Position numbers and translations under genes: made by a program. Of a stretch of 64,000 bases of DNA, positions 1 through 64,000 are shown in pieces (the first letter of the stretch is position 1; the number at the start of each line of letters is the position of its first letter). Where the stretch lies: NCBI RefSeq assembly GCF_963576615.1, contig NC_088715.1, forward strand, positions 52,244,007 to 52,308,006, read 5' to 3'. A model generated the notes under the pieces. That model was given only the letters and a program-made list of their open reading frames with translations, had not been told where the DNA came from and made no database searches. The stretch is from Watersipora subatra (lineage: Eukaryota; Bryozoa; Gymnolaemata; Cheilostomatida; Watersiporidae).

Positions 1-880
1 AATCTAACACCATCTGAGGTATTTTACAAACATAATACTTTTCACAAGTGTACTATTAATGCCTAGTCTAACAAGCTGACTGCATGTAAACATGTTGGAT
101 GATATGCCATGTAATTTAATTTTGCGAAATAAGTAGGCAGCAAAATGCATATGCTTTTAGGTTAATAAATAAACTGGTTATTCTGCAATGTGCGTTGTGA
201 TTATCTCAAATGTTGTTAAGTCTTAAGTTCAGAGATATTTTTGTGGAAAACCTTTCTGACAAAAATAATGCCCTTCACACAGGTTGCTAATTGAAATTGA
301 ATTAAGCGATGAGGTACCAATGCGGCTTATATGAAGGGCTAACAAGGTTCAAATTTCTTAACAGGTCAGCAGTTTCTTAAGCATTTCACAAAGAGCTAAG
401 GTATAATAGCTAACAGCCATTGACTTAAGAATTCAGTCTTGCTTGTTATTTAAGATATGTACAGCTCATGTTATAATGAAAACTCTAAAAATAGAGTTCT
501 TCTGCCGACTAGTTTAGAAATGCTGTCAGCAAGTATATACACCAAACACAATAGTGAAAAATATGTATCAATAGCATACTCTTACTAATTTAGTATTCAT
601 AGTGTTTTAACATGTATTCTCCTTCAACGGTACATATATATATATTAAAAAGCTATGAAATTCCTACAAACGTCCACAATGGTATAAAACTAAACCGAAT
701 CTCACCTATTAAATTATTCACATTAAATAAACTTGCTAATTACTCTAGCCTTCCTGTGATTTTCTGATTACAAACTTTATGGTTCTTTTAACATGTCTAA
801 CATCCTAAGATTAACTTTTATTGCAGAAAAAATGATTCATATGTTTCATAAGATATGTAGAAATCTTTATATTATAGATT
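1..880. other. AT-rich stretch, no supported feature
   Basis: I see no long open frame, terminal repeat pair or RNA-gene signature here. It reads as unannotated non-coding DNA. Confidence 0.5.
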
Positions 881-888
881 TTAAGAAG

Positions 889-1092
889 AGAGAGAGAGAG
901 AGTGAGAGAGAGTGAGAGAGAGGGAGAGAGCGAGAGAGAGAGAGAGACGAAAAGAAGGAGAGAGGGAAAGGGGGCAAAGGGAAGAAAAGGAAAGAAGGAG
1001 AGGATAAAGAGGGAGCGGAGGAAGTGAAAAAGGGAAAAAATTGAGGGAGAAATCTAAAGAAGGAGAGGATCGAGAAAAGGAGAGAGAGAGCC
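889..1092. repeat. GA-rich simple repeat tract
   Basis: Almost pure purine on the plus strand. It starts as (GA)n with interruptions and becomes mixed AAG/GGAG towards its end. The open frame read on the complementary strand is only serine/leucine-rich translation of the (CT)n tract and is not a gene. Confidence 0.85.
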
Positions 1093-1556
1093 GGGATTTC
1101 ACTATTACCAATTTCAGATCAATATAAAGTTATTCCATTTAGATTACCTCTGGAGTAACATAAAATAGAATTTTGTAACAACAACAGACGCTTCAAATCT
1201 GACAGGTGAGACCATATCTAGCAGCAGACGCCAGCAGTTACAAAGCTATCATCCTTGCCATAACCTCAACCAATAACAAAAAGCATTCCATTCACGTATT
1301 TGCTGACACTATGATGAGTGCTGTTGCTTCTATAAATCCACATAACTGTCATTTGAGAAGACTTTGTATGGTAAAACAATATTTATTGTGAATCATATCA
1401 GTTTCTTTACGTATTACTAGGTTGAATTGTTTTGCATTTTTGAAATGCTTTGCTTTTCCAGGATATCCTAATTTGTGGGAAATACAGAGCTCACAAAAAC
1501 AACATCAACAAAGTTTTCCACAAAAGAACTCAATGGAATGAGTCCCTAATGACTGG

Positions 1557-1640
1557 CTCACACTATATCACAGTACATCGGTGCTATTCCCACAATGCAC
1601 TGGTGATTGCGTGTGATAAAACTGTTCACACTATCACAAA
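1557..1640 (-). repeat. dispersed about 85-bp repeat, inverted copy
   Basis: The reverse complement aligns over its length with the two units at 7320 and 7422. All share a GTGATAGTGTGAACA-like start and a GATATAGTGTGARC-like end, with a diverged middle. The short open frame across 1450-1704 is explained by this repeat and its flank. Confidence 0.55.
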
Positions 1641-1650
1641 CCTATTCGCA

Positions 1651-2964
1651 TATAACCTGCGCTATAGTGTTCACATTACACAATGGGGTCGCAGAAATGA
1701 TTAACTGCTAGACGAGCAGCAACTATGATTGTTAGAAAAATATATATCAAGCAATCTGAAACAGCCAATCACTATGGCAGAAGAGGTGCACGCCGCACCG
1801 ACTGTTGTGGGTGATTGGCGAAATATCGATAAATTTTGACAGCTGCAAAGCTTCCCAACATATCCACGCTGCATCGGCGAGGTCATTGGTTTACGTTGAA
1901 CATGGTGGACGAGTAACCATAAAGGGGAAAACCCCGATATACTGGATTAGTCTGAACCAGCCGTAAGTTACAGTTATGAAATAAATTGAGGTATTAATAA
2001 ATTTAATTAATTAATAAATTAACATTTTTAAGGTAACCAAAATAATTTTTTACACAGATTTGAGTGCTGTATAGATTTCAGCCCTATTAGCCATAAAACT
2101 GCTGCATATAAAAATAATTTGGTCGAGTCTCAAACGGTGTTTACAAACAATCATTTCAATTTTTTGAGATTGTCTGGTTTTATGATTTTTCAATGTTTCT
2201 ATTAGATGGTGAGAAGACTAGAAGTAGTTTGTAGAAGCTTACAATAGCATAATCCAACAAGTATTACGAATATAAATGTAGGCCTACACATGCAAAAATT
2301 GAAGTTCTGCAACCACAGTCGAAACTGCACTTATGGGAAAGTGCTACAGTGGAGTGATGAAGAGCAAATACTGGACTGTGTGTGAACAAGAGTTTGGTAA
2401 AAGCTCTAAAGAAAATAACTCACATTAATGGAAAGCAACACATCCAAAATCATCTAGCAAATATCTGCTCAAGCCATGTATGTTCATAAAATACCGACTT
2501 TATTGAATTGTCAACAAAAAATTACGCGACTTTTAGACACTTTTGGGAGACTTTTACCCAGCGAAAGGGTTAATTTGATTTTTTAAGACTGGCTGTCTTT
2601 ATGCTACTTCAAGTTCACTACTGGATGCTGAGAAAGTGTTCTAGATACATCGAATATACCCAAAGCCCTACTAAATGCAGGGTGAAAACATACTACAATT
2701 TTACGCAGTCACATTGATCTCTTAATAAAAGGCATATAGTGACTTAATAACCATTCTTTCTCATTCTTAATTTACCAACAGATTTATTACTTGAGACACT
2801 TTTAATGTACACTTGCCAATGATCAGTCAAATACTGTCAAATTCTTGATTAACTGAAATTTCAAAAAGTAACATTTTTGGCCGAGTAACGATGTTTTGAT
2901 TTTGAATTTGTTCAATTCGCAATCATTTGTACGATTGCTGCACTTAAAAATAAACTTCCATGAA
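1651..2964. other. unassigned non-coding stretch
   Basis: No gene is supported. At about 2562-2573 the string GCGAAAGGGTTAA matches the outer end of the piggyBac-like element at 19.1-19.8 kb, so a solo end of such an element may lie here. I could not find its partner. Confidence 0.35.
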
Positions 2965-3420
2965 TTTTTTAAGGTTTTATCAGAAAGTGTGTTATTTTTT
3001 TATCATATGCAAGTGTTTTCAATGATTGAGGTGATCTGGTTGTAAAGATGTTTAAATATTAAAATAGATAAAACTTAATTGCGATCGAAACAGTCAGATC
3101 ACTCGAAAGTGCGACTACGACGTTTATTATTTCAAAGAATAGAGAAATGTAAGGCTTCAACTTAAACACAATAACCCATACCAATAATCAATAACCAATA
3201 ATTGCAGCTATAACGAATAATGCCGGCATTTTCCCGTATTTTTCTCATCAGTGGTTTAATCGCAATCAAGTTTTATCAATTTTAGTCTAAAAACATCCTG
3301 GCAGTCAGATCAAGTTTGACACCAAGAACAGCAAATTATAGAAAAGTTTGAAATATATTGATAAAATTTAACAAAAAGCGGCGCAAGTTCATTTTAAAGC
3401 AGAAAATATTGAGTCCAGTT
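2965..3420. mobile_element. foldback repeat, family F1 (copy 1)
   Basis: The left arm (about 2972-3115) and the right arm (about 3245-3420) are imperfect reverse complements. Both contain the family core: TTTATCAGAAAGTG, then GAGGTGATCTG, then AAAACTTGATTGCGAT in one orientation. Other copies lie at 12.64, 24.33, 54.07 and 56.17 kb. No reading frame was found, so it is probably a non-autonomous MITE-like repeat. No clean target duplication could be defined. Confidence 0.55.
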
Positions 3421-3425
3421 TTATT

Positions 3426-6353
3426 TTCTCAAGTAGAACAAGCTAGCATGTATTTATAAGCAATAAGAATTATGTAATATTTAATATCAATCAGCTCTTT
3501 GGATCAGCTGATGAGCTCATTTGTAGGTCCTACAAATATCAAAATTGAAATAGATGTCTCAAAGTTCAAAACTACGTCGGGAAGTTTTTAAGCTTATCTT
3601 GATGTAATATTTACTATGATAAGACCCGTGTTCATCCATCTGCCCAGAGTCATGCCAAGAACTTTAGAAAAAATATAAAGCAAAAGATTAAAACAAAAAA
3701 CATAAAAAGCCACACTGGAATCAACCCTGATAATCGAGTTTTCAGCCAAGCCTGCTATCACATGCACCGTGCAGCCACCTTGCAATGCCACGGTATAATT
3801 GTGCATATGCTTATTACACAGGCTGATATTTAGTCTAGTCTACTTGGTTATCTCATTGGCTCCCATGTGGGTGCATCTCTCACAGGGTACAGAACTGCAA
3901 AAGTACTAGCAAATATAACATGATCATATAAAAGTGGTACATAAAACACATAGTAGCTACCGGACTATACCAGTTAGCAAAATGTTTATTAGAATCTTAG
4001 TGTTAATAGTATATTATTTGTTATATCATACATTCTAATCCATAAAGTAGGTTTAAAAACAATAATGATATGTTTTTTTCATCATAGTTTGATACTATCG
4101 CAACTGGTGACTCAAATGGCCCTGCTCCTGGGTTAGGTTGAATAATCTCATCAAACATACATTGCTCAAATTTGGAAGACTGGAATTTTCAAAACTTTCA
4201 CGCATGCACCTTAGGTTTGGGCAATTTGTGCTCAAATTTAGTGCAAGTTTTATAATTTATCTTTCTAAAATTCGTTGAATTTTGAAACATAATTCAACCT
4301 GCCACACTCTCACATAATATAATTGTCAGCCATAAAAACGGTCTAAAAGTTAATATCTTATTACCAGCCAGTGTGCACATGGGCTGTTTAGCTTGCATTT
4401 TTATCTCAAACACACAAGCCTTTTGATAAGTAGAGGTTAGTGACAAGTTGTAGCAAGTTGTTTATTCTTAGGACTATAGTGATACACTTGAAACATTAGC
4501 TCATAACATAAAATTTCATTTTCTAAATAAATAAAGTAGCTTCATTTTAAAATTATGATTTATTAAGCAAGCATTAAGATTTTCTTTTGCTGAAAACTAC
4601 AATATTGTGTCGGATGACCTAATTTACTTTTGCTTGCCTTTGTTTATTCTTTCCGTTACTCATTCTCTCCCTTTCCGATGTTGCTTTTATAATGATCCCT
4701 GTTGTCAAATGACTATTTTAAAATAACAGGATTCGAGTCATCATTTTTATAGCGTACAAACTAGATTACATACTAGATTTGTAATTGTAAACTGCTACTT
4801 CCTTTATTTCTGTGTAGTTTATGACATTGAGAGGTGGCTGCCAACATATTGAAGACTTAAATTAAAAACTTATTCAAACAAGTACAGAAGAGCAGCATTA
4901 AAAGAGCACCAAAGCAAGCTGTTTTAAAACTAGTAGTGTGCACGAATTCATGTGTTCTTTCTATAAAATTTTTATAAAAATATGTTTTGGTGATACGAAC
5001 CATAAAATTCAATTTTAATAGACATTCGCAAGCCATAAAAAAATTACTTTCAGTTTTGTTGCAAGGTAGACATATCACTTTTAGCTATGTGAATGATAGT
5101 TCTTTCAAGTTGATGACAGATGAGAGCTATTTCATTATTCAACACTAGTACCCTGGCAGTCTGGTTAGCCATGAGAGATTGGCAGGAGAAACAACTAATG
5201 TAATTGAACTGCTACAAGGTGGTTGATTGGTGGAGTTGTTAGTGTTGTTCAACGACGCGGAAAAACAGTTGTTCAAATTTTGTTGATGGCAACTTTTTTC
5301 TAACTTATGAAGCAGATGGCTAGTGACTCAAAGATGATAGCAAAATAAACAGTGTATCTTAGAGTGCTAGAAAAATTTAGAATTAGAAACTGTTTTTGAC
5401 AGCAAGAATCGAATCACTGACCACTGTATCATGATTGATTTCATTTAGAGACAATAGATACCTGTTCAGATGTTACTTGAACTTTTTCCGATAGAGATAA
5501 TAAACATCTGGAGAGAATTGTGTTTCAGATAGCCTTTCTTGTTTCTACTCAGTTGCTTAGGGAAGGTTTTGGACATTTTGAAATAGACAAATATCTTTAC
5601 ATTTAAGGCTCTAGCAGGTGAAGTTGCCTTTCCACCTAACACCAGATTTTCATACTTTTATCATATTTAGAGTAGTGCGCGGAGAGAATTAGAAGTATTA
5701 TAATCCTGCACTCTGTGGTTAGGAAGGGCCCAAAGTTTGATGGATAATGTCTGCTAGCATTGTTTGGCGCACTCTGCATTGGGTTTTTGACAAGCTACTG
5801 AACTCTTTAGCTTTGCTTTACTATTTAATTTAGGAAAGCTCAGCCGAAACTCAATAGCCATGATTTTTTACTCTTAAAAAAGCCTTTTAATGGTTTTCTC
5901 ATAAGACTTTTATTCTATTTTTTTATTATCATTTAAAAAACTATGGGCCATTCATTATGACTCTAACCCTTTTAAAACCAATTCACCATGAAACATTGTT
6001 TTTAGCCATTTTTTATTTAGAACAACCAAACTTTTACTTATCAGTTTATCAATTTTTTTTATTTTGTTTCTGTTGATGATTAAATCTTTATGTATATAAT
6101 CAGACAAACTCCTAATAAAAGCTAAGAAGAAGGATTTAATCCACATGTCTTCAAAACCAGTAAAAAAGAAAGGAGCTGCAATGGGTAATCATTATTTGGT
6201 ATTACCAGATTGTGGGAAACTTATTTATAAAGGTGAATGAAACAACATGACAGATCCTGTTTTTTGGTATGTTTCACCTTGATGTCAATGATAATCAAGT
6301 GCATGGCAAAAAGTGCCAGCTAAAGTAGCGACTATGGATTGCTACAAAGCTAA
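3426..6353. other. long gene-free stretch
   Basis: It contains only short open frames with no recognisable motif or splice context. No terminal repeats or arrays are apparent. Confidence 0.4.
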
Positions 6354-6557
6354 TGTGATGACCCATGGAATTCGTCCTTCGACCAAGATCCCGGATGGAA
6401 GCGGGATGAGAAAGACTTGGAGGATCTCCGTATACCCATTGCTTACAACAAGGATGTAGAAAGAAGTACAAATATTTGTAAGCAATTACTATCTCTTATT
6501 GCGCTTGCCTCATCTGATCTAGTGCTTCTACAACATGCAAAATTTATGGTAATTTAG
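6354..6557 (+). CDS. open frame without start codon, possible exon or gene remnant
   Basis: This is 67 codons open after an in-frame TAA, with no early ATG. The translation has a protein-like composition (DDPWNSSF, then KRDEKDLEDLRIP, then CKQLLSLIALASSDLVLLQH) and ends at TAG. A possible splice donor, ATG|GTAATT, lies just before the stop. I saw no good acceptor. The DNA around the NSSF codons resembles 48,128-48,160, where a similar NSSF string is followed by a stop, so this may be a repeated or decayed sequence. Function is unknown. Confidence 0.25.
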   Translation, partial: CDDPWNSSFDQDPGWKRDEKDLEDLRIPIAYNKDVERSTNICKQLLSLIALASSDLVLLQHAKFMVI

Positions 6558-6559
6558 AG

Positions 6560-6718
6560 GGCCAGCTTCCGTTGATATTGTTTCAAAAAGAGATAAAAGA
6601 AAAACATAGTCCAATTGTGAATGAAAAAATACTTTGCATAAATAGTGGGTACAAATTTTATGACAAAGCAGAAGCTAAAAGGAAAGCATTGGTCAATTTG
6701 CAAAACTATGAAATTTAA
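6560..6718 (+). CDS. open frame after an AG, possible terminal exon
   Basis: About 52 residues are open from just after a TAATTTAG acceptor-like string to a TAA stop, in a different frame from the preceding open stretch. Composition is Lys/Glu/Leu-rich (KEIKEKHSPIVNEK, then YDKAEAKRKALVNLQ). It could be the next exon of the same unit or a frameshifted remnant. Not recognised. Confidence 0.2.
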   Translation, partial: GQLPLILFQKEIKEKHSPIVNEKILCINSGYKFYDKAEAKRKALVNLQNYEI

Positions 6719-7319
6719 ATGACAGTTTTTCATGTACCATATTTACTTGACTAAAATGGCAAAAATTCTGTACTTATTTTCAATCAAAAGTAAAGGGTAC
6801 ATTTAGTAGGTATGTAAATACAGGTTGTCACAATGACTATTCTGTCTGTCTGTTCTTGTTTTTGTTGTTATGTCATAGATGTTTTGGGACCAATGTTTGA
6901 GTGTAACTGTTCCTATGCACTTGTACTCTTGCTAGAGAGGTGTGCTATTATACCAGTCTGATTCATACTACATTGCAGTATTTCGGAGTTGTCCTTTCGG
7001 GGTTTACAGTTGATTATGGGCACCGAAAGACCAATAGCTTCAACGAATCAATGTGGATAAACTGAGAAAGTCTGCTGCTGCCAAGCCTTCTTGATACTTT
7101 TCTGAGCATTGACAACAGCCTAAACAATGTGAACCATTTCTATGATAGTAATTTGCAGTTACAGATAGCGTGATTTATTTATTTCTGTTTATAATAGTTG
7201 CTGCGGGACTAGTATGTAATTCGAGCACACAAAAGCAAAGAGGTTTGTTCACAAAAAAATTGATAAGAAAAAAGAGAACCATACATCACGGAGGATTTGC
7301 TGATGCAAACGCAGAGGAG

Positions 7320-7508
7320 TTTGTGATAGTGTGAACATTGTTATTATCAATGACCATGAAAGTATTGTGGCATCAACGCCGCGATACGGCGATATACTGT
7401 GAACTAGGAAATGGAAATGGGTTTGTGGTAATGTGAACATTGTTATCAACGATGATCACCAAGGTTTTGTTACATCAACTCTGAGATACAGTGATATAGC
7501 GTGAACTA
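7320..7508 (+). repeat. two-unit imperfect tandem repeat (period about 102 bp)
   Basis: Units at 7320-7406 and 7422-7508 align end to end with about 75-80% identity. Both begin TTTGTGRTARTGTGAACATTG and end GATATASYGTGAACTA. A third, inverted copy lies at 1557-1640. Confidence 0.65.
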
Positions 7509-7889
7509 ACCTTTAAATGAAATATAGTAGGCAAGATTGCTTTGCGCCTACCAACTGTCTTACATCACTGACATCAATCAGCATGTGAATGCATAACAGT
7601 TTTGGTGGGCAGGCATTTGAAACACTTGCTGATAAAAATAAATGATGATTTACCGATGTACTGTATGGTGTCAGTAAATCTTTTGACATAGCCGCATGTC
7701 TTCAACAGTAGTTGTTACTTTTTATCTTAGGTCTGAGTCAAAAAAGAAAGAGGAAATTTGCTACAGTAATTTAATTCAAAACATAAATGCACACATTATA
7801 CAAAAGTGTGCATTATACTTGATAAAAATATGGTAAATTCTTGATGACCACATCTATATATATATATTTATCAAAGTATGTATTATGTC

Positions 7890-8095
7890 TGTATGTTGTG
7901 GGTCTGCATTCTGGCTGTAGCCATTAAAATCTTAGAATAAAGAATCTGTACAAAGGCGAAGATTCGATCTCGGACCCTACTGTTCACCAATCTGACTCCC
8001 TACCCAATAGGCCACTGAAAATGAGTTGTTGGCTTGCCGATATAAGTCGGTATACGCACAGTCGGGAGCACACACCCAACGACTTTGCCAATAAA
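7890..8095 (-). repeat. tRNA-derived SINE-like copy
   Basis: On the minus strand an A-box-like TGGCCTATTGG is followed about 45 nt later by a B-box-like GATCGAATCT, the spacing of an RNA polymerase III internal promoter. Similar tRNA-like modules occur at 15.5, 15.8 and 43.4 kb. It is too degenerate to be a functional tRNA gene. Confidence 0.5.
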
Positions 8096-8370
8096 AATAT
8101 GATAAATTCTTGCTGATCACATTTATATTTATTCGTCAGATGCATTATTTTATCGAAAGTATTCTGCTTTTGAACTGTTTGTCTAATCCGCTCATTGTTG
8201 ACCGACTGTGAAATATTTGAAACAATAAAATTTCTGTAATTTTAGCAGCTGCTTATTAATGGCTTGTAATGTGTTGTGAATATTTAAAAAATATTTTTAA
8301 TTAATATTTTTTACAATAAGGTTAGAAAGTGAGATAAGATATCACTCGCAATGGGATTCATTGCCTTCGA

Positions 8371-8550
8371 CTATATAAATTGCAAAAGCGGCTAGAATCG
8401 TGCTAATATATGTTTTTAGTCAATTAAAAGCATTTCGTTGACAAATTCGGTGTGCATGCACAGCTCGGACAATTCGGTGAATTTTGCCCGAATAATTTTG
8501 CATTTTCCATCCATTTCGTGATTTCGGTCAGAATCAAAGGAAAAATTGTT
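8371..8550. repeat. dispersed repeat, copy A of a pair
   Basis: The stretch from CTATATAAATTGCAAAAGC through TTCGGTGTGCATGCACAGCTC to the CATTTCGT...TTTCGG motif recurs in the same orientation at 46,644-46,820 with roughly 75% identity. On minus this copy is open over 69 codons (8416-8625), but the partner is not open, so coding is doubtful. Confidence 0.55.
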
Positions 8551-9239
8551 ACATGTGGCTGTACTGTTAGACTGTACAAGACTGTACTCGCTAAAACTTG
8601 CTCCTTGTCTATGCTTTAGCGACATTCTGCAAACATATGTATATATAGTGGTTTATTTCAATTGTTTTAGCTGTTTTGTTTCAGCTAGTTTACCATTTAC
8701 TGATAACATAGTGTAGTGTAATGCTTGCATAGAAGTAGGTCATCATAACTAAATAATTTTTTAGAATGAAAGGCTGCTTTTGCTATCACAACCTTCCTGT
8801 ACATCCAGTGAACTGTGGGTGCAGTTTTTATGATGAATTAGGCAGTTGCACAAACAATGTTAGTCAATATTGCCAGATATTAGGTAAAAAGAACAGGAAA
8901 ATTTTTTTATTTGTGACATCTGCATGAATATTTATTTGCCAGATGTACTTTTTTCTTGATAGTTTTTCACCTTACAACTTGGTCTATGGTTATGACATAT
9001 CTAAAACAATTAAATTGCCACAACTTTAGCAGATGCCTCTCAACGTAATATAGAATACTTGAACTTTTAATGTTAATTTTAATTTAGCAGCTCCGTATTC
9101 CAAAATACTTTCACAAATGCCATGCATAGCATTCCATATGCATCGTAAAATAGGTATGCACATATAAAATGCAAAGATTTTCAAATAAAATTTTTACCAG
9201 TTTCCCATCAGCATTGCATCGCTGAGAAAGAATCAGGGC

Positions 9240-9473
9240 TTACTGTAAACGTATGTCAATTATATCACCTTCTGTCCATAAGAAATTAGGCAGCTGACAA
9301 GCAGGTGGATGAAATTTTCCACTGTTGACATTACGCAATCTATCCAAGCCAAGTCTTGTGAGAATAGCTAAAGTACAAAACAACTTTATGATGTTTTTAT
9401 AACCTGAGAGCCTAACAGAGTATTGGGGATATTGGGGGAGGTTTCCAACCCTGCCAAGATCTGTATTGATCAC
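9240..9473 (-). CDS. hypothetical open frame, possible exon
   Basis: 77 codons from ATG. Composition is protein-like, with the C-terminal part reading CQLPNFLWTEGDIIDIRLQ. A donor-like ACA|GTAAGC overlaps the stop, and an acceptor-like TCAACAG sits inside, so only the last third may be a true exon. No family recognised and no neighbour supports a function. Confidence 0.2.
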   Translation of the reverse strand: MINTDLGRVGNLPQYPQYSVRLSGYKNIIKLFCTLAILTRLGLDRLRNVNSGKFHPPACQLPNFLWTEGDIIDIRLQ

Positions 9474-9794
9474 TCCGAGCTTTTGGCAATCTGATAAAAT
9501 GGCATGTCAGCAGAGTTACTTTGGCACACGGAAGTTTATAACACACAAACTTTCATGGTTAGATAGATAGATTTCTGGATTCTAACCAAACAAAGCTCTG
9601 TTGACTTCAATGAAGAAAGGAATCCTTAACAAAACCATTAAGTGAGTTGAAAGAACATCTAGCACAGGCTGATATTTTTAAATGGTCTTAGTTAATGAGC
9701 AATCATATATATTCCAGAATTTCTATTAGTGAGGACTGGCTCAGACTTGCTCCCTATGGAGTGTAAAATAAGTCATTAAATAGAAACGGACTTC

Positions 9795-10097
9795 CTATCT
9801 GTAACCTTCAGACAAGACGACATTGGTTCTAACCACATAGATGTGCATCTTTGAACTTTCAGTGTTATGGTAATTCCCATTTGTTGATGCAAGAGAGACA
9901 CCCAAGATATTAATGAATATAATGTGGTTTTGGTCACACTGGCTTGCAGTCATTTTATGGGTGAACCAAAGGTAACTTGAATGACAAAATGTTGTAACAT
10001 TAAAATGTTGTTTAGGGGGATGCAAAAGTTCCCCTAAAAGGGTTCTTGTCAACTCAAAAAATGAGAGCAGGATGCTGTAAAACAATTTATTGTGCAA
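9795..10097 (-). CDS. hypothetical 100-residue open frame
   Basis: This is the longest non-repetitive, non-retroelement open frame in the window (ATG to TAG on minus). It has a hydrophobic start (LFYSILLSFFEL), scattered Cys/His and no recognisable domain. I saw no clear promoter, splice partner or polyadenylation signal. It could be chance, a pseudogene fragment or a small gene. Confidence 0.2.
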   Translation of the reverse strand: MHNKLFYSILLSFFELTRTLLGELLHPPKQHFNVTTFCHSSYLWFTHKMTASQCDQNHIIFINILGVSLASTNGNYHNTESSKMHIYVVRTNVVLSEGYR

Positions 10098-11133
10098 GAA
10101 TTAATTTGATTGCTTCACGCTGTTACTTAGAAACAGCATTTGTAAACAGAGCCATGTGGATGCTGGTATTCAGGTCGTTAGAGTTTTTGACGCACCCTAC
10201 GCAATGTTGGAATACAGACCATTAGGATTGCAAGGCTTAAAATATCAAACATATTTAACCAGATTTATAGCATACAACTCATCTGTTACCAGCAGTACTT
10301 GTATAAACCTGTCAAGCTGCCAAATTCTTGAAAAAGGGAAATACCTTCTCGGGATAAAATTTGAATAAATTCAGGCAGTAAAGTTTATTTTATTATATTA
10401 ATGTGTTATTAAACCTTTTTGATGCAGACATTAAAAGAAAGGCTCAAAATACAAATGAGTATTGAAGTTGTGTTACCTTTTATAGATTGTGACCTTTTGG
10501 GTAAAATAAAAACATTAATGCAAACATTCACCTTTTTGACTGCCAAATGCTTTGTTATGAGTAGTCTAAACAGCAGTAGAAGTATTTCCATTTTCCTACC
10601 TTTTAGGATAGAAAATTAACAGATAAACAAAGGAAACAAAATGGTTATGATGTATTTCCTTTAAAACAAGATCTTTTAGTCATTTCAGGAGTTATGCCTC
10701 TGCAGTTTGTAATGCAGCAGTCTTTTTCTGCAAAATTGTGGAAAATTTAGTAATTGTCTTTTCGTTGCATTGAAGCCCACAAAACAATCCATTTCAATTT
10801 TTGAATTAAGGAGATTTCTGCTTTATCACTCGTGAGCGGTTGATCAGACAAGCTTATAGTGATCAATTTTTTGGTAAACCCATGATATTCTTTGGGCTAG
10901 TAATAAAAAGGGCGAATAGATATTATTAAGCATTAACTAAATGCAAGCATATTTTTATTTTAAACGTAAATAATGCGTCAGTTGAAAGTTTTTTGTGGTA
11001 CAAAGATTCAATGCTGCTGAGCTAAAACAATAAATGTTGTTTGATCCTAAAATAAATAGTGTACAAATGAGTACAATAAATTTATATTTTTTGATAGCAA
11101 ACAAAAATGTAGAGTATTGTATACTGCTTAACA

Positions 11134-11592
11134 AATAGTTATTAAACATATACTATAGTTATACATAAACATAGTTATATTGTTTAATAAATAATAATTT
11201 ATTACTAGCTTGCTTTCTAGCCAAAGTGTAATACTGAGTTGACCAGGCCTTCTGCTTGCCATAAAAATACTCTAAAAAGAAATGTCTTTTGGCCCCAGGC
11301 TAACCCTGTAAGCAAAAGGTGATTCAATGGAATACTTGAATCTATAATGTGGATAAAAGAGCCTAAAAAAATATAAAAATAGTTATTAAACATAAAATAT
11401 AGTTATAATGCTTAATAAATAATAATTAATTACTTAATAATAACTTAATTAATTAATTAATTTGTCTTTTAGCCAAAGTGTAATACTGAGTTGACCAGGC
11501 TTTCTGCTTGTCATAAAATCTCCCCAGGCAAATCCTGTACGCAAAAGGTGGTTCGATGAAATATTTGTATCTATAATGTAGATGGAAGAGCT
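11134..11592. repeat. direct duplication of about 230 bp (offset 244 bp)
   Basis: Units at about 11134-11364 and 11378-11592 share an AATAGTTATTAAACATA start, a central CCAAAGTGTAATACTGAGTT and the end ATCTATAATGT. They differ by small indels in the AT-rich part. The pair lies directly 3' of the last pseudogene exon, so it probably duplicated the former 3' untranslated or flanking region. Confidence 0.7.
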
Positions 11593-12168
11593 AGAGACTA
11601 AATCTCATCATTAGCCTCTTCTGGTCTCTTGTCTTTGTCTTCCCTGTTGTTATCTTTCTCTTTGTCTTTCTTCTCTTTCTTGTCTCCTTTTTCTTAATAT
11701 TAGTTGACGTCTGCAGGAATATATAAATATTGTAATATCTTGTTTTGTTTGCAAAAACCTTAATGTGGAACCAATATCTCACTGATTTAGCGAATAGAGC
11801 TAACAATCACCACAAGTTTTCTGTTATCACCTTATTCAGACATATACAGTCCAACATGGATAACTCGTCCACGGATAGCTCGAACACATGGTTAATTCGA
11901 ACATTTCCTTTGGTCCGTTCCCACGTAATGATAAATTGCTATAGATAACTCGAACTCAACACTGTTAATTCGAACTGTTTTTTTGCCCAACAGCTACCGA
12001 AACGGTTGTTTTCGCTTTAGAAAATCACTTTATTCAAAGCCATAGAGGTAAACTTCATCTTTTCGTAATTCATAAGCGTCGTTATTACCACCGTCGGCAA
12101 AATATTTTTGTCAACGACTTTTCTAAAAGTTTGGTGAAATTTGATTTATACTGCGATACGATGAATAG

Positions 12169-12288
12169 CACGGGCTAGCCGGGTCACGCGCGCAAGAATT
12201 TTCGCCACGCACATACAAAACAAAAATCGCATGTTGTTTTGTATGTGCGTGGCGAAAATCCTTGAGTGCGTGACTCGGCTAGCCCGTG
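12169..12288. mobile_element. 120-bp foldback MITE with 8-bp target duplication (hAT-like)
   Basis: The arms form a near-complete hairpin, from CACGGGCTAGCC to GGCTAGCCCGTG, with matching inner GCCACGCACATACAAAACAA. Perfect 8-bp copies of ATGAATAG flank it (12161-12168 and 12289-12296), the length expected for hAT insertions. It lies within the pogo-like element and so inserted after it. Confidence 0.8.
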
Positions 12289-12300
12289 ATGAATAGTTTT

Positions 12301-12332
12301 CCGACGTTGATTCCGTGTTGAATCAACGTCGG
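12301..12332. repeat. perfect 13-bp-stem hairpin
   Basis: CCGACGTTGATTC and GAATCAACGTCGG are separated by CGTGTT. It lies 5 bp beyond the target duplication of the neighbouring MITE. It could be part of the pogo-like element's interior. No poly-T follows, so it is not an obvious terminator. Confidence 0.6.
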
Positions 12333-12639
12333 AATGTTGAATGTTTAAAACGTCTTAAAAAATGTTGTAATTAAACGTATACGTTGTCTGAGCAACAAAA
12401 AACTATTCATCGTTTGACCTAAACACAGAATACGTGTGTACATTCAATAAGTATCTATTAAAAAAGCGTGAGTGATATAGAATGTACCGTAAAACCTCGT
12501 AAAACTTCTAATTGAACTGCCTCGGAGTGTTGCTCTTAACGAATCCCAGGTAAAGTAAGGTAATCTGCATAAACTTCAAGAAAAAACGGCAAAATTGATC
12601 GTGGGTAAAACCCCAAAAGAAAAAAATGTCTTTTCTTTT

Positions 12640-12790
12640 GAGCATTTCAACAACAATCAAGTTTTGCCAATGTCAATCTGAAAAACGTCCTGGCAATAAC
12701 ATCACCTCAAACAACAAACCAATCTCAAGTGATAGAAAAATCTCTATACTTTTTCATGAAAACGTTTTAAACTTTACATTAGAAGCATTT
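12640..12790 (-). repeat. F1 repeat arm inside the pogo-like element
   Basis: It contains CAATCAAGTTTTGCC, CCTGGCAATAACATCACCT and the GATAGAAAAATCTC...TACTTTTTCATGAAAA string in the same order as the right arm at 54.35-54.5 kb. Only one arm is present. The 80-codon open frame across it is therefore probably repeat sequence. Confidence 0.5.
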
Positions 12791-14279
12791 AATTTGAAAC
12801 AAGCCATTTGTGCTTTTGATTTATATTATAGTTTGTATATGTACATGTATCTACTAATAAATAAGTAAATATATGGACTTGTGACAGTGCTCTGATAACT
12901 TGAATGCTCTGATAATTCGAACACTTTTGCTCGGTCCCTTGAAGTTCGAGTTATCCATGTTTGACTGTAGTTGTCACCTTATTCAGATAGGTGTACATGC
13001 GGTTGGTACTTACACAGGATCATGCTAGTTGAAACACTGGGAGTCGCTAGGTTGGAGAACATGCACATCAGCTAAATCTCTTTCTGGTACAGCGCAATGA
13101 CTTCCGCAATATCAAATCATGCAGAGTTCTCCTGCCTTGTGGTCACACTGACTTGAGTGTGTATAAACTATCTAAAAGTAATATAAATCTATTTGATTTA
13201 AAAACAATTCAGGCTAAAGCAAAAGATTTTTTGGTAAAGTACGGCAGGCTCTTTAGCTGTTATGTTGGCAGAGTAACAAGTAAACTCACTTACCTCAGGT
13301 TTAAAGGTAGGTAAATGAGGCTATGAATGTTAATTTTAAGGCTATAAAATACTACTTCAATTATATTATCATAATATTCAACTAATAAACTCACCTTAAA
13401 CATATGTTGGTAGTTATTGTTGTTCATAAAAATCTCTTTAATTTTGCCAAGCTGCTGGCGGTTTTGCTGGAGCTGCAATGTAGAGGGAATGAATTAGAAT
13501 AGCATAAAATAACCATAAAATTTTGTGCAAATGAAAGAAAAAATTCAAATTTACTGAACATCACAATGTTTTTCAGACATTTAAAGAATTCATATGCAAA
13601 AGACTATCAACCAACGTCCTTTTATAAATAATGCTGCTGCAATAAATATCGCTGCTGTAAACAGGATTTCTGTTGAAAGCGCAAGCGTCATTTTGTGCGG
13701 GTAGCTTGAACTTCATTCAAAGTAGAAAAGAGTTCAGTAAATCTTCAATTAACAAAGTTGTTACTACATCTTCTTTTTATGCTTCTTATTGGTTGATGGC
13801 CCCTCAACCAATAGGAAAGCTGACTGTGGGTAAGTTTTGAAAGAATGCTTCTGATTCGTTAGATTGGTTTGTAGTAGTACTTGCTGGTTCATTATGAACT
13901 GCCTAGTAAAACAGCCAGCTGACTTCTAGACGTAATAGCTAGAATGTTGCAAATTTAGCAAGAAATACTTTCTTGGTGTATTTTCAAGTACTTTAATAAA
14001 TTTTCAAAACATCTATTTTGAGATAGAAAAATATTTTTACAACTGTGTACAATACACGAAATATTTGTAAACATATTTGTGAATAGCAAAGGGCTCGATA
14101 TTGTTCATTTTTGGTACTTTGTGTTTGCACTAGATATGCATTCTCGCTTGTTAAAGTTTCTTAATTTTTGTAATTGTCATGTTTTATGAGTTTTTAGTAA
14201 TGCCAAGCAAAATACCAAAATACTGTAACTAACTGGTTGGCAAAACTAAAAAGATCAGAAGTAGACGTTAAGAATGTCA

Positions 14280-14423
14280 GAAGCAGTGATAGTAGTAGTA
14301 GTGGTGGTAGTGGTGGTAGTGGTGGTAGTGTTGGTAGTGTTGGTGGCGGCGGTAGCGGCGGTAGCGGTGGTGGTAGCGGTGGTAGTGGTGGTAGTGGTAG
14401 TAGTAGTAGTAGTGGTGGTAGTG

Positions 14424-14483
<60 letters not shown>

Positions 14484-14523
14484 GTAGTAGTAGTAATAGT
14501 AGTAGTAGTGGTTGTAGTAGTAA
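14280..14523. repeat. trinucleotide array (AGT/GGT)n
   Basis: About 80 units of AGT with GGT, GTT, GGC and ATT variants run without a break. Three reading frames stay open across it and give poly-Ser/Gly, poly-Val and poly-Thr. These are artefacts of a 3-bp period and not evidence of a protein. Confidence 0.95.
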
Positions 14524-15469
14524 TGTTACTCCATATTATGTTAGATTTGTTATATTGTATTCCGCTACATTGTTGCACATTTTGCTCTTTGTTACATAAT
14601 GTAATATCACATTAAACTGCATGTATCTTATACCCAGATGCACCTGTAACAAGAAGCAATCATAGCTACAGGTGATTCAAAGCACTCCAAATCAAAACAA
14701 CCGATTGAGTATTTTGAATTCCTAGAAATGGTACTAATGGTGACATGAAAGACAGTCAAACTATAGTGGCTATGTTAATCGGGTAAGCTGCTTTACAATG
14801 TTTTAAAATGTTTTTTGACCTGTTAATCAAATTACATTTGATCATTAGCAAGCTTTGCTGACTTGAGAAACACAGCAATGCTGTTCAGAATAGGTATGAG
14901 AACCTTTTAAAGCAAAACCTAAAATAGACTTACCTACGTAAATGCTAAGTCATTTAGTATAACACATACGTAGGCCTACACTTAGGTCGAAACACTTCTT
15001 GCCAGAGTAAATAGTTTGCTTGGCATTGAACAAATGATGCCAGGATGAAAGCTGGCATAGAGGGTTTATTATGACAGCAATTAGAATGTCAAGACCAATG
15101 TTGTCTCTTCGTGGAGGCTTTCCAAATAACCTCATTTCATGGTTTTAGCCTTTTTGATCTTTAACCTGTGGTGGCTCCTTGAAAAGTTCTTTTGCACTAT
15201 GACTGCATCAATCTGCCAACCTTACCCAATTTCTTTGCGAATGAAAGCTTGACAGGTGGTTCCAAGCAAGCACCTCTTTTGGGTTAAACCAAGAGCTTTT
15301 AACTCTGCCTGCAACTGCTTGGGTTTGTTGATGAAAAGTTTGGGAATAAGGCTGGATTGAGTAATAAAAATGAAATACAAAATGGATAATATAATACTGT
15401 TACTGTGAGTTATCAAAATGCATAATATCATATATTATAATGCAATATGATATAAAACAATGTTTACTA

Positions 15470-15610
15470 TAATAAGAGCTGTGTCTATCTTTTCGTTCAT
15501 CCAAAAACATCTGGAAAAAATATTGCTTCACATAGGAACCAAACCCATGGCTTCAGATCCGAAGGCAAGAGTGCTACCACCACACCGATTGGTCGTGCTG
15601 TTTTGCTTTG
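15470..15610 (-). repeat. tRNA-derived SINE-like copy
   Basis: On minus, GGTGTGGTGGTAGCAC (A-box-like) is followed 41 nt later by GGTTTGGTTCC (B-box-like). An outer CATCTGGAAAAA string is shared with the neighbouring copy at 15.74-15.87 kb. The tRNA fold is degenerate. Confidence 0.5.
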
Positions 15611-15659
15611 AGATAATCATGAATATAGTGATTACACATGGCAAGCTCTCATAGCACAC

Positions 15660-15740
15660 AATACTTAGTTAGTATACTTAGTTATAGTATAGTATACTTA
15701 GTATATATATAGTTAGTATACTAGTTAGTCGTATACTAGT
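15660..15740. repeat. AGTATACTTAGT-rich low-complexity tract
   Basis: Irregular repeats of TATACTTAGTTA/AGTATACTAGTTAGT, between two SINE-like copies. Confidence 0.7.
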
Positions 15741-15865
15741 CAATCCATCAGAAACTACATTACAAACATTTGGAAAAAGAATCACGCTATTCCAAATTCT
15801 AACCCAGATTTTACCAGTATCAGCCAAGTATGACACCATCTGCGACACTTGACCACCCAGCCATC
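15741..15865 (-). repeat. second SINE-like copy
   Basis: On minus, GGCTGGGTGGTCAAGTGTC (A-box-like) precedes GGGTTAGAATTTGG (B-box-like). An ACATTTGGAAAAAGAAT tail is shared with the copy 150 bp upstream. Most likely the same family in the same orientation. Confidence 0.45.
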
Positions 15866-15869
15866 TCTA

Positions 15870-18800
15870 AAAAAGTACAGCATAAAATAATATAATCTAT
15901 CATGATACCATATAATAAAATATAATTTATTATGATTTGATATAGCATTACATTGTAAAATATTTCATAATAAAATTTAATTTACCATGACATATTATAA
16001 TGCAGCACAATACAATATAATAATCTCAAGCACACATTCACCTTCAAGCCATTAACCATTACCATATATTTAGATTAGAGTGACCTGTCATCATTTGCCA
16101 AAAGGCCAAATGTAGATGGCATCATATTATTTTTCTTGTTACATGCTGACAGGCATCATCATTGACACAAGGCGAGCCAAGTGGTTTGGTCAGAACAAAG
16201 ATGTGTTATTGAGTGGTTTCTTTATAAATAAGTCCTACCAGAGTCAGTTATACTAAAGCAAATTGCCCTTCCCACCGACTGGTTTTGAAAGTTGGAAAAG
16301 TGTTTAGGTATATTTGTGTGATGTTCTAGACACAAAATAATTCCAACTGCAGAAATGAAGCAAGTCCTATTTGAAGCCAGGTTTAAAGAAAAATTTGTAC
16401 TTTACATTTCAAACTGTGAGATGTCTTTAAAATTATTAAAACATTGTGCTGGAGTAAATAGAGACATGTTAGAAAGGAATCCGCACCAACAAGATTCAGC
16501 ATGAAAACCACCGATTGATGTCTCCTTTTAGCCAGGGTACTCTTATAAAGCAAATATACTACACAGGAAAAACTGGGACTGATATACGGTATTAGAGTAT
16601 CCCTGGAATGCAATCAAATTGTTGGCATTACATTACACCCGAATCTAGTAGAGCAACCATGCAGCTTATGACTGAAATGGATTTATTGATTACAGTCACG
16701 AGTATGGAAAATCCACTAATTTGCTATTTTTTGCAGTAACTGCTTCCTGCTTGACTGTGAGCCCCTGTATGTAATATTTTATTGAGCCAGCACGGGAGAA
16801 GATAATTTCGCAAGTCACTCCCTAAATATGAGAAAAAAATCCAGTGAGCATGTTTGCTCTTTAAACCATGAGACTCATTTCAGTATTTATTTATAATTAC
16901 AATTGAATAACTAAAATTTTTATCAGTATAAAAACTAAAAATTACCTCAACATAATCCTCTCACTTTGCAGTTTTAACTATTGCAGCCTTGCTGTATCAC
17001 TGGTTTTATGAACACTTGAGCTTTTTTAGTTTCATTTAAGAATTATATCTTATGTCTAAAAGTGATAGCTCTTTCTCGGGGAAATTGAATTAATTTAAAA
17101 ATCAGTATAGTATACAACAGTAGGCCTACTATGTATATATTTCATTGTCATCATGAGATTCTAGGGCATTCCCTTCATCAGCAGTGGCCCTCATTTGAAC
17201 ATGTATAGCAATACACTGTCGGTGAGGTCACTAAGGTGTTAATGAACATGGCATAGTCTAATTATATGGAGTCCTCTAGCAGCGAACTGATCCCAGCAAT
17301 TCTGGTTGATGTCAGCAATAGAAATAGAATTACTTATGAAAGTAAATCACAACCACTTTTAACTATTAAATGAAATTTGATCAACTCTATTTTTAATCTA
17401 CAAAGAATTTTCTCGTTTTCGTCATTTTGGTATATGGAAGCTCAAATATATAATATATTTGCCTTTTTATTTCTTGCTTTTTTTATTCAATTCTTGTTAC
17501 TTTTTATGGATTCTGTATTGTTCATAAAATATAATGCACGAGTATGTTGCATACAGAAGGACATGTATATGCACATACAAGTTTATGCATAGTGATTGTG
17601 AAAGCTTAAAAAGTTGCGAAAGTTTAAGATTTCTGTTAAACTTATGGCTATTACTTCACAAATAGTCTACCTTCAACTTTGCATAAATTCTCATTTTGCT
17701 TATAAGTTTTGGAATAACCTGCTCCTGTCCTCAAAGTAAAATAGTCTACTGTATCACTTGACTACAATTAAAACATGCTAACGAATCTCCACCAGCGATG
17801 CCTGGCCATTATAGTAAGGGGCAATTAATCTAGCCTCAAGTTTTTAGAATTACCCGCCTGACTTCCTTCTAGTTGGCCATTTTCCAAAACTCTACGTAGG
17901 AAGGTATTTACTATAGTCCCTGCTGGCAACTCTGAACTATTAAAATGTTATTTTTATTACGCAACAGAATTTTAGTGTTATGGAACACTCTTTGATTGCC
18001 CGTGGTGGTGCCATTGAGACCAACAGCGTTAATCAAAATCACACCACAAGTGCAGTGCAAATTTTCAGTGATTAGGAATGTCTATCATGACATTACTCTT
18101 TATATCGAAGCAGTCAACATGATTGTTGGTTATACTCCTACTGAAACAAACAAATATGACTGAGTCATCCATCTAGCATCCAAAATGCATCCTGCTACAG
18201 TGGCTTCCAAGCTTCTAAAGCATTCTAACATATTCTTTTGAGCATGAATTAGTAAAATTTGCTTGCTAATTCGCAAACATAAAATATTTTATGTTTGTAT
18301 TAACTGACTTTTAGTAAGAAACATTTCTTTAAAATGTTAGGGCAATGATTTTATTTTATCAGACTGAGCAAAAGGTTCTTTAAAAAATGTGTTCTAAAAT
18401 GTTTCTTAAAAAAATTGTGGTGTATGCTAATAATGAATTGTTACAAAAATTAAAAAAACCACCGCTCTGATGCAGATGACAAAAACTGAATCAATTCTAC
18501 CACCATTCATTGATCAATTATCCAGAGTTGCTGGGCCTACGTATGGTTTATTTAAACTTTAATGGCTTCGAAAGAATGTCTATACGTAAACACAAGCGAG
18601 TAGACATCTCGAAATTTTATTTATGGTTATATTACTAGTGATTTAAAACCAACAAACTTACTTTGAACTTATATCTTTGTTTGTAGTAAATGTGGACACA
18701 TTTAAGTGAGTTCAAATGATTTGCGCGAACAAGACAGTCAATTATAAGTAAAGCTGACATAAAATTTGTGTCAAAAACGTTAAACATAACTTTTTCTGAT

Positions 18801-19110
18801 AAAGTATCTTTACAATTGCTTGGAAAATAGATGAAAAAAATTTAAATGTTTTTTTGCAAGATGTGAATAAGTTGAAGCGTTTAATCGTGTTTTTTAAATT
18901 GATTTTTACCACATATTTAAAGTTCTGTTCTGATGGTTAAGTGATACTCTGATTTTCAAACTTATGTTTTCAAAGGTTTTAAAGTAATTTGAATAGTTAT
19001 TTTATATTGTCAACTTTTGATATACCAAACAATAAAAAAAAGTTTTATATAGTTTATATGCATAATATTTAAATATTTTATATTATATTTTGATATATTA
19101 TTGGCAAATA
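15870..19110. other. AT-rich gene-free stretch
   Basis: Strongly AT-rich around 15.88-16.02 kb and 18.8-19.1 kb. Only short, composition-driven open frames are present. No element ends were recognised. Confidence 0.4.
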
Positions 19111-19114
19111 TTAA

Positions 19115-19835
19115 CCCTTTCGCAAGTATATTAATTAATTAAACTTTTGTGTACAGAGTGAATATATTTGCAAAACGACTAGCAATTTGTACATAGGGAT
19201 ACATAAAACGTCATAACTGTTTTATTTGCAGGAATAACTACATGAAATTTAAAATACATGTAACTCACACACATAGAAGTCGCTACATTTAATATTTCTT
19301 GAAGCAGTCACCTTTGCATAACCCAACGGTCGTCGTGGATCATGACCGTCGGCACGTTCAGATTCATCACTATCGCTACCGGTTTCTGACACTACATCAA
19401 AATCATTGGCATCAATATCGGTTCCACTGGAACAAGATTCATTAGTTTCAATCACATAATCAGCAATATCTTCCTTGTAATTGGTTTTAGTAGCAATTTT
19501 TTGACGCTGTCGTTTTGTTTGACTTGCCATAGTTTCGTTTCGATAGTAGTTTTAGGCGTAGTGGTAGTTCGCGATAGAAGATGTTTCGGTGGTAGTTGAT
19601 CGCCGTAGTGACCATAAGAACTTTGTTATTTTGTTAGGTTTGATCAACTATCATAGCGAACACAATAATATTATGTTTGGTAATATAAAGCTAAAAGAAT
19701 ATTTGAAGAACTAAACAAAAATAGCCAATAAAAAAATGGCTGACGAATAACGGCTTTTGGGATTTTCCAAACGACATAAATGTCTCTTTGCTCAAAACTC
19801 CAGGAGACATTAATGTCGCATCACTTACGAAAGGG
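19115..19835. mobile_element. piggyBac-like element, internally deleted
   Basis: TTAA borders the element on both sides (19111-19114 and 19836-19839). The inner ends are inverted: CCCTTTCGCAAGT and, reverse-complemented, CCCTTTCGTAAGT. TTAA duplication with ends starting CCCTTT is characteristic of piggyBac. At 721 bp it is too short for a full transposase and keeps only an N-terminal-like frame on minus. Confidence 0.8.
19249..19530 (-). CDS. truncated piggyBac transposase N-terminus (putative)
   Basis: 93 codons from ATG, wholly inside the TTAA-bordered element. A basic start (TKRQRQK) leads into an acidic, Ser/Asp-rich stretch with SETGSDSDESE near residues 48-58. Acidic low-complexity N-termini are common in piggyBac transposases. 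The catalytic DDD core is absent, so it cannot be an active transposase. The assignment rests mainly on position inside the element. Confidence 0.5.
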   Translation of the reverse strand: MASQTKRQRQKIATKTNYKEDIADYVIETNESCSSGTDIDANDFDVVSETGSDSDESERADGHDPRRPLGYAKVTASRNIKCSDFYVCELHVF

Positions 19836-20105
19836 TTAAACATAAAATTATGAGCAAATATTAACACTTTCAGGTATAAGCTTGTATGTACCTGCAGGTC
19901 CGCTAAACCTAAACCATATTAACAACATACCATAATCTGTAAAAGTACGTAGAATATGACAATTCTATTTGAACTGAGTATCATTTTGAATCTTCGAGCT
20001 TGTAGGACTTGATGAAGAAAAAATTTAAATCAAATAGAGCATCTAGTATTTGCACTCTTTCAAAGAAGTGATGTTTCAGAGGCAACTGACCAAACATCGT
20101 CACTA

Positions 20106-20571
20106 TGTTTCCATAACGACGCATGATGCGCAAATTTGAGCCAATCCGCAAGTTAACCGCATCATAAAAATGGCATAAATCTGCAAGCTAAACGAGTTTT
20201 GCGATTCGCAAAACTTCATCAAATCAATCATGCTTGCGAATGATGAAAACAGTACTTGCGAATGATGTGCATTGAAATACCGCACCAGCTATTCAGTTCT
20301 AAACATTTTCAATACTTCCGTTCGTTCTTTCTCGATCGAGTTTGATGTATTTGCGTTGCTATCACACGCGTCGATAATTGTGTAGCTAATTATTAACTTA
20401 TAGCGTACAATTCCTTACCTTTTTTTAACAAGGGGCCGTAATCAATCCGCATCACATGAATGTCTATAGAAACTATTTGTTTACAAAGTAACTTGCACAC
20501 AACTCCAAATCCGCATGACGCGCATGATGCGCGTCATGCGCGTCATGCGCGTCATGCGCGTCGTGGAAACA
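20106..20571. mobile_element. TA-flanked MITE with expanded 10-bp repeat near one end
   Basis: The left end TGTTTCCATAACGACGCATG and the reverse-complemented right end TGTTTCCACGACGCGCATG match over most of their length and are bordered by TA. Near the right end, GCGTCATGC is repeated about four times (about 20518-20560), extending the terminal repeat. No transposase frame is present. Confidence 0.65.
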
Positions 20572-21983
20572 TAATGAATGATTGCGGTGAACCAAGTCTG
20601 ATAGAGTGTGTGAATTTGTTATTAATAGAAAAACAACTAGTTTTAATGTAAAACTCTTGTTTCTGAAAAGAAGAATCTTTCTAGCTTTGTTTATTTTTTA
20701 TCCTTTATCACTTTGAATTTTAATCAGTATGTCTTTAAAAATTAATGTTCTGTCAGCAGAAATTTTTCATTTCTCAGTCGGTTAGAAATGCTTTCAGTAA
20801 TTTTGGGATATCTCAGAAACTACTCTGTCAATTATTAAGAATTTCTATATCAGTGTGTCATTAGAAACGAAGTTCTGTCAGCAGCCATTTTTGATTTCTC
20901 AGTAAGTTAGAAGTGCCTTAAATATGTTGGTGATATCTCAATAACTAACTGATCAGTCAATCAATCTATCAAACTGGTCAATCAATGTGAAAACTTTAAA
21001 TTATGTTGACAAGATAATATGAGCAAAGTGCTCAGATTTTCATAATCCTCCTTTAACTAGAAAACAGCAGAGTTGTGCAGCCTAGTTTATGCAGACGCAG
21101 AATCTGGAAGGGACACATTCTCTGATTTATTTGGGGCCCAGACTTGAAAGGGTTAAAATCTTCTCAGCTTCTTTGCTGCTGTAGTTAGAGTGCTAGACAG
21201 GCCTCCACTATTAGTTGGGTAGTATTTTGGTACAAAGTACAAGTCGGCCACTGCAAAACATCCACACAATCATTAACCTTTCACCTTGTAGGGTTTGGAC
21301 TACTATAGAAAAGTGAACAATCACTGGTGGAGTAAGATGATGCCTGAACTTGAATGCAGGACTGTTTTGTTATCTCTATAAAATAATTGATGTCAGACAT
21401 GGTGGAACCAATAATAATTCGCTGCCATGACCTTTGACGGTGCAGGTTTTAAAAACTTGCCAATTTTAGCTTAGGCTTTCCCACCACAGCACTTATATTC
21501 TCTGGTAGATCTAGTAAGTGCAATGCTCATCCTATAGCGTGACAGTTTAACACGTTGCTGAATGAAGGCTTTTAGTCAGAGCATAAAAACAACTCCCTAC
21601 TCCAGCTTTCCAAATTGTCTGAGTCTTATTAGTGCACGGTTTAATATGAGTTAATATTTAAAACAGAGATGAATATACTATTATACCTGTTAGTACTAAA
21701 TACAAGCAACAGTCTACAGTCAGGATTTCTTTTATTAGTAGATATAAGTGAAACCATCCTTTCCTCCAAAAGTATTAGGAAGCAAAGAAAACAGCCTTCT
21801 TGTGTTAAAGCACTGCCATTCACAAGCTATTTCATCATTCATTATTCATTGATGAATGATAAACGATAGACAAAGCTAGAAAGCTTTTCTTCAGCACCAA
21901 GAACTTTACCCTAAAGCTTTCTGCTTTCTCTTAACAAATATGCACACTCTATCAGGTTCGGTGTACTGCTATCATCCTGTTTT

Positions 21984-22103
21984 TGTAGTTACCTCTATAA
22001 CACCTCTTCTTTGAGAGAGTGTTTGTAGTTAACTCTATAACACCACTTCTTTGAAAGAGTGTTTGTAGTTATCTCTATAACACCACTTCTTTGAAAGAGT
22101 GTG
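21984..22103. repeat. three-unit tandem repeat, 40-bp period
   Basis: TGTAGTTAMCTCTATAACAC followed by CWCTTCTTTGARAGAGTGTT occurs at 21984, 22024 and 22064 with one to four differences between units. Confidence 0.85.
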
Positions 22104-23400
22104 AACAATAAGCTGTTTATACTATCTGATTTCTGTTTTTTAGTTCTACAACCTTTGAGCTTCAAAATGACCTTAAGTTGAAAATGTTTGCTATTCTAAA
22201 TGCTTTCACAGTTGATGAAAAGTTGTTGATACTGTCTTTGAGCAGTGGTCCTGCTGTTATGTACAATACTCGTGGCGACAAAATGTTAAGTTTATCAGAA
22301 AATTGTTTTTTCACCATAACTATCACTAAAGGTTGATAAAGTGAAACAAAACGTGCTTTGATAATTTTAAGCAATGCATTTCAGACTGGCCCTACAAAGT
22401 TCTCACCTTGAATAACATGCTTTTACATTGCGCTTCCTAGCCTTTGAGTAATTGTTATCTTAAGAAAAAAGCCTGGGTTCTTCTAATAGCTTTCAAACGT
22501 AACACTTCAGTTTCATCCAAAAGAGTTGTTCATTTTTGGTAGCGATTTTGAATGTTCATAAATAATGCTAAGCCTAGGAGAAAATAGTAAATTTAAGAAG
22601 CTGATTTTAAAACGCGTAAAACTTGAGTTACTGACATAACAGTCTAAAAGATACCTACCATTCGATAGAACCTGGTAACTAGAGCTATATTAACTGTTAT
22701 GGCTACTAAAAAGAGCCGCCACTGAATGCTTTAACTATAATAAGAAATAAGCTATAGGCCATTAGGTGATGAGTGACAGTGTTACGGACAATTTGTAGAC
22801 TTTGTAGATGAGCACTTATAGTTTCATAAAACAGGCATTTTTTGTTTAATTATGGTAATTTGTTCGATAATGCTTCTCTTGGTGATAAACGAATTTGTCG
22901 TTAAATAGGTGAAGCTGTTTTGCTATAATTCGGCGATATGCTATTTTTACATGTTTTCTTTGTTTATACGTTAAAGCCTTATCTACTATTTTGATAGTAT
23001 TTTAAAGTTTTGTTTAATATTTAGGTCATAAATATCAAAAAACTTAAAAATCTTGGCTTAACAACAATTTTGGACATGAATAGGTCATGTCCGTCATCAT
23101 TTTGTAATTTTCTATTTTTCTCCCTTTATTATATGTTTACATATATTATATATTCATTGATCCTTGAGGAGTAGAAAGTTTTCTTTTTTTGACATTTTGA
23201 GGAGATATAAGGATATTGCACTTAAAAATGAGCCCTACAGATATAATCTTAAAAACGACATGACTGACACAGGAAGATACTAAGCGAGATGGAGAGGGGG
23301 TCGCTATGCTGCCTTAGCCAACTTATCATACTCATGAGACAGCATGCAGTCAAATTCACAACTGTACTGCTACTGCACCATCATAATTACTAGACACTTA

Positions 23401-24191
23401 AACCATAACTGTCACGAACAACTTTTATCGTATTTTCTAAGTAAATCAGACACGCTGATTCCGATTTTGTACTCAAAATAAAGATTAGTCCACTAACCTT
23501 CAAAGTCATTTAGGCTTTTTTAAAGCGTTTCAATATCCGTTTCAAAAACAACACAATCGACATTACAAGCTCCGCCCATAAATATGTGCCGAAACCTAGC
23601 TTTTTCAGAAACGGAAGTTGGGAATGTTTAGTCCGATTTAGAATAATAGAGATGGGTGTCTTAAAACCCATTATTATCTAAATCCAGCCTGTAAAATAGT
23701 TTCAGTTTTTTATGAAAGGGATATAAACTATTTAAAATTGCTCGCAGCTTGTTACATGACGTTTAAATGGGCTGGACGCCGAGAAAAATGAGCTCAAAAA
23801 GCACGGCTTTATCACGAGCTAGCGTTGTTATTGCGCTTTTTAAATATGCAATGCTAAATAGCTTATTTACCTTTCAGAAAAGACTGATATTATTTTTAAG
23901 GCTGAATTTAGATATTAATGGATTTTAAAACACCCATCTCTATTATTCTAAATCGGTCTAAACATCCCTACGTAACTTCTGTTCCTAAAAAGCTAGGTTA
24001 CGTCAAGTATTTATGGGCGGAGCTTGTTATGCCGATCGTGTTGTTTTCGAGACCGATATTAAAACGCTATAAAAAGTTCTTCATTACTCTGAAAGTTAGC
24101 GGCCTAATCTTTATTTTGATTACAAAATCGGAATCAGCATGTCTGATTTACCTAGTAAATATGATAAAAGTTGTTCGTGGCAGTTATGGTT
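23401..24191. mobile_element. long foldback element (arms about 290 bp)
   Basis: The left arm (about 23401-23690) and right arm (about 23898-24191) are inverted copies at roughly 80% identity, starting AACCATAACTGYCACGAACA and bordered by TA. About 205 bp lie between the arms. The 93-codon frame in the right arm (23918-24199) has no matching open frame in the left arm and is probably incidental. Non-autonomous; superfamily not assigned. Confidence 0.7.
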
Positions 24192-24329
24192 TAAGTTAAC
24201 TGATTATTGGGAGCATTTAAAGTCATTGCTCCGAGTTGTCTTTATCTGAGTACCTCGTTAAAGATGTCCAGAGTAGTCTTTATCTGAGTACCTCGTTAAA
24301 GATGTACTTGCACAAAACTTTAGTTGATT

Positions 24330-24465
24330 TTATCAGAAACTATAAATATTATTTTATCATTTGTGATTGTTTTTAATCTTTTGAGGTAGTCTGATCGCTA
24401 AGATGCTTCAAGATTAAAATAAGCTAAACTTCATTGCGGTTAAAACGCTCAGAAGAAAAAGATGC
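24330..24465 (+). repeat. F1 repeat, single arm
   Basis: It carries TTTTATCAGAAACT, GAGGTAGTCTGATCG, AAGATTAAAATAAGC and AAACTTCATTGCGGTT in the order found at 2.97 and 54.07 kb. Confidence 0.5.
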
Positions 24466-25921
24466 GCCCAGACTCGCTCAAAATTATGTACTTAGCCGAG
24501 GCTGCCTGTCTCTCACTCACATTCACATTGGCTATGGCTGTAAAAGCCGGCTGCTACTTGGCTCTATAGGCATATATTTTAATTTGTATTTGCTCATGAT
24601 TGTTGAAATAAAATTTTTAATCTAGCTACATGTATAATGCTATGAGTGGCTCAAATGTCTCTAATAAGGTAATTAAAATTGGTCCCATTTGTTTTCTCAA
24701 AATACTGTGTAAACATATGAGTATCTAGCTACAATTCTGTCAGTCTGCAGTAGTGAGGTCTTCAAGAAAATTTAGTTCATCGGTGCCTAGTTGGCATCAG
24801 TGAAGTTCTCAGTTGTAACCCACACGGAAAACCAGTTGCTAGATAAGAATTACAAGCCGCACTTTTGAAAAGATTATGTTTGAATGTATGGTTTAACCAA
24901 ATGCATCTGTAAAAATGTCATGTATAGTCAATGTTGTTTTATCATTATTAGTATCAATTTGTAAAGATTTTTCTACTGATCACTTTTGGTTCTTTAATAA
25001 AATACAAAAAATGATTTTTTAAGTTGACCAAAGTTGTGAACTCAAAACAAGGTATATTGCTTTTAAATCAATTTACCCACCAATTCAACTTCAAAAATAA
25101 GCTTGTGTTGCAAAGGGTTAATAAAGCTCTTTCTGCACCTGGTTGGTAGCTTGTGACATGGATTCACTTGTTTTTGATTAGTAGTGTTGCGCATAGAATT
25201 TTGAGTAGCTCTCAATATTTGGTTTGATGGATTTGAGTAGAGCTATGCAAAGTACCTGCCAATACAGCTCTGATTACACTTCATAACCCATCAGTCAGAC
25301 AAGTTTTTGGTACAGGTGACAAGGGGGCTCAGATCTATTACATATTTTCTACAAGTCATTTTTCATTCATGATTATGCAACTAATATTTTGCATGACAGC
25401 ATTAGTATTTCGTTCTATAATTTTTACAAGCCAAAAAGTTTCATTTCAGCAAAAAGTTTTCATTAAAAACATCCATATAAGTTGTGGCCAATCACATAGT
25501 TTCAGGTCATATAATCGAAAGTATTACTCTACTGCAGTAAACTCAAATGTTGTGTGTATGTGAATATTCCTACGCATCTTTGGTCCTAGGATGTGTAGCT
25601 CTCACTATGTTGTATACACAGGTTGGTAGTGGTCACCAACCTGTGGTTGGTAGTTGGTAGTGGTTTGCGAATTATTTTGGGTTTGTCCAAAATTTCAGGT
25701 AATCTGCAGGTGAATGACTTTTTCTGTCTTTACATACCATGCTGTACATCTCACTTTTTCAGTCGTTCCGATAGTTTCAGACTCATGCATTTGGATACTT
25801 GAGCACAAACAAAATATTAAATTTTTATTATTATTGGATAATTTATTGAGTAACGCTTGGAAGTGATATGACATTTAGTAAAATTATTAGCAACAAAAAT
25901 AAAATTAACTACAAAACTTAC

Positions 25922-26018
25922 CATGGTAGTGTCGGCAGTTTTGAAAAGCCACTCTCAATAGACTTGGCTTTATAAAGTCGGTAATCTCCTGCACTTCTGC
26001 AACACAATTGAGACCAGT
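25922..26018 (-). CDS. exon-like block, unit A of the duplication
   Basis: 97 nt between acceptor GTTCCTCAG| and donor CATG|GTAAGT on minus. It stays open, reading TGLNCVAEVQEITDFIKPSL, then a short LLRVA and NCRHYH region. The partner unit at 26251 keeps the same start and end motifs but has a frame change between them. No protein family recognised. Gene start and stop are not identified. A perfect hairpin at 26057-26096 lies in the upstream intron. Confidence 0.35.
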
Positions 26019-26056
26019 CTGAGGAACAGCAGCACATAGTTGCAAAGTTGTGCAGG

Positions 26057-26096
26057 CATGAATATGTGCTGCACAACTGTGCAGCACATATTCATG
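26057..26096. repeat. perfect 18-bp inverted repeat, 4-nt loop
   Basis: CATGAATATGTGCTGCAC, loop AACT, then its exact reverse complement. It lies just upstream (minus strand) of the unit A exon acceptor. Confidence 0.85.
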
Positions 26097-26250
26097 TCTC
26101 TCTTTCCTGTGTATGGCATCTGCATACTTGGGTGCTGGCAAAATATTAAACTTTTAAGATCTTTTGATAACTTATTGAATGTCACTTGGAATTCATATAA
26201 CATCTAGTGAAAACAGTTGCAACCCAAATCCATATAGTTACAAAACTTAC

Positions 26251-26353
26251 TATGGTAAGGCCAGTAGTTATATTTGGCTACTTTCAATAGACCTGGTTTT
26301 ACATGTTGTAAGGTTTTTAATCTCCCCTACTTCTGCAACGCATTTGCGATCTA
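26251..26353 (-). pseudogene. exon-like block, unit B of the duplication, frame-disrupted
   Basis: 103 nt between a weaker acceptor (CGTCAAG|) and donor CATA|GTAAGT on minus. Its 5' half reads RKCVAEVGEIKNL in one frame and its 3' half reads KPGLLKVAKYNYWPYH in another. The expected conserved order is therefore kept across a frameshift. Most likely a decayed copy of the exon at 25,922. Confidence 0.4.
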
Positions 26354-27197
26354 CTTGACGAACTTGATGATAGTTTTCACAGTGACATCACAGTTCCACA
26401 GGTAGAGAAACATAAACATGCTGTATCAATAAAACAAATGTGATATAAGCATACTGTAGCCTATTTTACAAGATACCTACCTTGATGAAGGCTCACCTAG
26501 AAAAATAAATCCACTGATTCTTAGTTTTTATTTTAATATGTATCTACTTACTATAAGCTAAGCTTTTCATGTAGGAGTTAGATCGAGAGTGAAAAATTAC
26601 AAAATGACCACACGTTTGACAAATGCATAAGTAGGTCAAGCTAATAATTTGAAGCTTGGATTCTGTGATCTGAGGGTGAGCATTGCTCAATGCATTTTCT
26701 TCAAATTTCTACAAGGGAGAAGAGAGCATGAACTCTAATAATTAATCTAACTTCCTAGCTAAAACTACCAGAAAAAATCTAAACTAGTTATACGGCTCAG
26801 GTTTAAAGCTTTCAACTACATGTAGTTAACGCTGCAATTGAGTCTTTAGACCACAAGTGGAGGCCTCAAAATATTTAATGAATAGCTGCATAAAACAGTA
26901 CACCTCCTTTGATATTAAAAACAATCATTATTATTATTCATCTCAAATCTTTAGACTTATTGTTATTGCATCCCTTTCACCTGCTATGGCAATATATTAG
27001 TTATAGCTGAGTGAAACGATAAAGCATTAAAAGATTGTTAAAACAAGATATGTTGAGTAGTAAATACCAAGTTGACCTACTACAATCAATTGTGCAATGT
27101 TTCTTGTTAGTATATGTATTCATGAGTTGTAAAATTATTCCTTTTACCTTAGTTTAGTAGGCAGAAAAGAATCAAACGCAAATATAGATATACCTAC

Positions 27198-27279
27198 ATT
27201 TTCATATATTTCTCAGCAGCATAACGCCTGTAATCTTTAACCATCTTTAACTGATGCTCAAAAGTCTGAGGCATATTTG
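27198..27279 (-). CDS. possible internal exon
   Basis: 82 nt on minus between CTATTCCAG| and |GTAGGT. Open in one frame reading NMPQTFEHQLKMVKDYRRYA then AEKYMK. It lies 0.9 kb upstream of the duplicated exon pair on the same strand and could belong to the same gene. Too short for certainty. Confidence 0.25.
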
Positions 27280-28435
27280 CTGGAATAGTGGTAAATCTGT
27301 TGTTATTCAATATATTGTGCCAATTCAGTAATTGAAGGAGATTCGGATTGAGGCAGATTGTTATTTAGTAAATCGGTGAATTATTCTATAATCTGCGACG
27401 GTTCTGTAGTGTTACAACTTCCGATCCTCAAGTTGTGCTCAGATAATTAACTAAAACACCCTCTTTTGTAAGAGATTAATTCCGCTTAGGGTAATGCTTA
27501 ACCTATTCATGTCTACCTGCAGGTAATGAATTATCTAATAACGAAAATCTTCAAAATCACAGAAAACTAGTTTGCAAGCAATAACATTTATTGCAGCCCA
27601 AATAAAACTTTGGGCTGATAATTGGCTAAAGAAGTGAGCGTATATTTATCGCTTGTTGGCTCTTTCTCCATTTGCTATTTTATACGTCTCAAAGTTACCA
27701 CTCGCCTAAAGCTGAGTGTTTAACTGTGATAAAAAATTTTTTCTGAAAACTTCTTAGCTGTCAGCCTACCTTAAACACCAAAAACAATTGCAAATGGTAG
27801 AATACTTAAGCTTTCTGATAAAATTAAATATAAATTTGGTACAAGTATATTTTTAAAGGAAAACTAGCTGAGTAACTAGAGATCCAAGATAGTTTGAATC
27901 AACTGATGAAAAAGATTAAAAAGTTGATGCAGTCAGCAAGGAACTTCATCTATTGACTAAAAAGAAAACATCCGCTTGCCCACGTAAGTCTTGAAAGCCA
28001 AAACCACATCAATATACACTAAATTCTTTTGGGCTGCCAATATGCAATAATTGGTTTTTGACAACAAATCAACCCACTGATCTAAAAGTCAATGCATTGT
28101 CTAGAGTCTAGACAAATTGCAGGGTGGTTAGCCAAATAAGACAATATAACAGTCATAAGAGATTAGCCGTCGAATGCCCTTTCACAAGAATGTTGATCTT
28201 CAGTCGCGACAGGTTCTGTGGAGAGTTTCACACACAACACTTCAGCTGCCTCCTCTATAAGGTCATGAATAACCACCCTCTTTTTTACCTGAAAAAGAAA
28301 TTACTTGTTTGTTTAGCTACATTGTTAAGTAAAGGTTTTGAGATTTATAGTACGTTGAATATTACTTTGTTCTTAAGCCATGCTTACGCTAAAGTTTTCA
28401 CTTTTGTGGTCAGACTCTGAGCGGTTAGGCATCTA

Positions 28436-28506
28436 CACTGTGTACACACTCTGTGTTGTAGAGCACACTCTGTGTTGTAGAACATACTCTGTGTTGTAGA
28501 AGACCA
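28436..28506. repeat. tandem repeat, about 20-bp period
   Basis: ACTCTGTGTTGTAGARCAYA is repeated three times. Confidence 0.8.
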
Positions 28507-28566
28507 GTTTACACATGCCAATAGTGTCAGCACCTTTAGTTAATTACTCACAGAATAGCCATTTAA

Positions 28567-28922
28567 ACCTGGTTCCCATATATGTCACAAAGCACCAGCG
28601 ACAGCACCGCAGGCTATTAACGGTGAAATGGGAACCTACGCGCCGGGTACCGCCGAGGACCGCTAGTAGTTGCCGGCAGCAACGCAATAGTTTAGCGCTG
28701 TTCAAATTTTGAAAAAACCGCCAGCAAAGCCTTTCCAAAATGCACCGTACAGTTAAAGGTCACCATTATAGAAATGGCATGACGAGCGAACATTTTATTT
28801 GATTAAGCGATTACATTTAGCGATGCAGCTTATATGTGAACATAGGCCGCCGAGCCTAACGTCGCAAACGTTTTGCTGCGCAAGTTACTGTTGGAGTCTT
28901 GCACTCGATATGGGAACCAGGC
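28567..28922. mobile_element. TTAA-flanked MITE
   Basis: TTAA borders both ends (28563-28566 and 28923-28926). The terminal inverted repeats are ACCTGGTTCCCATAT and, reverse-complemented, GCCTGGTTCCCATAT. The interior is more GC-rich than its surroundings. TTAA points to piggyBac or Kolobok type. The two short open frames inside are on opposite strands and are not convincing. Confidence 0.75.
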
Positions 28923-29689
28923 TTAAGTGAGGGGATGGTAATCAGCTTGGGTCTGCTTCCAATGAAGTTGTTACAGAGAGTGGATGAAGGCCGTCAATCT
29001 GTCGCCGCCGTGCACATGGTTCATACAGTTTAGTTGATCGATAGCGCATGCTATGAAAATAGCATTATTAAAAGAGAACAAAAATATGCAGTAATATACG
29101 TGTAGGATACATCAATAGCAGTTTGGCAAGCCGCTTCAATAATTCCTTCGGTTTAGCAAAATGTTGTTTAAATGTATTATTACAATTATACTCGCCTTTT
29201 TAAACCACTCTCTAAAATGGTGTTATAATTCATATTGAATGTAGTAAATATTTGAACTAAAATATACTCTCCTCAGCTACAACAGTTGAGACAAGTAGCT
29301 CAAATATACTTTGGTAATGTGTTCACTGATTGGCCACCAAGCTGAGTTTAGATGCTCGAAATCAGACACTGGTTAATTTCTTGCTGCAGAAATCATGGTC
29401 GCCACTCTTGCCAACAGCATAAAGAATTTTACTGTTTACATGATGTCTCGTCTCACTCGTGTATCCAATAAAGCAGGCATCTCAAATTTAGGCATTTCAT
29501 GTTATTGTGACCGCAGTTTAAGATATGAGGTTAGGTTAAGTTAAAACCTAGCAGATTCGAAGATGTTTCACGTGACGCCCATGTTTATACTTTTTATTTT
29601 ATGTAGTTTAGGCTTAAAAAACTTTCTATCATTCTTTTGAAAATTTATTACCCTACTATGAAGCTATAAAAATTAATTTTTCCTTGTTG

Positions 29690-31073
29690 TATAAGGTGCC
29701 ATATAGCTGTATTGTGTATTGCCAAACACGTTTGCAATACCCAACACTGATGCACAATATATTTTGTGTATTGCTAGGTACACTAGCAATAGCCATTATA
29801 CAACAGCCATGAGTTTAAAAATCGTTACTGCTTGTCACTATTAGGTTTACTAGTAGTGCACGAGGCAAAGACTCAATAGATGCTAAAAGGATCTATTGCT
29901 TTGTACAACATAAAATTGCAACATCAGCTAAATATATTGGAGCGGTATCCATGTGTTTAGCACGAGAGGGTCACACCTGCATGTGACCACAAGCTAGACC
30001 TGGTCAACTCTGGAAATAAACAGATTTCTCACGGTTTAAGCAAATGTCTCAATATTTTGGGCGGCTTGACGTTATAACCCGGATTTTCGAGTTATAACCT
30101 TCAACCGCCTAAGCCGGATTTGAGGAGCGGGTTTGTGCAAAGTCACAGTCACAAGTGGTACCGACGTCAGTGTTAATCCAAGTTAATGCTACAGAAAATA
30201 CCACACGACGCCGCAAAAACTTAAGCAAGATCCGTGTAGAATTGTATAAAAACCCAGAGTTTGTACACATCTCTTCAGTTGGTTTCCAGTCACTGTTAAT
30301 GACCAAGCACCACTGAGTGAGAGAAGGCACCAGAGTTCCAAGCTACATGTAAGTTGTATTGTGTTGTCACAAAGTAAGGGGTGGACATTGGGAGAATGCT
30401 GAAGGGAAAACAGACTCCATATGGAAAAAAAAAAAAAAACTCGTGCTGTTAGAAAATTTTAATCTAATACACTGGTAGACTCCAGGGACACTACATACTT
30501 TTAATTAAATCAATTATATACATATATATTGTATAGAGTAAAACTTCATGGATAATTGTGGTTGCCTCATATGGACAAAGCCTTTTGGCTGATGCTGACT
30601 ACTATTTTCTAATATTATATTACACTAGGTGTTGGGATTTTGAAAATATAATGGGAGTACATGAAATGTTAAACTAAAACTTGTTGTCCTCACATCTAAT
30701 AATAACTACTGTTTAGTGCTCTATGAATAATTAATCCTGTTGGTCATATAAGGAGTCTTCTCATTCGTGCCAATAATTCAGAATATTCGAGATTTGTACA
30801 CATCTACAATGCTACACAACCCACAGCAGAGCCGGACGCTCAGTTCATTGTCTAGATATAGTGCGTTACACATAGACCTTGTAATAAGATGATATGCGGG
30901 TGTCTTGAAGGCTAATTAAGGAGAGTGCAAGTTTAAGATGCACAGAAAAATATCCAAATAGATTGTAAGAGAGAAACAAACAATGAGATAGATATATACA
31001 GTAAACCACTGATATAACCGAGGCAAATTTGAATAATTAACCATGACACACTTGGCATATTTTTCCTATTACA
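29690..31073 (+). repeat. 5' LTR
   Basis: 1,384 bp, starting TATAAGGTGCC and ending CCTATTACA. It matches the 3' LTR except for about six substitutions and one inserted A. It contains the promoter. The 73-codon frame on minus (30109-30330) recurs in the other LTR and is not supported as a gene. Confidence 0.95.
30245..30281 (+). promoter_or_regulatory. LTR core promoter: TATA box and TCAGTT initiator
   Basis: TATAAAAA at 30245 is followed by TCAGTT at 30275, placing the likely +1 A at 30277, 32 bp after the first T. This is standard RNA polymerase II core spacing. U3 would be about 587 bp. The equivalent sites are at about 40566 and 40596 in the 3' LTR. A possible ATTAAA polyadenylation signal lies at 30504. 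No AATAAA was seen downstream of +1. Confidence 0.6.
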
Positions 31074-32455
31074 AATTTGAAGGTTCTTTTAAGAGGCTGT
31101 GTAGCTGTAGCCTTGTAGAATGTAGGATAACTGTTAAGAACACCAAAAAAAATTTGGTTGTCAACATTTTATTTTGAGTTTTGGGACTTTCGGCATTCCT
31201 CATTCTGTCCACCCTTGCTGTGTTTACATTGTTGGCTGTTGCCTGCTGGTAGGTTGGCTGTGCGACATAAGCTGTCATTAATCAAGATTAGGTTGGCATT
31301 ATCGTTTCATATTTTGACCTCTCGGATTATGTGTCATGGTTTGTGCCACTGGACCATGTACACCTGTAGCTCATTACTGTCCGGTTATAGTTGTGGTTTT
31401 GCCTCTATAATTTATAGGTAGAAAGTGTTAGCAGTTAGATGATTTATCTGTGATAAGCCCCCTTTATTTGCGCAACTTTACCTTGACAATCTGGTCCCTT
31501 ATGCTGTCTAACTGAGTTGGTGTAGCGACCCACATAGCAATTTTAGCTGATAACTGTCGTATAACCTTGGATGCTGCAAGGTTGAGACTAAGTATAAAAA
31601 TAGTGTACGAATAAATAGCTTTCCTGCCGGCAGAGTAGAATATGAGTGGCATGTAAACTCAAAATGAATATTAAATGGAAGAAATGTGTTATGCACGTGA
31701 AGCCTTAGGATTAAATATGTATTATTGAAAGATATAAGCTTTCTGCCTAAGTATGAGCTATGTAGTTAGATAATCCTAAGCAATGTTGTTTCCGAGTAGG
31801 TATAGCTTCCGCAGCCAACGTACCACGTGGTTATGCATTACATTTCATATCCTTTGTTGTGACAATGACATGGATATGGGTCAATCTACAAACAAAACTA
31901 CCTTGCTGTAATTTTGTAGATTACCGAGGAATTATCTGCGATAACACTGCTGTACCCTGGTGGCGCACCAGCTGTGAGGGTAAGCTGTATATTATGAATG
32001 GCAGAAATTTCCAAATGCTTGTGCGTATATCAGACAATGTAACAACACAAAAACTGTATGCTTTAGAGTGTAGCTGAGATCAGGACGGGTTACTTCGAAG
32101 ACCGCCAGACAGATTCATCCTTTTCCGCAACAAATTATAAAAGGGAAACCATAAGGCAAGCTGTAGATACTTGACAGTCTTTTGTGTGGTTGTGGGAGTG
32201 TCTTGTATGTTTATATAAGGGTTGTGATTATAAGTGGGGATAATTATTAAAGAAAAATAAAAAGGAAGTGATCTAATTTTACGCATATATATATACACAC
32301 ATATATATATATATATACACACATATATATATATATATAGTAGATGCCTACCAGGTAAAATAAAATAGTGTTGTACCTTGGACATAGTACAAACATTGTA
32401 CAGCACTCAAAGTCGGACAGTTTACGCTTAAAATAGGTTGTGTGTAAACTTTGTG
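31074..32455 (+). other. retroelement leader region
   Basis: About 1.4 kb between the 5' LTR and the first ATG of the polyprotein, unusually long. It contains short uncertain frames (31158-31421 and 31865-32077), a splice-donor-like GAGG|GTAAGC at 31979/31980, and a TATATA/CACACA microsatellite at 32284-32339. It begins AATTTGAAGG, with no TGG primer-binding motif. Confidence 0.6.
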
Positions 32456-35400
32456 ATGGCAGAACTAGAGCGGGTTAAGGCCGATAACGTGAGGCTAGTG
32501 CAAGAGCACGAACGACTAGTGGAAGAAGTTAGGCAGGCGACTAGTCATATCAAAACCCTGGAGCAGCGTGCTGCCGGCAATTCTGAATTAGCAAGTTCAA
32601 TGCTTGCTAGCTCATGGATGGCGGTTGGAGGCACAGCCATACCCAAGTATGACCTCGAGCGAAAGGAAAATCCTTTTGCCCAGTTCAGATTGGATTTTGA
32701 AATCCACTGCCAAGGCATGGGTCTAGATGACAGAAGTCCTTCTAGACAGATGTTGTTACATAAAGCCTTGGAAGGGTTGGCACTTCAGCGCTATAAAGCT
32801 ATCCTTCAGGAGGGCAACCTGACCTCTTACAAAGATATTATGGATGAGTTGGAGACATACTTAACTGCACTTGAGGGTGGAGTTAGGTATTCATCCACGT
32901 CATTCCATAGGCGGCAGCAAGAAGAGGGTGAGACGGTGACAGCATATTATGCTGCACTGATGAAGCTGGCTAAAATTTCCTGGCCAGACCCTGGCAACCC
33001 TCCACCTGAGCAGGTGCTGCTAGAGAAGTTCATCAGGGGCTTACGACTCCCGTTGAAACGGATTGTCTTAGCCAAAGAGCCTGACAACATTAAGGCTGCT
33101 TTGGAGCAAGCATGCAAAGCGCAAGCGCAGCGTGAGTTCTTGCTAGAAGATGAGCCTTTGGTGACTGCTGCGGCAGTACATGATGATGCATTAACTAAAC
33201 AGGTGGAAGATCTGACTAAGCAAGTCAGCAACTTAGTTGCTTTCGCTGCTAGCCCCAGATCGTTTGATCCTCGTGTTAATGTGCCTCATGCTCAGCAGCC
33301 TAACGATTGCCCAAGGTGGCCTGAACCACGTCATCATTTCCCTCCGCGGAAGAATGGCGTAGGTCGCAGACCAGGAACGGCTTATAACAGTCGGGGTGAT
33401 CAGCGCTGCTGGAACTGCAATTCCTTTGGTCATTTTGCAGCAACTTGCCGCAAACCACAAAGGTCTCGTGGCAGTAGGCCACCAAGGGTTAATCCACCGC
33501 AGTCCGGGAGGCCTAGAGACTCTGTGAACAGTACAACTGTGGTCAACCAAGAAGCAGATGCACTTGGTAGATCAGCTGGGGGTGGGGTAAGCTTTAGACA
33601 AGGGCATGTGTTCTTAGCCATGTTTTGCTTTATGAGCTTGGTTGCTGGTAGTTCTGCTCAAAAGCCAATGGTATGCCAGACCACAGTGAGAGGTCAGCTG
33701 TTTAAGTTGCCAGCCATATATGAGTGCCAGATAGACTCTATCGCGTCTGCAACTGCCTCACCACAGGACGTTACGCTTGAATTGGCTCGCCGCAACCTTT
33801 TACAATACAAGTCAAAAGGATGGGTGTGCCGTGGCACTAAGTCTAAGGCACGTCTTTTGAGATACTTCTTTGGTGATGAATTACTAAAGGAGTTCTCGGA
33901 AGAACCTATTCCTGTCAGTATTGACCAATGCTGGGAGATGCTTAAGAAAGGTACCAGCCCCGCTGGTCCTCTCCTTAACACTTCTACTGGTTTGATGAAG
34001 ACTAACAATGACTTGAACTGGAGAACACCACGAGGTGGGCTCCCAGAATGTTGCAAATGGCGGGAGTGGGTAGTGTCTAATTATTACGTCACTCCTGTTT
34101 CGGTGTACAGCCATTTTGGAGCTAAAACATTCCAATGCACTGGGGCTGACGTGTCGGGATGTCCTCCATACTCTAAAGGTCAATGTCAGCTGGATGACAA
34201 GTCTTTGGTATGGGAGGTCAATGACAAGGTGGAATGCGAATATTTACCTTATCAGACTATGCTTGGCACTAGGGCTGGTACCAGCTGGATGTCTGCTGAC
34301 GGACAGCTGGCTCTCACCACACACCAGACCAGAAATGTGTCTGACTGTGGTGTTACTTGGGTGCTGTCGGATCAGGGCATTGCTTTTAGACAGATAGGTT
34401 TAGAAAGGAATAAGCGTGCTGGGTCAGATGATAACAGCATTGGCTACGTAATGACGGACATTCTGGCTGCTGAACTTCAAGGGCTGCATGATGTTGTGAG
34501 AGACGAAATGCATACTCTCTATAGACATTCATTACAACAAACTTGCAGTTCTATGGAGGTCATGCCTGAGTTGGTTCGTGCTTTTACTATCTCTAATCCC
34601 ACCATGGCTGTGCGCCAACTACTCAATAAGACTGGTGTAGTCGCTGCCGCAACACATGAGGTGTTGGAGTTGTGGTCATGTCTGACTATCCGCAATGTAA
34701 CTTTTAAAAATGTATCCTCGAGTTGGATAGCAAAGAAAAGTTGCTTGGTGGAAGTACCGGTGCAAATATATTTGCATAATCAGACATATGATGGATACCT
34801 AGACACTCAAACTTTGGTCATTAAGCATACAGGGACTCCCATGGGTTGCTCTGAACAACCCTGGGTAACGTTCCGACTGCTTAAGAGAATGTATACATAT
34901 CATAGACCAACTTTCAGTGTTAAAAGGGTTTCACCTGAAGTAGGTCCAGCCATTCCATTCACTCACTTGCCATTGCAAGATGACTTCGATAATCTGGTGA
35001 CACCTCGGGTGTTTAGCCCGGTGGTCATGTACACATGGCAAGAACTGCAGCCAGCTGCCGATCTCAATGCTTTGTTACACAACCAGTTAGTCGAAATGGA
35101 AGTGCTGAATGATCTGAAGGTCATATCACAACCGGTAAACTATTCTAGATCTGCCCCAGGGAATCGGTTGGCTGAGAACACCGTGAGGCGTGGGTTAGCC
35201 AACGCAGCAACCTTTCTGAGGGAGCCTATACATTTGTGGGTATTTTTGAGTTGCTTAATATTAAATATCTGTTTCTTAGTTAAATGTTTTAAAAAATTCC
35301 AGTGGTACAGGTATTTTGAGACAAGGTTCATTAGTTTAAGGTCCAATAAGGATAGAATAGTTAAAGGACCAAGCAGTCGTGCAGAGGTGGAAAGTTTCAT

Positions 35401-38400
35401 AGGAGATGAGCCGATTGAGGAAGTAGTGCGGCGGGTATGCAAAGGTAATCCCAATGATGAGGGAGAGACAGAGCTAGTCAACCATCTAATCTCAATGAAA
35501 AAGGTTCTGACAATTGGTGTCCAAATCAATGACAGAACGTTTTCGTTCCTTTTAGATAGTGGGGCCTCGGTATCGTTGGTAACCAGCAGGCTAGTACAAC
35601 AACTCAAGTTAAATCCTGTCAGCAGGAAGGGTGACTGGGACACTGAGGTAGTCTCGGTTACTGGACAAAAACTTCCGTTGAACAGTGTGGTCGAGTTAAA
35701 TATCAAAATTGGAACTAAGAGTCGGGTACACGAATTCCCAGTACTGGGAAATTGTCGTCTAGCAGTAGATGGTGTACTCGGACTAGACATTCTCGCTACC
35801 CTTCCTCCCTTCACAGTTGATGTGAAGGCCAAGAAGGTGTTTATTGGGAATGAGCAGATGCCAGTATCTGGTGCAGTAGATCTTCAGGTGTCTGCGTGTG
35901 CAGCAGACACCGTGAAGATTGCACCAAGAACTGCGGTAGTGGTACCGTGCAAGCTCTCCTTGCCTATCAAACTGGGTACTGAGTTACTGTTTGAGCAGGT
36001 CTCACAGCCTGTGGGTGAGCTGTTAAGTCCACACACGTTAGTCTGTGCAGACGCCACTATCCCAGTCCGGGTTGCTAACGTAAGTCAGCACCCAGTTACT
36101 GTCTACGCGAATTCCAAAGTGGGAGTTGTTTCTCTAGCTGCTGAGGTTAAAAGCCATGGTATTGCTGAACACAAGCCATTAGGAAAACATTCCAGTGAAG
36201 TGTTGAAGTCTCTCAATCTTGGAGATAGCAACATCACTTGGGAGGAAGAGGGCAGGTTGAAAGAGTTGCTGGTGAAGTACTCACAGTTGTTTGCCAATGA
36301 AGACGCTGATCTTCCTGGTACAACAGCCTGTGAGCACGAGATAAAGGTGACCGATGGGCGTCCCATCAGACTGAAACCATATAGAGTGCCGCAGAGTAAG
36401 AGAAGTGAGGTAGAGGACAAACTCGAAGATCTGCTTCGAGCTGGTGTCATCTCCCCTTCTAGCTCTCCCTGGGCATCTCCTGTGGTTTTGGTGTCTAAAC
36501 CCGATGGTTCAGTGAGAATATGCATTGACTATCGGAAGCTCAATGCCGTCACTGTGCCAGATGCCTATCCTCTGCCACGTATTGATGAAGCCATAGAATT
36601 TCTGTCAGGGGCGCAGTATCTTACTACCCTTGATTTATTTTCTGGTTTTCACCAAGTCCCTGTGGCGGAAGATTCAAGGAAATACACCGCATTCATTACC
36701 AGCAAAGGCCTGTTCGAATGGAATCGACTTCCTTTCGGATTGCGCAATAGTCCTGCTACGTTTCAACGACTCATGTCGTTTGTACTCAGTGGGCTATTGT
36801 TCAGCTCAGCCATAGTGTATCTTGATGATGTTCTCATCGCTAGCAAAACCTTTGATGAGCATGTCAAACATTTGGAGGAGGTGTTTCAACGTCTTCTCCA
36901 GTTTGGGCTCGGACTGAAGATGAAAAAATGTCATTGGGTCAGAAGATCCTTGCCATTTTTGGGTTTTATCATATCCCCTGAAGGGTCATGTCCAAACCCG
37001 GAGAACATCAGCAAGTTAGCTGACTATACTCCTCCTTCTAATGTCTCTCAGGTGCGTACGTTCTTGGGATTTTGTAATTTCTATCGCCGGTTTGTGGCTA
37101 ACTATGCTGAAATAGTAAGACCACTGACCAATCTGACGAAAAAACGAAATCAGTTTGTCTGGACTAAGGAATGCGATGTGGCATTCAAGACACTGATTAA
37201 AAAGCTCACCAAAGCACCCGTACTTCGGTATCCCCAGTTCGACAAGGTGTTCCTTGTGTCTGTTGATGCTAGCAAGTATGCTTGTGGTGGAGTTCTGAGT
37301 CAGATTTATGGTGATAGAGAACATCCGATTGCATATTTCTCTCGCACGTTTCAGAAGCATGAGGTAAAGTATGAGACAGTAGAGAAAGAGCTGTATGCAA
37401 TCGTTCTTGCTTTGAAACATTGGCGTCATTATCTGTATGGCCACCCAGTTTATGTGTATAGTGACCAACAAAGTATAAGCTGGGGAATCAAGCAAGTTAA
37501 TAATGCAAGGCTCATGAAATGGGTGTCACAGCTGGCGGAGTTTGATGTCAAAATATTCTATCGACCTGGGTCGAAGAACCGCCCAGCTGACTTCTTCAGT
37601 CGCATGAATTATACTTCTGCGGGCCTGGAGAGTGATGAACCAGTTTTAGCAACCAGGCCCATGGTGTCAGCACTGTTTTCTTTGGCTTTAGAGCCTCAGA
37701 AAGACTACCTAAGAGTAGAGCAGCGCAAGGACCCAGTCCTCCGCTACGTGATTGAAAGGAAAGTTAACTCTCTTCCTCTTTCACATGTCCCGGAGGATTT
37801 AAGGTTAGAGGTTGCGAAGATGGAGAAGAAATGCGATTATTCTATTAAGGATGGGTGTTTACGCAACTTCTCTGACTCTTTAGGCCGGCTGGTGGTGCCT
37901 AGGCACCTAATTACTAGAGTTTTAGAGGAGTGTCATGATACGGTATATGGAGGACACTTTAAGGTCGAGAAAACACTTGGTAAGGTGTTGGAGAAGTTCT
38001 ACTGGCCTACAGTCAGGAAGGACGTAGATAACTGGGTAAAATCTTGCCAAGGGTGCCTTACGAGGTCCCATATGACACATCCCAATAAAGAGCCGATGCA
38101 GCCTATTTTGGCTGCAGCTCCATGGAATGCTGTTGTAATGGACATCTTAGGCCCACTGCCAGTGTCCAATAGGGGTTTCAAATACATCTTAGTGATGATG
38201 GACCGGTTCACTAAGTACCCCGAGTGTGCCCCTCTGAGGTCTATTTCTGCCAAAATAGTGGCCAGGAGCTTTGTACAGCTCATAGTTTGTAGACATGGTG
38301 TACCCAATCAGCTACAAACGGACAGAGGTACGCAGTTTACTTCTCAACTGCTAAATCAAGTCTCAAAGTTATTGGGAATGAAACAATCATTTAGCAGCGC

Positions 38401-39244
38401 TTACCACCCTGAGAGTCAGGGATTGGTCGAGAAGTTCAATGGAACTTTGTTACAACTCCTGAAGGCGTATGTGGACAGGGACCAAAAGGACTGGTGTTCC
38501 TACTTGGACCTGGTTCTACTAGCCTACAGGACAAGCAAACATACTTCAACCGGGTTCTCCCCGTTTGAGATGGAACATGGTCGGACCTGCCGCCTGCCTG
38601 TTCATTTCCTCTGCCCTCCAACTGATGAACCAAGTTTTGATTCATCTGATGATTTTGTCCTGACCTTAAGGCAGCAGCTCAGGAAATCATGGAAGGTAGC
38701 CCATGAGACTAATGAAGCTGCCAGTTTGGCACAGAAGAGGCAGCATGATAAGCGGGTGAATGTTGATAATATACACCCAGGAGATAAGGTTTACGTGAAG
38801 CGTCCTAATCTCAGGATTGGACTCTCACCTAAACTCCAGCCTGTCTACAAGGGACCCTATGAGGTTCTTGTTAAGCAAGGGGTAGATGTGCTTTTGCGGC
38901 AGGGTAGATCCCAAAAGCCCGACTGGGTTCACCTTAATGACTGCAAGCTTGCTCATGAACGGACACAGCATTGGCCTGATGCTGTGGGCTCTGAGGTAGT
39001 TCCCCCTTTTGGTGGTCTTGCCACGCCAACTACGCAAGCAGTGGGTCCAGTCCCAAATGCAATGTCTGGTGCTGATGGTGGAGATAACTCCACAGCATCT
39101 GATGTGGTAGCAGACTCAGGTCAGTCACCCGAGGCTGAGGAGGATAACATCAATTGGGATGATGAGTTAGAGGCAAAAGAGTTGCCACGGTACGAGCTGC
39201 GACCACGCGGCCCTAGGCCCATGTATGACATGAGCAAGTGGTGA
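32456..39244 (+). CDS. Gag-Env-like-Pol polyprotein (2,262 residues)
   Basis: The start chosen is the first ATG, at 32456. Domains in order: N-terminal coiled-coil (1-45); Gag capsid-like region (to about 300); CCHC zinc knuckle CWNCNSFGHFAATC (318-331). Next is an Env-like segment with a hydrophobic signal-like stretch (384-401), paired cysteines, seven N-X-S/T sequons, an RNKR site (651-654) and a transmembrane stretch (927-942) followed by a Lys/Arg-rich tail. Aspartic protease follows with DSGAS (D1034), then reverse transcriptase (about 1300-1500) with YLDD (1455-1458), RNase H with D1604, an HHCC integrase zinc finger (H1827...C1864/C1867), a D1896/D1956/E1992 core with 35 residues between D and E, and a GPY/F-like KGPYEVLVKQG end. 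There is no stop or frameshift between gag, env and pol. Pol identity is certain. The Env role is inferred from topology motifs, and its viral family is not recognised. Confidence 0.95.
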   Translation: MAELERVKADNVRLVQEHERLVEEVRQATSHIKTLEQRAAGNSELASSMLASSWMAVGGTAIPKYDLERKENPFAQFRLDFEIHCQGMGLDDRSPSRQMLLHKALEGLALQRYKAILQEGNLTSYKDIMDELETYLTALEGGVRYSSTSFHRRQQEEGETVTAYYAALMKLAKISWPDPGNPPPEQVLLEKFIRGLRLPLKRIVLAKEPDNIKAALEQACKAQAQREFLLEDEPLVTAAAVHDDALTKQVEDLTKQVSNLVAFAASPRSFDPRVNVPHAQQPNDCPRWPEPRHHFPPRKNGVGRRPGTAYNSRGDQRCWNCNSFGHFAATCRKPQRSRGSRPPRVNPPQSGRPRDSVNSTTVVNQEADALGRSAGGGVSFRQGHVFLAMFCFMSLVAGSSAQKPMVCQTTVRGQLFKLPAIYECQIDSIASATASPQDVTLELARRNLLQYKSKGWVCRGTKSKARLLRYFFGDELLKEFSEEPIPVSIDQCWEMLKKGTSPAGPLLNTSTGLMKTNNDLNWRTPRGGLPECCKWREWVVSNYYVTPVSVYSHFGAKTFQCTGADVSGCPPYSKGQCQLDDKSLVWEVNDKVECEYLPYQTMLGTRAGTSWMSADGQLALTTHQTRNVSDCGVTWVLSDQGIAFRQIGLERNKRAGSDDNSIGYVMTDILAAELQGLHDVVRDEMHTLYRHSLQQTCSSMEVMPELVRAFTISNPTMAVRQLLNKTGVVAAATHEVLELWSCLTIRNVTFKNVSSSWIAKKSCLVEVPVQIYLHNQTYDGYLDTQTLVIKHTGTPMGCSEQPWVTFRLLKRMYTYHRPTFSVKRVSPEVGPAIPFTHLPLQDDFDNLVTPRVFSPVVMYTWQELQPAADLNALLHNQLVEMEVLNDLKVISQPVNYSRSAPGNRLAENTVRRGLANAATFLREPIHLWVFLSCLILNICFLVKCFKKFQWYRYFETRFISLRSNKDRIVKGPSSRAEVESFIGDEPIEEVVRRVCKGNPNDEGETELVNHLISMKKVLTIGVQINDRTFSFLLDSGASVSLVTSRLVQQLKLNPVSRKGDWDTEVVSVTGQKLPLNSVVELNIKIGTKSRVHEFPVLGNCRLAVDGVLGLDILATLPPFTVDVKAKKVFIGNEQMPVSGAVDLQVSACAADTVKIAPRTAVVVPCKLSLPIKLGTELLFEQVSQPVGELLSPHTLVCADATIPVRVANVSQHPVTVYANSKVGVVSLAAEVKSHGIAEHKPLGKHSSEVLKSLNLGDSNITWEEEGRLKELLVKYSQLFANEDADLPGTTACEHEIKVTDGRPIRLKPYRVPQSKRSEVEDKLEDLLRAGVISPSSSPWASPVVLVSKPDGSVRICIDYRKLNAVTVPDAYPLPRIDEAIEFLSGAQYLTTLDLFSGFHQVPVAEDSRKYTAFITSKGLFEWNRLPFGLRNSPATFQRLMSFVLSGLLFSSAIVYLDDVLIASKTFDEHVKHLEEVFQRLLQFGLGLKMKKCHWVRRSLPFLGFIISPEGSCPNPENISKLADYTPPSNVSQVRTFLGFCNFYRRFVANYAEIVRPLTNLTKKRNQFVWTKECDVAFKTLIKKLTKAPVLRYPQFDKVFLVSVDASKYACGGVLSQIYGDREHPIAYFSRTFQKHEVKYETVEKELYAIVLALKHWRHYLYGHPVYVYSDQQSISWGIKQVNNARLMKWVSQLAEFDVKIFYRPGSKNRPADFFSRMNYTSAGLESDEPVLATRPMVSALFSLALEPQKDYLRVEQRKDPVLRYVIERKVNSLPLSHVPEDLRLEVAKMEKKCDYSIKDGCLRNFSDSLGRLVVPRHLITRVLEECHDTVYGGHFKVEKTLGKVLEKFYWPTVRKDVDNWVKSCQGCLTRSHMTHPNKEPMQPILAAAPWNAVVMDILGPLPVSNRGFKYILVMMDRFTKYPECAPLRSISAKIVARSFVQLIVCRHGVPNQLQTDRGTQFTSQLLNQVSKLLGMKQSFSSAYHPESQGLVEKFNGTLLQLLKAYVDRDQKDWCSYLDLVLLAYRTSKHTSTGFSPFEMEHGRTCRLPVHFLCPPTDEPSFDSSDDFVLTLRQQLRKSWKVAHETNEAASLAQKRQHDKRVNVDNIHPGDKVYVKRPNLRIGLSPKLQPVYKGPYEVLVKQGVDVLLRQGRSQKPDWVHLNDCKLAHERTQHWPDAVGSEVVPPFGGLATPTTQAVGPVPNAMSGADGGDNSTASDVVADSGQSPEAEEDNINWDDELEAKELPRYELRPRGPRPMYDMSKW
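33407..33448 (+). other. Gag CCHC zinc knuckle
   Basis: C-X2-C-X4-H-X4-C. It marks the nucleocapsid end of Gag and the last clear Gag feature before the Env-like segment. Confidence 0.95.
33605..35300 (+). other. Env-like glycoprotein segment of the polyprotein
   Basis: Residues about 384-948. The hydrophobic stretch at 384-401 ends GSSAQ and resembles a signal peptide. The ectodomain of about 525 residues holds many cysteines and sequons (NTST, NVSD, NKTG, NVTF, NVSS, NQTY, NYSR). RNKR at 651-654 could be a proprotein-convertase site giving surface and membrane subunits of about 250 and 290 residues. The membrane span at 927-942 is followed by KCFKKFQWYR, consistent with a cytosolic tail. 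An acceptor-like TTCTTAG directly precedes an in-frame ATG at 33620, so a spliced Env-Pol message is possible. It does not match the Env motifs I know from gypsy or vertebrate retroviruses. Confidence 0.75.
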
Positions 39245-39518
39245 AAAAAAAAAAAAAAAACAATAATAAAACGGCAGCAAATCGTACTATAATCTCGTAT
39301 TATATACACACATATATACAACTAAGACTATGCGAAAAGGAGCGCTAGTTTTACTGGAATTCTAAACCATGGGTATAGGTACGAGGTGGACTATGATTCC
39401 CTCGCCATCTATCTGGTTGGTGTTATTCCAATGTAGTTGAGATCGCCAAATGAACATAATTGACTAACTACACGCGTGTGGTTGGCTTGATTACATTCAT
39501 GTATACCTCAAATTGCAG

Positions 39519-39893
39519 ATGGCTGAGAGGAGTACCAGTGAGGGAGTAGTGGTGAAGGACGAGGTGGTGGAAAGGTCCATAGCCATGGACACAGTGGAAA
39601 ATTCCGTGAGCCAATCCGAGACTTCTGGGCCAAGCAGCGAATCCCAGCCAATGCCTGCAGTCAATGCTCAAAAGACGACCGGCAAAAGGGCCACCAAGGA
39701 AAAGGGCGAAAGGAGGAAGTCGAAGAAGGCAAAGGACTGTTGTAGTGCCGCCAGGGAATTAAGGAGACTCAGACAGTTGCTGAGAGACAGAAGAGCGGCC
39801 GTCCAATCAGCCCGGGACCGATCAAGCTACATGACCAATGTGTTAGATAAACTATTAAATGACATTCTGGCTGAAAAGAAGAGTAGCATGTAA
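39519..39893 (+). CDS. retroelement accessory protein, basic, 124 residues
   Basis: It lies between pol and the 3' LTR in the same orientation. ATG at 39519 is immediately preceded by TTGCAG, a splice-acceptor-like string, which suggests expression from a spliced mRNA. Residues 1-50 are acidic and Ser/Thr-rich. Residues about 55-75 are Lys/Arg-rich (KRATKEKGERRKSKKAK), like a nuclear localisation signal. Residues about 80-101 are Arg-rich and helical (RELRRLRQLLRDRR). The C-terminus has a Leu-rich LDKLLNDIL. An Arg-rich helix followed by a Leu-rich patch recalls Rev-type RNA export regulators, but this is only an analogy. A coiled-coil DNA- or RNA-binding protein is equally possible. Confidence 0.65.
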   Translation: MAERSTSEGVVVKDEVVERSIAMDTVENSVSQSETSGPSSESQPMPAVNAQKTTGKRATKEKGERRKSKKAKDCCSAARELRRLRQLLRDRRAAVQSARDRSSYMTNVLDKLLNDILAEKKSSM

Positions 39894-39997
39894 CTATTAT
39901 GTATATATCAACTATATGAAATACACCACTTCTCCCTATACCTTGCTACTGCTCTCCTCCTTCTCGGCCAAGCAAAGCATCGGGCACGATGCTTTTT

Positions 39998-40010
39998 GAA
40001 AGAAGGAAGG
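39998..40010 (+). other. polypurine tract
   Basis: GAAAGAAGGAAGG directly abuts the 3' LTR start TATAAGG, the expected plus-strand primer position. It supports the LTR boundary chosen from the GTTG duplication. Confidence 0.85.
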
Positions 40011-41395
40011 TATAAGGTGCCATATAGCTGTATTGTGTATTGCCAAACACGTTTGCAATACCCAACACTGATGCACAATATATTTTGTGTATTGCTAGGT
40101 ACACTAGCAATAGCCATTATACAACAGCCATGAGTTTAAAAATCGTTACTGCTTGTCACTATTAGGTTTACTAGTAGTGCACGAGGCAAAGACTCAATAG
40201 ATGCTAAAAGGATCTATTGCTTTGTACAACATAAAATTGCAACATCAGCTAAATATATTGGAGCGGTATCCATGTGTTTAGCACGAGAGGGTCACACCTG
40301 CATGTGACCACAAGCTAGACCTGGTCAACTCTGGAAATAAACAGATTTCTCACGGTTTAAGCAAATGTCTCAATATTTTGGGCGGCTTGACGTTATAACC
40401 CGGATTTTCGAGTTATAACCTTCAACCGCCTAAGCCGGATTTGAGGAGCGGGTTTGTGCAAAGTCACAGTCACAAGTGGTACCGACGTCAGCGTTAATCC
40501 AAGTTAATGCTACAGAAAATACCACACGACGCCGCAAAAGCTTAAGCAAGATCCGTGTAGAATTGTATAAAAACCCAGAGCTTGTGCACATCTCTTCAGT
40601 TGGTTTCCAGTCACTGTTAATGACCAAGCACCACTGAGTGAGAGAAGGCACCAGAGTTCCAAGCTACATGTAAGTTGTATTGTGTTGTCACAAAGTAAAG
40701 GGGTGGACATTGGGAGAATGCTGAAGGGAAAACAGACTCCATATGGAAAAAAAAAAAAAAACTCGTGCTGTTAGAAAATTTTAATCTAATACACTGGTAG
40801 ACTCCAGGGACACTACATACTTTTAATTAAATCAATTATATACATATATATTGTATAGAGTAAAACTTCATGGATAATTGTGGTTGCCTCATATGGACAA
40901 AGCCTTTTGGCTGATGCTGACTACTATTTTCTAATATTATATTACACTAGGTGTTGGGATTTTGAAAATATAATGGGAGTACATGAAATGTTAAACTAAA
41001 ACTTGTTGTCCTCACATCTAATAATAACTACTGTTTAGTGCTCTATGAATAATTATTCCTGTTGGTCATATAAGGAGTCTTCTCATTCGTGCCAATAATT
41101 CAGAATATTCGAGATTTGTACACATCTACAATGCTACACAACCCACAGCAGAGCCGGACGCTCAGTTCATTGTCTAGATATAGTGCATTACACATAGACC
41201 TTGTAATAAGATGATATGCGGGTGTCTTGAAGGCTAATTAAGGAGAGTGCAAGTTTAAGATGCACAGAAAAATATCCAAATAGATTGTAAGAGAGAAACA
41301 AACAATGAGATAGATATATACAGTAAACCACTGATATAACCGAGGCAAATTTGAATAATTAACCATGACACACTTGGCATATTTTTCCTATTACA
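40011..41395 (+). repeat. 3' LTR
   Basis: 1,385 bp, over 99% identical to the 5' LTR. Differences include TGTTAA/CGTTAA, AAAACTT/AAAGCTT, TTTGTAC/CTTGTGC, AATTAATCC/AATTATTCC, GTGCGTT/GTGCATT and one extra A in an A/G run. Confidence 0.95.
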
Positions 41396-41399
41396 GTTG

Positions 41400-43340
41400 C
41401 GTCTGCTTCTTTTCACATATAGATGATAAGCTGTGCAAATATACTATCGGCTTGAAACAACAAAATACAGCTAATACACATAATATATTCCATCATATGT
41501 ATATAAATTACACTTTGTCTAACTTGAAATTAGCTTCAGATAAACTTTTAATCTACAACTTGATCAAAAGTGTTGAAATAGCTATAGAGTTTGTTTCACT
41601 CATTCCTAAAAAGATTGATTAAAAATTTATATAGATTCCGGAATGGTTTCAACATTGGAGTTGTGTTCTACCTACTGCAAAAGGGATCACAGTAAAAAAC
41701 ATATATATTAATAATGGCTTTCAGGCATTTTCAATGTTGAATTCACACTGAATTACAGTTGATTATGCCATCAACTACAAACTATTTCAAAAAATATCTT
41801 GTTTAAAGCAATGGTAACACACAATGCTGCTCGATAAAATATCCCATTTTAAAAATTATTGTAATACACTAAGTACTTTCGCCAAACTAAAATTAATTTA
41901 AAAAGGCTACAAATACTTGGAACTTTGTTATAACAAGATAAGTAAACGTTATAAATTTACAAAGTAAAATTAAGTGAAGTATTTGAAGTGATCTTTATCG
42001 GCTTTCATCCTTTAACTATTTCAGTTTTAGCCACTAATTATCCACCTTCAGTTCTTTGTATTTACAAATACTTACACTTAAAAATAAGAGGTGCTAGTGT
42101 TAAGTAAAACAGTTTTACATTGTAAAAAAAATTAAAAATGTAAAAATTTGGAAAAATTTTCACAATTTGCTACTTGAAATAATATAAAAAACTCTAAGGC
42201 TAGTTTTTTCTCAATAGCGTTAATAATAATGAGTTGGTAATCTAATTACGTTGGTTAAACTCTTACGCTATTGGTGCTCCACAGGTGCCCTCGCTTTTTG
42301 GCAGATAAATTCAGACCTGGAGTAAAACTATTTAGTTGGTAAATACTCATATGCCAACATAAAGCAAAAGTTAAACTTGACACAGACTCAAATAAATATA
42401 CAGTCTTATAGTTTGATACGGTGCATATTCAAGCTATAAGTGCGGAGAAACCAAAGCCTTTTCTTCGTATTAGAATACACTTGCCAAAAGATTTAAGTAA
42501 TCCAAACAAGATAAAATGCTTTTATCTTTGCCAAAACCAAAAACTGGCAGTAGAATTAATAGACCAACGAGTATGCCATTATAAACTGAACATTACAGAT
42601 ACCGCAGTGTAAACAGCGCCTACCGTGCCATGCCATGCCAGTGGTTACTAACCTTCCGGTTAGCTTTCTTGGTTTACAGCCATAACCATGATAATGTTAT
42701 GCTCAACTGGCTAAGCAATAGTCTTAAGATCTTCAACACAAAATTGTATAACATTCACTATGTTTCAGTTGTACGGATGATGCGAATTAGGAATTGTGTG
42801 CACATTGAGTTAACATGTGAGAAGTGTTTCACTAAACACTTGTTTGTTACGGGTAATATGGTGCTTTGCTAAAATATGTTGAATTCCACTTTATAGCACT
42901 TAGCAGCGCACACCCGTTTTGCTTAGTGGCACACTTTCGAAATAGGAATGACGTAGTTATGGAAAATTTTAAAATAGAATAGCTGGCGTGGTATGTTTTT
43001 AGTGCATCATTTCCAAGTCCCATTTTAATATTTTGCAAGTATTCACCATTCGATAAAAAATTGCCCGTTTCTTCTTGCGGATTATACAAATTTGTGGATT
43101 CACCATGTCACGTCATGTCACGTCATGTCTCGTCAAGGGAAAGTAATGATTATCGATTGGCTGTAATGTTTCCTGATTCAATAGCGCAATATTTTTTATC
43201 AAAAATATACCACATGCGTCTCTCAAGTAAATGAGAGAATGGCAAGAACTTCATGGTATAGCTGACTAGCAGAGTTTTTGCAAGGTAGTGAAGTTGGTCA
43301 CAGATCTTGGGCACATGAGCAATCAAAAACCAATTATCTT
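41400..43340. other. gene-poor stretch right of the retroelement
   Basis: No gene is firmly supported. A 63-codon frame at 42421-42612 starts with GTG and has a protein-like composition but no ATG or family match. A short CATGTCACGT repeat lies at 43103-43132. Confidence 0.35.
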
Positions 43341-43344
43341 TCTT

Positions 43345-43420
43345 AGAATCAGTAGAGCAATTCGAACCACTGCCTTGCTGCTTAGTAGTTTGGAGCTCTA
43401 ACCACTACACTAGGGTTACA
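43345..43420 (-). repeat. tRNA-like SINE or tRNA pseudogene
   Basis: On minus, TAGTGTAGTGG (A box) and GGTTCGAATTG (B box) are about 43 nt apart, near-canonical tRNA spacing. Acceptor-stem pairing is not convincing, so it is called SINE or pseudogene and not a functional tRNA. Confidence 0.55.
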
Positions 43421-43887
43421 GCTGCCCCTTGTGCCTGAAAAGATTATCTTTAAGTAAAATATTGTGTTTTTACAACCTTTTTGCAACTAACTAGATGGCT
43501 GCATCTAATACTTGTAATACAAGACTGATGTGAGCATAATCTTTTGAAACAATTCTCCATTAATAGCAAAATCTTTGATTCTATTTATTTTGTTTGACAT
43601 TTATTGTATTTGATTTTAAAAATATCCATTATACAGCTGTCAACTGTTTTTTTGCTGTTTTGTAAAATTTAAAAGTGCGATGTGCTTTTAATACTTTTTA
43701 TCATGCCTTTTAAATTCTCATGACTCTCAAATTGTCAAATAACATAGGGAAAATTATTTTTGAGGTAATTTTTTCAATAATCATAATTCTTAAAATTACA
43801 ATTATTGAAAAATTAACAAGAAAATTTAGTTTCTGTTTTCCGGATTTTCACCTGTTGCGAGAGGCGCTGGTTAACCATGGAAAATGA

Positions 43888-44934
43888 TAGAGGTGAAACG
43901 AGACAGGTTTTTTAAGTTCGAGACGAGACACTGTCTTGTAAAAATTCGAGACTCGAGACATGAGACAGTAAAATAATGAGCTTTGGTGATGATTTCACAA
44001 CAGAAGGACTAGCGCACTTGGTATATATAAAATTGATAAACCTACTTTTAAATTGAAATTTCACCGGGTGTAAACGATTTAAATACAACATTTTAATAGT
44101 GATATGCATGTATTTTTTGTAAACAAAAGTGACACAAACAGCTCTAAAATAGCGAAGTTATATATTTCTAAGAATTTTGAGCTTGATTGATATATTGATT
44201 ATTTGATATAGATTGATGTAGCCTATACTTTTAACATCTATTGAATAGGTCTTATTTTTTACTGTAATGAAATGTGTAATGAAACCGATGGCCACGATCT
44301 ACAAAGAAGCACCGCAACTAAAAGAACACACGATAACACTTTCATTTTTATTGTTTCATTTATGTCAAGTTTTGTTTGTGTATTAACTGTAGTATGTGAA
44401 TTATATTTATATTGTAGGCCTACTCATGAAATTGTATGAATTACTGTACATATCCTTATATTGAACTAACGATAATTTCATTGTTACCCGAACACGGACT
44501 ATGGTCAATGCGGCCTTTAGTTCGTTTCTCCGTGTCCAAGCAAGTTTTACTCACACTTGGTAGTATATAAAAGAGGCCCGAATTTATGAAAGGCAGTTGG
44601 TGTTTGGACACAATACGATAAAATACAGACATTTATCTGCCACAGTCTTATTTATTAAATCGGATTAACTGGAGGGTAATTGGATACGACCCGGGTATCT
44701 GTTTTAAGGACACAGAACCGGACTACAATATATTAACAAGGCAGTTGCCCGCAATCCATTACGATATACAGTATGGAGTTGCTGTTACTGCGAGAAGCCA
44801 TGTTTTAACAGCTGTGCGCAGGCGCTTTAGTTCTATTTCTTGTCTCAAGTTTGGCAATAGTTAGGTCGAGACGAGACCGATACGAGATGAGACAGGTCGA
44901 TACTCGAGATGTCTTGTGTCTCGTTCCACCTCTA
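43888..44934. mobile_element. hAT-like non-autonomous element, 1,047 bp
   Basis: The terminal inverted repeats are TAGAGGTGAAACGAGACA and, reverse-complemented, TAGAGGTGGAACGAGACA. The flanks are GAAAATGA and GAAAGTGA, an 8-bp duplication with one mismatch, as expected for hAT. Sub-terminal GAGACGAGAC repeats mark both ends. No transposase frame is present. The interior holds an LTR-like promoter region. Confidence 0.75.
44564..44600 (+). promoter_or_regulatory. TATA box and initiator-like site inside the hAT-like element
   Basis: TATATAAAAG at 44564 is followed by GGCAGTTGG, with its A at about 44594. This resembles the TATAAAAA...TCAGTTGG pair of the retroelement LTR. About 85 bp further on, TGGATACGACCCGGG (44680) could be a primer-binding site. 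A captured LTR fragment is one explanation. Confidence 0.35.
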
Positions 44935-44949
44935 GAAAGTGAGGAATAC

Positions 44950-45860
44950 TCTAACTACAGACTGCCTGTCACATGCTTTTGAATTTTCACGTAGAATCTA
45001 ACATCAAGTGCAACTTAATTCTATTTAAAGTATGACATTAAATACAATAAACTGCTAAAATGGAATGATTATGAATTTAATAACAAGAATGATGAACTAG
45101 TGTCTTTGCTTTAGCGGGTATAGTTTATGACAAAAAACCTGAAGCACAAATACTACAACGCTAACATACCAACGCAGATATACTAAGCAATATATATGCC
45201 AATGAGAACGTCACATAAAAATTGCATTGATTTTTCAAAGATTGCCTTTTAAGACAATTCCAAAGCTAAAATACATTCCAATTGTAGCTTTCCAAGAGAT
45301 GAAACACTGATAACATGTAATGCAATTAAATGAAATTTTTACAAAATTTACTTTGACTCTGTAGGATTTGAGTAAATTATGGAGGACCCACATCAGAATA
45401 AAGCGTTTTGGATTGTACCATGACCAAGCTAGCCCTCAGATGCTGCAAGGTTATTAATACGTCAATTTATAAAGAGAGCCTGATAATCCTCACTGTCTCT
45501 AGAACAGCTTTATTGAGATCTGCATGAAATTTGCAATTGCAACTGAATTTTGCTTTGCTCTTGCATTGGAGAACAAGCTAAGGTGTACCCGCCCCACAGC
45601 GCTCAATGTTTACATTAGGAATAGCTCTATATAACCCTCATGACTTGCTGAAAATTTCCTATTGGCCCTCTTATGAGGCTATGTTAGTAGCATGTCCAGG
45701 TATTGGTATGTTATTTTATGTTGCCTTGAGTAGGCCTTGCTACGAACAGTAGTTCTGCCACTGCCAACCACAGCAAAGCTGTTATTTCTTCTGCAACCAC
45801 AAAGCATAACAGAAAACACGCTATTCACGCAAGAACTGACAGTGTGACGGAAGCCATCTG
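44950..45860. other. unassigned stretch
   Basis: No convincing feature is visible. Confidence 0.4.
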
Positions 45861-45863
45861 TTA

Positions 45864-46010
45864 TTAAGAACCCATTTCATTTTTAGCCTCAGGGTTTTGA
45901 CAGCCAGGTTTAATAGACATCTGGGCACCGATCTTGGTGTACACTTCGGTGTTTAAGTACAAGAGACCTTTGCCATACAGTTTTAATTTTTCCAGAGTTG
46001 GCATCAAAAG
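45864..46010 (-). CDS. possible terminal exon, 48 residues
   Basis: On minus, acceptor ACAGAATTTCCAG| with a pyrimidine-rich lead opens a phase-0 frame, LLMPTLEKLKLYGKGLLYLN, then EVYTKIGAQ and KPGCQNPEAKNEMGS, ending TAA. Composition is strongly protein-like. The preceding exon was not found. No family recognised. Confidence 0.4.
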   Translation of the reverse strand, partial: LLMPTLEKLKLYGKGLLYLNTEVYTKIGAQMSIKPGCQNPEAKNEMGS

Positions 46011-46643
46011 CTGGAAATTCTGTATAGAGGTGTATAAAAACCAATAGTAAATATCTAACGCAAACACCCCTGGTAAAAATCATCAGAATTTTATATATAT
46101 TTTCTGTGCATATTAATAATTAGTAACAAAATAAAATGTTAACATTAGTAACTATAGCTACCAGCAGTAACTTTAGTGTATTTCGTGGTTTTGATTTGCA
46201 ATCAAATGTAACGTTATAATGTGATATGTGCAGTACGTGCCCCAGAGAATTCTTCCTTCTGATGCAGACATATAAAATAAATGTTTGATTTAACATAAAT
46301 GAATTTAGCTTGCTAAACACACGCTTAAAGCTAAGTTTCAGTATGTATTTTAGTAAACTGAACTTCAACTTTTTCATTGCTAAAATTTTATCCCCCATCT
46401 GTTTCCAGTTTCGTTTTTACAATAACTAATAACAAATACCGCTGTACTGAGTGAGATGGCAACTCTTTTTACAACGGAAATTTTGCTGCTATAAAGAAAT
46501 TAATGTTATTAAAAAAGAAAATATTTGTAGCCATGCTGTCTGAACAATAAAGAACCAACAATAGTGCAATCAAGTCAGTTGCATCGTATTTACTATGGCA
46601 TATTGCGTTAGTATTTTTCTTGCGTGTCGTGTTTTTGTTTTGG

Positions 46644-46820
46644 GCTATATAAATTGCAAAAGCTGCTAGAACCGTGCTTGCTCATAATTTTTTTAGCCTA
46701 TTAAAATATTTTTGTCGACGATTCGGTGTGCATGCACAGCTCAGACAAATCTGTGACATTTGGCGGAATAATTTTGTGTTTTAGGTTCATTTCGTCATTT
46801 CGGTTGGAATGAAAGAAACG
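46644..46820. repeat. dispersed repeat, copy B of a pair
   Basis: Same order of motifs as 8371-8550: CTATATAAATTGCAAAAGC, TTCGGTGTGCATGCACAGCTC, TTCATTTCGTCATTTCGG. Its equivalent minus-strand frame has several stops. Confidence 0.55.
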
Positions 46821-47180
46821 TGTAACCGTACCTTAAAGACATAAAGTTGTCATACACCCAAACTTTGATATGAATGCATTAAAAGTGGAAGGCGCATTGT
46901 CTCTTCACAAACAGACTGGTGTTAACTAAGACTGATACAGCTGCACTTGCTAAAGTTCCATATCTATATAATTATTTGAGTTATAATTATGTTGATGTGC
47001 TGGGATTCAGGACCATAATGAAAAATATCTCTTACTATAAATGGAGTCGCTACAATGGACGTCTCTTCTAAAACTTCACTGAAAGTTCAGTTTTGTAAAT
47101 AAGAATGCCAAAATTTTAAGCGAATAACCTGCGAACTGTGAACGCTCCGTTTATTTTGGTAACAAAAGTGTAGGATATTA

Positions 47181-47598
47181 CAGTAAATGCCCTATAGCGT
47201 AAATCTCCTTTTTCGTAAATTCTTTAGCAATACATGTAAATATTTTTATGTGAAGCTTTTGCAAGAAAAAAGAACAATTTAAATTGACACTGAACGCGTG
47301 TGTAATCTTAATTTAACATAAAATTCCTATAATCACGGATTCTAAACTAATTGAAAGTGATAAGAAAAAGGAAAAAAGTTGTCGATACAAATTGATAATA
47401 CAACAGTTACTGTAGTCATTAAATTAACAAGTTAAACTCTTATTCCGTTTTTGAAGGCCAACAGGGTACATTCGTCAAGATCTTGAAACGAGTTAGGCTA
47501 TTTACATGTGCACTGTATTTTTTACCTAGTATAGCAAAAAATTCCTATAATTTTAACGTTCTTGGAACAGATTATTTACGTTGTGGGAGCATCTGCTG
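47181..47598. mobile_element. TA-flanked MITE, family of the 59.1-kb element
   Basis: The left end CAGTAAATGCCCTATAGCGT and the reverse-complemented right end CAGCAGATGCTCCCACAACGT are related to the ends of the element at 59129-60012 and are bordered by TA. The right third aligns with that element (AAAAGTTGTCGATAC..., AGATCTTGAAACGAGTTAG..., GTTCTTGGAACAGATT). Internally deleted relative to it. Confidence 0.7.
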
Positions 47599-47866
47599 TA
47601 CTTACTGCTGTACTTACTGCAGTACTTACCGCTGTACTCACTGCTGTACTTACTGCTGTAGTTACTGCTGTACTTATTGTTGTACTCATTGCTGTACTTA
47701 CTACTGTACTTACTGTTGTCCTTACTGCTGTACTTACTGCGGTACTTACTGCGGTACTTACTGCTGTACTTACTGCTGTACTTACTGCTGTACTTACTGC
47801 TGTACTTACTGTTGTACTTATTGTTGTACTTATTGCTGTACATACTGTACTTACTGTACTTGCTTT
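47590..47866. repeat. 12-bp minisatellite (CTGCTGTACTTA)n
   Basis: About 22 units, starting exactly at the right end of the TA element. The period is a multiple of 3, so open frames on both strands (Tyr/Cys-, Leu/Tyr- or Ser/Lys-rich) are artefacts. Confidence 0.9.
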
Positions 47867-48106
47867 TTACTCTGAATTTTACCTTTTCACAGCAAATTTA
47901 TTAGTTATGGTGTGACCGATAACGGAAGCCTAACAAAGAGAAATCACCAACAACTATAATCATGTCTTTGTGTAGGTTAGTACAATAACAGAGTAACTTG
48001 TTTACAAATAGGGTTTAGGTAAATGCTTCTAACCCTTCTGTTTTTTACCTTCACATCTATGGTCAGCTAAGTGCAAAGCAATAGCGATTACAAATATTAG
48101 TTTGAC

Positions 48107-48235
48107 ATGTCTGGTTGTGGGCATGTGGTGACTTCCGGAACTCGTCCTTCTGCTGAGGACAACCAGCCAGATCAGGGACAAGATGACGGCAGCTGTCGTC
48201 TTTTGCATGCAATAAATGAAACTGCGGCCTTTTAA
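48107..48235 (+). CDS. small open frame, 42 residues, doubtful
   Basis: ATG to TAA with a higher GC content than its surroundings, Asp/Gln/Ser-rich. DNA in its first half resembles 6357-6390 but in a different frame, which argues for a shared repeat and against a conserved protein. Confidence 0.15.
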   Translation: MSGCGHVVTSGTRPSAEDNQPDQGQDDGSCRLLHAINETAAF

Positions 48236-48362
48236 TTTTAAAAATTAAAAAAATTGCATTCTTTTTTTGAAGTTAGGAAGACATTGACTAAGTTTTTTAC
48301 TTATTTAAAGTAAATTGTTCAACAAGCAGAAATTTAAACCAAAAAGGTAGTTGGTAGAGAAT

Positions 48363-48584
48363 ATGGCAAAAGATTTTAACTATCATAGCCTGTGGTCTGT
48401 AATTTTAGAAGCAGTAACTAGTAACAAGGTAACAATTTTTGATGGTTCAGCCATGGTAGATTTTGTGCATCAGTTATTTAGAAAGGTGAGCAACGATGCA
48501 GAGAAGCTTCTTGCATGGGCTGATAGTAAGGAGCAAAAACACAGAACAAACAGCTTGTATTTTTCCTACAAGAAACCCTTCTAG
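48363..48584 (+). CDS. hypothetical 73-residue protein
   Basis: ATG to TAG. It has amphipathic segments (SLWSVILEAVTSNKV, AMVDFVHQLFRKVS, EKLLAWADSKEQK) and a protein-like composition. It lies between the 12-bp array and the 42-bp minisatellite. A GT after AACAAG could be a donor. No motif recognised. It may be a small gene or one exon. Confidence 0.3.
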   Translation: MAKDFNYHSLWSVILEAVTSNKVTIFDGSAMVDFVHQLFRKVSNDAEKLLAWADSKEQKHRTNSLYFSYKKPF

Positions 48585-48730
48585 GGCAAAAAAGATGTTA
48601 TAAACATGAATCAAACTATGTGGTATTTTCTTAGCTATAGTTTCAGTACAGCTGTAGTGACAAGGGCATATGAAGGTAATTGACTGATTTTGTTATTACC
48701 TATGGCCTCACCTTATTTGGATCCTCATTA

Positions 48731-48946
48731 ACACTAACTTGCAACTACCCTATCAGCTGCTCGCTTACATTTACACTAATTTGCAATTACCCTATCAGCT
48801 GCTCGCTTACATTTACACTAACTTGCAATTGCCCTACCAGCTGCTCACTTACATTTACACTAACTTGCAACTACCCTATCAGCTGCTCGCTTACATTTAC
48901 ACTAACTTGCAACTACCCTATCAGCTGCTCGCTTACATTTACACTA
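48731..48946. repeat. 42-bp minisatellite, left part (5 units)
   Basis: The unit is CTTGCAACTACCCTATCAGC followed by TGCTCGCTTACATTTACACTAA. It breaks off after CACTA, where the TA element starts, and continues with the same unit at 50952. The 42-bp period keeps frames open; the translations are not genes. Confidence 0.9.
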
Positions 48947-50951
48947 CCGTACAGGATGAATTTATTTGCGAAGTTATATTTCGCGAAAATTGTCTTTTCA
49001 CGCATATTCGCGGATGAATTTATTCGCGGCTGAAAACTGCCACTCTCTAGGAAAAGTTAACTCTATTGCGGCTAGTAATAGATGTTCCTACGCATGCGCA
49101 CACGGCGTGTTCCGGTTTATATTTAGCTTACAACTGCGAGGCGATCATGCTATTCTACGGTAAACAATTTTTGCTGCGTCCAGAGGTTTTCACGAATATT
49201 CATCGCTTTGGAGGCCTTTGATAAGCCAACAACTTGTGGTAAGTAATGAGTTTTTTACATTTACTAAATTAGTTAAATTTTACTTTGGTTCTTCGGTAAA
49301 ACGCAATATTTATTTTTTCCATCCCTACTGCTTCATTATTTGTTTTAGTGTGAGAGAGAGATTTTTCATCATACACCGAAGAACAATGATTGCAAGGGTG
49401 GTAGATGTCATTCTTAGAAGATCACCAATCATTCAGAGAGGTCTGGAAATCGAAGTTGAAGTGACCGCAGCTACTTACGAGAAGAATATATCTGTTTTTA
49501 AAAAAGGAACGAAAACGCCTTTACGAGCACAAATCTTTGGCCAACCGGCAGAACTTTGCAATAGTACGCCACGAGGAGAGTTCTGATGATAACTTCCTTA
49601 CCAGCCATGTAGTAGAGAGAGAATCGCCTTCAACACATACCCAAGACAGTGACAGCGACAGAGCTGCTATTACCAAAATAACTAGTCAGAAAGCACCATT
49701 ACACGCTAGTATTCACATATCAAGAGTACCAGTTTAATTTTATTGCTAGACAACCGCCATATGGACTAAACTGTTTATATTTACTCCATTCATCGTTTGT
49801 AAAATTTTATTTGTATTTGAAATATTTTATTTGTACACTCAAGTTTGGAATAAATTATAATACATCTATACATGAAATAAAATATATAATTTAATCATGT
49901 TTGCTACAGCGATATCAAGGAGTTGTTGTCGATGAAGGGGTCTAGGTTGACTGATTGCCTCTCTGCCAATATTCCTGCCTTGATGAATATTATTACTACT
50001 TGTTTCTAGTTTTCGTAATCGGAGTAGGTTGTTTCATTCTCAATCTGCAGTAAACACAAAAAAGAAAAAAATATTAACGAGTGTTGAAGAAGTACAAAAA
50101 CAATAGCTGAAGTATTTGATGAAAGCGATCAGTTTTTAAACAAAAGAATTAACTAATGCAGTTGATTATGGAAAAACGTATCTGCACTGCAAATCAAATA
50201 CATACCATAACATACCTGCCAACTCTCACGCATTGGGCGTGAGACTCACGCAATCACCCCAAAGAAAAAATGAAAATGCGTGAAAAATGCGTGAGATTTT
50301 TGCCCCAATTTCCACAATTTTATATATACTATCATTGATACATCAATTACCCCAAAACCAAATCTCACGCATTGCCCCACTCTTGGGTTGGCAGGTCTGT
50401 ACCATAATGTCTGATCAGAATCATGATCGTCCTTGACTTCGGTATTAGAAATTGATGGAGTTGATTCTAATGTAAAAAGACTAGGAGAGCTTTTTTGCTA
50501 TGCTGAAGCCATGCCGAATAACTTGTAAAAACCTTGAATAATTTTGTAAAGTTTGACGCAATGGCAATAAAGCTGGAAGCCTGGCAATGATTTTAAAGAA
50601 GTTTTGGAACTTGGCCACGTTTAGTACTTCTGCCTCGCGGCTATTTTCGCGATGACGCCATTCTGCATATCTTGTGACAACCTCGAATAATTTTGTAAAT
50701 AAATGTGATGCATTGCCAATGGTGTTAGCTCAAAGCTCAGGCAATGATTTTAAAAATGTTTTGGAACTCAATTACGTTTAGTATTTACATTAAAAACTAG
50801 GCTAGCGACTAGTTTTAAATTTGATGCAGTAGTTATTCTCTCTTGTGATTAAAAATAGAACTAATTATTCACTGAATTTAATAATTCGCGGGATTGACTG
50901 TTCGCGAAATCACGAATTTTTATGACCAACGAATATTTTCATCCTGTAGGG
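48947..50951. mobile_element. 2,005-bp TA-flanked transposon inserted in the minisatellite
   Basis: The inverted ends are CCGTACAGGATGAA and, reverse-complemented, CCCTACAGGATGAA. TA on each side completes the interrupted ACACTAACTTGC repeat unit, a direct record of TA-target insertion. Sub-terminal TTCGCGAA motifs occur at both ends. A frame at about 49386-49586 (MIARVVDVILRRSP...) and an overlapping one to 49737 (HEESSDDNF...) have a protein-like composition but no recognised transposase motif. Confidence 0.8.
50211..50399. mobile_element. 189-bp hAT-like MITE nested in the TA element
   Basis: Ends CATACCTGCCAAC and, reverse-complemented, CAGACCTGCCAAC. Perfect 8-bp TACCATAA duplications flank it (50203-50210 and 50400-50407). 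Internal CTCACGC repeats are inverted. Confidence 0.8.
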
Positions 50952-51277
50952 TAACTTGCAACTACCCTATCAGTTGCTCGCTTACATTTACACTAACTTG
51001 TAACTACCCTATCAGCTGCTCGCTTACATTTACACTAACTTGCAACTGCTCTGTCAGCTGCTCGCTTACATTTACATTAACTTGCTACTACCCTATCAGC
51101 TGCTCGCTTACATTTACACTAACTTACAACTACCCTATCAGCTGCTCGCTTACAATTACGCTAACTTACAACTACCCTATCAGCTGCTCGCTTACAATTA
51201 CGCTAACTTGCAACTACCCTATCAGCTGCTTGCTTACAATTACGCTAACTTGCAACTGCCGTATCAGCTGCTCACTT
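50952..51277. repeat. 42-bp minisatellite, right part (8 units)
   Basis: Continues the array broken at 48946. Later units change TACATTTACAC to TACAATTACGC, showing local homogenisation. It ends at GCTCACTTGG before AGAAGAAGTAGAAG. Confidence 0.9.
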
Positions 51278-51279
51278 GG

Positions 51280-54060
51280 AAGAAGAAGTAGAAGAAGCTT
51301 CTTTTAACAGAAACTCATTTTTGCAAACTTATTTATGTTCCGTAAGTTCTGTAACAAATTTTTGAGGGCAATTACTCTTTCACTTCACTCACTCAAACAT
51401 AATAATATAAAGTATATATATATAAACATAATAATATATTAAAGTATAGTATAATAAAATACAATATAATATATGCTAATAAATTACAGTTTATAATTGT
51501 GTGTCTGTCTGTTAGTCCACGTAAACACACTTTCACATTTTTCATCTGAATTATCCAAACTTCACACGCATTTGCTCTCTACCTACCAGATTTTCAAAAA
51601 TATTTGGTTTCAAAACTCTGTCTGTTTCCTAAAAATCAGCCTTTTAAACACTCAACTGCAGGCTATCCAATTGAAAATGAAATAAACTCTGAGCATCGCA
51701 GCGCTGAAGGCTAGCACACAATGAAACTGCGACAAGCCTGCGTGAAAAATGTATCTTCCGATGACAACAGTCTATGAGTATATTATTTCACAAACACTAA
51801 TGCTATTTTCCATCTCAGATGCTTCTCTTAATTTTATTGACCGGAAAATAGACTGATACATTGAGTGAGAGTACTATCACTTCTAGCTCTAATTAGATGA
51901 TGTTGCAAAGGTCTCTCCATCAATGTATCTATTTTTACTTAGATCAATGAATAAAAGGAGCAACATCTGACATGCCTCACCTAACATAACATATATCATA
52001 AAATATAACATTATATGATATAATTTAATATAAAATGTAGGAAGTACATTAAAATACATTTAATATATAGTGTAATTAGTTTTATGATAACTAGCCCGAC
52101 ACAATTTAAAGCATATTCATTCTGAAATTTGTCTCTTTATAGTTGCCTTGCAAGATTTTTCATGGTAAAACTGGTAGAAAACTTTTGCATTTTTCAAGCC
52201 ATTGGTGTATGTTAAAGATTATTTGTGAATGTTCTATAAAGAGGAAAATTGTCTAGATTTTTAATTACTGAAACTGAAGTTTTTAAAAATACTATAAAAT
52301 GAATTTTAATAATTCTTGCAAAGATAGAGCAGACCTTCTAACTAAAATTGGTAAATATGAATATGTATATATTGTGACAAAATCATAACATAGTCAAATA
52401 TAATGTGTAAAGATATTGCAGGCATTTGCTCTACCATAGCATACAGACATCAAAACTCTGCATGCAGATGTAGAGCAATTGCTATATAAAACTATGCAGT
52501 CCTTGCATCAATGTTGCAACGAATAAATAACTGTGGTCAGCAAAGACTAATACTACAACTCCTGCTATGTTATTGACAGCCATACAGACGGACAATTTTA
52601 ATGCCCATATGGTAAGATGATTCAAACTAGGTGAGTAATTGATGAATAATCGCCAGCTCTAACCACAACCGTGATGACCATGATTAACTTTAGGTTGATG
52701 ATTTGTAGATCGCCTCACCACTGTTTATGCAATTCTCATTGTGTAAAATATTTTATACAGTAGGTTCTGATGTTGGCACCATGCCAGAATAAAATCATCA
52801 GTTACAATTAACGATGTGAGAGTTCATCGTCTTGCATAACTATGGTTAAATCTACTTATTGTATGCAAAGTCTCATAGAAAAAAAATTGCTATTAGATAC
52901 AATAAACTTGCGCTGTTTGAAGTATTTTTGAAACAACCAGTTGTACTAAAATACATGTTATATGTAAAAAGGCTAGATCTATGGTTTATATAGTTACATT
53001 GTATTTAAATTTTAATAGAATATGTTTTTATATTGGCCAAGCTTTCTGGGCCGTTCTGTTTTAAGCTATCTATGTAATATTAGCACATATTTGTCATTGC
53101 TAGCAATTATTTTGAGCTACATTTTGATTGGTCATTCTTGCATTAGTAGTAACTAGGTAAATAAGGGTATACATGGAAATACTTTGGTGTGAGTGAAAGA
53201 CACCATCTGGTGCTGCAATCGGCTAGATAAATTTTTATTAAGACAGCCATATCAGATGAATTATAACTTCTTACACTTGCAATATGCAATACGTAATTGA
53301 AAGAACCAAATATTTTACGTATAGGCCTATTTATAAACTAGTCCATGTCAGTTATAGTGTGTGTTATTTCTCATGTTGATTTTGTAACTTAGTTTTGTCA
53401 CGTAATCCTCGATTTTTTGTTGCATTGCTTAGAGTTTGATACAAATACTTATCGAATTTTATTATACCAAAACTCAAAAGAATTAAAAAATGCTTTTAAA
53501 TATATTGCTGATAGGAAAGAGAGACTAGCTTGATGCATCTACTCAGTTTGGCAATGCCTATGGCAAATCATTAATGAACAAATAAATAAGTAAAAAATTA
53601 TTTGTAATAACTAAGGATTTTGAGAGCTTTTTAGGATTACCGAAAAGGTTTTTCTACAAAAATAAAGAATGCACTAAGCCTTGAATATAAGGAAAACAGA
53701 AGACATAGAAAAAATTCTTCTACCACTGAAGAAGCACTTTTAAGATTAGAGCAAATTATTAAATTAAATTATTGTATTCAACTCTGTTGTAATACTTTGC
53801 ATGAATTTAAGCTTTTAAAAGAATTCTAAGCTACAAAAAATTATAAAAATAGCAAAAAGCGTTAGAGAGTTGCTGCAGTGGCTAATTTTTTTTGCAGAAA
53901 TTCTCATTCAAGCAAACCATTACAACCGTTATACTGCTTTTCTTCATTTTTCATTTTGAAAAATGTTGTGTCAAAGTTATCGCTCAACTCTAAATGATTT
54001 GCACAAGCAGATGATGCTGGTCTATTTAATAGCAGCCATCTTATCTTACTTTGAATTAAA
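51280..54060. other. AT-rich gene-free stretch
   Basis: Only short open frames driven by composition. No terminal repeats recognised. Confidence 0.4.
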
Positions 54061-54067
54061 GATGCAT

Positions 54068-54513
54068 TTACACAATTTTTTGTAGATTTATCAGAAAGTG
54101 TCAGTATGTTTCTATCAGTCGTGATTGTTTTAGGCAATCAAGGTGATCTGGCCGCCGGTATGTTTTAAGATTAGTCGGCTAAACTTGATCTCATTTCAAA
54201 CGGTCAGAAAGAAATGTGCGAAATCGTGTTACTAGTTGTTATTGTTGGGATAGTTGATACAGGCTATTGCATGTAAGTGGCAGCGTTACGAGCCTCTATT
54301 CTGTCAGTCTCTTTGCAACTAGTGGCGTCCTAATCGCACTTTCGCTTAATCTGAACGTTTTAGTCGCAATCAAGTTTTGTCGATTTTCCTTTGTGAAACA
54401 TCCTGGCAATAAGATCACCTTAAACTTCAAACACATTTGTAATTGACAGAAAAATACCAATACTTGCTGATAAATTTTACTGAAAATTTTGTCCAAGTTC
54501 CTTTTTAACACCG
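54068..54513. mobile_element. F1 foldback repeat (copy with both arms)
   Basis: The left arm (about 54075-54205) and right arm (about 54340-54513) are reverse complements, sharing TTTATCAG, AAGGTGATCT, AAACTTGAT and TTTCAAACGGTCAG/CTGAACGTTTTAGTC. The inner edges both carry ACTAGTTG. The 100-codon minus frame at 54296-54598 crosses the right arm and is discounted. Confidence 0.6.
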
Positions 54514-55044
54514 AAATATAGTGGTTAAACATTTTATCAAATGTCCTGTAACCAAGGAGAGGTAGACCAACACCCTGTAACCAGGGAGAAACCAACAAAA
54601 ATGCTAACTAAAGATGTGATCACATCAAAATCTAGCAGGCCTTATCAGAAAGTACAGATATTTTTCTACGATCTAAAATTCTGCATGTTATTCAAGTGAC
54701 TGCCAGTAGATTTTAAGTTCAAAATCGATTTCTAAAGAAACTTCTAAACAAATTACATTGTACACGGCATAAATATCTGTAACAACCTATTTTTAAAGTA
54801 TGTCTCAAAGACATTATTTTGGCCCTAAAACTTTCATTTAAATTACAATTGTAACACTTTGCTTGAACGTAAATTTCTGCGATACTACATGTAATTTACT
54901 ATTACTAGAGCTGTTTGACCTTGGTTGCTATATTTAGATACTTTTGCAGTTTAGAATTGTTGTGGGGAAAATTCTCATTCACAAAAAATCTTGCAACTGT
55001 TACAACTGTACCAAACCATCCTCAATATAAAAAAAGGAAGCAGT

Positions 55045-55085
55045 AATGCCAGTCATGCCAGTCATGCCAGCCATGTCATGCCCAC
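55045..55085. repeat. short tandem repeat ATGCCAGTC
   Basis: Three to four 9-bp units. Confidence 0.7.
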
Positions 55086-56164
55086 TCACAAGTCATTTTG
55101 CTTTCCTGTTAAATCTCCTCTATCAAGCGAAAACAGAGCATGCCAACTGAGCATGTCTATGCTGCTGAGAAACCGCTCTTGAACTAATCTTAATGAGATA
55201 ATAATTTTCTCATTAGTTGTCTCTAGACTCCAGCATTGTAAAAGCTCAAGTCAATGAACTTTACTACAAATTTGTTGTCTGGTTGTAACCGACATTAGTA
55301 TAGACTGAGAAAACCTTTTGGCACAAGTAATTTGGTTTCTTGGAAAATAATAATATTGATCTGGCTATACACTAAACATATTGGCTAACACAAAGAAAAA
55401 CATAAACAAACTTAATTCAATAGAAATCCAAGCCAATATTTCAAAGGAAAATCATCATCCCTTAGTTTGTTTGCCTGCATCAACAGATTGTTCAGTCAAT
55501 AAGTTGTTCACGTAGCTTTGGCGTGTCACCTGTTATCTACAGACTTTGTTTAATCAAAACAAAGTCCTTACCTCAAATTCTCAACTAGTGCTTTTGTACG
55601 AACTTTGACATAAATAAATATGTACTATAAAGACTAAAACAGAGTATCTAAGGCCAACCGATATTAGCTGCTATATTTGACTACCAACTAGAAAAGATCA
55701 CCAGTCTGTGCAAAGAGATCAGCCAACAGAACCAAACTTCTATACACAGAATACAAAGAGCGTAACTAAATGTAACACCAACCCTTAACTGACACTTTTT
55801 AGAATTTCAAAACACCATTGAACGCCAATTTCTAATTTCTCTAGAGATACCTGAACAAATTGGTTTAAAATCTGAAGAAATGATTTTACATGTCTTGGTT
55901 TGACACATGTGTCAGTTAGCATCATACTTGTACATAGAGTAAGGTGATTCATTGTATTAAGTCTAAGCTGTTAATCATATCTGTTGTAGTGAAGCTTGAA
56001 ATCAGTATCATTAGTGTGGTTTTGCCTTACTGAGTTTCTAGTGTATTATTGTGATTTGGTTACCATTCTTTCACACAAATGGCCTCTGAAGTGGCTTCAC
56101 AATAATCATTTAGCGAGTTTCTTATTAAAGCAGTTTTTGGGTGATGTGAGAGTTAAAAGAATAT

Positions 56165-56335
56165 ACTGAGCGTTTTAATCAAAATCAAATTTGTCATATT
56201 CAAACCTGAAACATTCTGGCGATCAGATCATCTCAAACATCCAAACAGTCACAAAAGATGAAAAATACTGATACTTGCTGATACATTCTACTAAAATTTT
56301 TTGTAAGTTCATCTTTAAGTTTTTTTCAATTGTCG
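56165..56335 (-). repeat. F1 repeat, single arm
   Basis: GCGTTTTAATCAAAATCAAAT, CATTCTGGCGATCAGATCATC and ATACTTGCTGATACATTCTAC match the right arm at 54.35-54.51 kb in order. Confidence 0.55.
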
Positions 56336-56828
56336 ACAGCGTCCTAAGTTCACTTTTCATGACCTTTTCATGACCTTTTACCAATTTTCTTGCTGTATGA
56401 TTTTCATTGCTTTATTAATTCTTGTGGATTAAAAACCAAGATTCATCTTTTGTCATAGAAACGGGTTGCATATTTTGCTTGGTGAAGGTTTTCATCACAA
56501 ATATTCCTGCAGAGTCACTTTCACTGTTTGGCGAGTTTGTGAAAAATCCTAATTCCTCATCAAGTTTCATCTCTTCTATCTCGTCTGCGCGAGTAAGACC
56601 AACTCTATTCTAACTCAGCTTGAGCTAGATATCCAAACCTTTGTTTTTTTCCAAATCCAAAATAGGTACGTTGACAAAACGCTTCAACTTTGTGAGATCT
56701 TTTCTTCTCTGCTGTGAGGGAGTAGAACTGAATATCAATATATTGCTGGTGAATCACAGTTGGCTTTAATGGTTGATGTTATTTCAGTAAAATTGGTCAA
56801 AGCTCAATTATGTCAATATCCACATTTC

Positions 56829-56866
56829 CAAAATAAGTTTTGACGGTAACTATCAAAACTTATTTT
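56829..56866. repeat. hairpin followed by a third copy of the arm
   Basis: AAATAAGTTTTGA and TCAAAACTTATTT form a 13-bp stem around CGGTAACTA. AAATAAGTTTTGACAG is repeated once more immediately after. Confidence 0.7.
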
Positions 56867-57299
56867 AGAAATAAGTTTTGACAGCCATTTGTCTAATAAC
56901 CCACATTAAAGTTTTTTAAGAATTTAATAATAAACTTGCTGCTGTAGCATTCTGTTTGTGACCTAGTCGCAGTATACCCATGTCTAGTATTTCTCATTGT
57001 TTGGTAATATTTAGTGAATGAGGATTTATTACCCTCTGTTATCTGCTATGAAATTCCTAAGATTTATCCCCCATGACTTTCTATCACGGTTTTGCACTTC
57101 TTAACAATTATTTTGTATAAAATAACTCTGTTTAAACTTTTATTTATTTTCAGTAAATATGTCTACTTATTAAAAGAGTGCTGCCGCATTGCAGCTCTGC
57201 TAAAAGAATCACAACCCTCTAAAAGGCTTTAAATAAATGGCTTTGGCCATGGTTCATCTAATTGGCTATGCATAACCAAAACTAGTCTCACTGTACCTA

Positions 57300-58766
57300 C
57301 CCTGGGACACTTATGTATTTGCCATCATCTAACTTTCGCATTTTCGCGGTGTCATCCTCTCGCGAAAATTTCATGAGCAAAACTAAACTATCATAACAAA
57401 CGAGCGAAAACGCGAAGTTAAATAGCTTTATTTATTGATATCCACAATAAAATCGTCATATTAGAAATGCAGGCAATTTTCGTCTGTGGTTGGGCTCAAT
57501 GGGAAATTTCTGGTAAACTCATTATAGCTGATACACCAACTGAGCAGCATGGCAAAGCAAATTAAGATTATATCAGTTTGGTCACCGAATTTGTAACTGA
57601 TGAGGATGAATGTCTGGTAGGTGAAGTCATAAAATTGAAGAATAATTATTGTAGTGATGAATTTTATTACCAACCAAAAACAATATCAACCCTCATCAGG
57701 TTCAACCACATTATCTCTTTCACTGCCAACCATGTACAAATTCGCCATCGGCCTAGTGCCAGCCATTTTACCGAAATTGTCGACATTGCTTCATGATATG
57801 TATACAGTATTTTTTCAAGTTCAATCTCTATCTAGAACATTTTTGTTACATATTTTATTTTGCCAACATTTTCACCAATATTGCTATGCAAAAATTCGAT
57901 GTATCTCTACTTGTGCGCGATGATAAAGCTATGTGAAGCTACGATCGATCCGAGGCTAAAACGATCCTCCACAATGCTCCTTACTCTTACAAAACTATTA
58001 CTTCCACCACTGTCAGAGACAGTGCTGCTACTTTAATTATCTGTATAATCACGAAAATCTAAATCTTAATTGGCTATAATGTCATCAACAACTAATTACC
58101 TGTTTTATGACTTGCACGTGGTAGTTAATGAACACACAGAAAAATGTTTGTTTTTAGATTAGAAGTTCTTAAACAAAAGTTTAAAATTGCTTTGTTGTTT
58201 TAGGCTGATTTTATAAAGAAATCTTCAGACAACACAGTCAATTTCATAAAACCCTTAAAGACCTGTGTGTTATGTGGTCAACAGATAATAAAATCAGGTT
58301 ACCACGCAATTGCTGAGAAAGTCAAAAAATGCGGTTATGGCAGTGGCCCCTAGAAAACGCATAAATGCGTTTATGGCAGCAAAAGGGTTATACAGTTTTG
58401 GTTGTGAAGTTGGTTGTTACCTATCTATTTTCTTCTTCTTGGGATTCGAGTGTGAAAGTCACGGCAGGAGGGACCTAGACGTCCTTGATAGTCCAAGAAA
58501 CAAATGGCAGCAAGTGATCAAATTGAATTATCGATCTCACCCACACATTTCAACCTGCGGTTTACAAATATGAACTAGTCCCAAATTGAATTTTTTTTTA
58601 TTAGCGAACTGGACCTGAGGAATTTAATCTGTTTTTTTCCACTGCATTTATTTTCACATCACTATACTTTCGCACTCATCAGAGCCGCGAAATTAAGTTG
58701 CAGCGAAATTTTACTCTGTGTGCTACTCACGAAACTAAATACTAGCGAAATAAAGGTGTCCTAGGG
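57300..58766. mobile_element. 1,467-bp TA-flanked transposon
   Basis: Inverted ends CCCTGGGACAC and, reverse-complemented, CCCTAGGACAC, with TA outside both. Sub-terminal TTTCGCGGT/CTCGCGAAAA and TTTATTTCGC motifs resemble those of the 48.9-kb element. Open frames inside (57461-57673 minus, 57578-57923 plus in two frames, 58310-58573 plus) show no transposase motif and are probably remnants. Confidence 0.7.
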
Positions 58767-59128
58767 TAACTATGAATGGAGGGTGTTCACTTTATTTGTC
58801 TACAAATGGAGTCAGTCATAAATGGAATTTGATGAAATTAAACAGCAAATAAGTAAAACAACGTCATTTTATTTAAATTCATTCTAGACTTAAGTAAGCT
58901 CCTTTTGAATGCAGTAGTATTTGAGTTAAGATATTATGTTCTTCTTGTCAAAAAATGGTCATGTGCTGTTTGACCCATCCTTAACTAGCTGTGTGAGACA
59001 TGAACTATTGTTCATAATAAAATGAAATGGCCAAGCTAAACCGAACTAATAGAACCTAATCCATATTTTTTAGGATTATATGTGTATCTATGGATGGTTC
59101 TCTACCAAACCTTACTAAATTACATGTA

Positions 59129-60012
59129 CAGTAGACAGTAGATGCTCCTATAACATATACCTCCTATAACGTAAATTGCAGATAACGTAAAGAATTTATG
59201 AAAAGTTTTTGCTTCTCACTACATAAAAAATTCCATATAACGTAAAGTGTCAAGTCGGGCAAGTTTTCAAAGTCGATTAGAATGGTAGTTTATTTTACCG
59301 CACTTGCGAATGAAAAACCGCTGTGCGCTTAGCATTATATATATTATATATAACTTTCGCGACATTCTAGTTTGGCATAGTAGATCATTCAGGGTGTCGA
59401 CAAAAAGACGAGTAGGATAGCTTTGCAATTGTTCATAAATACAAAAGCGATCGATTGGTGCAGGTATTACACCATCGGTCTAACAGTCTTAATGTCACGA
59501 GTTTGGAGTATCGTCGAAAATTATCGTAATCCTAACCTTGAACCCTGAATAGTGATAAACGACGAACAGGTAGAACTGCTTTTTATAGTAAAAATATTTT
59601 GTTGTTTTGCCTTAGTGTAGACGTACAGAATATTTGTTATTAGCTTTACTTTGCAGAATAGACTTTTCTGTTTAGAAAAATAAACAAGTCTGTTGTGAAT
59701 GAACGTCGAAAATGTGCAGTCCCTATCAACTTGTTGTAAACTTACCACAATCATGGTCTATAAAACCAGTGAGATTGATAATAAAAAAAACAAAAGTTGT
59801 TGATGCAAACCAATAATTCTGCAGTTACGGTACATCCCACAACTAAAAGAGTTTAAGTAAGGTTCTTCCTTTTTCATGGCCAAAGGGTGAGTTTACAAAG
59901 ATCTTGGAACAGGTTAGACAATTTACATATATTTTGCCTTTCTTATAACGTAAATTCCCGATAATGTAAAAGTTCTTGGAACGGATTGTTTACGTTATAG
60001 GAGCGTCTACTG
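59129..60012. mobile_element. 884-bp TA-flanked transposon, CAGTAGACGCTCC family
   Basis: The left end CAGTAGACAGTAGATGCTCC (with a small internal duplication) and reverse-complemented right end CAGTAGACGCTCCTATAACG are bordered by TA. ATAACGTAAA recurs in both sub-terminal zones. A shortened relative is at 47181-47598. The Tc1/mariner/pogo group is likely from the TA target. No transposase frame is present. Confidence 0.75.
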
Positions 60013-60959
60013 TATATTTATTTATCTATTGTTCTCTTTCAAACCTCACTAAATTTGCCGATTCTGTTATTTTTTGCTTGGTAGTCTAAATAGTCTTCCT
60101 TTATACCCCTTCCCATCATTTATTAATATAATGATATTTAGATCAATTTAACTGCTGTGCCAGATATTTGTTGAGAAAAGTAACACCTCAATTTTTATTT
60201 TTTACAACAGGTGACTCAAAATAGACACTCGAACCTGCTGTGCCAAAGTTACCTTATTGTCTGCGTAGTTTTACATATTTCTTACAAATCATCTCATTAA
60301 GCAATGATTTTACTATTTATGCTGCATTAGAGACACTTAGCAGGGCACAAGAAGGACTGGAGTCAAAAAGAGATTATTACGGAGAAATAGCTGTTTTATT
60401 TTCCTTGAACTGATACTCATAGGAATCCCATATTTTGTAGCATATTGGTTTATATTTCAGAGAATATGAAATTAATTGATTTCTGCTAATCTAAAAACAA
60501 TCGTCAATCTGTGCTGAGACAAAAGGTTGCTCCAATATTTGCAGTCTCGCTTTTTTATTTTGAACTGATGGAGATATGGGCACTATGTGCTCAACCCAAT
60601 CCATTCATAACCACTAGTCTTAGTGAACTATTTATTCTATGTTTTGCTGCATGTTAGCTTTTCCTTCTTTGTTTGATTTTTCTATTTCTTTTTAAACTTT
60701 TTTTCTTCTTAAGCTATTTGCATAGTCATGATCTTAAGCAACATGGCCAAAAGCTTTGCAAGGAAAACCAAAGATTGTTTTCAGTCTAATCTCTTTATTT
60801 TAGCCATCATTGGCTTGGTCAAAGGCTTACTACAATTTTGATCTTTCTGTTGTTATGCCCAAGATTTCATTCACCCAATCTATTTTATTCCCATAGAACT
60901 TCGTTGCTTGCTGCAAACACTACTACAATTGTTTTTTGGTGTCTTTATGCACTTGGTAA

Positions 60960-61440
60960 AAAATACATCTATTTATCTATGCCTGACGTTATGACTGCAG
61001 GATTGTGCAGCTTTTTTTACAGTGAAAGCTGTTGCAGTCCAAAAGAATATAAAGGATAAAGTCATCCATGAACATCATTCAGACGTTTTGTTTTTTTAAA
61101 TCTAGTCTTGTTTACATTATTTGTAATTTTAATATAACATTTTCTAAACACATCAAAAGTATTAGTAGAAGTCATTTCAGTAAAAATTTACTTGATGTTA
61201 TGTCTACAGGGTTGTGCAACTTTTGCACAACAGTTGTTTGTAAAACACGTTGTAATTCCAAGGTGTAGGAAGAAAGGCATTCCATGTCTTTGGTCTCCTT
61301 AGAAACAATGTTGTTTATAGTATTTGTAATTGTTATTCAAAAGATTCAGACAGCTATATTAATTCCTGGAACATTAAAAACTTTAGTAGAAGCCATTTTA
61401 CTAGTAGATTGGTTAAGTGAATTGCTAAAATGTTCCTAAA
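60960..61440. repeat. diverged tandem copies with short Cys-containing frames
   Basis: GATGTTATGTCTACAGGGTTGTGCA at 61193 resembles GACGTTATGACTGCAGGATTGTGCA at 60985. Both read DVM(T/S)(A/T)GLC then a Cys-bearing tail. TGTTTA...ATTTGTAATT followed by GTAGAAGYCATTT recurs at 61110-61200 and 61310-61400. No gene model could be built. Confidence 0.4.
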
Positions 61441-62136
61441 CAACTGAATGTTTGAAATCGATAATTTTCAACAGATAACTGATAGATTTGTTTGACAAAA
61501 GTTAATGGATGGTAACTTTAGAATTTTTTTCATAGACAACTAGCCAGAAAACAAGTTGATAGTTGACGGCACAGCAATAAAACGACGAAATTGTGTAAAT
61601 GAAGATGACTTCTAAATAAAGTACCTGTGAGAGAGAAGAGAACAGAGGAAACAAACATGTATATAAAGATTAGTTGAGGAGTAAGACTGAATACCGGTGG
61701 ACCGAAATCATGAAAGAAATTACCATCTGACTTATTGATACTTGAAGTTTCTTTCCAATGTTTTCTAGATTAATGCTTACATCACCAGAAGCCCAACTGG
61801 TAGTAATTTTATCCAAATACATTTATTGATCAACTGCAGAAGTTGGAAGCTCCACAATCTGATGAAGCTTTGAAAAAAGTACATCTTGACACATAAATAA
61901 AATCATCTTAGCGGCAAAGATTAGTAGAGCCAGCAAGAATGAATGCTGTCAAATCAAATCTGCTTTACATTACGGGCAAATGATTGTCAACAACCGGAAA
62001 ATAAAATTAAGAAAACAATAAGTTACTTAAAAAAGAGTCATTATTAATGCATAAAAAGGTTGAGTACTATGTGTTTACTTAACAGCATGATATATGCTAT
62101 AAATATAGTAAAATAAATATTTTTAATTAAACTTTC

Positions 62137-62142
62137 TTTATT
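62137..62142 (-). terminator. candidate polyadenylation signal AATAAA
   Basis: On minus, about 208 nt after the stop codon of the secreted-protein gene. It is the first clear AATAAA seen downstream. Confidence 0.35.
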
Positions 62143-62349
62143 AGTCAAAACAAAATTAAAAAAATAGATTATAGTACATTATAATGTATGATTTAAATAC
62201 AGCAAGGTAAATAAACCAAGTCAGCTTTTATGTACACTACTAGAAATAAGTTAAAAAGCAATTAAATAGTAAAAAGCAGACGCTCTTATCTACAAGTTCA
62301 TGAGAATCAAATACTGTTGAATATTGAAGGTATTGAGGGTATGGCTGAA

Positions 62350-63367
62350 TTATCCTCTTCTTTCTTGTCTCGCTCTTCTTCTTTCTTGTCTTGCTCTCTG
62401 TCTTTCTTCTTTTTCTCGCTGCCTTAATTCTCTTAATCTATCTCGACAACTGAAAATATAAAACAATTGTAAAACTGAGTTTCTTTTTTAGAACTCTTAA
62501 ACTCATAATAATGACCTTTCCTTATGAGACTGACAGTTTCTGACAGATTACGTAAAGTTTAAGTTGATTTCTAACAGGAAGCTCTTTCTCTTTGACTTAT
62601 GGAAAACTGATCATTTTTGTCAGGTAGAACAATTCGAACAAGAAATTATGTGTATTTGAGACTTACTCAGGGTTATTCCTGTTGAGACACTGGTAGTCAC
62701 TAGGTTGAAGAACAGGGACATCAGCTGGATCTATTTCTGGTACAGCGCAATGACTTCCACAGTACCAAATCATACAGAGTTCTCCAGCTTCTTGGTCACA
62801 CTGGCTTGGGTGTATACAGAGTATCTAAAATGAGAAAAGGTTTTTAAGTTCAGCTGTCGCACCATTTTTAGCTAATTTAAAATAACAAAAAATTCTTGAA
62901 GTTGCTTACATTCTCAACTTTGAGAATATTACAAAAAATCATGATTTCATTCACAATCACCAATTGAAACGCTTCATTTTTTGTTTGTTCCATGTGTTAG
63001 CAGTTGAGCTTATTTAACTCATTGGTTTTTTTAATTTGGTACCAAACGTTTTTAATAATATCACTGAGCTAATTCAAAATGCAATCAATGGTTGTTTAGC
63101 AGCTCACCTTAAATAGACACTGTCCAGTTTCAATAAAGAACCTCTTTGACCTTGCCAAGGATGTTTCACTGTTTTCAGCCGGAGCTACAATATTGGAAAT
63201 AAGGAACATATGATTTATAAAGAACGATAGTATCACAAGGTATGATGTAACAGAATACTGTTTAACACTGTAGAAAAGTTGTATTACTCACCTCCTTCTA
63301 TAGTCGATGCTGTCAATAAAAGTATAGCTGCCGCTAACAAGAACTCAATTGAGAATTCTGCCTTCAT
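62350..63367 (-). CDS. secreted, proprotein-type cysteine-rich protein (4 exons, 136 residues)
   Basis: Coding exons on minus: 63367-63292, 63184-63108, 62824-62667 and 62449-62350 (76+77+158+100 nt). All introns run GT to AG (donors GTGAGT, GTGAGC, GTAAGT; acceptors TTGTAG, TTTTAG, TTTCAG), and phases join exactly into 136 codons plus TAA. Residues 1-24 form a signal peptide (MKAEFSIEFLLAAAILLLTA...). ARSKR at 36-40 is a proprotein-convertase site, leaving a mature N-terminus FFIETGQC. Eight cysteines are spaced x5, x5, x7, x4, x3, x19, x7. The C-terminal 30 residues are Arg/Gln/Glu-rich and probably helical. A TATA box and initiator lie upstream. Family not recognised; a host-defence peptide, toxin-like peptide or signalling ligand are all possible. 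A pseudogene copy lies at 11.6-13.7 kb. Confidence 0.85.
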
Positions 63368-63414
63368 AGTAAACTGTTCGCGCTTTAGTCAAGGTTCTAT
63401 TGATACCAGTATAT

Positions 63415-63453
63415 AACTGATGAATGACTAATGTTGCCAGCTCTATCTTTATA
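63415..63453 (-). promoter_or_regulatory. TATA box and TCAGTT initiator of the secreted-protein gene
   Basis: On minus, TATAAAG (63453-63447) is followed by TCAGTT (63420-63415). This predicts a start near 63418 and a 5' untranslated region of about 50 nt before the ATG. Same core arrangement as in the LTR promoter. Confidence 0.6.
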
Positions 63454-63454
63454 T

Positions 63455-64000
63455 GTAAAAAGTCTATCCAATCAAAAGCACCATACATGTTAACATAATA
63501 TTTGGCAGCCATACATATTGACACTGTCTTTGGTAGCTTATGGTGCTGCCCATAGGCTGGCAAAGATGTGCTAGAGCATTTGGGCCTTCGCAATCATGAG
63601 ATCAGGTAGTGTGTACTCAGACAATATAATATGGCTTACAGACTTTTTAACAGACTTGATAGATGGATAAGTTTCGAATCAAATCAGTGTTGTAGAAAGT
63701 CAAATAAGGGAATATTATTGAATAAAAAAATACCATATCATATTATTCTTGCGGCTGTCCAGAGGTATTTTCTCGTAAACCATGTATGTTATGACCAATC
63801 AACAGTAGGTCACGTGTGGTAGTACCCCCCAACACCCCAACAACCCAACCCCCTTTACCCTCTTCCCCCTCTCTCTCTCCTGCCATATTTCATTTCAGTT
63901 ATCTGCCTGTGGTTAATGTCTACTTGTCTATCTTAATTTATTACTCAAACCTCTTATCAAAGGTCTACACATCACTGACTGGTTTTTTTACTTTACTATG
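63455..64000. other. upstream region, nothing further seen
   Basis: It includes a C-rich/CT-rich stretch at 63825-63885. No other feature is supported. Confidence 0.4.

What the first reader, a model, noticed from the sequence alone, without database searches (positions are those of the whole stretch)
32456..39244. Env-like glycoprotein encoded between Gag and Pol in one unbroken retroelement frame
Seen: a CCHC knuckle, then a signal-like stretch, seven sequons, RNKR and a transmembrane span, then protease-RT-RNase H-integrase, all in a single ORF with no stop or frameshift. Known: errantiviruses and retroviruses place env after pol and express it from a spliced RNA. Inference: this is a non-canonical gag-env-pol lineage, perhaps from capture of a foreign glycoprotein into the gag-pol junction. 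Both flanking parts look intact and the LTRs are young, so the arrangement appears to be carried by a recently active element.
Basis: partly seen in the sequence, partly recalled or inferred. Interest (0 to 1): 0.88.

Follow-up and report, generated by a model that had tools for sequence, protein, structure and literature searches.

The report
Gag-Env-Pol retroelement with captured fusion glycoprotein
This genome carries many copies of a retrovirus-like element that encode a virus-type fusion glycoprotein in the middle, between the capsid and enzyme parts, instead of at the end, and they likely make all three as one long protein threaded through a membrane.

Summary
Window 32456-39244 is one stop-free frame (Gag-CCHC, signal-like stretch, seven sequons, RNKR, TM, protease-RT-RNase H-integrase) in an LTR element with 99.5% identical LTRs. 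The middle segment matches Pfam's Monjiviricetes fusion glycoprotein (E about 1e-8; 12 of 15 aligned copies match, best 4e-15). It is a lineage: the genome gives 114 matches to an Env piece, 21 in stop-free frames of at least 2,000 codons. Of 20 stretches read (found by Env, mostly picked for open frames), 13 are one gag-env-pol frame, 3 are damaged, 2 have an in-frame UGA between env and pol, 2 lack pol. RT is Ty3-like; three RT clades carry Env. Env is under purifying selection (dN/dS 0.2). ICTV places metavirus Env downstream of integrase; the listings of nine literature searches showed no gag-env-pol element. Best mechanism, inferred: one polyprotein with Gag cytosolic, Env luminal and Pol cytosolic, as in flaviviruses; in one clade UGA readthrough would add Pol to Gag-Env. 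Splicing is the main rival and is not excluded. Single versus repeated capture, host species and protein fold (structure models failed) stay open.

The parts
29686..29689 (.). left copy of a possible 4-bp target-site duplication (GTTG); the LTR then starts at 29690
   Evidence: sequence context
29689..31073 (+). 5' LTR, about 1385 bp, 99.5% identical to the 3' LTR
31074..32455 (+). leader, 1382 nt, with 28 ATG triplets before the Gag start
32456..39244 (+). single open frame Gag-Env-Pol (stop-to-stop frame begins at 32432)
32756..33046 (+). Gag capsid-like stretch (weak Retrotrans_gag match; Gags of 4 related copies match above cut-off)
33404..33454 (+). CCHC zinc knuckle (Pfam match below cut-off)
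   Evidence: nucleocapsid chains
33608..33658 (+). internal signal-peptide-like stretch, VFLAMFCFMSLV then SSA before Q (predicted signal peptidase site)
   Evidence: sequence
33659..35233 (+). Env ectodomain, Monjiviricetes-type fusion glycoprotein
34406..34417 (+). RNKR furin-type site
35234..35290 (+). C-terminal transmembrane span of Env
   Evidence: (equivalent residue in L021)
35516..35794 (+). retroviral-type aspartic protease
36494..36973 (+). reverse transcriptase, Ty3-like
37160..37543 (+). RNase H
37895..38410 (+). integrase zinc-binding and core domains
39519..39893 (+). small downstream ORF (about 124 codons from Met plus stop), function unknown; dN/dS 0.30 against one relative
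39998..40010 (+). polypurine tract GAAAGAAGGAAGG at the 3' LTR edge
   Evidence: sequence
40010..41395 (+). 3' LTR
41396..41399 (.). right copy of GTTG

Best explanation
This is a Ty3-type LTR retroelement, with near-identical LTRs, that encodes a fusion glycoprotein of the Monjiviricetes kind between Gag and Pol in one uninterrupted frame, and it likely makes Gag, Env and Pol as a single polyprotein that threads the ER membrane. Shown: order, frame, glycoprotein homology, the same order in related copies of three RT clades, purifying selection on Env, and an in-frame UGA-C between Env and Pol in one clade. Inferred: translation starts in cytosolic Gag; the hydrophobic stretch after the CCHC knuckle acts as an internal signal; signal peptidase frees the Env N-terminus; the C-terminal TM stops transfer so that protease-RT-RNase H-integrase are again cytosolic; furin cuts Env; the element's protease frees the cytosolic parts. 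Gag would keep the signal as a membrane anchor, as flavivirus capsid does (recalled), and Gag and Env would be made one to one. In clade C, readthrough of the UGA would give much Gag-Env and little Gag-Env-Pol. The Env would serve cell entry or cell-to-cell spread of the element.
For: Frame and order. Env homology: PF24664 in 12 of 15 aligned copies at E up to 1, best 4e-15; 35 invariant columns, 13 of them Cys. Lineage: 114 env rows, 21 in stop-free frames of at least 2,000 codons; 13 of 20 stretches read are one gag-env-pol frame; Env lies 0.5-7 kb upstream of RT on the same strand in 9 of 9 clade-A and 40 of 57 clade-B rows. Junctions look translated: 0 stops in 2,157 plus 1,596 linker codons in frame, against 118 and 273, and 100 and 183, in the other two frames, in 13 elements; clade C's UGA lies just past the stretch counted. 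Internal signal: best 12-residue hydropathy before Env at least 2.0 in 13 of 15. L026, L028, L033 and L034 show no Met in the 20 residues before the hydrophobic stretch, so Env there has no obvious start of its own. Clade C: one in-frame stop between Env and protease in 13 of 14 copies read; UGA-C in the 12 whose letters were printed. Selection: env dN/dS 0.215 between window and L021 (34 synonymous, 27 non-synonymous changes; Fisher p 6e-9), RT-RNase H 0.05. Env and RT-RNase H distances: Mantel r 0.94 in 15 copies, 0.79 within clade B. Fused Gag-Env in two ENA contigs.
Against: No RNA or protein data. The 20 stretches were found by Env and mostly chosen for long open frames, so intactness and Env presence are over-represented, also in the linker count. 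The Pfam match covers about 110-230 of 653 profile positions; clade C Envs (L037, L038) match no family. Both structure models failed (pLDDT 31 and 33); the class III reading rests on gB and rhabdovirus G hits below cut-off. L023 and L025 have a weak signal in the aligned stretch (1.4-1.5). Two pairs of copies share a one-mismatch donor-like word at an aligned place in early gag (L027/L030, L028/L034), which suits splicing. Env and RT trees differ in the place of the L027/L030 pair, a hint of some exchange. 17 of 57 clade-B RT rows lack an env match. One-to-one Gag:Env is unusual for retroviruses (recalled).
Confidence: 0.58

Rival explanations
1. Env is made from a spliced RNA: a donor in the leader or early gag joins an acceptor before the signal stretch, lending Gag's start codon; the continuous frame is then incidental to Env expression.
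For: Errantiviruses use spliced env RNA (recalled; also the finding). Cer1 makes CERV by splicing from within a single polyprotein frame (PMC10309623, passages). 6 of 13 elements have a donor-like word with at most one mismatch before the signal, 3 of 13 an acceptor-like site between CCHC and signal; a donor-like word in early gag is aligned and kept in L027/L030 and in L028/L034.
Against: The window has no such donor and no such acceptor near Env; 7 of 13 elements have no donor-like word, though leaders of the other elements were only partly in the stretches read. The L028/L034 word is absent at the aligned place in L031. Splicing does not require in-frame, stop-free linkers on both sides, yet all 13 elements tested have them (chosen for open frames). 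Clade C's Gag-Env, UGA, Pol layout fits Gag-Env being read as a unit.
Confidence: 0.24
2. Env works as a retained intron or skipped exon: spliced RNA gives Gag-Pol, unspliced gives Gag-Env-Pol.
For: Would explain how Gag-Pol lacking Env could be made; frame is compatible.
Against: No consensus donor-acceptor pair flanking Env in the window; acceptor-like sites between TM and protease in 4 of 13 elements only.
Confidence: 0.06
3. Env is started separately by internal initiation at a Met near the signal stretch.
For: Some copies have a Met in or just before the hydrophobic stretch (window, L030, L031, L037).
Against: L026, L028, L033 and L034 show none in the 20 residues before it, and the linkers stay open in the Gag frame.
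Confidence: 0.08
4. A copy-specific insertion or assembly chimera placed an unrelated glycoprotein in one retroelement.
For: None found.
Against: Same order in the other copies read that keep these parts, fused Gag-Env in two ENA contigs; Env and RT co-diverge.
Confidence: 0.01

Closest known systems
Errantivirus / insect gypsy endogenous retroviruses (Metaviridae)
   Same: Ty3-type RT, LTRs, aspartic protease, integrase, an Env of viral kind
   Different: ICTV profile says metavirus Env is encoded downstream of integrase (PMC7879559, passages); here it lies between Gag and protease, in frame with both. No direct comparison with an errantivirus Env was run
Anakin (Pao-family element with chuvirus glycoprotein, mosquitoes; PMC7642597, passages)
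   Same: LTR element that took a chuvirus-like glycoprotein; the PF24664 match suggests the same broad kind
   Different: Pao backbone, not Ty3; the passages read do not describe a place between Gag and Pol in one frame. The same group found no clear capture by Gypsy elements (PMC10084718, passages)
Atlas virus (Belpaoviridae, hookworm; PMC9094657, passages)
   Same: Gag, Pol and Env in one 2828-residue polyprotein without stop or intron
   Different: Order Gag-Pol-Env, Env last; class II phlebovirus-like Env; Belpaoviridae RT
Cer1 with CERV (C. elegans; PMC10309623, passages)
   Same: One long polyprotein frame with an extra protein in an LTR element
   Different: CERV lies at the C-terminal side, is made by splicing, and serves nuclear RNA export
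Flavivirus polyprotein (recalled)
   Same: Works like it in the proposed model: cytosolic capsid, internal signal, luminal glycoprotein, TM, then cytosolic enzymes
   Different: No relatedness claimed; no reverse transcription
Gammaretrovirus Gag-Pol readthrough (recalled)
   Same: Clade C has a single in-frame stop before protease-Pol
   Different: UGA-C instead of UAG, and it follows Gag-Env rather than Gag

Membership tests
Metaviridae (Ty3/Gypsy) | RT closest to Ty3 RT | tested here: met
   best solved-structure match is Ty3 RT 4ol8, E 1.5e-67
Metaviridae (Ty3/Gypsy) | Domain order protease-RT-RNase H-integrase flanked by LTRs | tested here: met
Errantivirus-type metavirus | Env encoded downstream of integrase | tested here: not met
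   Env at 33659-35290, before protease; the small ORF after integrase has no Pfam match above cut-off
Monjiviricetes fusion glycoprotein (PF24664) | Match above Pfam's curated cut-off | tested here: met
   window 34.2 bits against 27; 12 of 15 copies match at E up to 1, of which L025 is below the cut-off (24.3 bits); clade C L037 and L038 do not match
Class III fusion protein fold | Predicted structure matching rhabdovirus G or gB | tested here: inconclusive
   models unusable, pLDDT 31 and 33, no fold search run; gB and rhabdovirus G hits below cut-off
Anakin | Pao/BEL RT backbone | tested here: not met
   RT is Ty3-like; no direct BEL/Pao comparison was run
Troyka | CG...CG LTR ends, 3-bp duplication, no Env (PMC12440569, abstract and passages) | tested here: not met
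   LTR ends are not CG...CG and Env is present; the duplication reads as 4 bp GTTG or 3 bp GTT
Readthrough-type expression (clade C) | Single in-frame stop between upstream product and Pol, conserved | tested here: met
   13 of 14 copies read; L061's piece shows no stop and may belong elsewhere. That readthrough occurs is not tested
Infectious endogenous retrovirus | Enveloped particles that enter cells | not testable with these tools
   sequence only

The most novel reading that the evidence does not exclude
A deep branch of Ty3-type endogenous retroviruses abandoned the separate env gene: it makes Gag, a class III-type fusion glycoprotein and Pol as one membrane-threaded polyprotein, a flavivirus-like way of building a retrovirus, with Pol dosage set in one clade by UGA readthrough after Gag-Env, and with Gag-Env-only offspring that spread without Pol.
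Probability: 0.48. Interest if true: 0.87.

Novelty: new variant of a known kind. Interest (0 to 1): 0.75.

Why it matters
Where the sources read state the place of env (ICTV Metaviridae, Atlas virus, bdelloid elements, the Cer1 paper's introduction), it is after pol, and spliced env RNA is the textbook way to make it. A stable gag-env-pol lineage would show a second solution to making a membrane glycoprotein from a retroelement genome, tie Gag and Env dosage one to one, and extend capture of Jingchuvirales-type glycoproteins from Pao to Ty3-type elements. Annotation that looks for env only downstream of integrase would miss such elements.

Tried and rejected
Rejected: copy-specific insertion or chimera; Gag or protease-linker identity of the middle segment; 2A-type separation, no NPGP motif in the 22 frames over 1,200 codons listed; Troyka and Anakin membership. 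Led nowhere: AlphaFold on 2 and 3 sequences; viral-contig scans with three single Envs; phage collection; PHROGs; PDB sequence search with Env (only chance-level ribosomal hits; rabies-type G at E 0.75 and above); Rfam and tRNA scans of the window. The search for relatives of clade C's RT (L037) did not complete, so single versus repeated capture stays open; the PF24664 search of the genome did not complete. Host species was not identified. On checking, overturned my first view that donor-like words are nowhere shared between copies; I lowered the main reading from 0.60 to 0.58 and the novel case from 0.50 to 0.48, and raised splicing from 0.22 to 0.24.

Full report
WHAT IS THERE. The window (G000:C8:52244007-52308006 of an unnamed 783.7-Mb genome in 239 contigs) holds one LTR element. 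LTRs lie at 29689-31073 and 40010-41395, with 6 mismatches and one 1-base gap over about 1385 bp. If the LTR starts at TATAAGG, GTTG flanks both ends (GTT if one base earlier); a polypurine tract GAAAGAAGGAAGG abuts the 3' LTR. The internal part has one frame, 32432-39244, of 2270 codons without a stop. Pfam on pieces gives, in order: CCHC (below cut-off), Monjiviricetes_fusion PF24664 (E 9.6e-9, above cut-off), aspartic protease, RT, RNase H, integrase. The RT-RNase H piece is closest to Ty3 among solved structures (E 1.5e-67).

THE MIDDLE SEGMENT IS AN ENV. It has a signal-like stretch ending SSA before Q, seven sequons, RNKR and a C-terminal TM. An alignment of the window and 14 of the 20 stretches read (left out: L021, L024, L035, L036, L039, L040, each close to a row kept) has 35 invariant columns, 13 of them Cys. 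Scanned one by one, 12 of 15 match PF24664 at E up to 1, best 4e-15; gB (3) and rhabdovirus G (3) appear below cut-off. Clade C members L037 and L038 match no family at E up to 0.05 but align with the rest. These hints point to class III fusion proteins (that gB and rhabdovirus G are class III is recalled), but both structure models failed, so the fold is not shown.

IT IS A LINEAGE. A 174-residue Env piece has 114 matches in the same genome (150 of 187 candidates scored, so a lower bound; some rows are fragments of one copy); 21 rows lie in stop-free frames of at least 2,000 codons. Of 20 stretches read, found by Env and mostly chosen for open frames (some near-identical), 13 are one gag-env-pol frame; L021, L025 and L026 have the same order but are broken by a frame change or stop; L037 and L038 have Gag-Env, one in-frame stop, then Pol; L035 and L036 have Gag-Env and no Pol. 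Starting from RT instead, 9 of 9 clade-A rows (identity 67% or more) and 40 of 57 clade-B rows (56% or more) have an Env match 0.5-7 kb upstream on the same strand; of the 17 without, 16 are in frames under 700 codons. Both RT lists are capped at 150 scored of several thousand candidates. Two ENA contigs encode fused Gag-Env: P0003, 98.7% identical to L022 over 818 residues, and P0004, 99% to L026 over 499 residues, the latter with precomputed gag and PF24664 domains; whether they come from another individual or species is not known.

EVOLUTION. Trees give three Env-bearing clades with support of 98-100 in Env and RT; treekit warns of long branches. Env and RT-RNase H distances correlate (Mantel r 0.94 for 15 copies; 0.79 within clade B; p 1e-4), as expected if they travelled together, though the two trees place the L027/L030 pair differently within clade B. 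Env-less Ty3-type families exist: L041 has Gag and Pol in separate overlapping frames and no TM or Env match; L042 has no Env match. Clade A's RT is closer to these two (45-55%) than to clades B or C (31-44%). In the unrooted RT-RNase H tree the 9 rows of such families form one clade, which allows a single gain or loss of Env, but rooting and the relatives of clade C are missing because that search did not complete. For 14 RT rows of such families no Env match lies within 10 kb (14 of 14); for L043-L049 only the RT-RNase H region was fetched.

SELECTION. Between the window and L021, Env has 34 synonymous and 27 non-synonymous changes, dN/dS 0.215 (Fisher p 6e-9); RT-RNase H 0.05. Between more distant copies synonymous sites are mostly saturated.

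HOW IT LIKELY WORKS. Both linkers, Gag to Env (45-312 residues) and Env to protease (45-165), are open in frame: 0 stops in 2,157 and 1,596 codons against 118 and 273, and 100 and 183, in the other frames (13 elements; elements chosen for open frames, and clade C's UGA lies just past the stretch counted). In four clade-B copies no Met stands in the 20 residues before the hydrophobic stretch. Clade C keeps one in-frame stop between Env and protease in 13 of 14 copies read; it is UGA-C in the 12 whose letters were printed. This says that Gag-Env is probably translated as a unit. The topology then follows (inference): internal signal, luminal Env, stop-transfer TM, cytosolic Pol, as in flaviviruses (recalled). 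On splicing: the window has no consensus donor before the signal and no consensus acceptor round Env; 6 of 13 elements have a donor-like word with at most one mismatch, and two pairs share one at an aligned place in early gag. Cer1 shows that splicing from a polyprotein frame happens (PMC10309623, passages). So splicing is weakened, not excluded.

COMPARISON. ICTV: metavirus Env is encoded downstream of integrase (PMC7879559, passages). Atlas virus has a single Gag-Pol-Env polyprotein, Env last (PMC9094657, passages). Anakin took a chuvirus glycoprotein on a Pao backbone (PMC7642597, passages); a later paper found no clear capture by Gypsy (PMC10084718, passages). Bdelloid TelKA has a paramyxovirus-type Env among ORF3 proteins (PMC5408684, passages). 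Nine answered searches listed no gag-env-pol element; I saw titles and abstract starts, several lists were cut (15 of 45, 15 of 98, 20 of 90), and the library lacks most subscription journals and bioRxiv, so it may be described elsewhere.

VERDICT. It is a new variant of a known kind: a Ty3-type element with a captured Env, in an unexpected place and with a likely unexpected way of making it.

Noticed in passing
39468-39893 (+), Met at 39519: Small ORF between integrase and the 3' LTR, no Pfam match above cut-off; dN/dS 0.30 against L021 (20 synonymous, 24 non-synonymous changes, Fisher p 3e-4), so perhaps an accessory protein.
   Followed up: partly
L035 and L036 (C5 and C3): Two Gag-Env-only elements share the same roughly 3.8-kb Pol deletion relative to L037 and are 97.9% identical to each other, so a Pol-less form may have been copied in trans.
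   Followed up: partly
clade C, L037/L038/L050-L060: In-frame UGA-C between Env and protease; L058 has UGA CUA.
   Followed up: yes
L027/L030 and L028/L034, early gag: A one-mismatch splice-donor-like word at an aligned place in each pair; may reflect protein constraint.
   Followed up: partly
G000:C2:70905198 and 70915150: Two same-strand copies with equal 2283-codon frames 9,952 bp apart, perhaps a tandem pair sharing an LTR.
   Followed up: no
31074-32455: Long leader with 28 ATG triplets before the Gag start, 92% identical in L021; how ribosomes reach Gag is unexplained.
   Followed up: no
35140-35883 (-): Antisense open frame of 247 codons over Env and protease; no Pfam match, likely chance.
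   Followed up: partly
47593-47847, 48726-48946, 50952-51277: Minisatellite arrays, a 12-bp unit and two arrays of a shared 42-bp unit.
   Followed up: no
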